Part shown: in pieces, positions 1 through 64,000 of the stretch
Layout of the letters: every line of letters starts with the position of its first letter
How positions within the stretch are numbered: position 1 is the stretch's first letter
NCBI GenBank assembly: GCA_009377605.1
Contig: WHTT01000030.1
Span: 1 to 64,000 of the forward strand
From: Luteitalea sp.
Lineage (GTDB): Bacteria; Acidobacteriota; Vicinamibacteria; Vicinamibacterales; Vicinamibacteraceae
DNA length: 64,000 nt
Direction: 5' to 3'
Made by a program: the position numbers and the translations under genes
Notes under the pieces: generated by a model
The model's input: only the letters and a program-made list of their open reading frames with translations
What the model was told of the DNA's origin: nothing
Database searches by the model: none

Positions 1-141
1 TCGGTCCGGAGCGGCGTGAGCCGCGGAGGACGGGAAACCGTCTCACGCCGCCACGCGGCGTCCAGCACTGGCACAGACCGCGGGATTCGGTCCGGAGCGG
101 CGTGAGCCGCGGAGGACGGGAAACCGTCTCACGCCGCCACG
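1..141. repeat. Two direct copies of a 55-bp hairpin element
   Basis: Bases 1-55 and 87-141 are identical, an offset of 86 bp. Within each copy GCGGCGTGAG (11-20 and 97-106) pairs perfectly with CTCACGCCGC (42-51 and 128-137). An inner ACGG-GAAA-CCGT hairpin with a GNRA-type tetraloop is nested inside. The pair lies just past the 3' end of the tRNA-Ser. Only two copies are visible and they have no spacer pattern, so this is not a CRISPR. The first copy touches the window edge and may continue. Confidence 0.85.
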
Positions 142-156
142 TGAGCGGAGCGAGAG

Positions 157-246
157 TGGCGGAGGGAGAGGGATTCGAACCCCCGGTAGAGTTTCCCCTA
201 CTGCGGTTTTCAAGACCGCCGCCTTCGACCGCTCGGCCATCCCTCC
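157..246 (-). tRNA. tRNA-Ser (anticodon UGA)
   Basis: The minus strand reads GGAGGGA at the 5' end and folds as a class II tRNA with a long variable arm. The anticodon loop is CUUGAAA, giving anticodon UGA (complement of 210-212), which reads UCA/UCG serine codons. The T-arm has the usual GGTTCGAATCC core. The 3' CCA is encoded (complement of 157-159) after discriminator G. The gene lies 9 bp downstream of serS on the same strand, so the tRNA and its own synthetase may be cotranscribed. Confidence 0.95.
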
Positions 247-255
247 AACGGCTCA

Positions 256-1545
256 TTATCTCACTGGCTCCAGGACTTCCACGCCGCGCATGTATGGGCG
301 GAGCGCCGGGGGCACGACGACACTGCCGTCGCGCTGCTGGCCATGCTCGAGCACCGCGATGAGCGTACGTCCCACGGCGAGACCGGAGCCGTTCAGCGTG
401 TGGACGAACGCCGACTTGCCGCCGCCTGTCGGCCGATACCGAATGCCGGCGCGCCGCGCCTGAAACGCCTCCGTATTGCTGCAGGAGGAAATCTCGCGGT
501 AGGTCTGCTGACTTGGCAGCCAGACCTCGATGTCGTAGGTCTTCGCCGCCGCAAAGCCCATGTCGCCCGTGCAGAGCACCACTGTCCTGTACGGCAGCTC
601 GAGCCGCTTCAACACTTCCTCCGCGTGCGTGGTCAGCGACTCCAGCTCGTCGTACGATTGCTCCGGCGTCGTAATCTTGACGAGCTCCACTTTGTCGAAC
701 TGGTGCTGCCGCATGAGCCCGCGCACGTCCGTCCCATAGGATCCAGCCTCGCTGCGGAAGCACGGCGTGTACGCGGTGTAACGCAGCGGCAGCAGGGACT
801 CCTCGAGCGTTTCGGTGCGATGCAGGTTCGTGAGCGGGACCTCCGCAGTCGGAATGAGATAGAGATCCCAGTCTCCCGCGACCTTGAACAGATCCTCTTC
901 GAACTTCGGCAGGTTGCCGGTGCCGCGCAACGCCGCGCTGCCAATCAGGAACGGCGGCTGGACCTCGAGGTAGCCATGCTCCCGTGTGTGCAGGTCGAGC
1001 ATGAAATCAATGAGCGCGCGCGCCATGCGCGCACCGCTGCCCATCAACACCGAGAAGCGCGAACCTGACATCCGGGCCGCGCGCTCGAAATCGATGATGC
1101 CAAGCGCAGCACCCAGGTCCCAGTGCGGCTTCGGCGTGAAGTCGAACGTCGGGACCTCACCCGAGCGTCGCACTTCCTGATTCTCTGCTGCGCTCCGACC
1201 GACCGGCACCGTCACGTGTGGCAGGTTTGGAATCGTCAGCAGCAGCGCGTCGCGCTCCGTCTCGACGCCGGCGAGCTCGGCGTCGAATCGCTTGATCGCC
1301 TCGGAGCGCTCGGTGCTCCCCTCGAGCAGCGCCGCAACGTCCTCGCCCGTACGCTTCGCGCGACCAATCGCTTCTCCCGCACGCTTCCGCTCCGCCCGCA
1401 ACGCTTCCACGCGTGGCAGGATGTCGCGCCGTGCCACATCGAGCGCCGCCAGCCGGTCAAGCGCCTTCTCCGTCCCTGGCCCGCGCGTCCCCAGCCGTTG
1501 GCGGACATCCTCGAACTGGTCTCGCAGTGACGCCGTGTCGAGCAT
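256..1545 (-). CDS. serS: Seryl-tRNA synthetase
   Basis: Cytosolic class II aminoacyl-tRNA synthetase that charges tRNA-Ser, and also tRNA-Sec in selenoprotein-making cells. The product is 429 residues, normal for the family. It starts [14 protein letters not shown], followed by the long antiparallel coiled-coil arm (about residues 30-105) that recognises the tRNA variable arm. Motif 2 is FRSEAGSYG near residue 262, and motif 3 is GSGLAVGRT near residue 385. The open frame runs on upstream to 2340, but that part is antisense to galU and has no SerRS character, so the ATG at 1545 is chosen. The neighbouring tRNA-Ser is its substrate, and selD in the same window fits a role in selenocysteine synthesis. 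Confidence 0.97.
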
Positions 1546-1578
1546 GACTGGATTGTATTCCTCTACTATGCTGTTGCC

Positions 1579-2454
1579 ATGACACCGACCGTTCGTAAAG
1601 CCGTCTTCCCCGTTGCCGGCCTGGGTACACGCTTCTTGCCTGCCACCAAGGCTCAGCCGAAGGAAATGCTGCCGCTCGTCGACAAGCCAATCATCCAATA
1701 CGGCGTCGAGGAGGCTGTGGCGGCCGGCATCGATCACATCGTGCTCGTCACTGGACGCGGAAAGAACGCCATCGAGGATCACTTCGACGTCAACGTCGAG
1801 CTCGAAACATTCCTCGAAGCGCGGGGCAAGCAGGATCTCCTTCGGGAGATTCGCGCCATCTCCGACCTCATCAACGTCGCCTATGTACGGCAAGGCGAAC
1901 CGCTCGGCCTGGGGCACGCCGTGCTGGTCACGCGCGACCTCGTCGGCGATGAGCCGTTTGCCGTGGTCCTTGCCGACGATGTCATCGATGCGCAACCGGT
2001 GGCGATACGGCAGCTCACGGATGTCTTCGCGCAAGTCGGCGGGCCGGTATTGGCCGTGGAGCAGGTCCCGCGCGAAGAGATCGGCCGCTATGGCGTCATC
2101 GATGCCGAGCCCGTTGGCGATGGGGTGTTCAAGATCCGCGACCTCGTCGAGAAGCCACGGCCGAGCGACGCGCCCTCGGACCTGGGCATCATCGGCCGAT
2201 ACGTGCTCACGCCGGACATCTTCGACGCGCTCGCCGCGACGCGCGAGGATCGAACGGGCGAGATCCAGCTCACCAACGGCCTCCGCGCACTGCTCAAGAG
2301 TCGGCCCATCTACGCCTGCCACGTGAAGGGCACGCGTCACGACACCGGAAACAAGCTCGGCTTCCTGAAAGCGGTGGTCTACTTCGCGCTGAAACGGCCG
2401 GAGCTGGCCGAGTCGTTCCGAGCGTATCTCCAGAGCCAGACAAAGCTACGGTGA
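1579..2454 (+). CDS. galU: UTP--glucose-1-phosphate uridylyltransferase
   Basis: Makes UDP-glucose from UTP and glucose-1-phosphate for polysaccharide and envelope synthesis in the cytosol. The 291-residue protein opens with the nucleotidyltransferase signature [20 protein letters not shown] (residues 10-29), then [13 protein letters not shown], typical of bacterial GalU. LADDVID near residue 133 supplies the metal-binding aspartate. ValGluLysPro in DLVEKP and [10 protein letters not shown] further on are also family hallmarks. It is divergent from serS with only 33 bp between start codons and convergent with the zinc-ribbon gene, ending one base before it. Confidence 0.96.
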
Positions 2455-2455
2455 G

Positions 2456-2803
2456 CTACGAGGAAGATGAGGAGGGGGTTGAAGCGCCGCTGCTCTTGGC
2501 ACCAGTGTCGCTCTTCTTTTCGCCGGTGCTCTTAGCACTGCTTTCGCTCTTGGCGCTGCCTTCGTCCTTTGCCGTCGCTTCGCCCTTGGAGCCGCCATCT
2601 GTCGCGGTGCTGCCGTTGCCACCCTTCCGCGCATAGTCGGTGATGTACCAACCCGTTCCCTTGAACTGGATGGCGGGTGACGAAGGAAGCTTGCGAATCG
2701 CTCCCGCACATTGGGGACAATCGGCAAGGGGCGCGTCGGAGAATTTCTGGATGACCTCGAAGCGGTGACTGCACTGTTCGCATTGATACTCGTAGAGCGG
2801 CAT
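2456..2803 (-). CDS. FmdB-family zinc ribbon protein
   Basis: A 115-residue protein beginning MPLYEYQCEQCSHRFE, the signature of the FmdB/CxxC_CXXC_SSSS zinc ribbon family. A CxxC pair near residues 8-11 and a CPQC pair near 34-37 would bind one zinc. After residue 62 the sequence turns into a low-complexity Ser/Lys/Gly/Ala tail ending in six serines, which is common in this family. FmdB-type proteins are putative regulators with no firm general function, so none is assigned. The stop codon abuts galU. Confidence 0.9.
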   Translation of the reverse strand: MPLYEYQCEQCSHRFEVIQKFSDAPLADCPQCAGAIRKLPSSPAIQFKGTGWYITDYARKGGNGSTATDGGSKGEATAKDEGSAKSESSAKSTGEKKSDTGAKSSGASTPSSSSS

Positions 2804-2911
2804 AGTTACCTACCCGTACAGCCCATCAATTGTAGCCGGTCTCCCTCCTCCAGCGCAACGAGCATCCCCACGGCAGGGCGCCGGCATCCTCGGGAGCAGG
2901 GCACGGACCCG

Positions 2912-4606
2912 TTACTCCAGCGCCACACCATCGTCGGCGGCACCGAGGAGGAGGCGGCGATGTGCTGGAAACGGCAGCGTCCCCTGGCCCAGCAGCCGGT
3001 CGTGAAACTTCCGCAGCGAGAAGCTGTTGCGCTCCTGACGCTCGCAATCGTCGCGAAGCTTGAGGAGCATGAGCTTGCCGAGGGCGTAGGTCACGTAGCC
3101 CGGGTCGAAGGTGCCGCGTTCCGCCTCACGCCTGGCCGATCCCTCCTCGAGCAACGCCTCGTCTCGGAAGAAGCGCACCCCTTGCTCAACCGACCAATCG
3201 TCGGTGTGAAGCCGCACACCAACCACGAGGCGCGCCAGACGCACGAGCGCTTCCACGAGCTGGCCGAGCTCGATGGCGGGATCTTGTTCGCCAAAGCCCG
3301 CCTCGATCATCAAGTGCTCACCGTAGTGGGCCCATCCTTCGACAAACGACATCGGCGCCAAGAGCGCTGAGCGCCGCTGCTTCGGGGACACGCGGCGCAA
3401 GTGCTGAAAGTGCAAGAAGTGCCCAGGGTAGGCCTCGTGCATGGAGATTGCCCAGAGCGTCGCGTCGCTGAAGTCGCGCAGATGCTCTTCCTGCCGTTCT
3501 GGCGACCAGGCGGGATCGACGTCCGTGACGTAGTAGCTCGAGCGGATGGGGCGCGGCTCGAACGGTCCGGGCGCCCAGAGACTCGCAAAGGTCCATCGAT
3601 AGAATGGCGGCGTGGGCCCAACCTCGAGCGCCGCGTCCTCTGGCACCGATACGAGCTGGCGCGCACGGAGAAAGTCAGCCAGCGCCGTGACCTGCTCGCT
3701 CGCTCGCGCAACCATTTGACCGGCTGGCGGGTGGGCGCGCTTCACCGCTTCCCATACCACGGCCGCCTCGTCACGGCCGACGCGTGCCGCAGCGCGGCGA
3801 AACGCCTCCTTGACCGAGTCGATCTCTCGGAGGCCAATGGCCAACAGCCGATTGGCGTCTGCCGTGACACCCTCATCGAGACGCAGCTTTTGGAGAAACC
3901 GCTCGCTTCCCAGCCGGAACGACGCACGGGCCCGCGGCGCGAGCTCCTTCTCGAGATACTCGATTGTCGCTTCGAGAGCATGCGTGGCTTCAGAGGAGGC
4001 GTCCGCGAGGTCGCCAAGCAGCGAGAGCTCATCGACCGTGGCGAACGCCCGGGGCAGGTCACGCTCAATGAACTGCAACAAGCCACGCAGCGTCTCGACC
4101 GCTGTCCGGATGAAGATGCCGGGCGGCTCTTTCACGTTGTTCCGCAGCGCATCGAAGAGTCGCGGCACTTGCCAGAGCTTGGAGACGACCCGGCGCGCGC
4201 GCTCAGAAACGGGCGCGTAAGGGAAGATGGCCTGCGCGGCAAGGCTCACGGCCAACGTCTCCGCGTAGAGCTGCGGATTGCGCTCCCATGTACGAACGGT
4301 TTCCAGCTCGTACACACGCGACTGTAGGTTGCTCGACAGCGCCTCGGCCTCAACCCGCTCCTCATCGTTCAACACGGCGGTCTTGATTGCCGCGAGGCGG
4401 CGTGCGAATCCACCGAGCTCGCGGGTCTGACGGTCGATGGCTGCGCGCGAGAAATCCTCGAGGAGGTCATCGTAGGCATGAACACCATCGAACGTCGCGC
4501 CGGTGGGCTCCTGCTCGTAGCGCCAGCTCAGATAATCCTCGACGAAATGCGGAAGCGCTTCGGCCACGCCGGCTCTTCCTAGGGAGCCTTTCGATTGACG
4601 AGTCAC
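2912..4606 (-). CDS. DUF885 family protein (putative metallopeptidase)
   Basis: The 564-residue protein carries the family hallmark MHEAYPGHFLH near residue 390, whose HExxxGH core is expected to bind a metal. A conserved ERNPQLYAETLAV stretch lies near residue 108, and FVEGWAHYGEHLM follows the metal site with another His/Glu pair. DUF885 proteins are distant relatives of zinc metallopeptidases; most are uncharacterised and no substrate can be inferred. No signal peptide is visible from the chosen start, so this copy may be cytosolic, unlike many exported family members. It is divergent from rsmI. Confidence 0.87.
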   Translation of the reverse strand: MTRQSKGSLGRAGVAEALPHFVEDYLSWRYEQEPTGATFDGVHAYDDLLEDFSRAAIDRQTRELGGFARRLAAIKTAVLNDEERVEAEALSSNLQSRVYELETVRTWERNPQLYAETLAVSLAAQAIFPYAPVSERARRVVSKLWQVPRLFDALRNNVKEPPGIFIRTAVETLRGLLQFIERDLPRAFATVDELSLLGDLADASSEATHALEATIEYLEKELAPRARASFRLGSERFLQKLRLDEGVTADANRLLAIGLREIDSVKEAFRRAAARVGRDEAAVVWEAVKRAHPPAGQMVARASEQVTALADFLRARQLVSVPEDAALEVGPTPPFYRWTFASLWAPGPFEPRPIRSSYYVTDVDPAWSPERQEEHLRDFSDATLWAISMHEAYPGHFLHFQHLRRVSPKQRRSALLAPMSFVEGWAHYGEHLMIEAGFGEQDPAIELGQLVEALVRLARLVVGVRLHTDDWSVEQGVRFFRDEALLEEGSARREAERGTFDPGYVTYALGKLMLLKLRDDCERQERNSFSLRKFHDRLLGQGTLPFPAHRRLLLGAADDGVALE

Positions 4607-4907
4607 TTTATAGTCTTCGGCTTTCTGGATTCTGGGACTTACGGGCGTCGTCGGGAGAAAACGGGGACAGTCCTCGCTTTCGGGAGACGACGTGGGTCGT
4701 TACCAAAATAGCGGGCCGAAAACGGGCGGTCCCGTCCTCCCCGGGTGGTGCCCAGCCGTCGGGCTGGGGCCCGCAAGACCGACAATGTAGAATACGTCTT
4801 CTGCGGCTTCTGAAGTGGTCTTTTGCATTTCGCATGCGTCTTTTCCGCCCGACACCCGTCAGTAGGCCTTGATTGTCCTGCCTCAGCAGGCGAAGGATCG
4901 CGCCAGC
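4607..4907. other. Intergenic region with decayed repeats between DUF885 and rsmI
   Basis: No credible coding sequence is seen. The span holds two degenerate copies of a GAAAACGGGGACAG-type motif (4657-4672, and a weaker one near 4717-4735). The same motif builds the large inverted repeat at the end of dusB. A CCCAGCC/GGCTGGG hairpin lies at 4751-4768. Promoters for the two divergent genes must be here, but no convincing -35/-10 pair could be assigned. Confidence 0.6.
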
Positions 4908-5792
4908 ATGGGAGGCCGCCTCTATGTCGTTTCCACGCCCATTGGCAATCTGGAGGATGTCACGCTGCGGGCACTCCGGGTACTGCGCGACGTGGCGCTC
5001 ATTGCTGCCGAAGACACGCGTCGGACCCGGCGCCTGCTCGCCCATGCCAGTATAGGCACCCGCATGATCAGCTTGCACGGTCACAATGAGCGGGCGGCTT
5101 CGGCTCGAGTGCTGGGCGAGCTGTCGGCGGCGCGCGACGTGGCGCTCGTGAGCGACGCCGGGACGCCGCTTCTATCCGATCCTGGCCTCGAGCTGGTTCG
5201 CCAGGCGCTCGACGCCGGCATCCGTGTCGAGCCGATCCCGGGACCAAGTGCAGTCGTCGCCGCCTTGGTCGTGTCGGGGATGCCGTCGCACCAGTTCACG
5301 TTCCTCGGATTCCCGCCAGCGCGCGGCAAGGAGCGCCGGGCCTGGCTCCAGACCCTGGCCCAGGAACAGCGAACCGTGGTTTGCTTCGAGGCGCCTCATC
5401 GCATCCGCCGGACGCTACAGGATATTGCGGCCCTCGTGGGAGACTGTCAGGTTGCGGTGTGTCGCGAGCTGACCAAGATTCACGAGGAATTGATTCGAGG
5501 GCCAGTTTCAACCGTGCTCGCAGCGGAGTCCCTCCAGCACCCCCTTGGCGAGCTTACTCTGGTGTTTGACCTATCAAGTGGAATCGCTGCACCTGCTGAG
5601 GGGTGCAGCCCCGTTACCGATCAAGAGATTGCTTCGCTATTCGGTCAAATGATAGATAACGTGGGTCCTTCAGATCGCCGCCCTCGCCGACGGGCAATTG
5701 CCGGCGTGGCCACTCGTTATGGCATTAGCCAGAAAGAAGTGTACGCTGCCATAGAACGGGCGAAGCGGTGCATGCCTAGCAACCATGACTGA
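4908..5792 (+). CDS. rsmI: 16S rRNA (cytidine-1402-2'-O)-methyltransferase
   Basis: RsmI methylates the 2'-O of C1402 in 16S rRNA, in the ribosomal P site. The 294-residue product starts MGGRLYVVSTPIGNLEDV, the canonical RsmI N-terminus of the tetrapyrrole-methylase fold. It continues with AAEDTRRTRRLLAH and SLHGHNE. GTPLLSDPG, IPGPSA and FLGFPP are the next family blocks, and CRELTKIHEE lies near residue 200. An upstream in-frame TTG exists at 4869, but the ATG at 4908 fits the family start. The end overlaps glmU by 8 bp, implying translational coupling. The last 200 bp are less GC-rich than the neighbours. Confidence 0.95.
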   Translation: MGGRLYVVSTPIGNLEDVTLRALRVLRDVALIAAEDTRRTRRLLAHASIGTRMISLHGHNERAASARVLGELSAARDVALVSDAGTPLLSDPGLELVRQALDAGIRVEPIPGPSAVVAALVVSGMPSHQFTFLGFPPARGKERRAWLQTLAQEQRTVVCFEAPHRIRRTLQDIAALVGDCQVAVCRELTKIHEELIRGPVSTVLAAESLQHPLGELTLVFDLSSGIAAPAEGCSPVTDQEIASLFGQMIDNVGPSDRRPRRRAIAGVATRYGISQKEVYAAIERAKRCMPSNHD

Positions 5793-7176
5793 GCTGCAAA
5801 CCATCATCCTGGCGGCAGGGCCCGGTTTGCGAATGCACTCTCAGCGGCCGAAGCCGCTTCACAAACTTGGGGGCATTGCCCTATTAGATTGGGTCTTAAG
5901 AGCCGCACACGCCGATGGAGCCTCAACAACAACAGTAGTTATAGGTCATAAACCAGAATTGATCCGTGAGGCGCTCCGTGCGTGGCCCGCGGTCCGTCTT
6001 GCCGTCCAGCAACCACTCCTTGGTCCCATCCACGCAGTCGCCTGTGCGGTAAAAGCGCTTGGGATGGTGCACGGCACCTATCTCATCGTCCCCGCCGACC
6101 TGCCGCTCCTTCGTCCTGCTACGCTGCGGCGGGTGGTTGCCGAGCACACACGGTCTGGCGCGGCAATGACGCTCGCGACGGCAGTGGTGCCCCAGCCGTA
6201 CGGCTACACACGCGTTTTTCGCCAGCAGGGCCGCCTCACGCACATCGTCGAGGAACGGGACTTGTCGCCCGAGCAGCGGCGCGCTCGCGAGATCGCGGGG
6301 GGCGTGTGCGCCTTTGCCGCGGCTCCGCTTCGGGAGATTCTGGGGACGCTCGACTGGCGAGAGGGAGAGCGTGATCGCACGCTGCCCGACCTGGTGGCGT
6401 TGTTCAAAAAGCGTGGCCTCGCCATTCACACGGTCGAGGCTGTTCAGCCGGGCGAGCTGATGGGTGTGAACTCGCAGACCCAGCTCGCCGAGGCAGGTGT
6501 TCTGATGCGACAAGCCAAGAACGAAGAGCTCATGGCAGCAGGTGTCACCCTGGAGGACCCTGCCACCACCTACGTCGGTCCCGACGTGGAAGTGGGGCCG
6601 GACACAGTGCTCCATCCCAACGTTTACCTCGAAGGCCGTACCCGCATCGGCACCGCCTGCGAGATCCACTCCGGCACGCGTCTCGTGGACTCGGAAGTGG
6701 CGGATCATGCAGTGGTCTTGAACCACTGCGTCATCGAGGAGTCGCAGATTGGATCACACGCCACGGTTGGGCCGTTTGCGCACTTCCGGCCGGGCACGCG
6801 CGTTGGCCCGGAGGCGAAGATCGGCAACTTCGTCGAGCTCAAGAAGACAACGTTCGGTCGCGGCTCGAAGGCGAACCACCTGACATACCTCGGCGACGCG
6901 ATCGTCGGTGAGCGTGTCAACGTCGGGGCGGGCACGATCACCTGCAACTACGACGGCACGACGAAGCACCAGACAGTCATCGAGGACGAGGCGTTCATCG
7001 GCAGCGATTCACAGCTGATCGCACCAGTGCGCGTGGGCCGAGGGGCGTATATAGCTGCGGGATCCTCGGTCACGGACGAGGTCCCGGCGGACGCGCTGGC
7101 CGTGGCACGCAGCCGGCAGGTCAACAAGGAAGGCTGGGCCCGGGAACGGCGTAAAAAGGCGCACGGTGCGGAATGA
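5785..7176 (+). CDS. glmU: GlmU-like bifunctional N-acetylglucosamine-1-phosphate uridylyltransferase/acetyltransferase, divergent N-domain
   Basis: GlmU acetylates GlcN-1-P (C-domain) and converts GlcNAc-1-P to UDP-GlcNAc (N-domain). The 463-residue protein has normal length. The C-terminal left-handed beta-helix (about 250-450) is canonical, with GNFVELKKT, KANHLTYLGD (expected catalytic His) and GAGTITCNYDG. The N-domain keeps the fold and Asp105 and Asn229 metal positions, but key loops deviate. AGxGTR is AGPGLR (11-16), GTGHA is GPIHA (80-84), GDVPL is ADLPL (104-108), GYGR is GYTR, and the NTG sugar-binding loop is AGG (171-173). The acetyltransferase call is firm; full uridylyltransferase activity is uncertain. 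glmS follows 65 bp downstream, giving a UDP-GlcNAc pair. Confidence 0.9.
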   Translation: MTELQTIILAAGPGLRMHSQRPKPLHKLGGIALLDWVLRAAHADGASTTTVVIGHKPELIREALRAWPAVRLAVQQPLLGPIHAVACAVKALGMVHGTYLIVPADLPLLRPATLRRVVAEHTRSGAAMTLATAVVPQPYGYTRVFRQQGRLTHIVEERDLSPEQRRAREIAGGVCAFAAAPLREILGTLDWREGERDRTLPDLVALFKKRGLAIHTVEAVQPGELMGVNSQTQLAEAGVLMRQAKNEELMAAGVTLEDPATTYVGPDVEVGPDTVLHPNVYLEGRTRIGTACEIHSGTRLVDSEVADHAVVLNHCVIEESQIGSHATVGPFAHFRPGTRVGPEAKIGNFVELKKTTFGRGSKANHLTYLGDAIVGERVNVGAGTITCNYDGTTKHQTVIEDEAFIGSDSQLIAPVRVGRGAYIAAGSSVTDEVPADALAVARSRQVNKEGWARERRKKAHGAE

Positions 7177-7241
7177 AAGTCGCGCCGGCGCCCTGGCGTT
7201 TGCAGCGCCTATCAGGCCAATGAGTTGCGGGATGAATCTCT

Positions 7242-9086
7242 ATGTGCGGCATCATCGGTTACATCGGTGAGCAGGCGGTGGTTCCGGTCATTCTCGACGG
7301 GCTCCGCAAGCTGGAGTATCGAGGCTACGACTCTGCGGGTGTGGCTGTCGTCCACAACGGCACGGTCGACGTTCGCCGCTCGGCTGGCAAGCTCGCCTGC
7401 CTCGAAGAGGCGCTCTCCATGGCACCGCTCGAAGGCGACTATGGCGTGGGCCACACGCGGTGGGCGACGCACGGGCGCCCCACCGAAGAGAATGCGCATC
7501 CCCATCGCGATTGCAGCGGCCGTCTGGTGGTGGTTCACAACGGCATCATCGAGAACTACATCGAGCTGAAGCGGCAGCTCCAGAGCGAGGGACATCGTTT
7601 CGTCACGGAGACCGACACCGAGGTGGTTGCGCATCTGGTGGAGCGCGAAATGCGCGGTGACGGCCTGGAGCAGGCGGTCCGCCGTGCATTGCTCTCCCTC
7701 CGCGGCCTGTTCGCGCTGGTGCTGGTCTCGGCCGACGACCCGAGCAAGATCGTCGCGGTGCGCAACGGTCCACCGATTGTCGTCGGTCTGGGAGAAGGCG
7801 AGTTCTTCGTCGCCTCCGACGTTCCGGCCATCCTCAGTCACACGCGCGACGTCGTCTTCTTGGACGATGAGGAGATGGCGGTTGTCACGCGGAGCGGTGT
7901 GCAATTCACCGACTATGCGGGTGGCGCCGTCTCGAAGGCCACGCAGCGGATCCTCTGGGATCCGATCATGGCCGAGAAGGCCGGGTACAAGCACTTCATG
8001 CTCAAGGAGATCTTCGAGCAGCCCTGGGCCATCCGAGAGACGGTGCTCGGCCGAACGTCAGTCGAGCAGGGGCGGGTGTTTCTCGACGAGGCGTGCCTGG
8101 ACGAGGCCGCCGTGCGGCGCATAGAGCGTGTGCTCGTCCTGGCCTGTGGCACGTCCTGGCACGCGGGCCTCGTTGGCAAGTTCCTCATCGAACGGCTCGC
8201 GCGCGTTCCCGTGGAAGTGGACTACGGCTCGGAGTCTCGCTATCGGCAAGCGATCATTTCGGACCGCGATCTCGTGGTCGTCATCACACAGTCGGGTGAG
8301 ACCGCCGATACGCTGGCAGCGCTGCGTGAGGCACAGCGCTTCGGACCCCGCACGCTCGCCATTTGCAATGTCGTTGGAAGCATGGCACCACGCGAGGCGG
8401 ACGGCACGATCTACACACACGCCGGTCCTGAAATCGGGGTTGCCTCGACAAAGGCGTTCACCGCCCAGCTCGTCGCGCTGCATCTGCTGGCGCTGTATCT
8501 CGCGCAGGGCCGTGGTACGTTGGACGCGGACGAGATCCGCTCGCACGCCGCAGCGCTCACCCAGCTGCCGCTCACGGTCGAGAAGGTGCTGCAGCTCGCT
8601 CCCACGATCGAGGAGGTGGCGCGACGCTTTCACCACCGGCGGGACTTCCTGTTTCTCGGTCGCGGCATCCACTACCCCATTGCCCTCGAAGGGGCGCTCA
8701 AACTGAAAGAAGTGTCGTATATCCACGCCGAGGGTTATCCCGCCGGCGAGATGAAGCACGGCCCGATCGCGCTCATCGACGAAGATCTGCCGGTGGTGGC
8801 CCTCGCGCCTGGCGATCACCTGTTCGACAAGATGGTCGGCAACGTCCAAGAGGTCAAAGCGCGCGGCGGCTGCGTGATCGCGCTCACTACCGAAGGGGAC
8901 ACGCGGATCCAAGCCTTGCTTTCGCCGGTGCTCGATGTGAACCTCCAACTGCCGGTGACCGATCCGCTCCTCTCGCCTGTCATCATGACAGTCCCGCTGC
9001 AGCTCCTCGCGTACTACGTCGCCGTCCGCCGCGGATGCGACGTCGACCAACCTCGCAACCTCGCGAAGAGCGTGACTGTAGAGTGA
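7242..9086 (+). CDS. glmS: Glutamine--fructose-6-phosphate aminotransferase (isomerizing)
   Basis: Forms glucosamine-6-phosphate from fructose-6-phosphate and glutamine, the first step toward UDP-GlcNAc. The 614 residues match the family. It starts MCGIIGYIG, so Cys2 becomes the N-terminal glutaminase nucleophile after Met removal. [19 protein letters not shown] and HNGIIENY complete the glutaminase site. Two SIS domains follow, with [22 protein letters not shown] and [16 protein letters not shown]. The C-terminus LAKSVTVE is canonical. It follows glmU in the same direction. No glmS ribozyme structure was recognised in the 65-bp leader, which would be too short for one. Confidence 0.98.
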
Positions 9087-9133
9087 GTGCCTTGCTCTCC
9101 ACGCGTCTGTCAGCGAGCTGGTCGCCAGGAGTT

Positions 9134-9217
9134 GCGGCCGCCTCGGCGAGGCGGCCCTACCATCGCCCACTGTCGTGTTCGCGTCGGTGAAGGTAGGGCG
9201 CGTTCGCCGAACGCGCC
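9134..9217. repeat. Inverted pair of REP-like elements (type A and type B)
   Basis: 9134-9160 is a GGCCGCCTCG/CGAGGCGGCC hairpin ending in CTAC (GTAG on the minus strand). 9193-9217 is GTAG followed by a GCGCGTTCG/CGAACGCGC hairpin. Both stem types recur in the window (19474-19534, 25526-25550, 40168-40272), always with the GTAG tetranucleotide at the foot of the stem. Confidence 0.85.
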
Positions 9218-9343
9218 GTGCTCGCGCGCATCGAGATTCCAGCTAGTTGCAGGAATTGCGATCCGCGATTCATCGCAGAATGGCAATTCCTGCCTCGCGT
9301 GTATTCGTTCCGACGTTGTGCGCTGAACGCGTCTTGATCGGCC

Positions 9344-9352
9344 TGCTATACT
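9344..9352 (+). promoter_or_regulatory. Possible extended -10 promoter for the UvrD-family helicase
   Basis: TGCTATACT is an extended -10 (TGnTATACT) 50 bp upstream of the GTG start. The -35 region is poor (best CTGAAC at 9323-9328), as is usual for extended -10 promoters. This is inference from sequence only. Confidence 0.4.
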
Positions 9353-9401
9353 GCATCTGCTCGTTACTGCGGCAGCGAGCGCGTGTCCTTCCGAGGTAGC
9401 T

Positions 9402-11711
9402 GTGTCGAACCCGCACCCACCAATCTCTAGCCCTGAGTCGCCAGCTGCTGGCTCCGTCTCCTCTCTGGACGATCTCAACCCAGAGCAGCGCGAAGCGGTT
9501 CTGCATGCAGAAGGTGCGCTGCTCATCCTGGCGGGCGCGGGCTCCGGTAAGACACGTGTGATTGCGCACAGGATCGCGCATCTCGTTGGCAGCGGCCTGG
9601 CCTCGCCGCACGAGGTGCTGGCAGTGACGTTCACCAACAAGGCCGCCGAGGAAATGCGGCAGCGCGTGGCGCGGCTGCTTAGCACCGACCTGCGCGGCCT
9701 CTGGATCTCCACGTTCCATGCGCTGTGTGCACGCTTGCTGCGACGCGAGGCGCCTGCAATTGGCCTCTCGCGCGACTTCGTCATCTATGACGCCTCCGAC
9801 CAGCTCACACTCGTGAAGCGCATCCTCCGGGAGCTACACATCGACGACAAGCTGATCCAGCCGCGAGCGGCCCTCTCGCAGATCAGCGACATCAAGAATC
9901 GGATGCAAGGACCGGAGGGCCTCGAGGGGAGCTGGAACTTTCGTGAGCAGAAGATCGCCGAGATCTTCCGCGCCTACCGGCGCGCTCTCACGGCAGCCAA
10001 CGCGCTCGACTTCGATGATCTCCTCCTCAAGACCGTGGAGCTCCTCGACGACGCCGAGCCGGTCCGCCTGCGGTACTCGCATCAATTCCGCTACGTGATG
10101 GTGGACGAGTACCAGGACACGAACCGTCCGCAATACCTGCTCATTCGCCAGCTCACGTCGGCACACGCCAACATCGCCGTCGTGGGGGATCCGGACCAAT
10201 CCATCTACAAGTGGCGGGGCGCGGATATTCGGAACATTCTCGACTTCGAGCAGGATTATCCCGACGCGACGGTCGTGCGTCTGGAGCGCAACTACCGCTC
10301 GACGCAGATCATCCTCGATGCCGCGTCGTCGGTCATTCGGCAGAACAAGGACCGCAAGGAGAAGCGGCTCTGGACCGATCGCGCGGGCGGCTCGAAGGTG
10401 CTCTACTTCCGTGGAGCGGACGAGCTCCAGGAAGCAGACTTCCTCCGCCGGATGGTTCAGAGCGGCGCAACCGCGGACTCATCGGCAACAATGGCGATCC
10501 TGTACCGCATCAATGCTCAATCGCGCGCCATCGAAGATGCCTTGATGCGCGACGGCATTCCATACCGGATCGTTGGGGGTGTCCGCTTCTACGAGCGCAA
10601 GGAGGTCAAAGATACCCTCGCGTATCTGAAGATCGTGCTCAACCCGCATGACGACGTGAGCTTTCGACGTGTGGTGAACACGCCGGCGCGTGGGATTGGG
10701 AAAGCCGTACTGGAGGCTCTGGACTCGACCGCGCCTCGACCGGAGACGCCCACGCCTCTCCTGGTCACTGCTGGTCTCTTTGAAATCTCCTCCTCCCAGT
10801 CCCTTTGCGCACGGAGCGCGCAGCTCGTGGCCTCCCGCCAGCTCCCCGCTAGAGGTACCGCCGCGCTCAGCGCGTTCATCACACTCATCGAGCGCGTCAG
10901 CGCGCAGGTCCGTCAGCATGCCACCGTGGCGGACTCCGTCTCGCACGTGATCGAGGAGTCAGGCTACCTCCGCATGCTCGAAGAGGACCACAGCGAGGAG
11001 GCTCGCAGTCGCATCGAGAACCTGAAGGAGCTGGTCTCCGCCGCACGCGAGTATGAGCAGCGCGAGCCGGACGCCTCGCTCGGCGGCTTCGTGGACAAGT
11101 TGTCGCTACTCTCCGAGGCAGACGAGACCGAGGGCAGCGCTCAGGCGCGGGTCTGGCTGATGACGCTGCATGCGGCCAAGGGCCTCGAGTTTCCGGTCGT
11201 TGCGATTGCGGGCATGGAAGAGGGCCTCGTGCCGCACACGCGCGCGTTCGAGAACCGCGAGGAGCTCGAAGAAGAGCGCCGCCTCTGCTACGTGGGCATG
11301 ACGCGAGCCCAGGCGCAGCTCGTGCTCACCGGCTCGTACCGCCGTCGCGTCTTCGGCGAATACCAAGCGACGGAACGGTCGCGGTTCCTCGACGAGATCC
11401 CGAGCTCACTCATCGAGGAGCTGCCGGCGTTTGGCGTGCCAGAGCACTCGCGGCGTGCGCCCTTCGAGCGCCGGGCCACACCCTACGGGCGCCGCTCCGT
11501 ACGCGAGACACCACCCAGCTACACGTACGAAGACGAGGACCAGTCTGCGACGGACCTTCGCCCGGGCCAACGTGTTCGCCATCCTCGATTTGGCGTGGGC
11601 ACGATCGTGGGCGTCGAAGGTGCAGACGAGAAACTCAAGCTCACCATCCGGTTCGCAGACTATGGGCAGAAGAAGGTGATGGCTCGCTTCGCACAGCTCG
11701 GGCCCGTCTAG
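9402..11711 (+). CDS. UvrD/PcrA-type ATP-dependent DNA helicase (superfamily 1A)
   Basis: 3'-5' helicase of DNA repair and replication-conflict resolution. The 769-residue protein has all SF1A motifs. Walker A is [10 protein letters not shown] near residue 45, motif Ia is AVTFTNKAA, and Walker B is [12 protein letters not shown] near 230. Motif III is [13 protein letters not shown], motif IV is LERNYRST, and motif V/VI regions are [11 protein letters not shown] and [10 protein letters not shown] short Pro/Ser-rich insertion (about residues 445-490) separates domain 2B blocks. The C-terminal [16 protein letters not shown] segment is the RNA-polymerase-interacting Tudor-like tail typical of PcrA. 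The start is a GTG with little Shine-Dalgarno. UvrD and PcrA cannot be told apart from sequence alone. Confidence 0.95.
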
Positions 11712-11746
11712 CACAATCGGCATTTCGCGGATGTAGACTTAGGGCT

Positions 11747-12733
<987 letters not shown>

Positions 12734-12763
12734 GGCTTGGGTCACCGGGTCACCCAGTCACCG

Positions 12764-15313
12764 TTACTCTTCCTCCGGCGATGAGTCGCTGTCGACCGTC
12801 TCGGCGGGACCGCCGTTCTCGCCACCTTCCCCGTTTTCTCCGTTCTCCCCATTCTCCGGAACGATATCGAGTCGCGCGATCGCAACAACGCCATCGTCAT
12901 CGTGGATGTCGATGAGGCGCACGCCCTGTGTCACGCGGCCAATGAGCCTGAGCGTCCCTGTAGGCATCCGCAGCACTTTGCCTTTTTGCGTGGCGAGCAT
13001 CAGCTCGTTCTCGCCCGTCACGTAGACCATGCCGACTACCGGGCCATTGCGCTCGGTGGTTTGGATGTTGATGACGCCGTAGCCCCCGCGCGATTGCAGC
13101 CGATATTCCTCGAGCAGCGTACGCTTGCCGTAGCCGTGGGCAGTGACGGTGAGCACGGCGCCGCCAGGCGTCACCGCGTTCAGTCCCACCACCTCGTCTC
13201 CCTCGCGCAGCGAGATGCCACGCACGCCGTATGCTGTTCGGCCTGTCGGCCGCACGTCGCCCTCGGCAAACCGAATGGCCACGCCTTGGCGCGTGGCGAG
13301 CACGATCTCGTGACTCCCCTCGGTGCGCCGCGCCGCAATCACGCGATCTTCTGGGTCGACGCCCATGGCGATGATGCCACCGGCGCGCGCGTTGCGATAT
13401 GCGTAAAGATCGGTCTTCTTGATGACGCCCTGGTGCGTTCCCGCGACGATGAACTGCCGGCCCTCCTCCGCAGGCCACTCGCGCACGGCGACAATAGCAG
13501 CGACTTTCTCCTCGGGTACCATCTGTACAAGGTTTGCAATCGCCTTGCCCTTGCCATCCGGCCCGACGTCGGGAATCTCGTAGACGCGCAGCGCGTAGAC
13601 ACGGCCGCGGTCCGAGAACACCAGCAGGTAGGCGTGTGACGATGCCACGAACAACTGCGTGACGTAGTCTTCGGCTCTGAGCGTCATTCCACGGCGGCCC
13701 TTGCCGCCACGGCCCTGCGCCCGGTAGGCGGAGATCGCGGTCCGCTTGATGTAACCGGTCCCGCTCACCGTAATCGCCATCTCCTCGTCCGGGATGAGAT
13801 CCTCCATGCGGAAGTCTTCACCCTCTTGCTCGAGGATCTCGGTGCGGCGGTCGTCGTCGTAGGTATCGCGCACATCCCGCAGCTCCCTGATGACGATCTC
13901 CATCAGGAGCCGATCGCTGGCGAGAGTCTCCCGCAGCCGCTCGATCGTCTGCAACACGTCCGCAAGCTCGTCGAGAATCTTTTGCCGCTCCAGCCCAGTC
14001 AGGCGTTGGAGCTGCATGTCCAGGATGGCTTGCGCCTGGATCTGGGTCAGCCCGAACTGACCCATGAGCCCCTCGCGGGCCTCCGCCGGGCTCTTCGCCG
14101 CACGAATGAGCGCGATGACGGCATCGAGATGGTCGAGGGCGATCTTGAGGCCTTCGAGGATGTGCGCCCGAGCTTCGGCCTTCTTCAGCTCGAACTCGGT
14201 GCGGCGGCGCACGACTTCCCGCCGAAATTCGACGAAGTGGTCGATGACGTCGACAAGCGGTAAGACCCGCGGCCGGCCGCCAACCACCGCCAGCATGATC
14301 ACGCCGAAGGTCGTCTGCAGCGCCGAGTGCTTGTAGAGGTTGTTGAGGACGACATCGGGCAACGCATCGCGCTTGAGCTCGATCACGATCCGCAGCCCCT
14401 CTCGGTCCGATTCATCGCGGAGGTCCGAGATACCTTCGATCGTCTTCTCGCGCACCAGGTCCGCAATGCGCTCGACCAGCTTGGCCTTGTTGACCTGGTA
14501 CGGGATTTCCGTCACCACGATTGCTTGCCGATCGCCCCGCGGCAGATCTTCGACAGTCGTGCGAGCGCGCAACGTGATCACGCCGCGGCCACCCCGATAA
14601 GCCTCATAGATCCCGCGCTTGCCGACAATGATGCCGCCGGTTGGGAAGTCCGGACCGGGCACCAACTGCATGAGACGACGCTGGCGGTCGTCACGCGCCA
14701 GACGCGTCCCGTCGAGCGCTGGCTCGGTGATGGCAATGGTCGCGTCGACGACTTCACGCAGGTTGTGCGGCGGGATGTTGGTCGCCATCCCGACGGCGAT
14801 CCCGGACGACCCATTGACCAGGAGGTTCGGGAAGGGCGTGGGGAGGACAACCGGCTCCTCGGTCGTCTCGTCGTAGTTCGCGATGAAGTCGACCGTGTCG
14901 TGCCCGAGGTCGGCCATCATCCCTTCCGCCAAGGCTTCCAGCCGCGCCTCCGTGTAGCGCATGGCCGCCGGCGGATCGCCATCCATCGACCCGAAGTTCC
15001 CCTGGCCGTCCACCAGGGGGTACCGCATGTTGAAGTCCTGGGCGAGCCGAACGAGCGTGTCGTAAATTGACTGGTCGCCGTGGGGGTGGAAGTTCCCCAT
15101 GACCTCGCCGACGATCTTGGCGCACTTGCGGTAGGCCCGGCTCGAGCCGAGCCCCATCAGCCGCATCCCGTAGAGCACGCGGCGGTGCGCCGGCTTGAGC
15201 CCATCACGGATGTCTGGCAGCGCCCGACCGATGATCACGCTCATCGCGTAATCCAGGTACGAGCGCTTCATTTCATCTTCGATGGCGACGGGGATGCGGG
15301 TCGAGGTGGTCAT
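12764..15313 (-). CDS. gyrA: DNA gyrase subunit A
   Basis: Breakage-reunion subunit of DNA gyrase, 849 residues. The N-terminus has [20 protein letters not shown]. The catalytic tyrosine is in [10 protein letters not shown] (residue about 120). The GyrA-box-like QGRGGKG is present in the C-terminal beta-pinwheel region, which favours gyrase over topoisomerase IV. The quinolone-determining loop reads [10 protein letters not shown], so glutamine sits where E. coli has Ser83. The C-terminus is an acidic Gly-Glu-Asn tail with repeated GEN units (about the last 35 residues), an acidic tail of the kind known to tune E. coli GyrA wrapping. It lies 13 bp downstream of gyrB. Confidence 0.98.
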
Positions 15314-15326
15314 GCAAACAAGGGGT

Positions 15327-17987
<2,661 letters not shown>

Positions 17988-19106
17988 TCAGATGCGCATC
18001 GGCATGATCACGTAGGTGTAGTCGTAGCCGTCGACACCCACGGGCTTCAGGAGCGCTTGGCTCGCCTCATCCTTCAAGGAGAGACTGATGGTATCGCTCT
18101 CCACCGCTCCGAGGAAATCGAGCACGTACTGAGCATTGAAGCAAATCTGCAACGCGGCCCCTTCGTAGTCGACGAGCAGCTCCTCACGGGCTTCTCCGAC
18201 TTCTGGGCTGCTCGACGTGACCTCGACCTTGCCGGGTGCGATCTGGAACTTCACGGCTCGAGAGCGCTCGTTCGACAGCAGTGCGACGCGTCGCACTGCG
18301 TTGTTGATGCGCTCGCGGTCGAACGTCACGGTCTTGTCGTTTCCCTTTGGAATCACTCGCTCATAGGCTGGAAATTGCGCATCCATCATCCGCGAAATGA
18401 GTGTCCGACCCTCCACGCGGAAGAAAAGGTGGTTCTCGGATCGCTCATAAGCAATCGCCTCCTTGCCCTCACCGAGCAGCTTGCTCAGCTCGAGCGTCGT
18501 CTTCCTTGGCAAGAGCACCTTCACACCTTCGTCGTCATCGGACACCTTCGCGTCGCCGTTCTCGCGCGGCACCGTGACGAGGGCAAGGCGATGACCATCG
18601 GTCGCAACCAAGGTCATCTGTTCAGGCTTTAGGATGAAGAGCGCCCCGTTCAGGTAGTACCGCGTATCCTCCCCCGTCATGGCAAACTGCGTCTTCTCGA
18701 CCATGTGCTTGAGGGACTCACGCGGTAGCGTGGCCACGGCCTCGCCCGCGTCCGGCAGCTGTGGGAACTCATCCCGTGGCAGCGTCGACAATCGCGATTC
18801 GAAGCGTTCAGCCGCCACTTTAACGCCGCTCTTGTCCTGCTCGATTCGTACGTCCGTCTCGGGCAGCGCCTTGATGATCTCGTACAGCTTCTTCGCTGGG
18901 AGGGTGACGGCACCTTGCTTGGCCACCGAGGCCGCACAGCGGCTCCGAAGACCAACCTCGGTGTCGGTCGCGGCAAGCTCGACACTCTCACCGCCCGCCT
19001 GCACCAAGACATTGGCAAGCACCGGCAGCGTAGTCTTGCGCTCCACGATACCTTGGAAGAACTGCAGCTCACGGAGCAGGTCACTCTTCCGGACGACGAG
19101 TTCCAT
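17988..19106 (-). CDS. dnaN: DNA polymerase III beta sliding clamp
   Basis: Ring-shaped processivity clamp, 372 residues, normal length. It starts MELVVRKSDLLRELQFFQGI and continues RKTTLPVLANVLVQA, the usual beginning of clamp domain 1. The C-terminus ends YDYTYVIMPMRI, the conserved hydrophobic-cleft tail where clamp-binding motifs dock. The frame is open up to 19184, but the extra 26 residues are not family-like, so the internal ATG at 19106 is used. It lies downstream of dnaA on the same strand, separated by an unusually long gap carrying origin-like sequence. Confidence 0.97.
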   Translation of the reverse strand: MELVVRKSDLLRELQFFQGIVERKTTLPVLANVLVQAGGESVELAATDTEVGLRSRCAASVAKQGAVTLPAKKLYEIIKALPETDVRIEQDKSGVKVAAERFESRLSTLPRDEFPQLPDAGEAVATLPRESLKHMVEKTQFAMTGEDTRYYLNGALFILKPEQMTLVATDGHRLALVTVPRENGDAKVSDDDEGVKVLLPRKTTLELSKLLGEGKEAIAYERSENHLFFRVEGRTLISRMMDAQFPAYERVIPKGNDKTVTFDRERINNAVRRVALLSNERSRAVKFQIAPGKVEVTSSSPEVGEAREELLVDYEGAALQICFNAQYVLDFLGAVESDTISLSLKDEASQALLKPVGVDGYDYTYVIMPMRI

Positions 19107-19239
19107 TAACGTGCTGTCCTTGGTCTGTCGCACTGCCCGGCCGTCGACGGGCGGCAAGCTCGAAAAGCTGGTGAGCCTCTCCACAGGCGGCGGGTGCGTT
19201 GTTTGTGCCCCTTGAAGGACCTTTCGGCAATCCCTTCCA

Positions 19240-19470
19240 TCGGTCCTTCAGTAATCTAGCCTTAGAGATAAACCAACATAGAATTATAGCAAGAATAAGA
19301 CGTGTTGAAAAGGCGGACGCGTCAATTACTACTTGTCCTTCAGATACTTAGAGCGCTAAATCCCTGTGGATCCACGGTGTGCCTGTAAGCGGACCTCTTG
19401 TGGGTAACGGCGGCGCTCGAAGCATCGACAGAACATCCACAGACGCCACGTCGGATCATCTGTGGAAAAT
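19240..19470. other. Candidate origin of replication (oriC, dnaA-dnaN side)
   Basis: An AT-rich stretch at about 19247-19312 stands out from the GC-rich surroundings and could be the DNA-unwinding element. Next to it are DnaA-box-like 9-mers. TGTGGGTAA is at 19399-19407 (one mismatch to the TTATCCACA complement) and TGTGGAAAA at 19461-19469 (one mismatch). Weaker ones with two mismatches are TGTGGATCC at 19365-19373 and ACATCCACA at 19433-19441. Position between dnaA and dnaN is a classical oriC site. GC skew and DnaA binding have not been measured. Confidence 0.6.
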
Positions 19471-19473
19471 CGC

Positions 19474-19534
19474 GGCCGGCTCGCCGAGGCGGCCCTACAC
19501 TTTGTCAATGGTAGGGCGCGTTCGCCGAACGCGC
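19474..19534. repeat. Inverted pair of REP-like elements inside the dnaA-dnaN gap
   Basis: 19474-19498 is a slightly diverged type A hairpin ending in CTAC. 19511-19534 is GTAG plus a type B hairpin (GCGCGTTCG/CGAACGCGC). The arrangement and 12-bp spacer mirror the pair at 9134-9217, but here it sits directly beside the DnaA-box cluster and the dnaA stop codon. Confidence 0.8.
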
Positions 19535-19558
19535 CGCGCTCGCGAACCCCGTTTCAGG

Positions 19559-20887
19559 TTACCGAAAGTTGTCGATGAAGCTGTTGATAATCCTGTTGAA
19601 ATCCGTGTCTCGCTTGCGCAGCTCCTCCACCTTTCCTATCGAGTGAATAACCGTCGAGTGGTGCTTGTTGAAGGCGCGACCAATCTCTGGGAGTGACGCC
19701 TTGGTCAACTCCTTGGAGAGGAACATGGCGATCTGGCGAGGCATGACGACCGATTTGGAGTTGTCCTTGGATCGCAGCTCGCTCAGTCGCAGTTGGTAGT
19801 AGTCGGCGACGAATTTCTGCACGGCGTCGATCGTGACGGCGCGGTCGTCGCCGCTTAGGACGTTCTTGAGCACGTCGTGTGCGAGGGCGACGGTGATCTC
19901 GCGCCCGGTCAATGACGCGTACGCCACGAGGCGAATGAGGGATCCTTCGAGCTCTCGAATATTCGACTTGATCTTGCTGGCGATATAGAGCGCAACGTTG
20001 TCGGGAAGCGGTACAGCCTCGGCTTCTGCTTTCTTCTTGAGAATCGCCACCTTCGTTTCGAGATCCGGTGGTTGGATATCGGCGATGAGCCCCCAGTTGA
20101 AGCGCGATCGCAAGCGCTCCTCGAGCTGTGGGATCTCGTGTGGTGGACAATCGCTCGTGATGACGATCTGCTTCGACGCGTCGTACAGCGCATTGAACGT
20201 GTGGAAGAACTCTACCTGTGTTCCTTCTTTGCCGGCCATGAACTGCACGTCGTCGATCAGCAGGACTTCCACGTTCCGATAGCGCTCACGAAACTCGATG
20301 ATGCGCTCCAGTTTGAGCGCATTGATCATCTCGTTCATGAAGCGCTCAGCAGAGATGTAGGTGAGGCGGGCGCCCTTCATGTGGCGCAGCACGTAGTGCC
20401 CGACGGCGTGCATCAAATGCGTCTTGCCGAGACCGACACCGCCGTAGATGTAGAGGGGGTTGTACGAGCGCGACGGGGCCTCGGCGACGGCGCGGCAAGC
20501 GGCGTGCGCGAACTGGTTGGACGAGGCCACCACGAAGGTGTCGAACGTGTATCGAGGATTGAGGCGGGCGCCGGAGACGGGGGCATCGGCCTCTTCGGGC
20601 GTGAAGAGCTCGTGATCGAGCGACGCGCTCTCAGGTGCCGAGGGGGGATCTTGGGCCACGAAGGCAATCTCGATACCGGCACGGCCGATAGAGGTGAGCG
20701 CCTCAGACAATACTCCCTTGTAGTGTCTGGTCAGCCAATCGCCAAACACATTGCTCGGCACCCCGACGAGCAGCCGGGTGCCCTCGTCCCGAATGAACGA
20801 GGTGGGGCGAAACCAGGTGTTGAAGATGTGGCGGTTCACCCGCGTCTCCACCACAGCCAGCACCTGATCCCAAATGACCACGTTCAT
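19559..20887 (-). CDS. dnaA: Chromosomal replication initiator protein DnaA
   Basis: AAA+ initiator that binds DnaA boxes and melts oriC. From the ATG at 20887 it is 442 residues, starting MNVVIWDQVLAVVETRVN (domain I, with the conserved Trp); an in-frame ATG 24 bp upstream is less family-like. Domain II is short. Domain III begins NPRYTFDTFVVASSNQFAHA, with Walker A GGVGLGKTHL and Walker B LLIDDVQF. Domain IV ends with the DNA-binding helix-turn-helix and signature KASLPEIGRAFNKHHSTVIH. Candidate DnaA boxes lie both downstream (19365-19469) and upstream (21120-21151), suggesting autoregulation and a bipartite origin. Confidence 0.98.
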   Translation of the reverse strand: MNVVIWDQVLAVVETRVNRHIFNTWFRPTSFIRDEGTRLLVGVPSNVFGDWLTRHYKGVLSEALTSIGRAGIEIAFVAQDPPSAPESASLDHELFTPEEADAPVSGARLNPRYTFDTFVVASSNQFAHAACRAVAEAPSRSYNPLYIYGGVGLGKTHLMHAVGHYVLRHMKGARLTYISAERFMNEMINALKLERIIEFRERYRNVEVLLIDDVQFMAGKEGTQVEFFHTFNALYDASKQIVITSDCPPHEIPQLEERLRSRFNWGLIADIQPPDLETKVAILKKKAEAEAVPLPDNVALYIASKIKSNIRELEGSLIRLVAYASLTGREITVALAHDVLKNVLSGDDRAVTIDAVQKFVADYYQLRLSELRSKDNSKSVVMPRQIAMFLSKELTKASLPEIGRAFNKHHSTVIHSIGKVEELRKRDTDFNRIINSFIDNFR

Positions 20888-21418
20888 CACAGCCCTGTAA
20901 CCGCCTTGCATCAGAATGGTCGGCGGGTGGCGCCGAGAAGATCGATCTTACTCGATGACGAGCCTGACCTTTCGCCATCTCCGGCCGTCGCAGCGCGCCC
21001 TCCGCCGCGTTGGGGAGGTAGGCGAAAACAGACAAGTATCGGTTGTAATTGTCTGTGGTCTAGACGAAAGTGGTCTCTACTCCTAGCTCTGTCGCGTGCG
21101 TCGAGGCGAAGGCCCTGGAATTTCCACAGTTTTTTCCACAGGTGTGGAAAACTTCGTATAACAGCCGTTCAAGTTGGGTCGTTTAGGGAGCCACCGTGAG
21201 GCACCGCGAAGGTATCATGGCTGGTGCCGTCGCGCAACTGCTCCAGCAGGAATTGTCGTGTCGCAAACGCCCGCGAGATTGACAGGGCTCGTGCCAGCCC
21301 GGTACGATAACGGGTTCTTGTTCGTGTAGCGAGGACGCCTCGGCGACGCGTCCATACTGACGCTATGGTGGGGCGTGTTTGCCGAACGCGCCGCGAGCTT
21401 GGTCGAAAGAAAGGCATC
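20888..21418. other. Intergenic region between divergent dnaA and rpmH
   Basis: No convincing gene is present. The region contains the DnaA-box palindrome listed separately and a decayed REP pair (about 21326-21398) whose stems match types A and B with several mismatches. The leading-strand genes on either side diverge from here, consistent with proximity to the replication origin. Confidence 0.7.
21120..21151. promoter_or_regulatory. DnaA-box palindrome upstream of dnaA (possible second origin module)
   Basis: TTTTCCACA (21132-21140) and TGTGGAAAA (21143-21151) form a perfect inverted repeat with a 2-bp spacer. A third, weaker box ATTTCCACA is at 21120-21128. Each arm has one mismatch to TTATCCACA. 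These could serve dnaA autoregulation or be one half of a bipartite oriC. Confidence 0.65.
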
Positions 21419-21601
21419 ATGAAGCGTACTTATCAGCCCAGTCGGCGCCGTCGCCTTCGTACGCACGGCTTCCTGGTCCGGATGCGTACGAAGAGCGGAC
21501 GCTCGATCCTGAAGCGGCGTCGCGCGAAGGGACGGAAGCGGCTGGCTGTTTCCGGCTCGACGCGACCCGACTCGCCGCGTGCGAGCGGATCCCGTCGCTG
21601 A
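21419..21601 (+). CDS. rpmH: 50S ribosomal protein L34
   Basis: Small basic ribosomal protein of the large subunit. The 60-residue product starts [20 protein letters not shown] and continues [20 protein letters not shown], the near-invariant L34 sequence. Typical L34 ends near residue 44-46 after RLA-(V/S)S; here a tail of about 14 residues rich in Ser, Arg and Pro is added. The ATG at 21419 has GAAAGAAAGG just upstream. It is the first gene of the rightward rpmH-rnpA-yidD-yidC-khpB string that leaves the origin. Confidence 0.97.
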
Positions 21602-21645
21602 GAATCAGGAATCAGGATTGGCGATTCGGGATTCAGAGGAATGGC
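21601..21645. repeat. Short tandem repeat after rpmH (AATCAGG-type)
   Basis: Units such as GAATCAGGAATCAGGA followed by variants lie in the 160-bp rpmH-rnpA gap. The same unit recurs at 48880-48915, where it supplies the 3' end of a response-regulator gene, and a related unit is at 61922-61965. Confidence 0.7.
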
Positions 21646-21758
21646 CCTGACTGGCCGTAGGCTGCGGGAGGCCAGCAAGGTTTGGCGAACACTACAGGGG
21701 TCCGCCTTCGCGGCTTGGCCGCTTCGGCGAGACAGCCTTCGCTCGAGTGAGGCCTTGC

Positions 21759-22115
21759 ATGCGCCACACGTTCAGGCCGACCGAGCGCATTCAGCGACGC
21801 GCCGACTTCCAGCGGATCTACACTCAAGGACAGAAGCTGCACGGGCGGTTCATGACGCTGTTCGTGCTCGCGACCGACGCCGTGGGGACGCGCCTCGGTG
21901 TGGCCGCGACGCGGAAGCTTGGCGACGCGGTGCGGCGCAACCGGGCCAAGCGCCTCGCGCGGGAATTGTTCCGGCGGCACAAGCCGACGCCCGGTATCGA
22001 TCTCGTGCTCGTGCCCAAGCGCGAGCTCCTGGCCCAATCGTTCACTCGCCTCGAGACGGAATTCGACACCATGATCCGCCGCGCGGGCGGCCGGCAACGA
22101 TCGACACGTCCGTGA
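21759..22115 (+). CDS. rnpA: Ribonuclease P protein component
   Basis: Protein subunit of RNase P, which matures tRNA 5' ends with the rnpB RNA. The 118-residue product begins MRHTFRPTERIQRRADFQRI. It contains the family RNR signature as GDAVRRNRAKRLARELFR near residues 60-77. The ATG at 21759 is preferred over a GTG at 21747 because GAGTGAGG lies at a suitable distance. The stop overlaps the GTG start of yidD (GTGA), so the two are translationally coupled. Confidence 0.95.
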   Translation: MRHTFRPTERIQRRADFQRIYTQGQKLHGRFMTLFVLATDAVGTRLGVAATRKLGDAVRRNRAKRLARELFRRHKPTPGIDLVLVPKRELLAQSFTRLETEFDTMIRRAGGRQRSTRP

Positions 22116-22402
22116 CGCACATCCTTCATACTTCGCTCGTGATCTTTGCCGTCGCCGCGGTGCGGGCTTACCAGGTCCTGCTCTCGCCGTTCGCGGGCGG
22201 CGCATGCCGCTTCCAGCCGACGTGCTCGGAGTACGCAGCGGAGGCGCTGACGATCCACGGCTTCTTCAGAGGTGGTTGGCTTGCTCTGAAGCGATTCGCT
22301 CGTTGTCACCCGCTCGGACCTGCGGGTTGGGACGCCGTACCCGCGCCCGATAGCTCCACGGGCACCAACGAGCGACGCTTGGACCGCCACCAAAGAGCCT
22401 GA
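22112..22402 (+). CDS. yidD: Membrane protein insertion efficiency factor YidD
   Basis: Small membrane-associated protein thought to aid YidC-dependent insertion. It is 96 residues from a GTG overlapping the rnpA stop by 4 bp. The conserved core is YQVLLSPFAGGACRFQPTCSEYAAEA (quoted in part: SPFAGGACRFQPTCSEYA), then GWLALKRFARCHPLGPAGWD with the family's CHP motif. An N-terminal amphipathic or membrane helix (LVIFAVAAVRAYQVL) fits its known location at the inner membrane. The tail after about residue 78 is not conserved. Confidence 0.95.
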   Translation: MTHILHTSLVIFAVAAVRAYQVLLSPFAGGACRFQPTCSEYAAEALTIHGFFRGGWLALKRFARCHPLGPAGWDAVPAPDSSTGTNERRLDRHQRA

Positions 22403-22405
22403 TTC

Positions 22406-24181
22406 ATGGAAAAGCGAGTCATTCTGGCATTCGCCTTGTCGTTCGTGGTGCTCTATGCCTATCAAGCATTGATCGCGCCGCGGCGACAGTCCCCACGCCC
22501 CCCAGCAAGCTCTGCGCCGGGCAGCCAGTCTCGGCCGGAGGCTGGAGCGCCAAGCGCGACCGCGGCGCCGGTCGCGACAGAGCCTGCTCAAGAGAAACCG
22601 CCGGCAGCAAGCGGAATCTCTCCTCCCGCTGAGAATGGAGGCGCTCCCGGCGAGACGGTCGTCGTGGAGACGGACGCCGTGCGGGCGGAGTTCAACACTC
22701 GCGGTGCGGTGCTCACACGATGGCAGTTGAAGAAGTATCGCGATAACAATGGGCACGCTGTCGATCTCCTGCCGCAGGACATCGGCGTCGAGGTGCTGCA
22801 GGCCGCGTTTGCTCTTTCAGTGCCGGACAATGAGGCGCTGTCGTCGCGGTTGAGCAACGCGCTGTTCCGGCCGAGCACGCGCAGAACAACGGTCAAGCCA
22901 GCGCAAGAGGGGATGCTGGTCCTCGAGTACGACGACGAGACGGGCCTCCATGCGACCAAGACGTTCACGATCCAAAAAGATCACCAGGCGTACGTCCTCG
23001 GCTTCAACGCCGCGGTGACGGAGAACGGGGAGGCCGAGACTCTCATTGTTCACGGCGGCGTGGGCGTCGGTGATCTCACCCGCGGGGGCGGCAGCGGCTT
23101 TTTGTTTGGGACGTATTCCCAGCCGCCTCAAGGCATCTTCTACAAGGACGAGGAGGTGACACGACTCCCGCCGGGCACCATCCGCACGGATGCGGCGCAC
23201 GCAGGCAGATTTCGCTACGTTGGCATGGACGACCACTACTTCCTCGGCGTCGTCCTTCCGGGGAATCAGCCGGCGCGGGCAGACTATCGCGTGGTGCCGA
23301 TACCCGGGACAGAGGAGGAGCGGGAGCTCGTCTCGTACGCATTGCGGTTCGACACCAAGCCGTCCGAGGTCAGGGCGTACTTGGGACCGAAAGACTTCAA
23401 CCTGCTCGCCGCGACGGATCGCGAGCTAGTACGGACGATCAACTTCGGCTTCTTCGCCTTCCTCGCCGTGCCGCTGCTGCACGCGCTCCAATGGGTGCAC
23501 GGATACGTGGGGAACTACGGGTGGGCGATTGTGATCCTCACCGTCATCATCAACGTGCTGATCTTTCCGCTGCGGCACAAGAGTGTCGTGTCGATGCGAA
23601 AGCTTCAGGCGCTTCAGCCGCAGGTCAAGGCGATTCAGGAGCGCTACAAACAGCTCAAGGTCACGGATCCGGCGCGACAGAAGATGAACGGGGAGCTCAT
23701 GGGCCTGTACCGCGAGAAGGGCGTGAACCCGGCGAGCGGGTGTGTGCCGATGGTGCTCACCTTCCCCATTTTGTTCGCGTTCTACGCGCTCCTGTCGCAG
23801 GCGATCGAGCTACGTGGTGCGCCCTTCATGCTGTGGATCAAGGATCTCTCCGTGCACGATCCGTACTACGTGACACCGCTGCTGATGGGGGCATCGATGA
23901 TCTTGCAGCAACGCATGACACCGGCGACCGGCATGGATCCAGTGCAGCAGAAGATGATGACGATGATGCCGGTCATGTTCACGGTGTTCTTCTTGTGGGT
24001 CCCAAGCGGTCTGGTCGTGTACTGGTTGCTCAGTAACGTGTGGACGATCGGCCAGCAATTCTTGACGAACAAGCTGATTGGGCCGCCGCAGGTTCAAGCA
24101 GCGAGACCGGCGGCCGAACGGCGTGTGAAGGGAAGTGAGGCGCGGAAGAGCGGTCGGCCCGTGCAGCAGGAGCGGCAGTGA
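22406..24181 (+). CDS. yidC: Membrane protein insertase YidC
   Basis: Inner-membrane insertase for Sec-dependent and Sec-independent membrane proteins. The 591-residue protein has the Gram-negative layout. There is an N-terminal TM (residues 3-20), a Pro/Ala-rich linker (30-75), and a large periplasmic beta-supersandwich domain (about 85-340). The conserved core begins near 345 with FLAVPLLHALQWVHGYVGNY. NVLIFPLRHKSVVSMRKLQALQP holds the hydrophilic-groove Arg, GCVPMVLTFPILFAFY and MTMMPVMFTVFFLWVPSGLV are the later TMs, and the C-terminal tail is basic. The stop overlaps khpB. Confidence 0.97.
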   Translation: MEKRVILAFALSFVVLYAYQALIAPRRQSPRPPASSAPGSQSRPEAGAPSATAAPVATEPAQEKPPAASGISPPAENGGAPGETVVVETDAVRAEFNTRGAVLTRWQLKKYRDNNGHAVDLLPQDIGVEVLQAAFALSVPDNEALSSRLSNALFRPSTRRTTVKPAQEGMLVLEYDDETGLHATKTFTIQKDHQAYVLGFNAAVTENGEAETLIVHGGVGVGDLTRGGGSGFLFGTYSQPPQGIFYKDEEVTRLPPGTIRTDAAHAGRFRYVGMDDHYFLGVVLPGNQPARADYRVVPIPGTEEERELVSYALRFDTKPSEVRAYLGPKDFNLLAATDRELVRTINFGFFAFLAVPLLHALQWVHGYVGNYGWAIVILTVIINVLIFPLRHKSVVSMRKLQALQPQVKAIQERYKQLKVTDPARQKMNGELMGLYREKGVNPASGCVPMVLTFPILFAFYALLSQAIELRGAPFMLWIKDLSVHDPYYVTPLLMGASMILQQRMTPATGMDPVQQKMMTMMPVMFTVFFLWVPSGLVVYWLLSNVWTIGQQFLTNKLIGPPQVQAARPAAERRVKGSEARKSGRPVQQERQ

Positions 24182-24648
24182 TGGATACGGAGCGAGCAAC
24201 GCAATTTCGGAGCGAGGTGCGCACCTTCGTACAGGAGGTCGTGAGCGCGTTGGGTCTGGAGCTCGAAGCGCAGGTACAGGACCACCAGGACGGACTGTGT
24301 GTTGAGTTGAGCGGCGCCGAAGCGACGGAGCTGTTGCGGCGGAAGGGCGAGGGGCTGGATGCGCTGCAGCAGGTGGTGAACGCCGCGTACCGGCGGGATC
24401 TCGAGGAGGGGCATCGGATTGTCGTGGATGCCTGCGGCTTCCGCCAAGGGAAGGACAACGAGCTGCGGCAGATGGCCCGCTTCTTGATGGATCGCGTAAA
24501 GGCGACCGGTGGGGCTCAGGAGCTGGGCCCACTCAATTCTTACAGCCGGCGCATCGTCCACCTCGAGGTTGGGACCGATCCCGAGCTGGCGTCTGAAAGT
24601 CAGGGGGATGGTGCCGCGAAGCGCGTCATCATCTCGCGGAAGCCGTAG
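24181..24648 (+). CDS. khpB: KhpB/Jag RNA-binding protein (KH and R3H domains)
   Basis: Cytosolic RNA-binding protein of the SpoIIIJ-associated (Jag/KhpB) family, regularly found after yidC. The product is 155 residues from the ATG at 24181; a GTG one codon earlier is possible. A type II KH domain (about 40-80) includes LRRKGEGLDALQQVVNAA, a variant of the GKxGxTL loop. An R3H domain follows, ending LGPLNSYSRRIVHLEV, in which the usual MxxxERRxVH reads NSYSRRIVH. The N-terminal Jag-N domain of Firmicutes is missing, as is common elsewhere. mnmE/trmE, often next in order, is absent. Confidence 0.93.
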   Translation: MDTERATQFRSEVRTFVQEVVSALGLELEAQVQDHQDGLCVELSGAEATELLRRKGEGLDALQQVVNAAYRRDLEEGHRIVVDACGFRQGKDNELRQMARFLMDRVKATGGAQELGPLNSYSRRIVHLEVGTDPELASESQGDGAAKRVIISRKP

Positions 24649-24744
24649 CGCCTAAGATAGGCTAACAGACCTAATTACGGCGCCACCGCCGTGACGGCCG
24701 GCACGACCCGCTATTGCCTTGCTTGGCCGAACCCCGTTTCGCAG

Positions 24745-24799
24745 GTAGCGCGCGGCCTTTCCGCCTCCGCGGGCGAGGGGGCTAAAGACCCCTCGCTAC
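24745..24799. repeat. REP-like element pair, type C
   Basis: The unit begins GTAGCGCGCGG (24745 on) and ends CCCCTCGCTAC (to 24799), so both ends carry GTAG reading inward. The second half folds as GAGGGG-TCTTTAG-CCCCTC on the minus strand. It is related to the GTAGCGCGGGGCC hairpins at 45753 and 50431. It lies between khpB and rsmG. Confidence 0.65.
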
Positions 24800-24806
24800 G
24801 TCGTAA

Positions 24807-25472
24807 GTGAACGGTATAGCCCTTAACCCCGTTGCTGCCTTGCTCCCCTCTCTAGAACAGCGTATCGAGCGGCGCGCGCGAGCTGCCGGGATGGCGCCGG
24901 AACGGGCGTTGCGAGCGCGGTTGGCGGCTTACCTATCCTTGCTCAGTCGATGGAATCGCCGGATGAACCTGGTGGCCTTTGACGATCCGGACAAGGCGGT
25001 GGACCGGCTGATCGTCGAGCCGCTGATGGCGGCGCAGTGGATACCTGGCGAGGCGGGCTTGCTGATTGACGTCGGCTCTGGTGGAGGGTCACCCGCCATC
25101 CCTTTGAAATTGGCGCTGCCGGACTTGGCGCTGGTGATGGTAGAGAGTCGAGTGCGGAAGGCAGCGTTTCTGCAGGAAGCCGTTCGTGAGCTCGGGCTGA
25201 GTGGAACGGAGGTGGCGCGTTCACGCTTCGAGGCGTTGGTCGAGGCGGGCACGCTGGCGGCGCGGATGGACGTTGTGACGGTCCGGGCGATTCGAGTCGG
25301 CACGCAGGAGCTCGCGGCGCTAGGGACCTTTCTGCGACCTGGAGGGCGGCTGCTGTGGTTTCGGGCCGGGCAGGGGAAGCCGCCGCTGGCGTCAGGCCTA
25401 GAAGTTGCCGGAGAGTATCCATTACTCTCGGGTCAGGCGGGCCAACTGTCAATCCTGCGCAAGGTCCCCTGA
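24807..25472 (+). CDS. rsmG: 16S rRNA (guanine-527-N7)-methyltransferase
   Basis: RsmG (GidB) makes m7G527 in 16S rRNA using SAM. The 221-residue product has the family pattern: YLSLLSRWNRRMNLVAFDD near residues 45-63, then the SAM-binding loop DVGSGGGSPAIPLKLALP (92-109). VESRVRKAAFLQEA follows, and VVTVRAIR is the usual (V)TSRA equivalent. The sequence is shortened and diverged toward the C-terminus, but the Rossmann core is intact. It is in the standard place between the yidC genes and parAB. Confidence 0.94.
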   Translation: MNGIALNPVAALLPSLEQRIERRARAAGMAPERALRARLAAYLSLLSRWNRRMNLVAFDDPDKAVDRLIVEPLMAAQWIPGEAGLLIDVGSGGGSPAIPLKLALPDLALVMVESRVRKAAFLQEAVRELGLSGTEVARSRFEALVEAGTLAARMDVVTVRAIRVGTQELAALGTFLRPGGRLLWFRAGQGKPPLASGLEVAGEYPLLSGQAGQLSILRKVP

Positions 25473-25477
25473 TCGGT

Positions 25478-25491
25478 GTTCCACGTGGAAC
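25478..25491. promoter_or_regulatory. parS centromere site
   Basis: GTTCCACGTGGAAC is a perfect 14-bp palindrome and a known variant of the parS consensus (TGTTTCACGTGAAACA). It is preceded by T as in the consensus. It lies about 260 bp upstream of parA, within the origin-proximal region where ParB loads. It overlaps nothing coding. Confidence 0.88.
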
Positions 25492-25492
25492 G

Positions 25493-25600
25493 ATCAGAAA
25501 TCAGAAGTCAGGAACCAGGGAAAACGGCCGCCTCGGCGAGGCGGCCCTACCTCAGGACAACGGGAACCAGGAACCAGGAACCAGGAAACGCGAGGCACCC
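25493..25600. repeat. Tandem AACCAGG-type units flanking a type A REP
   Basis: Left of the REP are ATCAGAAATCAGAAGTCAGG and AACCAGGG units; right of it are three GGAACCA units in a row (about 25560-25585). The REP hairpin GGCCGCCTCGGCGAGGCGGCC with CTAC is at 25526-25550. The cluster sits just after parS. Confidence 0.8.
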
Positions 25601-25750
25601 TTCGACTCACCTGACGGCTTGCCATGAGCGAGCGTCAGACGAGTCGAATGGGAAACAGGAATCGGATTTCTGCCTGTGCTATCGTTTTGTCGGACGGCGA
25701 GCCGCCGATCACCAACATCCTGCAAGCAACTCGACCCTAAGCTTTTGAAA

Positions 25751-26530
25751 ATGGGGAAGATCATCGCGATCTCGAACCAAAAGGGCGGTGTGGGCAAGAC
25801 CACAACGGCGATCAATCTTGGTGCATCGCTGGCCAGTGCCGGCCATGATGTGCTCGCTGTCGATATCGACCCGCAGGGAAATCTCACCAGCGGCGTCGGA
25901 CAGAAGCAGCATGACGGCCGCACCATCTACGAAGCGCTGATGGGAGCTGGTGCCGACGGCGAGATACCCCTCCCCATCCTTGACACGCCGATCGAACGGC
26001 TGAAGGTAGTTCCTGCCGATCGCGACCTCTCAGGTGCGGAGGTAGAGCTCGTCACTCAAGCGAACCGCGAGGGGCGCTTGCGGCAGGTGCTGGAACCGCT
26101 CCGGGATCGCTTCTCCTACTTGCTCGTCGATACGCCGCCTTCCCTCGGCCTGCTCACGCTCAATGCGCTCGTCGCCGCCGACACGGTGCTCATCCCATTG
26201 CACTGCGAATACTTTGCGCTGGAGGGACTCGCAGATCTCCTAACCACGCTCAAGCGCGTACGCTCGGCCCTCAACCCGCGATTGGACGTCGAAGGCGTGC
26301 TGTTGACGATGTACGGCGACCGAACCAACCTCGGTCAACAGGTTGCCCGCGAGATTCGGGGGTTCTTCGACAACAAGGTCTTTGACACCGTGATCCCACG
26401 AAACATCCGTCTGGCCGAGGCGCCGAGCCACGGTATGCCGGCCGTCCTGTACGATGCCAAATCCCGCGGCGCTGAAGCCTACACAACCCTTGCACGTGAG
26501 CTCCTGTCGCGGAATGGTCCAAGGGCATGA
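25751..26530 (+). CDS. parA: Chromosome partitioning ATPase ParA (Soj)
   Basis: Nucleoid-bound ATPase that with ParB and parS moves the origin region. The product is 259 residues starting MGKIIAISNQKGGVGKTTTA, with the deviant Walker A KGGVGKTT (11-18). DIDPQGN follows as Walker A', and VDTPPSLGLLTLNAL is Walker B. VIPRNIRLAEAPSHGMP is the conserved C-terminal Soj block. The frame is open upstream to 25676, but the start at 25751 is the family start. parB follows after 42 bp. Confidence 0.97.
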   Translation: MGKIIAISNQKGGVGKTTTAINLGASLASAGHDVLAVDIDPQGNLTSGVGQKQHDGRTIYEALMGAGADGEIPLPILDTPIERLKVVPADRDLSGAEVELVTQANREGRLRQVLEPLRDRFSYLLVDTPPSLGLLTLNALVAADTVLIPLHCEYFALEGLADLLTTLKRVRSALNPRLDVEGVLLTMYGDRTNLGQQVAREIRGFFDNKVFDTVIPRNIRLAEAPSHGMPAVLYDAKSRGAEAYTTLARELLSRNGPRA

Positions 26531-26572
26531 CGTGACTATGTTGATAGACCTAACTTGTGAGGAGTGAAGCAG

Positions 26573-27535
26573 ATGGCAGCGGAAAAGCGCTCCGCCTTGG
26601 GGCGCGGCTTGAGCGCGCTCATTCCCGACAGGCAGCCCCCCGCGATTGCTCCTTCCACGCAGCCGGCTACCGAGCCTCCTGGTGGAGGGAGCTCCCAAGC
26701 GGAGGGGCCAGGGGCTGTTGCTTCTCACGAGCTCCGGGAGGGGCGGCAGAACATCGGCCAAGCGCTCGAGGTCGACCTCGATCTCTTGGATCCCAACCCT
26801 CTCCAGCCTCGCGCGCACTTCGACGATAGGCGACTCGACGAGCTTGCCCGCTCCCTGCGTGCCAGCGGGGTCATCCAACCGCTGGTCACCCGGCGCCGCG
26901 GGGAGCGCTATCAGATCATTGCCGGCGAGCGCCGCTGGCGAGCCGCGCAGCGCGCCGGCTTGCTGAAGGTGCCGGTGGTCCTTCGAGACGTCCCCGACGA
27001 GAAGCTGCTCGAGGTCGCGCTCATCGAAAACCTCCAGCGGGAAGACCTGAACGCGATAGACGAAGCGCTCGCCTACAGGCGCCTCGTCGAGGAGTTTCAT
27101 CTCACCCAGGAACAAATTGCGGATGCCGTCGGCAAGGATCGCGCCTCGATTGCCAATCACCTCCGACTCCTGAAGCTGCCGGCAGAGGTGCGCCAGCTCG
27201 TCGCGGGCGCGGCGCTCTCGATGGGCCACGCTCGTGCCATCGTTGGCCTCGACGATCACGCGCGCATGAAGACAGCCGCGCGCGAGGCGCTTGATCGTCA
27301 TCTCTCGGTGCGCGAGACCGAAGCGCTCGTGCGTCGTCTCCTGACGCCGGCCAAGCCCACACGCACCGAGCCGTCGACCGATGTGCACACACGCCACGCC
27401 GAGGAGCGCATGCGCCTCGCGCTCGGCACACGCGTCCGTATCGTCCGCGCGGGGAAAGGGGGACGTATCGAAATCGACTTCATCTCCGAAGAGGAGCTCA
27501 ATCGAATCTACGAGCGCATTACAGAACCGAGCTGA
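26573..27535 (+). CDS. parB: Chromosome partitioning protein ParB (Spo0J)
   Basis: CTP-dependent DNA clamp loaded at parS. The product is 320 residues. The N-terminus RSALGRGLSALIPD is the ParA-stimulating peptide. Residues about 70-170 are the CTP-binding ParB/Srx domain, with NPLQPRAHFDD, GVIQPLVTRR and the CTP motif GERRWRAAQ. The helix-turn-helix includes LTQEQIADAVGKDRASIANHLRLL, and the C-terminal dimer domain is short. The ATG at 26573 is chosen because TGAGGAG lies about 10 bp upstream; a GTG at 26564 has no room for it. selD begins one base after the parB stop. Confidence 0.97.
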   Translation: MAAEKRSALGRGLSALIPDRQPPAIAPSTQPATEPPGGGSSQAEGPGAVASHELREGRQNIGQALEVDLDLLDPNPLQPRAHFDDRRLDELARSLRASGVIQPLVTRRRGERYQIIAGERRWRAAQRAGLLKVPVVLRDVPDEKLLEVALIENLQREDLNAIDEALAYRRLVEEFHLTQEQIADAVGKDRASIANHLRLLKLPAEVRQLVAGAALSMGHARAIVGLDDHARMKTAAREALDRHLSVRETEALVRRLLTPAKPTRTEPSTDVHTRHAEERMRLALGTRVRIVRAGKGGRIEIDFISEEELNRIYERITEPS

Positions 27536-27536
27536 A

Positions 27537-28586
27537 ATGTTCAAGAAGAAACGCCGACTCACCGATTACGCCGCCTGCGCCGGTTGAGCGAGCAAGCTCG
27601 CTGCCGGCGAGCTCGCTCACGTGCTGAGCGACTGGCCCGTGGAAGCCTCTGACCGGGTTCTGGTTGACTTCAGGACCGCGGACGATGCGGGTGTGTACCA
27701 AATCGGGGCAGCCGAGGCGCTGGTTCAAACCGTTGATTTTTTCACGCCAATTGTTGACGACCCCCGTCTTTACGGCCAGATCGCGGCAGCCAACGCCGTG
27801 AGCGACGTCTATGCGATGGGCGGGCGTCCTCTCACGGCGCTTGCTATTGCCGCCTTCCCAGCGAACGACTTCGACGCGAGCGTCGTGCGCGCGATCTTCC
27901 ACGGCGGCCTGGAGAAGCTTGTCGAGGCGGGAGTGGCCCTCCTCGGTGGCCACACTGTCCAGGACCACGAAGTGAAGTTCGGCTATGCGGTCACCGGTAT
28001 GGTCGATCCCGGGCAAATCTGGGCGAATGCCGGGGCCCGGCCCGGCGACGTCCTCTTGCTGACGAAACCTCTCGGAACCGGTGTGATCACCACGGCTGCA
28101 AAGTTTCAGCGTGCGCCAGCCGATGTGCTCGAGGCGGCTGTCGTCTCGATGGCGACGCTCAACCGCGCTGCGGCGGAGGCACTCGCAGGTGCGCCGGAGC
28201 GTAGCGTTGGGGCGTGCACGGACGTCACCGGATACGGTTTGCTCGGGCATGCATCGGAGATGGCGATTGCGAGCAGAGTGACGATCGCGATCGACGCGAG
28301 CGCGGTGCCACTGCTGGCGGGTGTCCGCGCTTTGGTCGCGCGCAACCTCACCGGCGGCGGTAAGACGAACGAGGCCTATTTCGGGTCAGGCGTCGACGTG
28401 CCGCGCGACATGGAGCCGGCGCTGCTCGCCTTGCTGTACGACCCGCAGACCTCGGGCGGCCTGCTGGCGTCCGTGTCGAGCGCCGAGGAACAGACCGTTC
28501 TGGGGCGGTTGCACCGTGCCGGGGTGCCTGCCGTCCGCGTCGGGCTCGTCGAGCCACAGGGCGAGTGGAAGGTCCGGCTTCTCTGA
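27537..28586 (+). CDS. selD: Selenide, water dikinase (selenophosphate synthetase) with selenocysteine at residue 17
   Basis: SelD makes selenophosphate from selenide and ATP for selenocysteine and selenouridine synthesis. The reading frame starts ATG at 27537, immediately after parB, and continues through an in-frame TGA at 27585-27587. Decoding TGA as Sec gives CAGUASKL, with Sec17 and Lys20 exactly where E. coli SelD has Cys17 and Lys20. The full length of 349 residues is normal. Further motifs are DDAGVYQIG, VDFFTPIVDDP, AAANAVSDVYAMGG, GGHTVQD, DVTGYGLLGHASEM and DPQTSGGLL. A strong hairpin begins at the TGA. A gene caller starting at 27621 would lose both catalytic residues. It is well supported from sequence, though Sec insertion is unproven. 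Confidence 0.93.
27585..27619 (+). promoter_or_regulatory. Candidate bacterial SECIS hairpin of selD
   Basis: The UGA opens a stem: TGAGCGA (27585-27591) pairs with TCGCTCA (27613-27619). A GCAA bulge precedes an upper stem GCTCGC/GCGAGC (596-601 with 607-612, all +27000) and a UGCCG loop. The alternative is a 9-bp perfect outer stem. A stem-loop starting at or just after UGA is what SelB needs in bacteria. Confidence 0.75.
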
Positions 28587-28593
28587 TGTGCTC

Positions 28594-28622
28594 TTGCGAC
28601 AGTTTGGTGGGGATGGTATAAA
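28594..28622 (+). promoter_or_regulatory. Predicted sigma-70 promoter of the atp operon
   Basis: TTGCGA (28594-28599) and TATAAA (28617-28622) are separated by 17 bp, optimal spacing. They lie about 90 bp upstream of the first atpF gene in the only gap before the ATP synthase operon. Sequence-based only. Confidence 0.6.
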
Positions 28623-28713
28623 ACTACGTTTCGGCGTGCCGTCTGAGGCGCGCCTGATCCGGCCTTTCCATGCCCGGCAGGTTCGTGGGCTGGGTTTCTC
28701 CGGAGGCAATTGC

Positions 28714-29139
28714 GTGTCGCTGGACCTGTCGGTCCTGTGGGTCATCCTCTCGGTTCTCGTGCTAGCAGCCGCGTTGCAGCACTTCTTGTTCAAGCCTCTG
28801 ACCCGCGTGATGCGCGCGCGTGAAGAAGCGGTGGCGTCGGCGCGCGCCTTGGCCGCACGTGCCGCGGCTGAAGCGCGACGGGCCACGGAAGAGTACGAAG
28901 CCAAGACCGCCGCTGCACGCGCGAGTCTCTACCGGGAAATGGACGAGGTCCGCCGCAACGCGCTCGAGAAGCGATCGACCCTTGTTGCCGAAACGCGCCG
29001 CGAGGTCGAGCAAGAACGAGCGCGGGCTGCTGAAGAGCTGCGCACATCTGCTGAAGCGGCGCGGGCCCGCCTGGCTGCTGAGGCACACGAGCTCGGTCTT
29101 GCCGTCGCAAGCCGCCTGCTCGACCGCCAAGCTTCCTAA
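28714..29139 (+). CDS. F-type ATP synthase subunit b (first b-type gene, b')
   Basis: Peripheral-stalk subunit linking F1 to Fo. The 141-residue product starts at a GTG with CGGAGGC 6 bp upstream. One N-terminal TM (VLWVILSVLVLAAALQHFLF, about 7-26) is followed by PLTRVMRAREEAV and a long charged Ala/Glu/Arg-rich helix, typical of b/b' subunits. The frame is open upstream but that part is a shadow of selD. It is the first gene of b'-b-delta-alpha-gamma-beta-epsilon. The a and c subunit genes are not in the window. Confidence 0.9.
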   Translation: MSLDLSVLWVILSVLVLAAALQHFLFKPLTRVMRAREEAVASARALAARAAAEARRATEEYEAKTAAARASLYREMDEVRRNALEKRSTLVAETRREVEQERARAAEELRTSAEAARARLAAEAHELGLAVASRLLDRQAS

Positions 29140-29178
29140 TCGTGGTTCAACATCGAAGGGGCAAGACGCGAAAGACCG

Positions 29179-29856
29179 ATGCACGTGCGCGCTTGTGAAA
29201 TTCGGATCAATCTCTCGGTGGCGGCGGCAGTGCTGGCCGGCGCCCTGAGCTTCCCTGCGCTGTTGGTTGCCGCAGAGCCGGGCGCATCGAACGCGGCCGG
29301 CGAAGTGGCGCCTTCAGAAGAGCGCCCTCCGCAGCACGGAGAAGGTGCGCACGCAGACGAGGCGGGCCACGACGAGAGCCCCTGGGGCACGATCGCGACG
29401 CTCGTGAATTTCTTGGTGCTTGCCGGCGGCCTCTACTACTTTCTTCGGACGCCGCTTGCCGGACATCTCTCCGGACGTGCGGAGGGGATCCGGTCTGGCC
29501 TCGCCGAGGCAGAGTCGACCCGCAACGCGGCCAGCGCGCAGCTCGCCGAGGTCGAGGCCAAGCTCCAGGCCCTTCCGGGCGAGATAGAGGCGCTGCGGCA
29601 GCGTGGTGTCGAGGAGATCGCGGCGGAAGAAACGCGCATCCGTCACGCGGCCGAGGAAGAGCGGAGCCGGATGATTACCCAGGCACGCCGGGAGATCGAC
29701 TTGGCGCTCCGCGTGGCGAAGCAGGAGCTCGTGGCCGACGCCGCGACGCTTGCCGCTGACGTCGCCTCCGCCCATCTGCGTGCCACGATGACGCAGGCAG
29801 ATCAAGAGCGTCTGATCGCGCATTATGTCGCGGATGTGAGGCAGCCGTATGACTAG
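29179..29856 (+). CDS. atpF: F-type ATP synthase subunit b (second b-type gene)
   Basis: Second peripheral-stalk subunit, 225 residues. An N-terminal hydrophobic stretch (INLSVAAAVLAGALSFPALL, ending in a VAA cleavage-like site near 31) looks like a signal peptide, followed by a His/Glu-rich linker. The real membrane anchor TIATLVNFLVLAGGLYYFLR then leads into the typical PLAGHLSGRAEGIRSGLAEAE helix. Two b-type subunits imply a heterodimeric stalk as in Geobacter, cyanobacteria and alphaproteobacteria. It overlaps atpH by 8 bp. Confidence 0.9.
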   Translation: MHVRACEIRINLSVAAAVLAGALSFPALLVAAEPGASNAAGEVAPSEERPPQHGEGAHADEAGHDESPWGTIATLVNFLVLAGGLYYFLRTPLAGHLSGRAEGIRSGLAEAESTRNAASAQLAEVEAKLQALPGEIEALRQRGVEEIAAEETRIRHAAEEERSRMITQARREIDLALRVAKQELVADAATLAADVASAHLRATMTQADQERLIAHYVADVRQPYD

Positions 29857-30391
29857 GCTCGAAGCGACACGCGCGGCCAGGGCGTTGTTCGACGTGTCGC
29901 TTCAACAGGGTGATCCAGCGCATACGGCCTCAGACCTCACACGCATGGTCGAACTACTCGACGCGCACCGGGACCTCGAGACTGCGCTGACCAGTCCGAT
30001 GGTGAAGCCGGCAGCCAAGCATGCGCTGGTCGATCAGCTTGCACCGCGGCTCGATCTCACCTCCATCAGCCACCGGCTGTTGCTGGCGCTCGCCGATCGG
30101 GATCGCCTCGCCACCATCCGCCCCATCGCGGCCGCTTTCCACCGACGGATGCTCGAGCATCAACGTGTGATGGAGGCCGCGGTGACTACGGCGGTGCCGC
30201 TGAGCGAGGAGCAAGCGGCGGCAATCGCGGCCGGATTGTCTCGAGCGACGGGCCGGCGCGTGTCGCTCGTGCGCGCGGTCGACCCCAGCATCATTGGCGG
30301 CGCAGTGGCACGCGTTGGCAGCTTGGTGTTCGATGGCAGCATCACGACGCAGCTCCGGCGATTCAAAGAACAACTGAGCGCAGAGGTATGA
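29849..30391 (+). CDS. atpH: ATP synthase delta subunit
   Basis: Delta/OSCP caps F1 and joins it to the b stalk. It is 180 residues, normal length, starting [20 protein letters not shown], typical of ARRYAxALFE-type openings. The C-terminal half contains [26 protein letters not shown] and [22 protein letters not shown], the conserved delta signature (quoted in part). It overlaps atpF by 8 bp and atpA by 4 bp (ATGA), giving tight coupling. Confidence 0.95.
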
Positions 30392-31917
30392 CGATCAAAG
30401 CAGACGAGATCTCGCGACTCATTCGCGAGCAGATTGGCGGCTTCTCCCCGGATGTCGATGTCGCAGAGGTGGGGACGGTCGTGTCGGTCGGCGACGGCAT
30501 CGCGCGTCTCCACGGCGTGGAGCGTGCGATGGCGGGCGAGATGATCGAGTTCCCGCACGGCGTCTACGGCATTGCGCTGAACCTCGAAGAAGATGGCGTC
30601 GGCACGGTGCTGCTGGGCGAGTTCTCGAAGATCAAGGAAGGCGATACGGTCCGGCGTACCAATCGCATCATTTCCGTACCGGTGGGCGAGGCACTGCTCG
30701 GCCGTGTGGTGAACGCGGTCGGCCAGCCGCTGGACGGGAAGGGCGCGATCGTCACCGACAAGACAGCGCCCATCGAACGGCTGGCGCCGGGCGTCGTCGA
30801 GCGACAGGGCGTGCGAGAGCCGCTGCAGACTGGGCTCAAGGCGATCGACTGCATGGTGCCAATTGGGCGCGGACAGCGCGAGCTGATCATCGGGGATCGC
30901 CAGACGGGCAAGACCGCGGTGGTGGTCGACACGATCATCAATCAAAAGGGTCTGGACGTCGTCTGCATCTACAACGCGGTCGGCCAGAAGCAATCGACGA
31001 TCGCCCAAGTCGTCAGGACGCTCGAGGAGCACGGCGCGATGGACTACACCATCGTCGTTGCGGCCGCGGCGTCCAACCCTGCGCCGATGTTGTACATCAG
31101 CCCGTACGCCGCGTGTGCGATGGGCGAGTACTTTCGTGATAGCGGGCGGCACGCGTTGGTCATCTACGACGATCTCTCCAAGCACGCGCAGGCATACCGG
31201 GAGATTTCACTGCTGCTCCGGCGGCCACCGGGCCGAGAGGCGTATCCTGGCGACGTCTTCTATCTGCACTCGCGCTTGCTCGAACGGGCGGCCAAGTTGA
31301 ATGACGATCTCGGAGGTGGCTCGCTGACGGCGCTGCCCATCATCGAGACGCAAGCGGGTGACCTCTCGGCGTATATTCCGACCAACGTGATCTCCATTAC
31401 CGACGGGCAGATCTTCTTGGAGACGGACCTCTTCCACCAGGGCGTCAGGCCGGCCATCAACGTGGGCAACTCGGTCTCGCGTGTCGGCGGCGCTGCGCAG
31501 ATCAAGGCCATGCGCCAGGTCGCAGGAACGTTGCGTCTCGAGTTGGCGCAGTATCGCGCACTGGCGGCGTTCGCACAGTTCGGCAGCGACCTCGACAAGG
31601 CATCGCAGGCGCAGCTGCATCGCGGCGTGCGTCTCGTCGAGATCCTGAAACAGCCGCAGTATCGGCCCCTGGCCGTCGAGAAGCAGGTCGCGATTACCTT
31701 TGCCGGCACGAACGGTCTGCTCGACGACATTCCGGTGGCGGAAGTCGGGCGCTGGGAGCGGGAGTTCCACCGATTTCTCGAGACGCGTCACCCGGGCATT
31801 CTGACAACGATCGCGGAGAAGAAGACCGTCGATGATGACGCGAAGCGCACGTTGACGGAGGCGATCAAGGAGTTCAACCAGAGCTTCGTGGCGACACCGC
31901 AGGGAACCGTCATATAA
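30388..31917 (+). CDS. atpA: ATP synthase alpha subunit
   Basis: Non-catalytic nucleotide-binding subunit of F1, 509 residues. The N-terminus has [11 protein letters not shown] and [20 protein letters not shown]. The P-loop is [10 protein letters not shown] near residue 170, followed by [16 protein letters not shown]. Later blocks are [20 protein letters not shown] and the arginine-finger region [13 protein letters not shown]. It is in the usual place between delta and gamma. The following gap carries an inverted minisatellite cluster. Confidence 0.98.
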
Positions 31918-32016
31918 GGTCCTTAGTCCTTGGTCCTTAGTTCTTGGTGCGCGACTGCCGCCGGACCAAGCACCAAGGAGGAAGAACCAAGCACTAAGGA
32001 CCAAGCACCAAGAACT
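31917..32016. repeat. Inverted cluster of TTGGTCCT-type units between atpA and atpG
   Basis: The left arm reads GGTCCTTAGTCCTTGG and TCCTTAGTTCTTGG. The right arm has the complements CCAAGGAGG, AAGCACTAAGGACCAAG and CACCAAGAAC. The result is an imperfect long hairpin in the middle of an operon, just before the atpG start. The same unit in the same arrangement occurs at 55676-55766. Confidence 0.85.
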
Positions 32017-32022
32017 GTTCTT

Positions 32023-34400
<2,378 letters not shown>

Positions 34401-34421
34401 CGAGGTTCTTGGTCAGAACTC

Positions 34422-34832
34422 ATGAGTTTGACACTGAGCATCGTGATGCCGGAGCGAGAGGTCGTTCACGACACCGTGGACGAGGTCCAGCTGCCGGGCT
34501 CCGAGGGCTACTTCGGCGTTCTACCCGGTCACACGCCGCTCCTGGCCACGCTGAAGATTGGTGAGCTCTGGTACCGTAAGGGGCCAGAAAAGCTCTATGT
34601 GATGATCGCCAATGGGTTTGCGGAGGTGTTGCCAGATCGAGTGACGGTGCTGGCCGAGCGCGCCGAGCGCGCCGAGGACATCGACGTCACGCGTGCTGAG
34701 GCCGCCAAGGCGCGTGCCGATGAACGCGCGCGGACGCCGGAGGCGGGGCTCGATTACGAGCGCGTACGGGCCGCCATAGACAAGGCAAACACGCGGCTGC
34801 AGGTGGCGCGACACGCACGCGCTCGCGGCTGA
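34422..34832 (+). CDS. atpC: ATP synthase epsilon subunit
   Basis: Regulatory subunit at the foot of the F1 shaft, 136 residues. The N-terminal beta-sandwich is MSLTLSIVMPEREVVHDTV and GSEGYFGVLPGHTPLLATLK, with GFAEVLPDRVTVLAERAER closing it. The C-terminal helical hairpin (about 88-133) is full length and could act as the inhibitory arm. It is the last F1 gene; the following phosphatase gene starts 80 bp later on the same strand. Confidence 0.96.
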   Translation: MSLTLSIVMPEREVVHDTVDEVQLPGSEGYFGVLPGHTPLLATLKIGELWYRKGPEKLYVMIANGFAEVLPDRVTVLAERAERAEDIDVTRAEAAKARADERARTPEAGLDYERVRAAIDKANTRLQVARHARARG

Positions 34833-34912
34833 GGGCTCTCGTTCGTATTCCGCTGCCATTGAGGCTTCGGGCCAGGCACCATTCCACCGAGGCACCGTTC
34901 TATCGTGGATCC

Positions 34913-35647
34913 ATGCGCATTTCCTGGGCCGCCGCCACGCACCCGGGCCTCCGACGGTCCGTCAACGAGGACGCCTTCGGCGCGCGACCGGAGCTTGGGT
35001 TCTTCATCGTCGCGGACGGCATGGGAGGCCATGCCGCCGGCGAGGTGGCGTCGCGTCTGGTGGTGGAGGAGGCAGAGGCATTTCTCACGGCCGACCTGCA
35101 TGCGGGGGAAGCGGCCCCGCCCTTGGAGCAGCTCCGGCGAGCGTTCTTGCACGCGAACCAGGGCCTGACCAGAGCGATGCGCGCGGAGGCACGGCTGCGT
35201 GGGATGGCCACCACGGCATCTGCCGTCCTGGTCGAGCGCGGCGACGCGGCGATCGCACACGTCGGCGACAGTCGCGTCTACAGACTGCGACAAGGCAGTC
35301 TCGCGCAGCTCACGCGGGATCACTCATGGGTGCAAGAAGAGGTTGACGCAGGTCGTCTCTCCGTCACGGAGGCGCGCTACTCCATGTGGCGACACGTCGT
35401 CACACGGGCGCTCACAGGGATGGAGGATCCGGCCATCGATGTCAGCACATTCACGCTCGAGCGGCGCGATCGCGTGCTGCTCTGCTCCGATGGTCTGACG
35501 ACGGTTGTTGCCGACGACCGGATCCGCGAGATTCTCGCTGGCGAGGACGGCCTGGAGCGCGCCTGCGGCGGCCTGATCGACGAAGCCAACCGCGCAGGCG
35601 GCCCGGACAACATCACCGCTATTGGCCTTCAGATCGATGATTTATAA
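34913..35647 (+). CDS. PP2C-family serine/threonine phosphatase
   Basis: Stp/PrpC-like metal-dependent phosphatase, 244 residues from the ATG at 34913. The PPM motifs are all visible: RRSVNEDAFGA (1), FFIVADGMGGHAAGEVAS (2), MATTASAVLV (5), VGDSRVYRLRQGSLAQLTRDHS (6), VVTRALTG (7), LLCSDGL (8) and GGPDNITAI (11). Metal-binding aspartates in all of these are kept. No partner Ser/Thr kinase is in the window. It follows atpC and overlaps the ABC permease start by 11 bp, linking it by translation to the exporter genes. Confidence 0.94.
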   Translation: MRISWAAATHPGLRRSVNEDAFGARPELGFFIVADGMGGHAAGEVASRLVVEEAEAFLTADLHAGEAAPPLEQLRRAFLHANQGLTRAMRAEARLRGMATTASAVLVERGDAAIAHVGDSRVYRLRQGSLAQLTRDHSWVQEEVDAGRLSVTEARYSMWRHVVTRALTGMEDPAIDVSTFTLERRDRVLLCSDGLTTVVADDRIREILAGEDGLERACGGLIDEANRAGGPDNITAIGLQIDDL

Positions 35648-36422
35648 CCTGCGGCAGCTCCTGCGCTACCGAGCGCTCATTCAGAGCCTCGTGGCGCGCG
35701 AGCTCAAGGCGCGCTACCGAGGCTCGGTCCTCGGCTTCTTCTGGTCGTTCATCAACCCACTGCTGCTTCTGTTGATCTACACCTTCGTGTTCAAGGTGGT
35801 GCTGCCGAACACGCAGATCGAGAACTACGCGCTGTTTCTCTTCTGCGGCCTGCTGCCGTGGACCTGGTTCAGCGCGTCGATCATGGAATCCGCGAACTCG
35901 CTCCTCGCGGGCGGTAACCTGATCAAGAAGGTGCTCTTTCCGGCCGAGGTGCTGCCGATTGTGTCGGTCCTCGCCAACATGATGCACTTCTTCTTCGGGC
36001 TCCCCATTCTGGCGGCGTTCGTCGTCTATTACAGGGCATCGGTCAGCGTTAGCGAGCTCCTCTGGTTTCCAATCGTCGTGCTCGTGCAGCTCGTGCTGAC
36101 GCTCGGCATGGGCCTGTTTCTCTCCGCGCTGACGGTCCACTTTCGTGACATCAAGGACATCCTCGCGAACCTGCTGACGTTTTGGTACTTCGCGACACCA
36201 ATCATCTACCAGATGTCGTTCGTGCCGGAGGCGCACCAAAAATTCCTGAACCTGAACCCGTTCACGCACCTTGCCGTCTCGTATCAGGAGATCCTGTACT
36301 ACGACGGACCTTTTGGCCATTGGAAGTGGCTCATGGCGTTGGCCTTCGCGGCGATTCTGGTCTTCTTCGTGGGATACTTCATCTTCGACCGTCTCCGTGA
36401 CTCGTTTGCTGAAGAAGTATGA
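35637..36422 (+). CDS. ABC-2 type polysaccharide export permease (Wzm/TagG-like)
   Basis: Membrane half of a polysaccharide ABC exporter, 261 residues from the ATG at 35637. The N-terminal LVARELKARYRGSVLGFFWS and INPLLLLLIYTFVF are hallmarks of the ABC-2/Wzm family. Six TM segments are predicted, with PWTWFSASIMESANSL and NLIKKVLFPAEVLPIVSVL in the middle and YFATPIIYQMSF near the end. The next gene encodes the matching ATPase, overlapping by 4 bp. It probably exports O-antigen-like or other surface glycan. Confidence 0.94.
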   Translation: MIYNLRQLLRYRALIQSLVARELKARYRGSVLGFFWSFINPLLLLLIYTFVFKVVLPNTQIENYALFLFCGLLPWTWFSASIMESANSLLAGGNLIKKVLFPAEVLPIVSVLANMMHFFFGLPILAAFVVYYRASVSVSELLWFPIVVLVQLVLTLGMGLFLSALTVHFRDIKDILANLLTFWYFATPIIYQMSFVPEAHQKFLNLNPFTHLAVSYQEILYYDGPFGHWKWLMALAFAAILVFFVGYFIFDRLRDSFAEEV

Positions 36423-37792
36423 ATGCCATTGAGGTCTCGAACGTCTCGAAGGTGTACCGACGCTTCAACCATCGCCGGCAATTCGCGACGCTCAAGAGCG
36501 CCATCATCACCGGCAGCCTGATCGGTGAGCTGCGACCGGATGAGACCTTTCGCGCGCTCGAGGACGTGTCGTTCACGGTGCCAGCCGGAAGGACGTTCGG
36601 CATCATCGGGCGGAACGGCTCGGGCAAGAGCACGATGCTCAAATGCGTCGCGGGGATCTCGCGGCCGACGAGCGGATCAGTGGTTGTGCGCGGGCGGATC
36701 TCCGCGCTCATCGAGCTGGGCGCTGGTTTCCACCCGGAGATTTCTGGGCGGGAGAACGTGTTCATCAACGGCATCATGCTCGGCTTGTCGAGGGCGGAAG
36801 TGGCGCGGCGCTTCGATGCGATCGTCCGATTCGCGGAGCTCGAGTCGTTCATCGATGCTCCGGTCAAGACGTACTCGTCCGGCATGTACATGCGGCTCGG
36901 TTTTGCCGTGGCCATCAATGTGGATCCCGACGTCCTCCTGATCGATGAGGTCTTGGCGGTGGGTGACGAGGGCTTTACGCACAAGTGCCTCGACAAGTTC
37001 GGGGAGTTCCGGCGCCGCGGTAAGACGATCTTGTTGGTCACCCACGGGCTTGGCATGGTGGAGCGCTTCTGCGATGAAGCGCTGTGGCTCGATCGAGGGC
37101 GTGTCTGCGGCGCCGGTGATCCCAAGCGAGTCGTCGACGCGTACGTGACCGAAGTCGAGACCAGCGAAGAGGCGCACCTCGCAGCAGAGGATGCCGTGAC
37201 GCGTGAGGTGGCCGGCGGTAGCGACGCATCGACCGACGCGTCCCGTGTGCGCGCGTCAGTTGAGAGGAACCCCCCGGGGGCCGTCCCTCCGACAGACATG
37301 TTTCGCGCCACTGAAGGACGATGGGGCACGCGTGAGGTCGAGGTCGAAGATGTGACACTCGTCGGTGAGGATGGCCAGGCGGCCCACGTCTTCCACAGTG
37401 GGGACCGTGTGACGCTCCGGCTCTCGGTCCACGCGCGGGATGCCGTGCGCGACTTCGCGTTCGGTGTCGCGATCTTCAACGCCGACGGCGTATGTTGCTA
37501 TGGGACGAACACCAGCATCGAGGAGCTCCAACCGGAGGTGGTCCGCGGGCGGGGCGAGGTGCGGTTCGTCATCGATCGCCTGGACCTCACGGAAGGAACG
37601 TACAAGCTCGACGTTGCGGCCCACAAGCTGGACGGGTATCCGTACGACTACCATCGCCAGCTCTACACGTTCCGCGTGAAATCCCGCCTGAAGGACGTGG
37701 GTATCTATCGCCCGCCGCACACGTGGGAGTTTTCCGAGAACGTGCGCTTGCGGCGGGTCGCCGGTCCGGTTGGTTGGGAGCACAGCCGATAG
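36419..37792 (+). CDS. ABC exporter ATP-binding protein with C-terminal Wzt glycan-binding domain
   Basis: ATPase partner of the preceding permease, 457 residues. The nucleotide-binding domain has Walker A GRNGSGKST (near 66-74), the signature-like YSSGMYMRLGFA, and Walker B VLLIDEVLAVGDEGF. A linker of about 60 residues (240-295) leads to a beta-sandwich resembling the Wzt C-terminal carbohydrate-binding module, with HSGDRVTLRLSVHA and FAFGVAIFNADGVCCYGTNT. Such modules read the terminal sugar cap of the finished polymer. It suggests an ABC-dependent O-polysaccharide pathway. The glycosyltransferases are not in the window. Confidence 0.93.
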   Translation: MNAIEVSNVSKVYRRFNHRRQFATLKSAIITGSLIGELRPDETFRALEDVSFTVPAGRTFGIIGRNGSGKSTMLKCVAGISRPTSGSVVVRGRISALIELGAGFHPEISGRENVFINGIMLGLSRAEVARRFDAIVRFAELESFIDAPVKTYSSGMYMRLGFAVAINVDPDVLLIDEVLAVGDEGFTHKCLDKFGEFRRRGKTILLVTHGLGMVERFCDEALWLDRGRVCGAGDPKRVVDAYVTEVETSEEAHLAAEDAVTREVAGGSDASTDASRVRASVERNPPGAVPPTDMFRATEGRWGTREVEVEDVTLVGEDGQAAHVFHSGDRVTLRLSVHARDAVRDFAFGVAIFNADGVCCYGTNTSIEELQPEVVRGRGEVRFVIDRLDLTEGTYKLDVAAHKLDGYPYDYHRQLYTFRVKSRLKDVGIYRPPHTWEFSENVRLRRVAGPVGWEHSR

Positions 37793-37847
37793 CCCGTGCT
37801 TGTCATGAGACGAGGCGTGGCTCAAGATCGAATGAATGGAGGCAACG

Positions 37848-38414
37848 ATGAGATATCTCAGCCTGTGTGTTGCGAGTGCGAGTGTGGTCGGCATTCTCTT
37901 GACGACGGGGCCTGCCGGAGCTGCGGCATCCGGTTCCGCGCTGCGGCCGCAATCTGAAACGGCGGCGACGGCGGCAGCAGATGTGAAGGATGCGGATGGG
38001 AAGTCGCTCGGCACGGCAGAATTGAGCGAGACGCCGGCGGGTGTGCTATTGACGGTGAAGCTTTCTGGCGTACCGCCGGGCGAGCACGCGCTGCACCTGC
38101 ATATGACGGGACAGTGTGAGGGGCCCGACTTCAAGTCGGCAGGCGGGCACTACAACCCAGAGTCGAAGGGCCATGGGTACAAGAACCCGGAGGGGCCCCA
38201 CAAAGGTGACCTGCCCAATGTCTACGTCGGCCAGGACGGCACACTGACCGTCGATGCGTTCGTACCCAGTGTGACTATCGCGCCTGGCGCCCAGAGCTTG
38301 CTGGACGACGATGGGACGGCCATTGTCGTGCATGCCAAGCTGGACGACTACTCGACGGATCCGGCCGGCGACGCCGGCGATCGCATCGCCTGCGGCGTGG
38401 TTGAGAAGAAGTAG
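37848..38414 (+). CDS. sodC: Periplasmic Cu/Zn superoxide dismutase
   Basis: Dismutates superoxide in the periplasm. The product is 188 residues from an ATG with GGAGGC upstream. Residues 1-27 form a signal peptide (cleavage near AGAAA). Metal ligands are HLH (83, 85), His101 in SAGGHYNP, His109 and His118 with Asp121-region PHKGDLPN, and His162 in VVHAKLDDYS. Cys90 and Cys182 would make the conserved disulfide, and Arg179 guides the substrate. The electrostatic loop is short. It is between the exporter and rfaE2 on the same strand. Confidence 0.94.
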   Translation: MRYLSLCVASASVVGILLTTGPAGAAASGSALRPQSETAATAAADVKDADGKSLGTAELSETPAGVLLTVKLSGVPPGEHALHLHMTGQCEGPDFKSAGGHYNPESKGHGYKNPEGPHKGDLPNVYVGQDGTLTVDAFVPSVTIAPGAQSLLDDDGTAIVVHAKLDDYSTDPAGDAGDRIACGVVEKK

Positions 38415-38490
38415 AGTTCTGAGGTTCGAGGTAGACGTCGGCGATGGTGCCTACTCGCACCCCACCCCTTACCTCGAACCTCTTACCTCC
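38415..38490. repeat. Perfect 13-bp inverted repeat between sodC and rfaE2
   Basis: GAGGTTCGAGGTA near 38420-38432 is the exact complement of TACCTCGAACCTC near 38469-38481, with further partial GAGGTA/TACCTCC units outside. It fits the pattern of locus-specific inverted short-unit clusters in this chromosome. It may act as a transcript hairpin; no T-tract follows. Confidence 0.85.
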
Positions 38491-39000
38491 ATGTCTCGTG
38501 TTCGAAGCGCGCCGATCGTGTCGTTGGACGAATCCGTCGCCCGCGTCGCGGCCTGGCGACAGGACGGCGCCTCCGTCGTGTTCACCAACGGGGTGTTCGA
38601 CCTCCTGCATCCGGGCCACGTTCGCTATCTTGCCGCCGCACGCGCCGAGGGGGATCGCCTCATCGTGGCCGTGAACTCCGATCGCTCCGCCAGGGCCAAC
38701 AAGGGACCGCGCCGTCCCCTCGTTCCGGAGGCAGAGCGCGCTGAGCTGCTCGCCGGTCTCGCGTCGGTCGACGCCGTGCTGCTCTTCGACGATGAGACGC
38801 CGGCGCGCGCGATTGATCGCTTGCAACCGGACGTCCTGGTGAAAGGTGCGGACTGGGCCGAGGGTGAAATCGTCGGGCGCGAGGCGACCGTGGCGCGTGG
38901 GGGCCGTGTGGTGCGCGCGCCAATCGAGAAGGGCCACTCCACGACCGACATGATCTCGCGCATTATTGCGGTCGAGCCCGGAACGTATGGCGAAAGGTGA
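38491..39000 (+). CDS. rfaE2: D-glycero-beta-D-manno-heptose 1-phosphate adenylyltransferase
   Basis: Forms ADP-heptose for LPS core synthesis. The 169-residue product is the stand-alone second domain of HldE/RfaE. The cytidylyltransferase-like motif is TNGVFDLLHPGHVRYL (near 32-47), with AVNSDRSARANKGPRRPL and LVKGADWAEGEIVG following, and KGHSTTDMISRI near the end. The kinase domain (rfaE1) is not in the window. The frame is open upstream, but the ATG at 38491 is the family start. It overlaps the methyltransferase by 14 bp. Confidence 0.95.
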   Translation: MSRVRSAPIVSLDESVARVAAWRQDGASVVFTNGVFDLLHPGHVRYLAAARAEGDRLIVAVNSDRSARANKGPRRPLVPEAERAELLAGLASVDAVLLFDDETPARAIDRLQPDVLVKGADWAEGEIVGREATVARGGRVVRAPIEKGHSTTDMISRIIAVEPGTYGER

Positions 39001-40141
39001 CCTGCGGCGGTTCGCCGCTTACTGGGTGCAGCGCGTCACGCAGGAGGGGTTTCAGATCTTCAATCGGCGTCGGCGCGCTCGAATGAGCTGGCTCTACGGC
39101 GCCATCGATGCCCCGCTTGCCCTGCAGCCGTTCCATGGGTGGATCCTCGTGCGCGGATGGTGCTGCTCCGATGATGGCGCGCCGGTCACGATTGTTCTCT
39201 CCGCCGCCGGCAAGCAGGTCGAAACGGTCATGCCCTCTCTTCCGAGGCCGGACGTCGCAAGGGTGCATCCCCAGCTGCCCGGCGTCGAACGCGCCGGGTT
39301 CGAGGCCTTCGTCAGAGCGTTCGATTTGCCGAAGCGCCGTCTCGTTCTTCTCAAGTGCACTGCTCGCGTGGTCCACAATGGTCACATCAGAGAGGGCACA
39401 CTGGATACGGTGCCGGTCGTCCGGTGGCGAGCCGGCCGCCGGATGCTGCCGCGCTTTGCATACCATGATGTGTGGGACGAGTCCGCCCGCAACCAGCGCG
39501 ACGCGCGCGTATCGGTGGCTGGCTACGACGACGATGCGGAGTGGAATCGGACGGGGGAGAACACCGCCTCTCACGTGGCGGAGCTGACCGGCATCGGGCC
39601 GGACGATGTGGTGTTGGAGATCGGCTGTGGCGCGGGCCGCGTCGGCGCGAAGCTCGCGCCGCGCTGCCGGCAGTGGATTGGCGCCGATGTGTCGACGAAC
39701 ATGCTCCGCTACGCGCGACCGGCGCTCGACCGCTTCGAGAACGTGTCGTTCGTGCGTCTCAACGGTGTGGATCTTCACGGCATACAGGACGAGTCGATAG
39801 ACGTCGTGTACTGCACCGCCGTGTTCATGCACATCGATGAGTGGGATCGCTATCGCTACGTTGCCGAAGCCTACCGTGTGCTTCGTCCAGGTGGACGAGT
39901 GTATGTGGACAACTTTGGTTTGAGCGGTGAGATGGGCTGGGATCTCTTTCTCGAGATTTCAAAGGTCGACGCCGCCTTGCGGCCACCCAACGTGAGCAAG
40001 TCGTCGACCGGCGAAGAGCTCCAGATCTACGGCGAGCGTGCGGGGTTTACCGACATCGTCATCGAGCGGGCGGCGCTGTTTGTCGCGATGATCGGCCGGA
40101 AGCCCGGCGGCCCGGCCGGCGACCGTCATGCCGCGTCTTAA
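38987..40141 (+). CDS. SAM-dependent class I methyltransferase with N-terminal beta-sandwich domain
   Basis: The product is 384 residues from the ATG at 38987. Residues about 30-150 contain GWILVRGWCCSDDGAPVTIV and RVHPQLPGVERAGFEAFV, which resemble the small beta-sandwich module found next to glycosyltransferases and methyltransferases of glycan clusters. The methyltransferase core starts near 205, with VLEIGCGAGRVGAKLAPRC as motif I, GADVSTNML, and VYCTAVFMHIDEWDRYRYVAEA as motif II. YRVLRPGGRVYVDNFG is the motif III block. Its overlap with rfaE2 and the exporter nearby suggest a surface-glycan substrate, which is inference. Confidence 0.88.
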   Translation: MAKGDLRRFAAYWVQRVTQEGFQIFNRRRRARMSWLYGAIDAPLALQPFHGWILVRGWCCSDDGAPVTIVLSAAGKQVETVMPSLPRPDVARVHPQLPGVERAGFEAFVRAFDLPKRRLVLLKCTARVVHNGHIREGTLDTVPVVRWRAGRRMLPRFAYHDVWDESARNQRDARVSVAGYDDDAEWNRTGENTASHVAELTGIGPDDVVLEIGCGAGRVGAKLAPRCRQWIGADVSTNMLRYARPALDRFENVSFVRLNGVDLHGIQDESIDVVYCTAVFMHIDEWDRYRYVAEAYRVLRPGGRVYVDNFGLSGEMGWDLFLEISKVDAALRPPNVSKSSTGEELQIYGERAGFTDIVIERAALFVAMIGRKPGGPAGDRHAAS

Positions 40142-40167
40142 CACGAGGGGCAAGAGGCGACGAGCAC

Positions 40168-40272
40168 GGCGCGTTCGGCGAACGCGCCCTACCGTGGACG
40201 ACGGTCGGGTTGCTTCGGTGAGGCGGCCGCGGGACCGTGGACGAAGGTAGGGCCGCCTCGCCGAGGCGGCCG
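40168..40272. repeat. REP cluster (types B and A) between the methyltransferase and DUF3014 genes
   Basis: 40168-40192 is a type B hairpin ending CTAC. 40210-40230 is a degraded type A half. 40247-40272 is GTAG followed by a perfect GGCCGCCTCG/CGAGGCGGCC palindrome. The order and orientation are the mirror image of the 9134-9217 pair. Confidence 0.85.
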
Positions 40273-40314
40273 CTGGACGTTTTCGCAGCGCCGGAGAGCC
40301 CCCGAGGGACGCGT

Positions 40315-41190
40315 ATGATCGAGCTGAGTAACTATGAGCTGCAAAAGCCCCCCGAGAAGCCGTCGCGCTCCGGCATGCCGGGCTCGCTTCTGGCACGGGT
40401 TGGCGCAGTCCTGCTATTCGTCGTCCTGATCGTCGCGGGCTACTATCTCTACAAGATGCGACCGTGGTCGCGGGCGGAGAGTCCGCCGGCAGAGACGAGC
40501 GCCCCTGCCGATACCCCGCTGCCTACGCCAGAGCCGCAAGGCCTTGGTCAACCGGCGGAGCCGGTAGACGTCCCGCCGCTGGCCGACGTAAGCGCGCTGG
40601 ATACGCTCATCCGTAAACTCGTCGGTCCTCTTTCGTCGCAACCGCAGCTCGCTGCACTCCTCACCACGGACGACCTCGTACGCCGTTTCGTGGTCTCGAT
40701 CGACAACATCGCCCGCGGCGTCGCCCCCGCCAATCAGGTGCGTGCCGTTGCGCCCAAGGGCGACTTCACCGTGCAGGGCAGCGGGAAAGACATAACCATC
40801 GACTCGCGGTCGTACGATCGCTACAACGGCATCGCTGCGACGGTCGCATCGCTCGATGCCGACGCGCTCGCGCGGCTCTACACGACGCTCAAGCCACGAT
40901 TCGACGAGGCGTATCGCGAGCTGGGCAATCCGGACGACGACTTCGATGCGGCGATCGAGCAGGCGATGGTCCGATTGCTGGCCACGCCAGACGTGACGGG
41001 CCCCGTCGTGGTGCGGCAAGGGAAGGGCGTCAACTACGTCTTCGTTGACAAAAACATCGAAGCCCTCCCGTCCGCTCAGAAGCAGCTCATTCGGATGGGA
41101 CCTCGTAACCGACAGACGGTCCAGCAGAAGGTGCGCGAGCTCGCGCTGGCACTCGGGATCCCAGCAGACCGGCTCCCGGCGAGCACCTAG
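40315..41190 (+). CDS. DUF3014 domain-containing membrane-anchored protein
   Basis: The product is 291 residues. A short basic N-terminus precedes one TM (LLARVGAVLLFVVLIVAGYY, about 25-44), then a Pro/Glu-rich linker (50-90) and a C-terminal DUF3014 domain. The domain is recognised by DDLVRRFVVSIDNIARG, the SYDRYNGIAATVASLDADAL block and YRELGNPDDDFD. It is probably anchored in the inner membrane with the domain in the periplasm. Function is unknown across the family. It stands alone between repeat-rich gaps. Confidence 0.88.
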   Translation: MIELSNYELQKPPEKPSRSGMPGSLLARVGAVLLFVVLIVAGYYLYKMRPWSRAESPPAETSAPADTPLPTPEPQGLGQPAEPVDVPPLADVSALDTLIRKLVGPLSSQPQLAALLTTDDLVRRFVVSIDNIARGVAPANQVRAVAPKGDFTVQGSGKDITIDSRSYDRYNGIAATVASLDADALARLYTTLKPRFDEAYRELGNPDDDFDAAIEQAMVRLLATPDVTGPVVVRQGKGVNYVFVDKNIEALPSAQKQLIRMGPRNRQTVQQKVRELALALGIPADRLPAST

Positions 41191-41292
41191 CCCACTACGA
41201 AGACGACGACCACGAAGACACGAAGAGTTACACCACGAAGGACACGAAGGACACGAAGATCAGTTTGTTTTCTTCGTGATCTTCGTGGTGGG
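41191..41292. repeat. ACGAAGGAC minisatellite, inverted
   Basis: Left arm: CCACTACGAAGACGACGACC and CACGAAGGACACGAAGGACA. Right arm: TTCTTCGTGATCTTCGTGGT. The 9-bp GACACGAAG unit repeats about four times. It lies between the DUF3014 stop and the C-terminus of the truncated TonB receptor. Confidence 0.85.
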
Positions 41293-41293
41293 C

Positions 41294-41842
41294 TCACCAC
41301 GCTAGGCGCGCCATCAACTGCACCATGCGTGGAAAGCCGCCCACCTCCGTCACGCGGCTGAACGAGGCCAGGCCATACGCCGTGTTCGGCCCGCGGAAGT
41401 TGGCATCGTCGAAAGCGTTGATAATCTCCGCCCGCACCATGAGGCTCGTCTGACCGAGCCGCTGCATCTTCTGGATGGCGATGTCCCAGTTCTTCTTGAA
41501 CGGCGTTCTGACGCGTGTATCGGTGCGCGGGGCGTCGCCCAGGGTGAACGGGTCGGCCGCGGTCCACGCTTCGGGGTCGAGCCAGGCATCCACGCGGTCG
41601 GTATTACTGCCCGAGGTCTTTGGGTCGACGCCGGCCACGAGGTTCGGCCGCTGATTGCTGCCGAAGAGACCGGAATTGTTGTTCGCTTGGTAGACCTGCA
41701 CAGGGAAGCCACTCTGGTAGCTGCCCACGGCGGTGACGGCCCATCCGCCGAAGAGCGTGTTCACCAGCGCGCTGCGGTTGCCCCAGCGCTTCTGCTCGCC
41801 GAACGGCAGCTCGTAGGTAACCGTGAGGTTCTCAGCAAGTGA
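41294..41842 (-). pseudogene. C-terminal remnant of a TonB-dependent (Oar-like) outer-membrane receptor
   Basis: The minus strand encodes only the last beta-strands of a carboxypeptidase-regulatory/TonB receptor. ENLTVTYELPFGEQKRWGN, FGGWAVTAVGSYQSGFPVQV, the NTDRVDAWLDPEAW segment and RAEIINAFDDANFRGPNTAYG are typical of this acidobacterial family, which is normally about 1000 residues. The first in-frame start is a GTG at 41764, but homology-like sequence continues upstream to about 41842, then is lost near mfd. There is no plug, barrel start or signal peptide, so this is a broken gene. Confidence 0.82.
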
Positions 41843-42073
41843 CGTGCCACTGGTGTGGCTGGAAAGGCCAGGAGCGGAATGGGCAATGTAAATGGCCGCG
41901 CACGGTGGTGTCTGGCGTTACTCGCCGGGCCAGAAACGGCCCAGGGAAGGCGCTGCGCCGAGACACGCTTGAAGGTAGGCCGGTAATCGGCAACAGACTT
42001 GTCGGCATCGGCGAATCAACAGAAATGGCGGCGTGCTACCATCAAGGGTTCGCACGGGCGATGCGCCTGCCGG

Positions 42074-45000
42074 ATGATGAGCTCCGCTACGACCGCCTTC
42101 TCACTTCGTACGATCCTCGCGATCGCCGCTGACCTGGCCGGGTTCACGAGACCGGAGCAGGGATGGTCGGGGCTGTCCGCAGCAGCCAAGGCCCTCGCGA
42201 TCGCTGCTGCCGCGGGTGAGCGGCCGATTCTCGCCGTTGTGCCGGCCGATCGCGACATCGAGCCGCTCGTTGCCAATGCCCGATTCTTTCTGCGTGCTCT
42301 CGCGCGCACGGCTGACGATGCGGCGGAGCCGCGAGTCCTCCCATTTCCCTCGCCCGAGGTAGATCCCTACCGCGGCCTTGCGCCGCACTTCGACGTGGCG
42401 GCCGCACGTGCGCGTGCCCTCCACGCGCTCGCCTCGAGGCGCGCACAGCTCGTTGTCGCGTCGACGGCTGCCTTGTTGCCGCGTCTCGTCGCTCCGGATC
42501 GCCTCATGCAGGCCGTCACCGAGCTCAGGCCGGAGCAGGAGATTGCCCCGAGCGATCTCGCGGATCGGCTCGTGACGGCTGGCTTCTCACGCGAGGATCC
42601 GGTCGATCAACATGGCGAGTTCTATGTCCGCGGAGGTGTCGTTGACGTCTTCCCGGCGGGAGATCGCTTGCCCATCCGTCTCGAGTTCGTTGGCGACACG
42701 GTCGAGTCGATCCGGGCTTTTGACCCCGAAACTCAGCGCTCGGTGTCGGTGCTGGAGCATGTCCGCATTCTGCCGCTCACCGAGCAGCTCGCCGACGATT
42801 CGGGCGCCGCCTCGACAACAGTCTTCGATTACGCCGCCCGCGCCGACGCACAGCTGGTCGTCCTGGAGTGGACAGATGTCGATCGGCTGGGGCAGGCCCG
42901 CGCCGAGGGCATCGCCTCGAGCTATCGAGACGCGGTGGCGCGGGGAGACGAGGTGCTGCCGGTCGATCGCATGACGGTGGCCTGGAGCGACGTTGCCGAG
43001 CGTCTCGTACGCGCCACACGTCTGGAGACGCTCGGTTTGGACGACCTCGCAGCGCCCACGCCTCCAGAGGTCTTGCGGCACGTGCGCTGTCAACCGTCGG
43101 TCCACTTCCACGGCCGTGTGAGCCAGTGGGTCGAAGAGCTCGTTCGTGCGCGCGAGATGGGTGAAACGACGGTGCTGGTGGCCGAGACGTCCGGGCGTGC
43201 AGAGCGAGTGATCGAGCTGCTGCGCGAGCACGGCCTTGTTGCAGAGCCCGTTGACGAGACGCTGGATGGAGCGCAGTCTCGCGCGGAGGCCGTGCAGGGA
43301 GCACACGACGTAGCCCCGCGACCCCCGGAAGCACCCCTCCTTGTGGTGGTAGGCGATCTCTCCGAAGGCTTTCGGCTTCCGGAGGCCAAGCTTCGCCTCT
43401 ACGCAGAAACGGACGTTTTCGATGAAGAACGGGTTGGTGGCGAGCGGCGGCGCCGCATCACCGCGAAGGGCGAGACACGTCGGTCGCCGTTCCTCTCTGA
43501 CTTTCGAGATCTCAGGGTGGGCGACTTCGTCGTCCACATCGACAACGGCGTCGGTCGCTTCGTGGGCTTGCGCAAGATCGACGTCAGCGGCGAAGCGCGC
43601 GAGTTCATGGAGCTGCGCTACGCGGGCGAGGACAAGCTGTTCGTGCCGGTCGACCGGCTCGACCTCGTGCAAAAGCACACCGGCGGGGGCCGCCCCGTGC
43701 TGGATCGCCTCGGGGGTGCGAGCTGGGAGAAGACCAAGACACGTGTCAAGCGCGCCATGCGTGACATGGCCGAGGAGCTGCTGAAGCTCTACGCCGCGCG
43801 CAACGCCATCGCGGGCCATACATTCAGCGGCGACACGCATTGGCAACAGGAGTTCGAGGATGCGTTTCCGTATGAGTTGACGGTGGACCAGCGAAGTGCA
43901 ATCACCGACATCAAGCGAGACATGGAGGCGCCCACGCCCATGGACCGCTTGTTGTGCGGCGACGTGGGCTACGGCAAGACCGAAGTCGCGATGCGCGCCG
44001 CGTTCAAGGCGGTCATGGATGGCAAGCAGGTGGCCTTCCTCGCACCGACGACGGTCCTGGCGCTGCAGCACTTGAGAACGCTGACGTCGCGGTTTGCGGC
44101 CTTTCCGGCCCGGATTGACATGGTGAGCCGATTCAGGAGCCGGGCCGAGCAAAAGGCCACGCTCGCAGGGCTCGCTGACGGCCGCGTCGATGTGATCGTC
44201 GGGACGCACCGTCTCCTGTCGAAAGATGTCGTGCTTCGCGACCTGGGGCTGCTCATCGTCGACGAGGAACAGCGCTTCGGTGTCGTGCACAAGGAGCGGC
44301 TGAAACAGCTGCGCAAGCGCGTCGATGTGCTGACCATGACGGCGACACCGATCCCGCGGACGCTGAACATGTCGCTCGTGGGCATCCGTGACATGTCCAT
44401 CATTGAAACGCCGCCGAAGGATCGGCAGGCGATCCAAACGCATGTCACGGAGTTCGACGCCAGGATCCTGGCGAGCGCCGTTCAGCAGGAGCTCGAGCGC
44501 GGCGGTCAAGTGTACGTCGTGCACAACCGCGTCGAGTCGATCTACAGCTTTGCTCAGCTCATCCAGCGGCTCGTGCCGGATGCCCGCGTGGGTGTCGGCC
44601 ACGGCCAGATGGAGGAAGCAGAGCTCGAGCGCGTGATGGTCGGCTTCGTGGACCGCAAGTTCGACGTGCTCGTGTCCACCACCATTGTCGAGAACGGCCT
44701 GGACATTCCGAACGCCAACACGCTCATCGTCAATCGAGCAGACCGATACGGCTTGGCGCAGCTCTATCAGCTGCGCGGCCGCGTCGGCCGCTCGGACCGC
44801 CGCGCGTACGCCTACCTCGTGGTGCCGCCCGCCGACACATTGTCGGACGTGGCACGCCGCCGCCTTGCCGCCATTAGAGAGTTCTCGGACCTGGGCGCCG
44901 GCTTCCGCGTTGCCGCGCTGGACCTGGAGATCCGAGGTGCGGGCAATCTGCTCGGCGGGGAGCAGAGCGGCCACATCGAGGCGGTCGGCTTCGAGATGTA

Positions 45001-45703
45001 CACGAAGCTGCTCGAGGAAGCCGTACGCGCTCTGAAGGGAGAGGAGCTCGAAGACGATCGCCGGACCGCCCTCAATCTCAAGATGGACATTCGAATCGAC
45101 GAGAGCTACATCGAGGACATGAACCAGCGGCTCAGTGTGTATCGGCGCATCGCCTCGGCGCGATCGCTCGACGAGCTGGAGCGCGTCCTGGGGGACGTGC
45201 GGGACCGGTACGGTCCGCCACCTGCAGCGCTGTCCCAGCTGGCGGCGTGCGCACGGCTGCGGATCGCGGCGGATCGCTTGCGGGTCGAGTCGATCGACCG
45301 CGAAGCGTCGGCCATCGTCCTTAAATTCAGGTCCGACGCACCGATCGAGCCCGGCCGTCTGGTTCGCCTGATGGGCAGGCGGCCCGATGTAAGGCTTGTG
45401 CCGCCTGGATTGCTGAGGCTGGAGCTGGCGCCGCCATCGCTCCAGGGGCGAACCCAGCGTCACGTTCCGGACAGGAGCGTGCGCGGCGCCCCGGCGCCGG
45501 CGACCGCCAGCCGGGTCAGCCGCGCTTCCGGGGACGGCCAGTCGTGGTGGACCGCACGAGCCAGAGAAGCTGACGTTCGGGCGGGATTCAGCAAGGCGGA
45601 GGTCACGAGGCGCCCCGCGGAAGACCCGCTAGCACCTGGGGGGGTTGTCGCCCGGGTCGAGCAGCTGCTGGTCGAGTTGGAGGAGGCTGCGGTGGCGGGG
45701 TGA
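42074..45703 (+). CDS. mfd: Transcription-repair coupling factor Mfd
   Basis: DNA translocase that removes stalled RNA polymerase and recruits UvrA. The product is about 1209 residues; ATGs at 42074 and 42077 are both possible starts. The UvrB-homology region has FPSPEVDPYRGLAPH and DQHGEFYVRGGVVDVFPAG. The RNAP-interaction domain includes GDFVVHIDNGVGRFVGLRKI. The RecG-like motor has LLCGDVGYGKTEVAMRAAFK, VDEEQRFGVVHKE, MTATPIPRTL and the TRG block NRADRYGLAQLYQLRGRVGRS. The tail after about 1140 is extended and Arg/Ala-rich. A GTGAC repeat element follows at once. Confidence 0.96.
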   Translation: MMSSATTAFSLRTILAIAADLAGFTRPEQGWSGLSAAAKALAIAAAAGERPILAVVPADRDIEPLVANARFFLRALARTADDAAEPRVLPFPSPEVDPYRGLAPHFDVAAARARALHALASRRAQLVVASTAALLPRLVAPDRLMQAVTELRPEQEIAPSDLADRLVTAGFSREDPVDQHGEFYVRGGVVDVFPAGDRLPIRLEFVGDTVESIRAFDPETQRSVSVLEHVRILPLTEQLADDSGAASTTVFDYAARADAQLVVLEWTDVDRLGQARAEGIASSYRDAVARGDEVLPVDRMTVAWSDVAERLVRATRLETLGLDDLAAPTPPEVLRHVRCQPSVHFHGRVSQWVEELVRAREMGETTVLVAETSGRAERVIELLREHGLVAEPVDETLDGAQSRAEAVQGAHDVAPRPPEAPLLVVVGDLSEGFRLPEAKLRLYAETDVFDEERVGGERRRRITAKGETRRSPFLSDFRDLRVGDFVVHIDNGVGRFVGLRKIDVSGEAREFMELRYAGEDKLFVPVDRLDLVQKHTGGGRPVLDRLGGASWEKTKTRVKRAMRDMAEELLKLYAARNAIAGHTFSGDTHWQQEFEDAFPYELTVDQRSAITDIKRDMEAPTPMDRLLCGDVGYGKTEVAMRAAFKAVMDGKQVAFLAPTTVLALQHLRTLTSRFAAFPARIDMVSRFRSRAEQKATLAGLADGRVDVIVGTHRLLSKDVVLRDLGLLIVDEEQRFGVVHKERLKQLRKRVDVLTMTATPIPRTLNMSLVGIRDMSIIETPPKDRQAIQTHVTEFDARILASAVQQELERGGQVYVVHNRVESIYSFAQLIQRLVPDARVGVGHGQMEEAELERVMVGFVDRKFDVLVSTTIVENGLDIPNANTLIVNRADRYGLAQLYQLRGRVGRSDRRAYAYLVVPPADTLSDVARRRLAAIREFSDLGAGFRVAALDLEIRGAGNLLGGEQSGHIEAVGFEMYTKLLEEAVRALKGEELEDDRRTALNLKMDIRIDESYIEDMNQRLSVYRRIASARSLDELERVLGDVRDRYGPPPAALSQLAACARLRIAADRLRVESIDREASAIVLKFRSDAPIEPGRLVRLMGRRPDVRLVPPGLLRLELAPPSLQGRTQRHVPDRSVRGAPAPATASRVSRASGDGQSWWTARAREADVRAGFSKAEVTRRPAEDPLAPGGVVARVEQLLVELEEAAVAG

Positions 45704-45880
45704 GGGGGTGACGGGGTGACAAGGTGACAAGGTGAGGGGTGAACCAGCGCAGGTAGCGCGGGGCCTTTAGGCCCCGCGGCGCAGGAATCGGCAGTGGCGA
45801 GCGAACTTCACCCCGGTCATCGAGCCGCCCCGTCACCTTGTCACCTTGTCACCCCCTCACCGTGTCACCGTGTCACGCCC
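45699..45880. repeat. Composite repeat element, copy 1: GTGACAAGG-type arms around a type C REP
   Basis: Tandem GGTGACAAG units at about 45699-45742 are matched by complementary TCACCTTGTC units at about 45829-45876. Between them is GTAGCGCGGGGCC-TTTA-GGCCCCGCGG (45753-45780) and a spacer CAGGAATCGGCAGTGGCGAG. The same order and a similar spacer occur at 50390-50575. Confidence 0.9.
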
Positions 45881-45928
45881 TGCCTGTACAATAGAAAGGT
45901 TCGCCGCCCCCGGCGGCTGGAGTTGACC

Positions 45929-47026
45929 ATGAAGATGTTGAGGTGCTTGGCGGGTCTTGGTGTGCTCACCGTGAGCGTCATCGTCCCGCTCCAGGCCGAG
46001 ATCCTCGAGCAGATTCTCGTCAAAGTGAACGGCGAGATCGTCACGAAGACGGAGATGGAGCGACGAACGGCGGCAGCCTTAGAGGAACAGCTGAGGAACA
46101 AGTCGCTGTCGACGGCGGACCTCGACGATGCGGCGTTCAAGAAGGCGGTTGCCGAGATCACGCCGCAGGTCGTGCTCAACACAATCGACGAGTTGTTGCT
46201 CATGCAGCGCGGCCGCGAGCTGGGCTTCAAGCTGACGGACGAGCGCTTCACCGAAGTAGTCGGCAACATCCGCAAAGAGAACAAGCTGGAGTCGGATGAG
46301 GAATGGAAGACTGCGCTGAAGCAGTCCGGCTTGACGATCGAGACCCTCCGAGGACAGCTCGAGCGGCAAATGATCGTGCAGCGGCTACAGCAGCAAGAGG
46401 TGTACAGCCGCGTGAGCATCAGCGAAGAAGAGGCGCGAGAGTACTACAAGGCGCACAGCACCGAGTTCACGCAGGAGGAGATGGTGACGCTGCGTGAGGT
46501 TTTCGTGGCCCTGCCCAAGGCCGAAGAAGGCAAGCCGGCGGACCCGAAAGCGGTGCAAGCCGCGCAGGAGAAGCTCGAGAAAGTGCAGGCGCGGCTCGAG
46601 GCAGGTGAGGACTTCACGAAGCTGGCGGGCGAGATGTCGGACGCGCCCTCGCGAGCCAACGCCGGCCTCATCGGCCCGCTTGCGGCGCGGGAGTTGTCGG
46701 TCAACCATCAGCAACTACTGGCGAAGATCGAACCGGGCCAGGTGGGCGAGCCGATCGAGACAAACGACGGCTGGCAGATCATCAAGCTCGAGTCGCGAAC
46801 GCCGCAGAAGGTGACTTCGTTCGACGAGGCACGTGAGGAAATCAACCAAAAGGTTTTCGAGACGAAGCAGGGTGGGGAGTTCCAGAAGTATCTCGGGCGG
46901 CTGCGGCGGCAGGCCATCATCGAGTGGAAGAACAACGAGGTGAAAAGGGCGTACGAACAGGCGGTTGCTGCGGCGCAAAAGCAGCCGCAGCAGCAAGAGC
47001 CGCAACAGTCGTCGACGAAGTCATGA
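45929..47026 (+). CDS. SurA-like periplasmic peptidyl-prolyl cis-trans isomerase
   Basis: Periplasmic chaperone for outer-membrane proteins, 365 residues. Residues 1-20 form a signal peptide (LAGLGVLTVSVIVPLQAEIL). The SurA_N domain starts ILVKVNGEIVTKTEMERR and includes VLNTIDELLLMQRGRELG. One parvulin domain spans about 200-300, with VTLREVFVALPKAEE, GEDFTKLAGEMSDAPSRANAG and GQVGEPIETNDGWQIIKLES. The C-terminus is Gln-rich. An in-frame extension upstream to 45794 is translated repeat and was rejected. The stop overlaps dusB (ATGA). Confidence 0.93.
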   Translation: MKMLRCLAGLGVLTVSVIVPLQAEILEQILVKVNGEIVTKTEMERRTAAALEEQLRNKSLSTADLDDAAFKKAVAEITPQVVLNTIDELLLMQRGRELGFKLTDERFTEVVGNIRKENKLESDEEWKTALKQSGLTIETLRGQLERQMIVQRLQQQEVYSRVSISEEEAREYYKAHSTEFTQEEMVTLREVFVALPKAEEGKPADPKAVQAAQEKLEKVQARLEAGEDFTKLAGEMSDAPSRANAGLIGPLAARELSVNHQQLLAKIEPGQVGEPIETNDGWQIIKLESRTPQKVTSFDEAREEINQKVFETKQGGEFQKYLGRLRRQAIIEWKNNEVKRAYEQAVAAAQKQPQQQEPQQSSTKS

Positions 47027-48135
47027 GGATTGGATCGCTCACGCTCGACTGCCCGCTGGGTGTCGCCCCGATGGCGGGCATGACCGATACGGCGTTCCGC
47101 CGTCTGGTGAAGCGCCACGGAGGCTGCGGCCTAGTCGTGTCCGAGATGGTGAGCTCTGAGGGCCTCGTCCGCGGCATCCACCGCACGCTCGAGTACGCCG
47201 AGTACACCGAAGAGGAGCGGCCGGTCTCCATCCAGATCTTCGGCGGCGATCCGGAGAAGATGGCGGCGGCGGCGCAAATCGTCGAGGCGATGGGTGCCGA
47301 CGTCGTCGACATCAACATGGGCTGCCCTGTACCCAAAATCTCCAAGCACAACGCAGGCTGTAGCTTGATGCGTGAGCCGGCGCACGCCGCGGCGGTCGTG
47401 GGCTCGATGGCGAAGGCCGTGAAGATTCCCGTCACCGTGAAGATGCGTGCGGGGTGGAACGAGCAGGACATCAATGCACCGCTGCTGGCAGAGATGGTCG
47501 AAGATGCGGGTGCAGCTGCTCTCACCGTGCATGGACGGACTGCGGCGCAGGCCTATAGCGGAACGTCGGACTGGAACCTCATTGCGCGGGTCGCGGAGCG
47601 CGTCGACATCCCGGTCTTTGGCAGCGGTGACTGCGTCGAGCCGGAACAGGTCGTCGACCGCCTCGCGTTTGGGCCCGAGGGCGTGCTCGTGGGGCGTGGC
47701 ATCCTCCGCAACCCGTGGATTCTCGCTCAAGCCGCGGATCTGAGAGCCGGGAGCCCCAGTCGCCAGGTGTCCTTGTGGGAACGGGGACGCTTTCTCTTGG
47801 AGTACATCGACCTGCTGCTCGGCGAGCGGATGGACGAAGCAGAAGGCTTCCGTCATGCCGTGCCGACGTCGCCCTCGTCTGGCGGCCAGCCGTCGCAGCG
47901 GAGCCGCGAGCGTTGGGTCATCAACAAGCTTCGCGCCCTGGGCTCCTGGTACACGAAAGGTGTCGAAAACGGCTCGCACCTCAGAGTTCGCATCAATCAG
48001 TGCGCTTCGATCGCCGAGCTCCGCGAGGTCATCGAGGCGTTCTTCGCGACGGAAACGGGGACAGCCCCCGTTTTCCGGTCCGCGGAAAACGGGGGCTGTC
48101 CCCGTTTCGATGTCCCTACACAGCTTCCACGTTGA
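47023..48135 (+). CDS. dusB: tRNA-dihydrouridine synthase
   Basis: FMN enzyme reducing uridine in tRNA to dihydrouridine. The product is 370 residues. It starts MRIGSLTLDCPLGVAPMAGM, then VSIQIFGGDPEKMAAAA, VVDINMGCPVPKISKHNAGC (catalytic Cys within), VTVKMRAGWNEQ, LTVHGRTAAQAYSG and GSGDCVEPEQV. DusB assignment is by NMGCPVPK and length; DusA/C are less likely. The last 28 residues are encoded by a 25-bp inverted repeat (48052-48108), so the native end was probably replaced. It is coupled to the upstream PPIase and convergent with the Dabb gene (20-bp overlap). Confidence 0.94.
   Translation: MRIGSLTLDCPLGVAPMAGMTDTAFRRLVKRHGGCGLVVSEMVSSEGLVRGIHRTLEYAEYTEEERPVSIQIFGGDPEKMAAAAQIVEAMGADVVDINMGCPVPKISKHNAGCSLMREPAHAAAVVGSMAKAVKIPVTVKMRAGWNEQDINAPLLAEMVEDAGAAALTVHGRTAAQAYSGTSDWNLIARVAERVDIPVFGSGDCVEPEQVVDRLAFGPEGVLVGRGILRNPWILAQAADLRAGSPSRQVSLWERGRFLLEYIDLLLGERMDEAEGFRHAVPTSPSSGGQPSQRSRERWVINKLRALGSWYTKGVENGSHLRVRINQCASIAELREVIEAFFATETGTAPVFRSAENGGCPRFDVPTQLPR
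48052..48108. repeat. Perfect 25-bp inverted repeat inside the 3' end of dusB
   Basis: Arms 48052-48076 and 48084-48108 are exact complements with a 7-bp loop. Each arm is built from GAAACGGGGACAG and CCCCCGTTTTCC. Degraded copies of the same motif are at 4657-4735. It can act as a bidirectional terminator between the convergent dusB and Dabb genes, though no T-run is present. Confidence 0.92.
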
Positions 48136-48436
48136 AGTCGTAGACGAGCGCCGCTTCTGCAAGCTCGTTGAAACGGCAACCAAGCTCCGCGTGTGCTGGG
48201 TGCTCGAGATATGCCTGCAACCCCGCCTCATCGTCGAACTCGACGAGAGCGACGTAGGGAAACTCCGGAAAGCCTGTCATGACATAGCTTGGCCGAAGCG
48301 CCACCCGGCTTCCGATGAGAAAGCGGCGGACTGACGGAACGTCCCGCGCGGCGACGCCGATTGCACGGACGAGGGCGTCGCGCTCCTCGTCCGACGCGTC
48401 GGCACGCGGCCGGTACAGGACCACGTGGACCGTCAC
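48116..48436 (-). CDS. Dabb (stress-responsive alpha/beta barrel) family protein
   Basis: A 106-residue dimeric ferredoxin-like barrel protein. VHVVLYRPRADASDEERDAL at the start and VALVEFDDEAGLQAYLEHPA with HAELGCRFNELAEAALVYDF toward the end are the Dabb signature, including the conserved YLxHPxH pattern. No catalytic function can be assigned. Its ATG overlaps the stop of the upstream hypothetical gene by about 3 bp, so they form a pair. Its 3' end overlaps dusB by 20 bp in the opposite direction. Confidence 0.85.
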   Translation of the reverse strand: MTVHVVLYRPRADASDEERDALVRAIGVAARDVPSVRRFLIGSRVALRPSYVMTGFPEFPYVALVEFDDEAGLQAYLEHPAHAELGCRFNELAEAALVYDFNVEAV

Positions 48437-48879
48437 CGGCGTTTGGGCCCTTTCTTGGAGCCAGGGGACTCGCGCGGCCGGCGGACCCTCGGCCCTCCCT
48501 GAAAGTGCCCGCGTGGTGGCCTCGGCGCTGCACCTCCAGCGTCATCGGTCTCATTTGCCTTCTTCCAACCGAAGCGTCTCGCTAGCGTCCGCCGCTTGAT
48601 CGCCCGCGGGATCTTGGGCCGCGCACGTGGATCGCTATGCGTCCCTCCCGGTCGCCAGTCGCGTCCTCGGGTCCGCGCCTCGCGACGCGCGCGCACCCGC
48701 TCGGCCTGGGCTTCCTCCGGTGAATTCCAGATCCGCCCACCCTCGAACCACTTGAGGACCGCGTCCGGCTGCCGGCGTTGCAGTTGCTTCAGCGTTGGTA
48801 GCAGATCTTCGGCATTGCGCGCGCGAAACGCCGTCGGCCCGCCGGCGACCAGGATCGTCCAATAGATCAAACGGGACAT
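48433..48879 (-). CDS. Conserved hypothetical protein (RGRxW-type small protein)
   Basis: A 148-residue protein of unknown function. The first 55 residues look folded and conserved: MSRLIYWTILVAGGPTAFRA, then RNAEDLLPTLKQLQRRQPDA and VLKWFEGGRIWNSPEEAQAE. The rest is a highly basic Arg/Lys/Gly/Pro tail (about 60-148), suggesting nucleic-acid or ribosome contact. The hydrophobic start is too short for a confident TM or signal peptide. It is cotranscribed with the Dabb gene and lies just before the response regulator. Confidence 0.7.
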   Translation of the reverse strand: MSRLIYWTILVAGGPTAFRARNAEDLLPTLKQLQRRQPDAVLKWFEGGRIWNSPEEAQAERVRARREARTRGRDWRPGGTHSDPRARPKIPRAIKRRTLARRFGWKKANETDDAGGAAPRPPRGHFQGGPRVRRPRESPGSKKGPKRR

Positions 48880-48915
48880 TTCAGGAATCGGGAATCAGGA
48901 ATCAGGAGTCAGGAC
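48880..48915. repeat. GGAATCAG tandem units forming the response-regulator 3' end
   Basis: Units TCAGGAATCGGGAATCAGGA and ATCAGGAGTCAGGA lie in the gap and run into the C-terminal codons of the sigma-54 activator, which ends in Thr-Pro-Asp-Ser encoded by the repeat. The unit matches the one at 21601-21640. Confidence 0.75.
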
Positions 48916-50340
48916 TTCGGATTCCCGCGAGATATCGCCGTCTTGATCGAGAATCGTGCGCTCGAGCCGCTTCAACTTCTCGATGAGCGTGGTGCGCTTG
49001 AGACCGAGCAATTCTGCGGCTTGCCGCTTGTTGCCACTGGTACGGGCAAGTGCTTGACGAATCAAGGCATGCTCGATCCGGCCGATGTAGCTTTCGAGGC
49101 CGAGTCCCTCGTCCGGAAGCACGACATCCCGCTCCTCCTGTACGAGCTCTACGGTCTGCAGTGAGGGTGGCAGCGCGGCGACGTCGATTTGCGCGCATCC
49201 CGGGCTCAACGCGAGCGCCCGCTCCACCGCGTTCTCCAGCTCACGGATATTGCCCGGCCAGGTGTAGCCCATCAATCGACGCATGGCTGCCTGCGAGAAG
49301 GTGACGCCGCGCCGCGGTGGCTGCATCTCGGATCCGAGCTTCTCGAGAAAGTGTTGCACGAGTAGCGGGATATCCTCGCGTCGCTCGCGCAGCGGGGGAA
49401 GACTGACAGGGATCACGTTCAGTCGATAGAAGAGGTCTTCACGGAACGTCCCGCTCTTGACCAGCTGCGCGAGGTCGGCATTGGTGGCGGCGATCACGCG
49501 CACGTCGACCCGGACGGGCCGCGTATCGCCAACCCGCTCGAATTCCCGCTCCTGGAGCACGCGCAGCAGCTTCGCCTGCAGGGCGGGGCTCATCGTTCCC
49601 ACCTCGTCGAGGAACAGCGTGCCCTTGTTGGCTTGCTCCAGGCGACCGCTTCGTGTGGTCACGGCACCCGTGAATGCACCACGCACGTGACCGAAGAGCT
49701 CGGCCTCGAGAAGGGTCTCGGGAATGGCACTGCAGTTGATGGCCACGAACCGTTCGCGGTGCCGGGGGCTATTGTGGTGAAGCGCTCGGGCCACCAACTC
49801 CTTGCCCGTGCCCGTTTCACCCGAAATCAAGATAGTGCTCGACGTCCCAGCGACGGTTTCCAACAGCTGAAAGAGCTCGCGCATCAGGCCGCTGCGTCCG
49901 ACGAGGCCCTCGAACCGGTAGCGCTCTTGAAGCTGGGCGCGGAGGTAGGCATTCTCCGAGCGAAGGCGGCGCACGGCGAGCGCACCCTCGAGCACGAGCT
50001 GCAGCTCGTCGAGCTGAAACGGTTTGGTCAGGAAGTCCGCAGCGCCGCTCTTGATGGCGGCCACGGCATCTTTGACCGTGCCGTACCCGGTCACGACGAT
50101 CACGACGACGTCAGGGTAGCGATTGAGCGCTGCGTCCAGCACGACCGTCCCACTCTGCCCAGGCAGCCGCAGGTCGGTGAGGACGACGTCGAAGGCAAAG
50201 TCGTCCAGGCGCGCGAGCGCATCTTCGGCAGTCGCAGCTTGTTCGACGATGAAGCCCTGACCCGTGAGATATTCCGCCACCGCCAGGCGGAGCGACGCCT
50301 CGTCTTCGACCAGGAGCAAATGTTTCTTACTGTCAGCCAT
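48895..50340 (-). CDS. NtrC-family sigma-54-dependent response regulator
   Basis: Two-component activator of sigma-54 promoters, 481 residues. The receiver domain (1-120) has [18 protein letters not shown] and phospho-Asp in [13 protein letters not shown] (near 56), with [19 protein letters not shown]. The AAA+ domain (about 145-380) has [20 protein letters not shown], the sigma-54 loop GAFTGA, and GTLFLDEVG. The Fis-type HTH is [20 protein letters not shown]. The last residues come from an intergenic repeat. A consensus sigma-54 promoter lies 750 bp away, in front of a FliA-like gene, and a hybrid kinase is beyond it, so these probably work together. Confidence 0.95.
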
Positions 50341-50680
50341 TTCTCACGACCCGTCGGTATTTTGACGATCCGACCGCTCGCCGTCAATCGGGGTGACACG
50401 GTGAGGGGGTGACGGGGTGAACTGGCGTACGTAGCGCGGGGCCTTTTAGGCCCCGCGGCGCAGGAACTTGCAATAGCGAGCGAATTTTCACCCCAGTCGT
50501 CGAGCTGCCCATCACCGTGTCACCCCCTCACCCCGTCACCTTGTCATCCGCTCACCTTGTCACCCTCCTAATGCCTGTGCCCGTTCGACCGATAGACTGA
50601 ACGATAGAGTGGAAGTGACGAGCTCATTAGCCGCCAGGCCCGGCGTCTGCCGTGGCAATCTCGACGAGCAGGGGAGCCGC
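50341..50680. other. Repeat-filled gap upstream of the response regulator
   Basis: Most of it is composite element copy 2 (50390-50575). The remainder, 50576-50680, holds an AT-richer stretch with a GTG that could start the mini-DHp gene early. The promoter of the response regulator must lie near 50341-50390 but none is clear. Confidence 0.7.
50390..50575. repeat. Composite repeat element, copy 2
   Basis: GGGTGACACGGTGAGGGGGT and GACGGGGTGA units lead to GTAGCGCGGGGCC-TTTT-AGGCCCCGCGG (50431-50459). Then come a spacer similar to copy 1 (CAGGAACTTGCAATAGCGAG) and complementary CACCGTGTCACCCCCTCACC units. Copy 1 is 4.7 kb away at 45699-45880, on the other side of surA-like and dusB. Confidence 0.9.
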
Positions 50681-50896
50681 GTGCCTGCCGACGCCACTGA
50701 CCTAACCGCGCTGTTTCATCGTCTGAACAACCAGCTCGGCGTTATCCTCGCCCACGCCGAGTTACTGCAGGTACGGGCGGGCGACGAGCAGAGCCGCTCG
50801 CGAGCCTCGGAGGTCGTGCGCGGCGCGCTCGACGCGCTCACCACGACTCGCGAGATTCGCGAACAGTGGGAGGGATCGCGCCCCTCGAAAGAGTGA
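50681..50896 (+). CDS. Small DHp-like protein (histidine kinase H-box without ATPase domain)
   Basis: A 71-residue protein from the GTG at 50681, which has AGGGGAG just upstream; a GTG at 50609 would give 95 residues. The core LTALFHRLNNQLGVILAHAE resembles the DHp H-box HELNNPLxxI of NtrB/PAS kinases, with the potential phospho-His in FHRLNN. A second helix with RASEVVRGALDALTTTREIR completes a two-helix hairpin. There is no HATPase domain. It could be a phosphotransfer dimer or antagonist for the neighbouring two-component genes, or a remnant of a kinase. No function is certain. Confidence 0.7.
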   Translation: MPADATDLTALFHRLNNQLGVILAHAELLQVRAGDEQSRSRASEVVRGALDALTTTREIREQWEGSRPSKE

Positions 50897-51191
50897 CGAC
50901 CGCGGCAGTGTCGTCGTCACAGAATCGTCGATGGGGGGAGTATATCGTCATTTTGTTGACGACAGGCCACGCTAGAGACGCGCGACAACCGTCCGAAACA
51001 GGACGGTCATACCCAGTAAGTTATTTCTAATCAATCCGTTATCAGCCTGCACCGATCATTGTTCGGCGCAGCTGTCGAAGAATCGACGATTGGCACTGCG
51101 ATTGCGTCCTTTCGTCTCGACCGGCGGATTCGCCGGCGAAGGTTGAGTGGCGAGGGGAACCATCGACCTTCGGGGGGTGAGGGGGAGCAGG
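50897..51191. other. Intergenic region with the sigma-54 promoter of the FliA-like gene
   Basis: AT-richer than the genes around it, with GTCGTCA-type inverted sequence (GTCGTCACAG / TGACGAC) around 50908-50966. It contains ACCGTCC/GGACGGT (50988-50994 and 51002-51008), a 7-bp inverted repeat about 100 bp upstream of the -24/-12 promoter, where enhancer sites for an NtrC-type activator are expected. Confidence 0.55.
51091..51105 (+). promoter_or_regulatory. Sigma-54 (-24/-12) promoter
   Basis: TGGCAC-TGCGA-TTGC matches TGGCAC-N5-TTGC exactly, with T before it as in the extended consensus. It is 87 bp upstream of the ATG of the FliA-like gene. The sigma-54 activator gene at 48895-50340 is the natural candidate regulator. 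Confidence 0.85.
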
Positions 51192-52220
51192 ATGGAGCCG
51201 CTTTGTCAGAAGACACAGGCTCGCCTGGCTGATCATCTGCCGTTTGTCGAGGCGCTGGCGCGTCGGGTTGCGGCATCGATGCCCAACTCGGTGGAGCTGA
51301 ACGATCTGGTTCAAGACGGGATGGTCGGCCTCATTGATGCCGTGCAGCGCTTCGACGCGTCTCGCGGTATCCGATTCGAAACCTTTGCCGAACGGCGCGT
51401 GCGAGGCGCCATGATCGACGCGCTGCGGCGTGCGGCGTGGCCACGCGGCGTGCGACGGCTGCGGCGTCAGCTCGACGAGACGCGCGATTGCCTGCGCCGC
51501 GAGCACAATCGCGAGCCGACGCTCGCCGACATCGCCGAGCGGCTAGGAACCACCGAGGAACGGCTGGGACGAGCCGTCGTTCGCATTCGGACCATCGAGT
51601 CCACGTCGGCCGCCTGCGCGGGAGAGTCGGACGATCGTTTGCTGCCCGCGATCTGCCTCCCGCCAGAGACGCCGCCACCAGATGCCGAGCTCGAGGCGTC
51701 TGAGCGCTGCCGCTTGCTGCGCCAAGCCATTGCACAGCTTCCACCGCGAGAGCGCCTGTTGATTGGTTTGTACTACTACCGTGAGGCAACGATGAAGGAG
51801 ATTGGCGCCCAGATCGGCGTCAACGAGTCACGAGTCTCACAGCTTCATGCACGCGCCGTCGCGCGGCTGCGGCAGCTCCTGGCCGATGAGCGCGAGGCAC
51901 CGACTTCAGCTGCGGCTACGACGCCGTCCAGGTCTGGCAGAGACGTCGTCAACCTCGCCAACGTGCAGAGCCGTATGGCTCGCGCCCGCTTGTCATCGTC
52001 CGCGATGCGCAATGCCGACGCGGATCCAGGTGTCGTCTTGCGCTATCCGGAGACGACCTCGCGCGCAATGGCCAGCAGATCGCCGAGACGGAACGGCTTG
52101 GCGAGCCAGCGGCACCCGCTCTCTTCGAGGAACCGCGAGGCATCGTTGCCCACGACGTCGCCGGTCACGAACACGACGCGGCGCGCGAGGGCCGGTGTCT
52201 TGCCAGCAATCGCGCGGTAG
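51192..52220 (+). CDS. FliA/WhiG-type (group 3) RNA polymerase sigma factor
   Basis: Alternative sigma factor of the sigma-28 type, 342 residues from the ATG at 51192 with GGGGGAGCAG upstream. Region 2 has HLPFVEALARRVAASMPNSV, LNDLVQDGMVGLIDAVQRFD, and FETFAERRVRGAMIDALRR. Region 3 is REPTLADIAERLG, and region 4 is LPPRERLLIGLYYYREATMK and EIGAQIGVNESRVSQLHARA. The family is about 240 residues; here about 100 disordered Ser/Arg residues follow, and the last 178 bp overlap the kinase gene on the other strand. It is driven by a consensus sigma-54 promoter. No flagellar genes are near, so its regulon is unknown. Confidence 0.92.
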   Translation: MEPLCQKTQARLADHLPFVEALARRVAASMPNSVELNDLVQDGMVGLIDAVQRFDASRGIRFETFAERRVRGAMIDALRRAAWPRGVRRLRRQLDETRDCLRREHNREPTLADIAERLGTTEERLGRAVVRIRTIESTSAACAGESDDRLLPAICLPPETPPPDAELEASERCRLLRQAIAQLPPRERLLIGLYYYREATMKEIGAQIGVNESRVSQLHARAVARLRQLLADEREAPTSAAATTPSRSGRDVVNLANVQSRMARARLSSSAMRNADADPGVVLRYPETTSRAMASRSPRRNGLASQRHPLSSRNREASLPTTSPVTNTTRRARAGVLPAIAR

Positions 52221-53581
52221 AACGAAGGCCCATCGAGGCGGGGCAAGCGGAGGTCGCAGACGATCAGATCGTAGGCTTCTGCCTGAACGCGCACGAGAGC
52301 CTGCTGACCATCAGTGGCGCGGTCCACGAGGAACCCGGCGTCGGTCATCGCATCGGCAACTGCCGCAGCCAAAGCGATCTCATCCTCCACCAACAGCACG
52401 CGCAAGCCTTCGACGAATCGCGTCTGGGGCGCGCTCCGGCGTGCCGGCGCTCGCAACTGTCCTCCAGCGATCGGGAGCGCCAGGGAGAAGCAGGTGCCCT
52501 GTCCCACCTCCGACCTCACGGAGAGCCGGCCGCCGTGCTCTTGAACGATCGCGTAGGCGACCGTCAGGCCGAGACCGGTCCCTTGGCCCGCTTCCTTGGT
52601 CGTGAAAAACGGGTCGAAGATCCGTGACTGTGCCTCTGCTGGAATACCAGGTCCATCATCGTTGATCTCCAGCAGAATCGCGTCGCGTTCCGGATCGTGC
52701 CAGCTTCTAACGACGAGCGTTCCACCGCCGTGCGCCGCGTGCATGGCCTGCTCGGCGTTGATGATCAGATTGAGCACCACTTGCTGGAGTTGGTGCGGGT
52801 CTGCAAACGTCTGCGGCAGGGTGGCTGCGAGTGCGTCGGTAACGGTGATGTTGTCGACGCCACGGCCGTAGAACCGGAGCTCGAGCGCCTCGCGGACGAT
52901 CTGGTTGACGTCGACCATGGTCCGCGTCGTGTGCCGCTTGCGGGCAAAGGTGAGCAGATGCCGGACGATCTTCGCCGCACGCTCCGCCTCGGCCAGAATC
53001 GTCTGCAGGGCTTCCTGGACCCGCGGCGTTACCTCTTGACCGGCAACGCGCTCGGCCACGGTCAGGATGGTCGCCAGCGGGTTGTTGAGCTCGTGTGCAA
53101 CACCGGAGAGCGTCTGGCCGAGGACCGCCATCTTCTCGGTTTGCAGAATCTGGTGATAGATATCGCGTGATTGCTCCTCGAGCCGCTTGCGGTCACTGAC
53201 GTTCCGCAACAGCGCCTGGATGCGCAGCGCATCTCCGTCCGAATCCGCGTGGGCCGTCACCTCCACCCAGACAATCCGACCATCGATCCGGCGTAACCGC
53301 AGCAGCAGGTCACGGACGACGCCGTCTGCCGTCAACCGCTCCAGAAACGTGCGCCGCGTTTGGGCGTCGACGAATCGTTCGGGAGCAAACAGGCAGACTT
53401 CTTCATCGGCCTGATCGGGCGTGAAGCCGAACATCAGCTTGGCTTGGGGGTTCACCGCGAGCGTGTAGCTCGCGTCCGGCGACACGACACCAACGTAGAT
53501 GCCGTGCTGCATTGCGACGAAAAAGCGATCGAGTGCGGCGGCAAGGGTCTCCGTGCCGATCGAGGACTCTCGTGAGGACAT
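52043..53581 (-). CDS. PAS-containing hybrid sensor histidine kinase
   Basis: Cytosolic sensor kinase with no TM segments, 512 residues from the ATG at 53581. A PAS domain spans about 18-130, followed by the HisKA H-box SGVAHELNNPLATILTVAER (His near 165). The HATPase motifs are VLNLIINAEQAM (N), INDDGPGIP (G1), FDPFFTTKEAG (F) and GTGLGLTVAY (G2). A C-terminal receiver has VLLVEDEIALAAAVADAM, DLIVCDLRLPRLDG and the Lys in LAKPFRL. It may pass phosphate to the NtrC-type regulator. Its 3' end overlaps the sigma-factor tail. Confidence 0.94.
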   Translation of the reverse strand: MSSRESSIGTETLAAALDRFFVAMQHGIYVGVVSPDASYTLAVNPQAKLMFGFTPDQADEEVCLFAPERFVDAQTRRTFLERLTADGVVRDLLLRLRRIDGRIVWVEVTAHADSDGDALRIQALLRNVSDRKRLEEQSRDIYHQILQTEKMAVLGQTLSGVAHELNNPLATILTVAERVAGQEVTPRVQEALQTILAEAERAAKIVRHLLTFARKRHTTRTMVDVNQIVREALELRFYGRGVDNITVTDALAATLPQTFADPHQLQQVVLNLIINAEQAMHAAHGGGTLVVRSWHDPERDAILLEINDDGPGIPAEAQSRIFDPFFTTKEAGQGTGLGLTVAYAIVQEHGGRLSVRSEVGQGTCFSLALPIAGGQLRAPARRSAPQTRFVEGLRVLLVEDEIALAAAVADAMTDAGFLVDRATDGQQALVRVQAEAYDLIVCDLRLPRLDGPSFYRAIAGKTPALARRVVFVTGDVVGNDASRFLEESGCRWLAKPFRLGDLLAIAREVVSG

Positions 53582-53611
53582 GTTGCAGCCGAATTGTCGG
53601 CACTGTATCAC

Positions 53612-53739
53612 AGCGACCGGCTGTCCGAAATTCTCACAGGCGAATATAAAGAATATTGTTCTGATATTGTGCTGTAACCATAAATTTACTGTGATATGGA
53701 GGGCTAATATGAGAATATTATTCTCTTAGGCGGTGCTCT
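53612..53739. promoter_or_regulatory. AT-rich operator region with two AGAATATTRTTCT sites
   Basis: AGAATATTGTTCT (53650-53662) and AGAATATTATTCT (53712-53724, extended to a 15-bp near-palindrome) are 62 bp apart, about six helical turns. They lie between a divergent kinase gene and asnC-type regulator gene, in the most AT-rich stretch of the right arm. Lrp/AsnC proteins bind such spaced AT-rich palindromes and often autoregulate. Confidence 0.7.
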
Positions 53740-54231
53740 ATGTCCTCTCCAAGCCTCGACCCGACCGACACTCAGATTGTCGCCATGCTTCAGCTCAACG
53801 GGCGCATGTCGCAGGCGGATATCGCCCGCGCTTTGGAGATCGCACCCTCCGCGGTCCTGGAGCGCATTCGGAAGCTCGAGTCGCGCGGCGTGATCACGGG
53901 ATACGCGGCGCTCGTTGACCCTGCGGCGCTCAACGCCCAATTGCTGGCCTTCATCGCCGTGCGTGCCAGCTCCGGCCCGAGCGACGACAAAACGAGCCGA
54001 TTACTTGCTGCTGTGCCCGAGGTTCTCGAGGTGCACCACGTCGCCGGTGAGGACTGTTACTTCCTCAAAGTGCGCGCACGAGACCCGCAGCACATCGCGG
54101 AGATCTTGCGCACTCGTATCGGCGCGATCAGCGGCATCACGTCGACCCGTACGACAATTGTTCTCGAAACCATCAAGGAAACGCCCCGCCTTCCGCTACC
54201 CACACCAGCTGTGGCCGAGGAGGTGCACTAA
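53740..54231 (+). CDS. Lrp/AsnC family transcriptional regulator
   Basis: Feast/famine regulator, 163 residues. The HTH is LDPTDTQIVAMLQLNGRMSQ then ADIARALEIAPSAVLERIRK, followed by LESRGVITGYAALVDP. The RAM effector domain contains VPEVLEVHHVAGEDCYFLKV and the usual GISSTRTTIVL-type end (GITSTRTTIVLETIKETP). The gene overlaps the following DMT exporter by one base (TAATG), so it very probably controls it. Palindromes in the leader suggest autoregulation. Confidence 0.95.
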   Translation: MSSPSLDPTDTQIVAMLQLNGRMSQADIARALEIAPSAVLERIRKLESRGVITGYAALVDPAALNAQLLAFIAVRASSGPSDDKTSRLLAAVPEVLEVHHVAGEDCYFLKVRARDPQHIAEILRTRIGAISGITSTRTTIVLETIKETPRLPLPTPAVAEEVH

Positions 54232-55232
54232 TGGTTGGCCGCGAGCGCAAACTGGCCTACGCCGCGTTCCTCGCCGTATGCCTGATTTGGAGCACGACCT
54301 ATCTGGGAATCAAGATAGCCCTCGAGACGATTCCGCCATTCCTGCTGGGGGGCACGCGGTTCGTGGTGAGCGGCATGATCCTCGTGCTATTGGTGCGCGC
54401 GCGGGGAGTGAGCCTACCGAGGCCTTCCACCTGGCCGAGCTTTGCCCTCGCCGGGCTGCTCCTCCTCGGCGTGGGTAACGGGGGCGTCATGTTCGCAGAG
54501 CAGGTCGTCTCGAGCGGCATGGCGGCCGTGACGGTCGCCACGACCCCGTTTTGGATGGTGGGCATCGGGGCTCTTGTGCCCCATGGTGAGCGCATCACGC
54601 GCCGCGCGGTGGCAGGGTTGATACTGGGCTTTATCGGCGTGCTCCTGCTTGCGGGGGCGGACCTTCAGGCGGGCATGACCTCGGGCTCACTGAGCGGTCT
54701 GCTCACGCTGGAGGTGGCCTGCGCTGGTTGGGCAGCCGGGACGGTGCTTTCAAAACGGCGTCACACGGACCAAAACCCGTTCGGAGCAGCGGCGATTCAG
54801 ATGCTCGCGGGCGGCGCGGTCATGCTCTTGCTGAGCACGGTACTCGGCGAGTGGCGCCTGGTCAGCTTCACGGCGCGCACTGTCACCGCCCTGGTGTACC
54901 TCACGATTGCCGGCAGTCTTGTCGGCTTCGCCTGTTATGTCTACGCACTGCGACACCTTCCCGTCTCGACGGTGTCGCTCTACGCTTACGTCAATCCGGT
55001 CCTTGCAGTCGCTCTGGGGGCGCTGCTGCTCAGCGAGCCAGTGACGCTCACGATGATCCTGGCGATGATCTTGATCCTCGCGGGCATGGCAGTCGTATCG
55101 GCGCCCGGCGGGTCAGCAGCGGTACGGGCGCTGTGGTGGCGTAAGCCGCAGCCCGTCCGCCAGGCGCAGACAGACAGCAGCGCCGCCGTGCCACAGGTTG
55201 TCGGTGAGACGCTCAGGGTGTGTGAAAAATAG
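54231..55232 (+). CDS. EamA/DMT-superfamily transporter
   Basis: Ten-TM exporter of the drug/metabolite transporter superfamily, 333 residues. Two EamA repeats are seen. The first begins LAYAAFLAVCLIWSTTYLGI and continues LGGTRFVVSGMILVLLV and VTVATTPFWMVGIGALV. The second includes LLTLEVACAGWAAGTVLSKR, LVGFACYVYALRHLPVSTVS and LYAYVNPVLAVALGALLLSE. Paired with an Lrp regulator this is the usual layout of amino-acid exporters. The substrate is not known. The tail (from about 300) is hydrophilic. Confidence 0.93.
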   Translation: MVGRERKLAYAAFLAVCLIWSTTYLGIKIALETIPPFLLGGTRFVVSGMILVLLVRARGVSLPRPSTWPSFALAGLLLLGVGNGGVMFAEQVVSSGMAAVTVATTPFWMVGIGALVPHGERITRRAVAGLILGFIGVLLLAGADLQAGMTSGSLSGLLTLEVACAGWAAGTVLSKRRHTDQNPFGAAAIQMLAGGAVMLLLSTVLGEWRLVSFTARTVTALVYLTIAGSLVGFACYVYALRHLPVSTVSLYAYVNPVLAVALGALLLSEPVTLTMILAMILILAGMAVVSAPGGSAAVRALWWRKPQPVRQAQTDSSAAVPQVVGETLRVCEK

Positions 55233-55257
55233 CCGGGTGCCGTACTTTTGGTGGCCC

Positions 55258-55407
55258 TTAGACCAGACGCCGGCCCGTGACCAGCCGCACGACGATGAGA
55301 ACACCCGCGGCGACGAGCAGGAGGTAAATGAAGCTGCCGAGTGTATGCCCCGTCACGAGCCCAAGCAGCCAGATGACGATGAGAAGGATAGCGACCGTTT
55401 CGAGCAT
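55258..55407 (-). CDS. lmo0937-family small membrane protein
   Basis: A 49-residue membrane protein from the ATG at 55407: MLETVAILLIVIWLLGLVTG, then HTLGSFIYLLLVAAGVLIVV and RLVTGRR. The two TM helices joined by G-x-V-T-x-x-x-L-G and the RLxxGRR end are the lmo0937 signature. Members are found in many phyla and have no known function, with stress links suggested in some. The open frame extends upstream to 55569, but the extra part is not conserved. It is convergent with the DMT gene. Confidence 0.82.
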   Translation of the reverse strand: MLETVAILLIVIWLLGLVTGHTLGSFIYLLLVAAGVLIVVRLVTGRRLV

Positions 55408-55762
55408 CTCGCGCAGGGCGCTTCTGGCGACTGAATGGGGCGAAGGGGTTGAGAACCGCGCGGCACGGCGCCAAGGCTGGGCTGGTCGTGGAAACGGCAT
55501 CCACGCGCGCGCGGTCTCGGGGCTTCTGTCTGCAAATTGAACGCCAGCCGCGAGGATCGCAAAATCCATTGGATTGCGCCACCTTGTGCGAAAAGCTGCT
55601 GCCCGGCCGCCGGCTCGTGACGTCGTCCAAGACGCAGCTTGTCAAAACTACACGCTGGGGCTCGAGCCGCTAGCGGTCCTCGGTCCTTGGTCCTCGATCC
55701 TTGGTCCGCCTTGGCATCGGGGCAATAGGCGCACCAAGAACCAAGGACCAAGAACCAAGGAC
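55408..55762. other. Non-coding gap with TTGGTCC minisatellite
   Basis: No gene-like sequence apart from the listed repeat. 55676-55766 carries the TTGGTCC cluster. The rest (55408-55675) is GC-rich and shows no clear promoter for the leftward lmo0937 gene. Confidence 0.6.
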
Positions 55763-55766
55763 CTAG
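55676..55766. repeat. Inverted cluster of TTGGTCC units before fabZ
   Basis: Left arm: GGTCCTCGGTCCTTGGTCCT, CGATCCTTGGTCC. Right arm: CACCAAGAACCAAGGACCAA and GAACCAAGGACC. It ends at the fabZ stop codon. The same unit in the same inverted layout is at 31917-32016 inside the atp operon, 24 kb away. Confidence 0.88.
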
Positions 55767-56221
55767 GTGGGATCCGGCCTCGGCCCGAGCGCAAAGGTCA
55801 TGGTCCCTTCAGCCGCGACGGCTCCGTCGACGCGAGCGACGCCGTGGAGCACGCCTGTTCGGCTCCTAAGGCGGCCGACGCGTGCTTCGATCTCGACGAC
55901 ATCGCCGGGATGGACGGGCCGGCGGTAGCGCACGCGCTCGATGCCCATGAAGAAGATGAACTTCTCGCGGTTCTCCGGCTTGGCCAGGATCAGGATCGCA
56001 CCGACTTGCGCTACCGCCTCGGTGAGAAGGGTGGACGGAAGCACAGGGGGCTCGCCGGCCCGGTGCACTAGATTACGCTCGTTGAGGGAGACGTTCTTGA
56101 TGCCCACGATCCGCCGATCTGGCTCGAGCTCTGTGATCCGATCGACGAGAAGGAACGGATACCGATGAGGGAGGATGCGCTCGATTGCAGCATAGTCGAG
56201 CGGCAGCGCGATGTCGGGCAT
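55763..56221 (-). CDS. FabZ-like beta-hydroxyacyl-ACP dehydratase (divergent active-site loop)
   Basis: Hotdog-fold dehydratase related to FabZ, 152 residues. The opening IERILPHRYPFLLVDRITEL is a clear FabZ N-terminus, and NVSLNERN matches the usual NxTxNExF strand. The signature FFxGHFPxxPVMPG reads NLVHRAGEPPVLPS (50-63). One His (53) and the helix glutamate (68, in LLTEAVAQ) remain, but the Phe, Pro and both Gly are gone. FIFFMGIERVRYRRPVHPGD is normal. It may be a specialised dehydratase or thioesterase-like relative rather than housekeeping FabZ. It stands alone, away from lpx or fab genes. Confidence 0.82.
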   Translation of the reverse strand: MPDIALPLDYAAIERILPHRYPFLLVDRITELEPDRRIVGIKNVSLNERNLVHRAGEPPVLPSTLLTEAVAQVGAILILAKPENREKFIFFMGIERVRYRRPVHPGDVVEIEARVGRLRSRTGVLHGVARVDGAVAAEGTMTFALGPRPDPT

Positions 56222-56228
56222 CGGGGTA

Positions 56229-56268
56229 TCTTAAGGGATCAAGGGATCAAGGGACCAAGGGCGGCTAG
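56229..56268. repeat. AAGGGATC tandem units upstream of ggt 3' end
   Basis: AAGGGATCAAGGGATCAAGG and GACCAAGGG lie between fabZ and ggt. Related units (GGGATCAAGGGACAAAGGGG) occur at 60138-60176. Confidence 0.7.
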
Positions 56269-56272
56269 CCCA

Positions 56273-58108
56273 CTAGTATCCGAGCGTCCGGCCGTCCATC
56301 CGGGGATCGGAGGCGCCCTTGAGCATCCCCGACTGCGGGTCGATGAGAATGGCGTGGACGTCTCCCATGTCACCTTGAGCCTTGACGGCGTGGCCCCGAG
56401 CTTCGAGGGCCGACAGCACGTTCGTTGGGAAGCCGGTGCGTTCTACACGGATGTAGTCTGGCAACCATTGATGATGGAAGCGCGGAGCGTCAACGGCTTC
56501 CTGCACGTTCATTCCGTGGTCGACGACGTTCATGAGCACCTGGAGAACGGTCGTGATGATGCGCGACCCGCCAGGCGAGCCGAGGACGAGATGCGCTCGG
56601 CCCTCCCTTGTCACAATGGTTGGCGTCATCGAGCTCAGCATGCGCTTGCGGGGTTGAACCTCGTTCGCCCGATCGCCGACCAGGCCAAACATGTTCGGGA
56701 CGCCCGGCTTGGCGCTGAAGTCGTCCATCTCGTTGTTGAGTAGGAACCCGGTGCCGGGAACCACCATGCCGTTCCCGTAGGACCCGTTGAGCGTCGTGGT
56801 CGTGGCCACGGCGTTGCCCTGGGCGTCTACGACCGAGTAGTGCGTTGTCTGCTCCGACTCGAAGTCGGCCGGTTGCCCCGGCTGCACCGCGGTTGAGGAG
56901 GTCGCCCGGTCCAGATTGATCGATCGACGCAGCGCAGCTGCATAGCGTGTCGACGTGAGCCCTGCTATGGGCACATCGAAGAACGAGGGATCGCCGAGCC
57001 ATTTGGAACGATCTGCGTAGACGCGCCGCATCGCCTCGGCCATCAGATGCATCGTCTTGGGCGAGTTGTGCCCGAGCTCCTGGATGGGATAGGCATCGAG
57101 AATATTCAGCAGCTGGATCAACGCGACGCCGCCCGAGCTCGGCGGCGGCATGCCGATGATCTCGACGTCGCGATAGCTGCCGTGGAGCGGTTCCCGCTCG
57201 ACGGGCCGATAGGCGCTGAGGTCCGCCTTGGTGATCAGTCCACCAGTGCGCTTCATCTCCGCCTCGATGAGCTCTGCGACCGGCCCTCGATAGAAGCCCT
57301 CGGCTCCGTGCTTGGCAATGAGGCGCAGCGTCCGCGCGAGGTCCCGCTGAACGAGTCGGTCGCCTGCGCCGTACGGCTCGCCATTCTCGAGGAACACACG
57401 CGCGGATGCTGGGAACGTGACAAGTCTCGGCTTCGCGTTCGAGAGAGAGTCGGCCAAGGCTTCGCTGACAACGAATCCCTGTTCCGCGAGGTCGATAGCG
57501 GGCTGAATGAGATCGGCCAGCGGCAGTCGGCCGTATTTCTCTTGCGCGTAGACGAGACCTGCGACGGAGCCGGGTACGCCGGCCGCAAGCGGGCCAATGC
57601 GGCTCCGGTCGGCAACGACGTTTCCTTGCGCGTCGAGGAACATGTCGCGCGAAGCTCTGGCCGGAGCCATCTCACGGTAGTCGATCGCCGTGGTTTTGCC
57701 GTCGGCGAGCCGAATGAGCATGAAACCGCCGCCGCCAAGATTGCCGGCGGCAGGGTGGGTCACCGCCAGCGCGAAACCAACAGCCACGGCAGCATCGATT
57801 GCGTTCCCGCCGCGCTTCAAGATGTCGATGCCGGCCTGGCTGGCGTGGCCCTCGGTCGAGCCGACCATCCCGTGACGCGCGTGTACCGGAGCACGCGGGC
57901 CGCTGCCCACGCCGGAAGCTGGCCCTCGCCTCGCCGTAGGCGGGGCTTCCGCCTTCGCGCTTCGCGCTTCGGCGGACTCGGCACGGCGGTCGGCCACGCC
58001 GAAGGCGGGCAGCAAAACAGACACCGCGAGCAGCATAGCCAGCCTATGAGTGGAGGCCCGACGTTTGGGTAGGGCGCAAAGACGAGTGAGAGGAGGCCAC
58101 GAGAACAT
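56273..58108 (-). CDS. ggt: Gamma-glutamyltransferase (gamma-glutamyl transpeptidase)
   Basis: Self-cleaving Ntn-hydrolase that hydrolyses or transfers gamma-glutamyl groups from glutathione in the periplasm. The product is 611 residues. An N-terminal signal peptide (MLLAVSVLLPAFGVA after a long n-region) is followed by a low-complexity stretch. MVGSTEGHASQAGIDILKRG and NAIDAAVAVGFALAVTHPAA start the large subunit. Cleavage precedes Thr in EQTTHYSVVDAQGNAVATTT; the NNEMDDFSA and SSMTPTIV blocks follow. Residues about 43-58 are encoded by a GTAG-containing repeat (57936-57980), tolerated after the signal peptide. Confidence 0.95.
   Translation of the reverse strand: MFSWPPLTRLCALPKRRASTHRLAMLLAVSVLLPAFGVADRRAESAEARSAKAEAPPTARRGPASGVGSGPRAPVHARHGMVGSTEGHASQAGIDILKRGGNAIDAAVAVGFALAVTHPAAGNLGGGGFMLIRLADGKTTAIDYREMAPARASRDMFLDAQGNVVADRSRIGPLAAGVPGSVAGLVYAQEKYGRLPLADLIQPAIDLAEQGFVVSEALADSLSNAKPRLVTFPASARVFLENGEPYGAGDRLVQRDLARTLRLIAKHGAEGFYRGPVAELIEAEMKRTGGLITKADLSAYRPVEREPLHGSYRDVEIIGMPPPSSGGVALIQLLNILDAYPIQELGHNSPKTMHLMAEAMRRVYADRSKWLGDPSFFDVPIAGLTSTRYAAALRRSINLDRATSSTAVQPGQPADFESEQTTHYSVVDAQGNAVATTTTLNGSYGNGMVVPGTGFLLNNEMDDFSAKPGVPNMFGLVGDRANEVQPRKRMLSSMTPTIVTREGRAHLVLGSPGGSRIITTVLQVLMNVVDHGMNVQEAVDAPRFHHQWLPDYIRVERTGFPTNVLSALEARGHAVKAQGDMGDVHAILIDPQSGMLKGASDPRMDGRTLGY
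57936..57980. repeat. GTAG-type repeat inserted in the ggt coding region
   Basis: GTAGGCGGGGCTTCCGCC (57936-57953) followed by TTCGCGCTTCGCGCTTC and GGCGGACTC. It has the GTAG foot plus a GGCGG/CCGCC stem, like the REP elements, but a different stem. It encodes the Ala/Glu/Ser-rich stretch right after the signal peptide. Confidence 0.6.
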
Positions 58109-58229
58109 GGTTTCTGCCCTTCAACTGGGCTCGGAGCGACCGTTCCACCGCGCCAGACCTCGAGGGTCGTCGCGAACGAAGTCGAGAGACGATGACGCTC
58201 AGGGCGGGCAGCCCAAGGGCGGTAGCCAG

Positions 58230-58235
58230 TATAAT
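58230..58235 (+). promoter_or_regulatory. Possible -10 element for the GAF-SpoIIE gene
   Basis: A perfect TATAAT hexamer is 90 bp upstream of the GTG start in the divergent gap with ggt. No good -35 lies 16-18 bp upstream (best GGCAGC), so the call is tentative. Confidence 0.35.
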
Positions 58236-58324
58236 TCTGATTACAGGCCTCGGAAACCTGTGCGTCGCACATCGGTCGTCTGTCGGTCCGGCGGCGCCAT
58301 GTCCGGGGGAAGGCACGCCCGCTC

Positions 58325-60112
58325 GTGAAAGAGACGCTCACAGACACCTCTTCGACGCTCATCGCGCGGATTACCGACCGCGAGGCCCTGGCGACGTTGT
58401 TCGACCTCGGCCGGCGTATCACGTCCGTCCTCCATCTCGGCGAGCTGCTCCATACCATCCCAGATCTCATCGGTCGCTTGATTGCCTTCGATGCGTTCGC
58501 GATCTACCTGCTGGACGAGAAGCGCGGCGAGTTGACGATTGGCTATCAGGTCGGGTATCCAGAGGGGCTTGCCGAGCAGGTCCGTTTGCGCGTGGGGGAG
58601 GGCGTGGTCGGAGCAGCCGTGGCGGAACAGCGCGCATGGCTGGTGAACGATCTCTCGACGGAGCCACGGCATCTCGGCTTCGTGCCGGACGTGCAGTCCT
58701 CGCTCGTCGTGCCGCTCGTCTACCGCAAGCGTGTGATTGGCGCGCTGAACATCTTGAGTCGGGAGCTCGGCGCGTTCACGTCGAGCCATCTCGCCCTCGT
58801 GCGTCAATTCGGCACGCACGTGGCGGTGGCGCTCGTCAACGCGCGTCTGTTCGAGCAGCAGCGCCGGGACGCCGAAACATTCGAGCTGCTGGCGGAGATC
58901 GGGCGGGACGTCTCGTCGATTCTCGACCTGGACGAGCTGCTCACGCGCATTGCGCAGCTGACGCGCCGTGTCGTCGACTATCGCAGCTTCTGTCTCCTGC
59001 TCCTCAATGAGGCCACCAATCTGCTCGAGGTGAGAATCGCGGTGCAGTACGGCGACATTCATACCGTGCACCCCATGCGGCTCGGTGAAGGCCTGGTTGG
59101 ATACGCCGCCGAGCAGCGGACGTCCGTTCTCGTAGGCGACGTCACGCGCGAGCCACGCTACATCCAGGTGATGGAAGACGTGCGGTCAGAGGTCGCCATC
59201 CCGATGATCTACAAAGACCGGCTGATTGGCGTGCTCGATATTGCCAGCCCGAACGTCGACGCCTTTGAGAAGCGCGATCTGCACGTCCTCGAGGTGCTCG
59301 CGAACCAAGCGGCCGTCGCCATCGAGAACGCTCGGCTCTACGAAGCGGTAGCGGCGAACGAAGAGCGCCTGGAGCGCGAGGTGCGCTTTGCGCAGCGCGT
59401 GCAAGCCGCGCTGCTGCCAGTGGGGCTTCCCAAGCGGCTTCGAAGCGTCGACGTGGGGGTGCGCTTCGCGTCAGCACGCGAGCTCGGTGGCGACTTCCAC
59501 GAGCTCTTGACGGCGGAGGCCAACAGCCTCGTGATCGCGGTCGGCGACGTGTCCGGTAAAGGCGTGCCGGCGGCTCTTTACGGGGTCTTCGCAGCGGAGC
59601 TCGTGCGGTCGCGGACGTTCCGGAAGCCGTATCTGCCCGAGCGCTCGACGCCGGCCGGCGTGCTCGCATCGATCAACACCATCCTCCACCAACGGCAGCT
59701 CGAGGAGTACTATTGCACGCTCTGCTACGCCTGGTTCGATCTCAAGCGCCGCATCTTGACGCTGGCCAACTCTGGCCTTCCCTACCCTATCCACTGCAAC
59801 GAGGAGCGCGCCATCCAAATCGAGCAAGCCGGGGTCCCCTTGGGTGCCTTTGCCGAGTCGCGGTACGACGAGGTCACGATGCCGCTCAACGCAGGCGACC
59901 TGTTCCTCTTCTGCTCGGATGGCATCTTCGAGGCGATGAACGAGCGGGGTGAAGAATTCGGCGCCGCTCGCCTGCTCGACGTCGCGCGCCAAGCCCGCGA
60001 GCTACCGGCCCAGCGCATCGTCGACGCCGTCTTTGGCGCGGTCGTGGCGTTTCGCGGGAACGCAGGACAAAACGACGACATGACGGCTGTGGCCGTGAAG
60101 ATTCTTACCTAG
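58325..60112 (+). CDS. GAF-GAF-SpoIIE (RsbU-type) PP2C phosphatase
   Basis: Cytosolic sensor phosphatase, 595 residues from a GTG. Two GAF domains are seen: about 25-175 (RLIAFDAFAIYLLDEKRGEL, VGEGVVGAAVAEQRAWLVND) and about 195-345 (YRSFCLLLLNEATNLLEVRI, GEGLVGYAAEQRTSVLVGDV). A short coiled coil LEREVRFAQRVQAALLP links to the SpoIIE domain (about 380-595). Its metal motifs are GGDFHE, AVGDVSGKGVPAALY, LFCSDGIFEAM and GQNDDMTAVAV. The usual GGDFYD ends in Glu here. Such proteins dephosphorylate anti-anti-sigma factors; none is in the window. Confidence 0.93.
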   Translation: MKETLTDTSSTLIARITDREALATLFDLGRRITSVLHLGELLHTIPDLIGRLIAFDAFAIYLLDEKRGELTIGYQVGYPEGLAEQVRLRVGEGVVGAAVAEQRAWLVNDLSTEPRHLGFVPDVQSSLVVPLVYRKRVIGALNILSRELGAFTSSHLALVRQFGTHVAVALVNARLFEQQRRDAETFELLAEIGRDVSSILDLDELLTRIAQLTRRVVDYRSFCLLLLNEATNLLEVRIAVQYGDIHTVHPMRLGEGLVGYAAEQRTSVLVGDVTREPRYIQVMEDVRSEVAIPMIYKDRLIGVLDIASPNVDAFEKRDLHVLEVLANQAAVAIENARLYEAVAANEERLEREVRFAQRVQAALLPVGLPKRLRSVDVGVRFASARELGGDFHELLTAEANSLVIAVGDVSGKGVPAALYGVFAAELVRSRTFRKPYLPERSTPAGVLASINTILHQRQLEEYYCTLCYAWFDLKRRILTLANSGLPYPIHCNEERAIQIEQAGVPLGAFAESRYDEVTMPLNAGDLFLFCSDGIFEAMNERGEEFGAARLLDVARQARELPAQRIVDAVFGAVVAFRGNAGQNDDMTAVAVKILT

Positions 60113-60559
60113 GGGGCTAGCGGCGAGCGTTGGGGGTCAAGGGATCAAGGGACAAAGGGGTGAAGGGATCAAGGGAAGGAGAGCCCGTGAATGACGGCCA
60201 GTCATGCTCGCCCTCCGGAAACGAAAAGGGTGCGACCACCACACACGGCGGCGTCGCACCCGGGGATGAAGGTAACGAAATGAGTCTAGGTCGCGCACGG
60301 ATCGCCCACGAACGACGGGGTACGGCGATGCCAGCGCCTGCCTGAAGGTAACGCACCCCGTTGACCCGGCGCGACCTGCTCCTTACTCAATCAAAGTCTG
60401 TGCCGACTCCTGTCTGATCGCTGTGACGCCGAAGACGGTCACAAATCGACCGCTGCGCGAACGGTGTCGCCTGGAGACGTCCAGCGCCGTGGACGCCGCT
60501 GACCTCAGGCGAGGTCAGCAGGAACCCGCGTGACCCTCGATCCCTTGACCCCCGTCGCC
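60113..60559. other. Gap between the phosphatase and glnA with repeats and a terminator
   Basis: No coding sequence is supported. It holds AGGGATCAAGGGAC-type units (60138-60176), a leftward terminator (listed), and two copies of TGAAGGTAACG (60267-60277 and 60343-60353). A conserved-looking stretch between glnA and its terminator (60262-60559, minus strand) could encode a small RNA; that is only a suggestion. Confidence 0.55.
60221..60261 (-). terminator. Rho-independent terminator on the minus strand
   Basis: GGGTGCGAC (60228-60236) pairs perfectly with GTCGCACCC (60253-60261). On the minus strand the stem is followed by TTTTCGTT (complement of 60221-60227). It would end transcripts coming from glnA about 300 bp upstream, leaving a long 3' UTR or a separate small RNA. 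Confidence 0.7.
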
Positions 60560-61915
<1,356 letters not shown>

Positions 61916-61921
61916 AACAAA

Positions 61922-61965
61922 ACAGGGATCAGGGGTCAGGGATCAGAGATCCCTGACCCCTCCTT
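61922..61965. repeat. GGGATCAGGGGTCA repeat between the GT-C-like gene and glnA
   Basis: AACAGGGATCAGGGGTCAGG and GATCAGAGATCCCTGACCCC make a partly inverted cluster. It encodes the last residues (SLIPDP) of the membrane protein read on the minus strand, so the native 3' end of that gene has been extended or replaced. Confidence 0.8.
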
Positions 61966-63359
61966 CCAGAGATGAGCGGCAGCAAATTGAGAAGCGTGAA
62001 GAATGGGAGCGCATGCAAATAACGATAGGAGGCGATGCTCGAAAAGAGAATGTGGGTCATCACCAAGCCGATGCCGATCAGTGCGCACAAGAGGATCTGG
62101 GCTCGTCTCGGATCCCGCCAATGAAGAGCAACGTTCAGCGCGGCCAGCGGAGCCAACAGGAACAGGCAGGCGACCAATCCCCACGAGCCGATCTCGAAGT
62201 AGCGGCTCATGGGCGTGACTCGCTGTGGCAAGCCGTCGAGGTCGTAGCTCCACCGCTTCCGCACGTTCTGGACCACCCTCTCCGGATAATCCGGCACGCG
62301 GGCGAGATCTGTGTCGAGCCGCAGCCTGGCAGCCCGGGGCCTGAAGTAGTTGCCCACGGTATGGAGCCCGAGTCGGACCATGCCAAGCGGATCGTCGGCG
62401 ACCGCCATCGCCGTCAGCTCCCGGCCGACCCGGTCCACTTCGAGGCCGCGTTGCGCGATCGCGTCGACCAGGCCGCCCATCGCCCAAAACTGCGAGGGAC
62501 GCGTGTCCGGGTTGGCGAGGTCGTGAGACAAGTGCTCGGCGAAGTCGGCCGGCAGGCCCACGCGGACGAAATGCTCCGGCTTGATGAGCGGCGCAACCAG
62601 GCCGACGCGCATGAAGCCCACCCGCCCGATGTAGCCCGGTGGCACGTTGAAGAAGTAGCTGACCAGATGCTGGTACGTGCCGTGCAGGGCAAGAAAGGCA
62701 CACGCTGCGACCGCCGTGTGCGCAAGGAGGCGGCGCCAATCGCGTGGCACGGCAGGATCGAACGCCCGCAACACGGGAAGAGCCAGTGAGATCACGGTGA
62801 CCACCGGCACGTAGTTCAGGCGCAGACTCACCGCTGTCAGGCCCAGAAAGGCCACGAGCCACAGCGAGCCAGCGCGGCCAGTGGCCAAGTAGATGCCGCA
62901 CACGGCAAAGAAGCCGGCGAAGGCCAGCAGGCCAACGGCTTCGGCCATCACCATGCGCTCATAGAACAGCTGTCCAGGGTCGATCGCCAACACACAGGCT
63001 GCCGCCAAGGCGAAGTCACGCCGCACCGCAAGCCTGTCGACCAACGTCACCCACAGCAAGACCGCGACACCGATACCAGCCAGCGTCTGCCAATACAGCA
63101 ACGCCCAAAGCGACCCGAAGGGCCGTACGAGACCCCTGATGAGCACGGGATACACGAAAGAGCGATCAGAGGGCAGCCAGTTGTCAACGGCCGCATTCAA
63201 GTAGCTCGCCGAATCGCCCATGAACAGACGAATGGTCGGATCGATTGCGAGCGCGACGATCTTGAGCGCGCCCACGACCAAGAACACGGCGAGCGCGCCC
63301 TGCCGCACCCTGTTCCACATCACGCCATGCGACATCCCGTTACTACCTTTATCAGCCAC
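61929..63359 (-). CDS. Polytopic membrane protein, GT-C glycosyltransferase-like
   Basis: A 476-residue protein with about nine to eleven predicted TM segments. The N-terminal TM is followed by a short loop with an acidic residue, RLFMGDSASYLNAAVDNW and DRSFVYPVLIRGL. GDS with a following Tyr/Pro-rich loop is seen in GT39/GT83-like (ArnT/PMT) lipid-linked sugar transferases. FYERMVMAEAVGLLAFAGFF is the next helix pair. A soluble stretch (about 255-370) is predicted on the periplasmic side. No catalytic residues can be named with certainty. The tail is encoded by repeat sequence. Confidence 0.75.
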   Translation of the reverse strand: MADKGSNGMSHGVMWNRVRQGALAVFLVVGALKIVALAIDPTIRLFMGDSASYLNAAVDNWLPSDRSFVYPVLIRGLVRPFGSLWALLYWQTLAGIGVAVLLWVTLVDRLAVRRDFALAAACVLAIDPGQLFYERMVMAEAVGLLAFAGFFAVCGIYLATGRAGSLWLVAFLGLTAVSLRLNYVPVVTVISLALPVLRAFDPAVPRDWRRLLAHTAVAACAFLALHGTYQHLVSYFFNVPPGYIGRVGFMRVGLVAPLIKPEHFVRVGLPADFAEHLSHDLANPDTRPSQFWAMGGLVDAIAQRGLEVDRVGRELTAMAVADDPLGMVRLGLHTVGNYFRPRAARLRLDTDLARVPDYPERVVQNVRKRWSYDLDGLPQRVTPMSRYFEIGSWGLVACLFLLAPLAALNVALHWRDPRRAQILLCALIGIGLVMTHILFSSIASYRYLHALPFFTLLNLLPLISGRRGQGSLIPDP

Positions 63360-63470
63360 GCCAACCCATCCCTGAGATCACCCGTCTCTAGTACCAAGGG
63401 CGCCAGACCAGCGCCCTGACGAACTCAGGATCATTGTGGCCGAACTCTCCAGAAAGGTGGGGGAACAACC

Positions 63471-64000
63471 ATGAAACAGAAGAGCTTGCGTGCCGTGGCC
63501 ACTCCAACCCTTGCGGGCGCCGGATTGGCGCTGGCGATCGTGGTCCCCGTCGGCCAGGGACAGCAGCCTGCTGAGAAGAGCCGGCCGCCAGCCACGGTCG
63601 GGGAGAAGGTAGAACAGCCCGATCGAGCCGGTCAAGCGGCGGCGAAGGAAACGCAGACCGAGGAGCGGAGCGAGACGCGACGTGCCGACGCGCATGATGA
63701 GGTGGCCGCCTTTGGCGTCCACGCGGAATTCGGGGGATCGCGGTTGGGTGTCGCGATTCGCGACGTTACGGCGGAAGACGTTGCGAACGAAAAACTTGCA
63801 GGGACGGTTGGCGCCCTGGTGACGGCGGTCGACGAGGACAGCCCCGCCGCCAAGGGCGGTCTTGTGGAGGGGGACGTGATTGTCGCCTTCGACGGGGAGC
63901 GTGTCCGCAGCGTGCGCCAGCTCTCGCGACTCGTGCAGGAGACGCCGGCGGAGCGCGAGGTCGTGGTCGAGGTCGTGCGAGATGGACAGCGGCAACGCCT
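63471..64000 (+). CDS. PDZ-domain periplasmic protein, start only (possible HtrA/DegP-type or regulatory)
   Basis: The gene starts at ATG 63471 with GAAAGGTGGGGG upstream and runs off the window; 176 codons are visible with no stop. A signal peptide (LAGAGLALAIVVPVGQGQQ) precedes a Glu/Arg-rich linker. A PDZ domain starts near residue 85: SRLGVAIRDVTAEDVANEKL, then VTAVDEDSPAAKGGLVEGDV and IVAFDGERVRSVRQLSRLVQ. No trypsin-like catalytic triad is present before the PDZ, so this is not a standard DegP. The remainder of the protein is unknown. Confidence 0.85.
   Translation, partial: MKQKSLRAVATPTLAGAGLALAIVVPVGQGQQPAEKSRPPATVGEKVEQPDRAGQAAAKETQTEERSETRRADAHDEVAAFGVHAEFGGSRLGVAIRDVTAEDVANEKLAGTVGALVTAVDEDSPAAKGGLVEGDVIVAFDGERVRSVRQLSRLVQETPAEREVVVEVVRDGQRQR

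Follow-up and report, generated by a model that had tools for sequence, protein, structure and literature searches.

The selD locus of Luteitalea sp. raises the question of how a gene for selenide, water dikinase could yield an active enzyme when a stop codon stands at its catalytic position, and which RNA element would direct the reading of this codon as selenocysteine (Sec). Sec-containing SelD is the second most widespread family of prokaryotic selenoproteins (PMC13188914), in a reference set from 2015 Sec is encoded by 19% of SelD genes (PMC4561486), and changes from Sec to Cys in SelD have been documented (PMC1794560). We analyzed the locus in a stretch of 64,000 nucleotides, herewith referred to as the window, together with its genome and the corresponding loci of relatives (for coordinates see Table 1).

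Table 1. Features of the selD region, in window coordinates
Feature	Coordinates	Strand	Evidence
parA	25676..26530	+	Matches ParA-type ATPase models (at most 101.7 bits, under the equivalog cut-offs); orthologue adjoins parB in relatives
parB	26564..27535	+	TIGR00180, 188.6 bits
selD, selenide, water dikinase, 349 aa with Sec17	27537..28586	+	TIGR00476, 351 bits; alignment; AIRS and AIRS_C domains
TGA codon 17, probably read as Sec; UxxK motif with Lys20	27585..27587	+	Same TGA in relatives
Alternative stem from the UGA, 27585-27591 with 27613-27619 (positions 1-7 with 29-35); may compete with H2	27585..27619	+	Drawn fold
H1, hairpin GCUCGCU-GCC-GGCGAGC between UGA and H2, proposed spacer	27596..27612	+	Pairs kept in clade; synonymous null
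H2, putative distal SECIS hairpin GCUCA-CGUGC-UGAGC, positions 31-45	27615..27629	+	Pair counts; synonymous null; compensatory changes
Short ORF of standard gene calling, 321 aa; GTG start within putative SECIS loop	27621..28586	+	Standard ORF rules
Downstream atp operon, first gene (ATP synthase b/b'-type subunit); start approximate	28711..29139	+	Profile match

A probable Sec codon in selD

The frame that opens at ATG 27537, only 1 nt behind the stop codon of parB, meets an in-frame TGA at codon 17 and then stays open up to the TGA at 28584-28586; with the internal TGA read as U, the product begins with MFKKKRRLTDYAACAGUASKL. The match to the selD equivalog model TIGR00476 covers residues 7-316, counts as full-length and lies far above the cut-off of 125 bits, both AIRS-type domains were found, and the protein aligns lengthwise with the structurally characterized SelD of E. 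coli and Aquifex (PDB 3u0o and 2yye) and with 16 relatives. The SelD fold is not in doubt. In the alignment with 3u0o the UGA falls on the catalytic Cys17 of E. coli SelD, and Lys20 as well as the motifs DD, DFF, SDxxAMGG and TDVTG, including the ATP-binding motifs of AIRS, are intact. As a test of general reassignment of the codon, the ends of the neighboring genes are informative: TGA is not reassigned genome-wide, because parB and selD itself terminate in TGA. The first-pass annotation had described SelD as a selenoprotein masked by an in-frame UGA, with Sec17 and Lys20 in place of Cys17 and Lys20 of E. coli, and had pointed out that standard gene calling shifts the start to GTG 27621; frame and alignment bear this out, the short ORF indeed lacks both Sec17 and Lys20, and the selenoprotein assignment itself is strongly supported by the machinery found in the genome and by conservation of the TGA in relatives. 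In fold, motifs, Sec at the Cys17 position, UxxK and genomic Sec machinery, the gene agrees with known Sec-containing SelD or SPS2 (TIGR00476, COG0709), without essential difference except for its parAB-atp context. Its motif CAGUASK carries Cys14, whereas GCGCK of E. coli has a second Cys at 19 instead.

Sec machinery and selenium utilization in the genome

All three components of Sec decoding that were sought are present in the genome of the window (6.79 Mb, 382 contigs), that is, selA (528.7 bits), selB (333.7 bits; its product has two of the winged-helix Pfam domains typical of SelB) and tRNA-Sec with the anticodon TCA (64.7 bits). A lack of selB or tRNA-Sec, which the first-pass annotation had named as refuting its claim, is thereby excluded. 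In addition to selD, the genome carries at least one selenoprotein gene, a Prx-like gene of the AhpC/TSA family (G000 contig C11:52777-53328; L203:978-1529), which starts at GTG behind an SD-like GGAGG and encodes a UxxC motif with an in-frame TGA (HRHLGULPC, in the context HRHLGULPCRRHLLQLQQ); this TGA is common to 25 relatives in the order. Neither the selenouridine synthase gene ybbB nor the selenium-cofactor marker yqeB was found in the genome, so that, among the uses tested, selenophosphate should serve Sec synthesis. SelD would then make the selenophosphate for Sec-tRNA synthesis, and in this way supply its own Sec17 as well as one or more other selenoproteins, the Prx-like protein among them.

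Searches for formate dehydrogenase-like, SelW-like and AhpD/CMD-like candidates gave matches, with no TGA within the match. One-TGA ORFs next to selB (L195; VWA and FAD-binding domains) were rejected as selenoproteins, because the TGA lies behind or before the domain. Elsewhere in the order, several distinct Prx-like genes per genome contain a single in-frame TGA, in many cases at the active site (WUPYC, WUPNC), and four or more TGA-containing Prx-like matches were seen in some genomes (the loci are L234, L235, L237, L241, L242, L246-L248, L251 and L253).

Conservation of the in-frame TGA

Most of the strong SelD matches in 396 genomes of the phylum contain one TGA. A set of 170 SelD loci was extracted, 128 with TGA and 42 with TGC or TGT at codon 17, a ratio that is not a frequency because Cys loci were deliberately sought. 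The TGA at the catalytic Cys position is shared by the 127 other sampled TGA loci and by 22 further loci of the order. Among 149 genomes of the order, it is present in 75 of the 86 listed SelD matches, while the remaining listed matches comprise six Cys forms, all from one genus, and others that lack the N-terminus, represent a divergent second copy or sit within a long open frame. Within the order the Sec form of SelD is the usual one, and the UGA of selD almost certainly codes for Sec. The nearest named records, found with an alignment as query, are Acidobacteria MAGs with 62% and 59% identity. Although a 2006 survey credited Acidobacteria with selenoproteins, only 4 were listed (PMC1794560); the present order emerges as Sec-using and may be selenoprotein-rich. 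The novelty that the first-pass annotation saw in a clean case of Sec-SelD does not hold, since such genes are the rule in the order and the family is so widespread among prokaryotes (PMC13188914).

The distal hairpin H2 as the candidate SECIS

The bacterial SECIS consensus places the apical loop 16-37 nt from the UGA, with a minimum free energy (MFE) of -7.5 kcal/mol or below (PMC13188914, Fig. 2). Numbering from U of the UGA (27585 = 1), H2 pairs positions 31-35 with 41-45 and exposes G37-U38 (27621-27622) in its loop. In the window the distance from UGA to this loop is 32 nt and positions 29-48 give -9.3 kcal/mol, both within the consensus. H2 resembles the consensus element and E. coli fdhF in its small apical loop, with G and then U among the first positions, in the location of this loop 16-37 nt past the UGA and in its stable stem (the fdhF counterpart of G37-U38 is G23-U24 in the numbering of PMC8659212). 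It differs from both in that the loop, 32-33 nt past the UGA, is close to the upper limit of the range, and H1 lies in between. The window's H2 has 5 bp, the loop CGUGC and a C.C mismatch at the top, while in many relatives it has 6 bp and the loop GUN.

All five pairs of H2 can form in 67 of the 128 sampled Sec-SelD loci and in none of the 42 Cys-SelD loci. The 66 Sec-SelD genes with both a complete H2 and G37 are herewith called D-type; as this type is defined by the pairing, counts within the 66-67 genes refer to a selected set. For the region 29-48, D-type genes reach a mean of -10.2 kcal/mol against -2.8 kcal/mol in a synonymous-codon null, and Cys genes show no excess. Two sets were chosen independently of pairing, 29 Sec genes of the window's class-level clade and 22 further genes of the order, and in every member of both (29/29 and 22/22) the pairs 32-44, 33-43, 34-42 and 35-41 are intact.

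In the pair 33-43, position 33 is the free wobble base of an Ala codon, and its change is matched at the opening base of codon 31. The pair is UA in 22, CG in 3, GC in 3 and UG in 1 of the 29 clade genes, and UA in 13, CG in 7 and UG in 2 of the 22 order genes. Within the selected D-type set, the Ala codon and the codon opposite go together as GCU with Ser AGC (39/40), GCC with Gly (5/5), GCG with Arg (15/15) and GCA with Cys (2/2), and the two columns change jointly in 7 of 7 independent pairs on a tree built from the rest of the protein. Among all Sec genes joint change of columns 33 and 43 occurred in about 6 cases against 0.4, and no such link was found in Cys genes. From this pattern of compensation, H2 is most likely the element that SelB reads.

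The stem beginning at the UGA

The first-pass annotation had drawn the stem-loop at the UGA itself. In this reading the SECIS would be one long stem beginning at the UGA, with H1 as its inner part and the pairing of H2 incidental, and UGAGCGA and UCGCUCA can indeed pair, both in the window and in the majority of clade members. The pairing is partly automatic, however, because five of its positions are fixed by the UGA plus an Ala codon, and it is not kept: wobble position 33 is other than U in 6 of the 29 and 7 of the 22 clade members, so that the pair A3-U33 is broken in 13 of 51 clade Sec-SelD genes, whereas position 43 keeps H2 paired every time. Furthermore, decoding of the UGA requires unwinding of the lower E. 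coli SECIS (PMC4513850). The fold energy around the UGA stem stays within that of dinucleotide shuffles (z -1.35). This unremarkable energy, and a single-sequence minimum-energy structure that mixes H1 with other pairings, also count against the reading with H1 and H2. We consider the UGA stem improbable as the SECIS; it is not supported as the functional element, and the covariation disfavours it and favours instead the hairpin at positions 31-45.

The sequence UGAGCG is found twice, once at the Sec codon and once in the 3' arm of H2. Each copy can pair with CGCUCA, so that two mutually exclusive folds exist. A switch between them is conceivable, but not all relatives keep the UGA stem. The UGAGCG/CGCUCA repeats lie at 27585-27591, 27613-27619 and 27624-27630 of the window.

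The proximal hairpin H1 and a possible tandem arrangement

Where H2 is used, H1 is nearly always present at about positions 12-28. Its pairs 14-26, 15-25, 16-24 and 17-23 are intact in all members of the two clade sets (29/29 and 22/22), the last being C-G in 23 and G-C in 6 of the 29 clade members. For the region 10-30, 41% of the D-type genes have a fold energy below the synonymous null at p<=0.05 (5% expected), although this type was selected by the pairing of H2; H1 also overlaps the conserved peptide KLAAGEL. H1 sits in the place of a proximal SECIS, mostly without a GG loop. As the element read by SelB it was rejected, because its loop, which reads GCN in the clade and CCA or CCC elsewhere, mostly lacks a GG or GU motif and, at 15 nt past the UGA, lies just outside the 16-37 nt range.

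H1 may instead act as a spacer that, by folding between the UGA and H2, would keep the GU loop within reach of SelB. A folded element just outside the mRNA tunnel is plausible, because the lower E. coli SECIS is reported to unwind in the tunnel (PMC4513850). In the Prx-like selenoprotein gene, which is unrelated to selD, a short hairpin (10-13 with 17-20) likewise precedes a conserved SECIS-like hairpin with an AGUU loop at 22-39; the pair 12-18 of the short hairpin is C-G in 14, U-A in 5 and broken in 7 of 26 genes.

Taken together, the frame, the conserved UGA, the Sec machinery and the covarying hairpins can be read directly from the sequences, and on this basis we propose with high confidence that selD encodes a functional selenophosphate synthetase with Sec at the equivalent of Cys17, in which SelB would read H2, with GU in its loop, to recode the UGA, and H1 would fold in between so as to bring the loop to a workable distance. 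Sec insertion into SelD and activity of the enzyme are predicted accordingly.

Among the Sec-SelD genes without H2, a GG or GU loop stands 13-16 nt closer to the UGA, at about 21-23 in 23 genes and at 24-26 in 27 genes; by the rules used, 12 Sec-SelD genes were left unassigned. On a quick tree with noisy register calls we counted at least 18 changes of register and at least 12 changes between Sec and Cys. These observations raise, as a tentative proposal that we hold at somewhat less than an even chance, a tandem-hairpin class of SECIS, in which H1 is folded out and the GU-loop hairpin H2 lies 7-14 nt farther than in E. coli, together with repeated moves of selD among three registers with the loop at about 21, 24 and 37. 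In a partial literature search, no description of a tandem-hairpin bacterial SECIS or of SECIS relocation in selD was found. The registers of selD suggest one possible reason why the distance from UGA to loop in the bacterial SECIS model is as wide as 16-37 nt, and the Sec and Cys forms of one gene should give a clean natural test for the position of the recoding signal. Sec-SelD itself is an already known kind of gene, found throughout the order, and the interesting part of the locus is this SECIS variant, the assignment of the SECIS having moved from the UGA stem to H2.

The apparent GTG start within the hairpin loop

If H2 is the SECIS, the GTG 27621 miscalled as a start falls inside the SECIS loop. 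The window, as well as those relatives that use GTG for Val at this codon, could thus in principle produce two forms, one from partial decoding of the UGA as Sec and a second, shorter isoform begun at the GTG. We regard this as very unlikely, because many relatives have GTC, GTT or GTA there and the start codon is not conserved. Still less credible is a broken gene, or one begun at GTG 27621, that makes a SelD without the catalytic residue: standard ORF rules yield exactly this start, but dozens of genomes keep the codons upstream in frame, through the TGA and past it, the GTG belongs to the loop of an RNA hairpin that is itself conserved, the genome has the Sec machinery, and the ATG of selD directly follows the parB stop codon. 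An error of sequencing or assembly in place of TGC or TGT, which the first-pass annotation had named as a further refutation of its claim, is refuted by comparison and has a negligible chance, because the identical TGA is found in a genome of the same genus (G421, SelD 78% identical in protein sequence) and in dozens of relatives across the order. The Sec-SelD reading thus corrects a gene that standard ORF rules cut to an apparently dead enzyme in a whole bacterial order, but in our view the SECIS result matters more than this correction.

Neighborhood and Cys forms of selD

In almost every member of the order that was fetched, including those with Cys-SelD, selD is immediately preceded by parA and parB, and in most of them ATP synthase genes follow downstream. 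The place between parB and the atp operon, also put forward at first as a novelty, adds none, since parA-parB-selD-atp is the ordinary arrangement in the order. The Cys-SelD proteins of genus g11 in the same order (L041, L043 and L044) are 55-58% identical to that of the window and share its parAB-selD neighborhood, but codon 17 is TGC or TGT, the hairpin H2 is gone and the peptide AQVLS is not kept. This genus also has TGA-containing Prx-like genes (L251 and L253), and Sec decoding thus seems to have been kept after its SelD became, or stayed, a Cys enzyme.

Some genomes of the order depart from this pattern (loci and genomes L069, L070, L091, G277, G419, G183 and G494). They have a divergent second type of Sec-SelD, with no parAB seen in the flanks that were fetched, or two copies of SelD, or a SelD inside open frames of about 1200 codons, suggesting fusions.

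Follow-up and report, generated by a model that had tools for sequence, protein, structure and literature searches.

A candidate free-standing DHp phosphotransfer protein beside an NtrC-type regulator and a FliA/WhiG-type sigma factor in Vicinamibacterales

What can a DHp domain do when it is encoded without a catalytic domain? The question is raised by a 71-residue protein encoded on the forward strand at positions 50,681-50,896 of a 64,000-nt stretch of Luteitalea sp. DNA (contig WHTT01000030.1), hereafter the window. In principle, such a domain may take phosphate from a receiver, give phosphate to a receiver, hydrolyze a receiver's phosphate, or pair with another DHp domain. A preliminary description of the locus proposed a phosphotransfer hub or a decoy for the neighboring kinase and regulators. 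On the comparative evidence set out here, the protein probably moves or removes phosphate within an NtrC/sigma circuit, and the likeliest role, to which we give somewhat less than even weight, is phosphotransfer between the receiver of a neighboring hybrid kinase and the NtrC-type regulator.

The gene is clearly maintained. Its reading frame starts with GTG, with AGGGGAG just 5' of the start; in-frame GTGs further upstream would lengthen the product to 93-95 residues, and the homology of relatives begins at about the 71-residue form. The preliminary description had held that a lack of conservation in relatives would undo its reading, and the reading survives this check, with 53 of 60 relatives matching at E≤0.01. 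A strong profile match (E≤3e-20) was obtained, by our own tally, for 133 of 162 genomes in the order and for none of the class's other 31 genomes, while the best match outside the order in a 297-genome search reached 3.9e-7. Most of the order's genomes that gave no such match, apart from eight losses described below, have the locus truncated at a contig end or altogether missing. Named relatives comprise Vicinamibacterales and Acidobacteria gp6 MAGs, among which Luteitalea sp. is closest. Within the genus, dN is 0.106, dS 0.755, and dN/dS 0.14, with 9, 5, and 28 differences at the three codon positions in turn, a pattern indicating that the gene is under purifying selection. A chance reading frame is ruled out by this conservation, the dN/dS value, and a fixed gene order, bearing out the original claim of a real 71-residue protein. 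The 101 orthologous loci yield 91 distinct proteins; the sets L033-L052 and L098-L177 share some genomes, so counts of loci are not independent.

Several residues of the protein are strictly kept. The protein carries the H-box FHRLNNQLGVILAHAELL and a second helix, and nine positions are invariant in all 91 distinct proteins: His13, Leu15, Asn17, Leu19, Gly20, Leu23, Glu27, Arg41, and Ala52. His13 (codon cat, 50,717-50,719) is the candidate phosphoacceptor, and Asn17 lies at +4 from it, in keeping with the Thr or Asn of the HisKA phosphatase site. The residue at +1 is Arg in 79 of the 91 homologues (HRLNN in the window's protein), and the acidic +1 residue required by HisKA kinases occurs in none of them. 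No Pfam match to HATPase_c was found in the protein, which thus has neither the +1 acid nor the attached HATPase of a HisKA kinase and, being without an ATP-binding domain, should be unable to use ATP or to autophosphorylate. The preliminary description of an H-box-like sequence and a second helix without an ATPase domain is therefore accurate.

The fold and the homology point the same way. AlphaFold2, run on 58 sequences, predicts a single helical hairpin of residues 3-32 (containing His13) and 36-65, with a mean pLDDT of 88.3 and a pTM of 0.69. Aligned by hhalign with the DHp domain of the kinase from its own locus, the family profile gives a probability of 96 and an E-value of 4.3e-9 over 46 ungapped columns, with His placed on His. 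General libraries return fainter matches. PF00512 (HisKA) scores 13.1 bits (E 0.1), below its curated cut-off of 26.9 bits, and matches 24 of 58 relatives at E≤1 (best 0.0028); at the same threshold, the HWE/HisKA_2 profiles PF07568 and PF07536 match two (best 0.13) and one (best 0.11) of the 58 members, respectively. No match to PF01627 (HPt) was obtained at E≤10. A sequence search of solved structures gave 5dfx as its best DHp entry (E 1.5, not significant), and Foldseek ranked kinase DHp structures first (ZraS 9jfj and GacS 7n0e), all at E>0.4 and likewise not significant; the best rows from VIA-align (Z 9.5 and below) were unrelated hairpins. Taken as a whole, the homology, the predicted fold, and the invariant His support an isolated-DHp identity, and the product should be a free-standing DHp domain that would pair into a dimeric four-helix bundle.

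The neighborhood suggests where such a domain might act. Orthologous loci share an order of divergent NtrC-type regulator, small helix-turn-helix (HTH) gene (in most), DHp-only gene, sigma factor, and convergent hybrid kinase. In the window, the NtrC-type response regulator (REC, sigma-54 AAA+, and Fis HTH domains by Pfam) occupies 48,895-50,340 on the reverse strand, and the FliA/WhiG-type sigma factor lies at 51,192-52,220 on the forward strand (first in-frame ATG at 51,192, within a reading frame open from a GTG at 51,147; TIGR02479, 205 bits against a cut-off of 189.6). The gene thus sits between a sigma-54 activator and a sigma factor, as originally described. The hybrid histidine kinase (PAS-HisKA-HATPase-REC by Pfam) follows at 52,043-53,611 on the reverse strand. 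The signaling residues of these neighbors are intact: the REC Asp, the REC Lys, and the GAFTGA Thr are each kept in all 107 NtrC orthologues, and the kinase retains its His in 92/92 and its REC Asp in 94/94 ungapped alignment rows. Relative to the DHp-only gene, the strand is opposite for NtrC (96/96 measured loci), the same for sigma (98/98), and opposite for the kinase (88/88). The arrangement has exceptions, including family f4, in which the DHp-only gene stays beside sigma while the NtrC and kinase genes are located elsewhere, and genome G021, in which the DHp-only gene is present and no kinase orthologue was found at E≤1e-80. The small HTH gene (PF12728), which lies between NtrC and the DHp-only gene in most loci, is lacking in the window's genus and in several further genera. 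A MerR/excisionase-like HTH_17 gene of this kind is seen at 2191-2400 of L085, and in most orthologous loci it sits between the NtrC gene and the DHp-only gene or the latter's former place.

A flagellar FliA locus was considered and ruled out, as the window's own genome has no match to FlhA and flagellated relatives carry a separate sigma factor, 41-45% identical, that adjoins flhA. FlhA is encoded in only 16 of the 60 relatives, and the circuit is therefore not tied to flagella.

The sequences upstream of the sigma gene indicate how it may be controlled. A sigma-54 type -24/-12 promoter, TGGCACTGCGATTGC, lies at 51,091-51,105 on the forward strand, and the strict pattern TGGC[ACT]N6TTGC precedes the sigma gene in 50 of 106 loci, against 0.5 expected. 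An enhancer-like palindrome, GTCATTTTGTTGAC (50,947-50,960; family consensus GTCA-N6-TGAC), is a candidate NtrC site; the consensus recurs in 75 of the 106 loci, against 0.7 expected from shuffles, commonly 144-149 bp ahead of the promoter (in the window, 144 bp), and in many loci a second copy lies about 32 bp further away. These scans left out the window's same-genus pair L033 and L098, together with loci having less than 350 nt upstream. A second palindrome, GTCGGTATTTTGAC (50,353-50,366), lies upstream of the NtrC gene and follows the looser pattern GTCN8GAC, which occurs no more than 70 nt upstream of that gene in 22 of 101 loci, against 1.7 expected; here the scan left out L033, L098, rows scoring below 450 bits, rows whose match does not begin near residue 1, and those with less than 60 nt upstream. 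RpoN is encoded in all 20 genomes searched. We infer that the NtrC-type regulator binds the GTCA-N6-TGAC palindrome and, given a sigma gene with both a sigma-54 promoter and a palindromic enhancer, that the circuit probably runs from hybrid kinase to NtrC to sigma.

Natural losses bear on how far this circuit may depend on the protein. In eight genomes, sigma and NtrC lie on one contig without a DHp-only gene: those of genus g86 (G189-G192), G024, G119, G153, and G162. Since the gene was lost and its neighbors kept, the protein is not indispensable, and so it would appear to modulate or short-cut a pathway able to survive without it, or to be replaced in these genomes. The kinase receiver retains its Asp in g86, G153, and G162, that is, in at least six of the eight; in G024 the kinase stops before the receiver, and in G119 no kinase is found on the contig. 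Genus g86 is missing the HTH gene along with the DHp-only gene. A decayed remnant of the DHp-only gene, its His gone, was observed in G153 (L084, 2746-3777).

In the favored reading, His13 would act on receiver domains in the manner of ChpT or Spo0B, cut down to the DHp alone. The protein would take phosphate from the receiver of the neighboring hybrid kinase and hand it, reversibly, to the neighboring NtrC-type regulator, which, once phosphorylated, would turn on the FliA/WhiG-type sigma gene via its sigma-54 promoter. We favor this relay because of the DHp homology with His on His, the predicted hairpin, and the universal His and +4 Asn; because the strands of NtrC, sigma, and hybrid kinase are fixed across the measured loci; because G024, which lacks the gene, has also lost the kinase receiver; and because other DHp-only proteins stand directly upstream of response-regulator genes, with one DHp fused to a receiver. 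The distribution of Hpt domains adds a further argument. Of 27 gene-positive genomes searched, 11 gave no Hpt-domain match, among them the window's own, and with a kinase receiver that keeps its conserved Asp, another phosphotransferase would therefore be needed there; if that receiver feeds a relay, the DHp-only protein would be the natural next step. The corresponding absence among gene-less genomes is one in eight (seven have an Hpt match), a difference too small to weigh. Against the relay stand family f4, with its NtrC and kinase genes elsewhere, and G021, without a kinase orthologue; the kinase's receiver may, moreover, be purely regulatory. The DHp-only step cannot be obligatory in the gene-less genomes, since at least six of the eight keep a kinase with a receiver. 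Covariation and distance correlation of the protein with kinase, NtrC, or sigma over 75 paired loci (identical triples dropped) were uninformative, several distance values being undefined (nan).

We rank this relay first, a phosphatase second, and sigma binding and a decoy role behind, with a small remainder of the weight given to none of the four. As a phosphatase or phosphate drain, the protein would strip phosphorylated NtrC via Asn17 (and His13), thereby damping sigma expression; we hold this to be unlikely, although it is the main rival to the relay. In HisKA proteins, the +4 Thr or Asn is needed for phosphatase activity and the +1 acid for kinase activity only (PMC3510030), a rule with which a protein that always has Asn at +4 and never an acid at +1 agrees well. 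The loss of the acid is, however, not specific, since Arg at +1 is described as standard for HRxxN-bearing HWE/HisKA_2 kinases (PMC5898713), and strict invariance of the His is not required for hydrolysis in every model. Repeated loss of the gene with the kinase-NtrC pair retained would suit such a modulator.

Direct binding of the sigma factor, as an anti-sigma or delivery protein in a FlgM-like role with the DHp likeness reflecting ancestry only, is improbable. No part of the locus is more constant than the pairing of the DHp-only gene with sigma (on one strand in 98/98, retained together in f4), but the two are not in a tight operon, with the sigma coding core starting 198-594 bp downstream (96 loci) behind its own sigma-54 type promoter; eight genomes keep sigma without the DHp-only gene, no match to the FlgM Pfam family was found at E≤10, and an anti-sigma role leaves the invariant His and Asn unexplained. 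More improbable still is a decoy role, in which the protein would block the kinase by joining its DHp in mixed four-helix bundles, for while the DHp homology between the two is close and Foldseek places the RetS-GacS DHp complex 7n0e second, at a non-significant E of 0.59, a decoy has no need of an invariant His and Asn, and co-expression is not indicated for a kinase on the other strand. Of the two roles first proposed, then, phosphotransfer with kinase and regulator is the better supported by the sequence comparisons, and the decoy has lost ground.

Known systems offer partial precedents for the relay. Spo0B of Bacillus retains a degenerate CA domain. So, as described, does ChpT of Caulobacter (PMC3433190), whereas the DHp-only protein, 71 residues in total and ending 35 residues after the start of helix 2, is without any C-terminal domain. 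ChpT and Spo0B are presented as dimeric histidine phosphotransferases derived from kinases, sharing with our protein a DHp-type helical hairpin, a phosphorelay-type His, and no expected kinase activity, and the likely partners, a hybrid kinase and a response regulator, are as for them (PMC3433190, PMC9981736). The residue after the His is Arg in the DHp-only protein rather than an acid. By analogy, then, the protein may act like ChpT or Spo0B, although membership of their class fails on the missing Bergerat/CA-like domain. The alphaproteobacterial HRxxN pseudo-kinases PhyT and PhyP resemble it in having HRxxN at the His, a lost kinase function, and a sigma-factor circuit (PMC5898713), but PhyT is characterized as membrane-anchored and kinase-derived with a degenerate ATPase domain, and for our protein no HisKA_2 assignment was reached. 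HPt proteins are usually monomeric bundles, whereas a DHp hairpin would be expected to form a dimer (PMC3433190). They would occupy the same relay place while belonging to a different family (PF01627). An isolated EnvZ DHp domain reportedly has phosphatase activity without the catalytic domain. A lone DHp can thus apparently be active, although EnvZ supplied a laboratory fragment and the present case is a natural gene. The earlier remark that isolated DHp proteins are rarely described fits the literature searched, which yielded neither a description of this family nor one of any natural DHp-only protein free of a CA remnant, weak evidence given that subscription papers lie mostly outside the coverage.

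Should the relay be correct, the smallest phosphotransfer unit of bacterial signaling would exist as its own gene, and hybrid kinases would gain a signaling route in genomes without any Hpt match. Such genes would score below the Pfam gathering cut-off and easily be left as "hypothetical". The locus itself offers a testable circuit of hybrid kinase, DHp protein, NtrC, sigma-54 promoter, and FliA/WhiG-type sigma.

Acidobacteriota encode further proteins of this kind. A second family of 53-72 residues, with H-x-[LF]-x-N, is found in L178 (1501-1677), L179, L188, L189, L185, L186, and L187, and in G029 a 58-residue DHp-only reading frame has a 4-bp overlap with the NtrC-type gene that follows. 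Among the best 12 loci of this family, G029 included, a response-regulator frame lies close downstream in seven (four NtrC-type and three of which just a receiver was observed); the other five (L180-L184) have no regulator close downstream. In two genomes of another acidobacterial family, flagellar-operon relatives with HKLRN (L091, 3554-3796; L092, 3694-4050), of 80 and up to 118 residues, lie between flgE or hook genes and fliL, flgE being the neighbor in L092. It may tentatively be suggested that, alongside HPt proteins and the pseudo-kinases descended from kinases, histidine phosphotransfer or phosphatase proteins come in a third kind that recurs and has been overlooked, namely free-standing DHp-only proteins of some 53-80 residues, with at least three families in Acidobacteriota; judged from these loci, a wider class is plausible. 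L093 encodes, from position 3890, a product of about 215 residues in which a HisKA DHp is fused directly to a receiver, with no ATPase.

The stretch between the genes gave no riboswitch or RNA element match at E≤1 in an Rfam scan. Imperfect 8-bp GTCACC/GGTGAC tandem repeats lie in intergenic DNA of the window in both orientations (45,691-45,742, 45,828-45,881, 50,389-50,420, and 50,508-50,566), and other repeats of 7-8 bp are present at 31,918-32,015 and 55,674-55,763.
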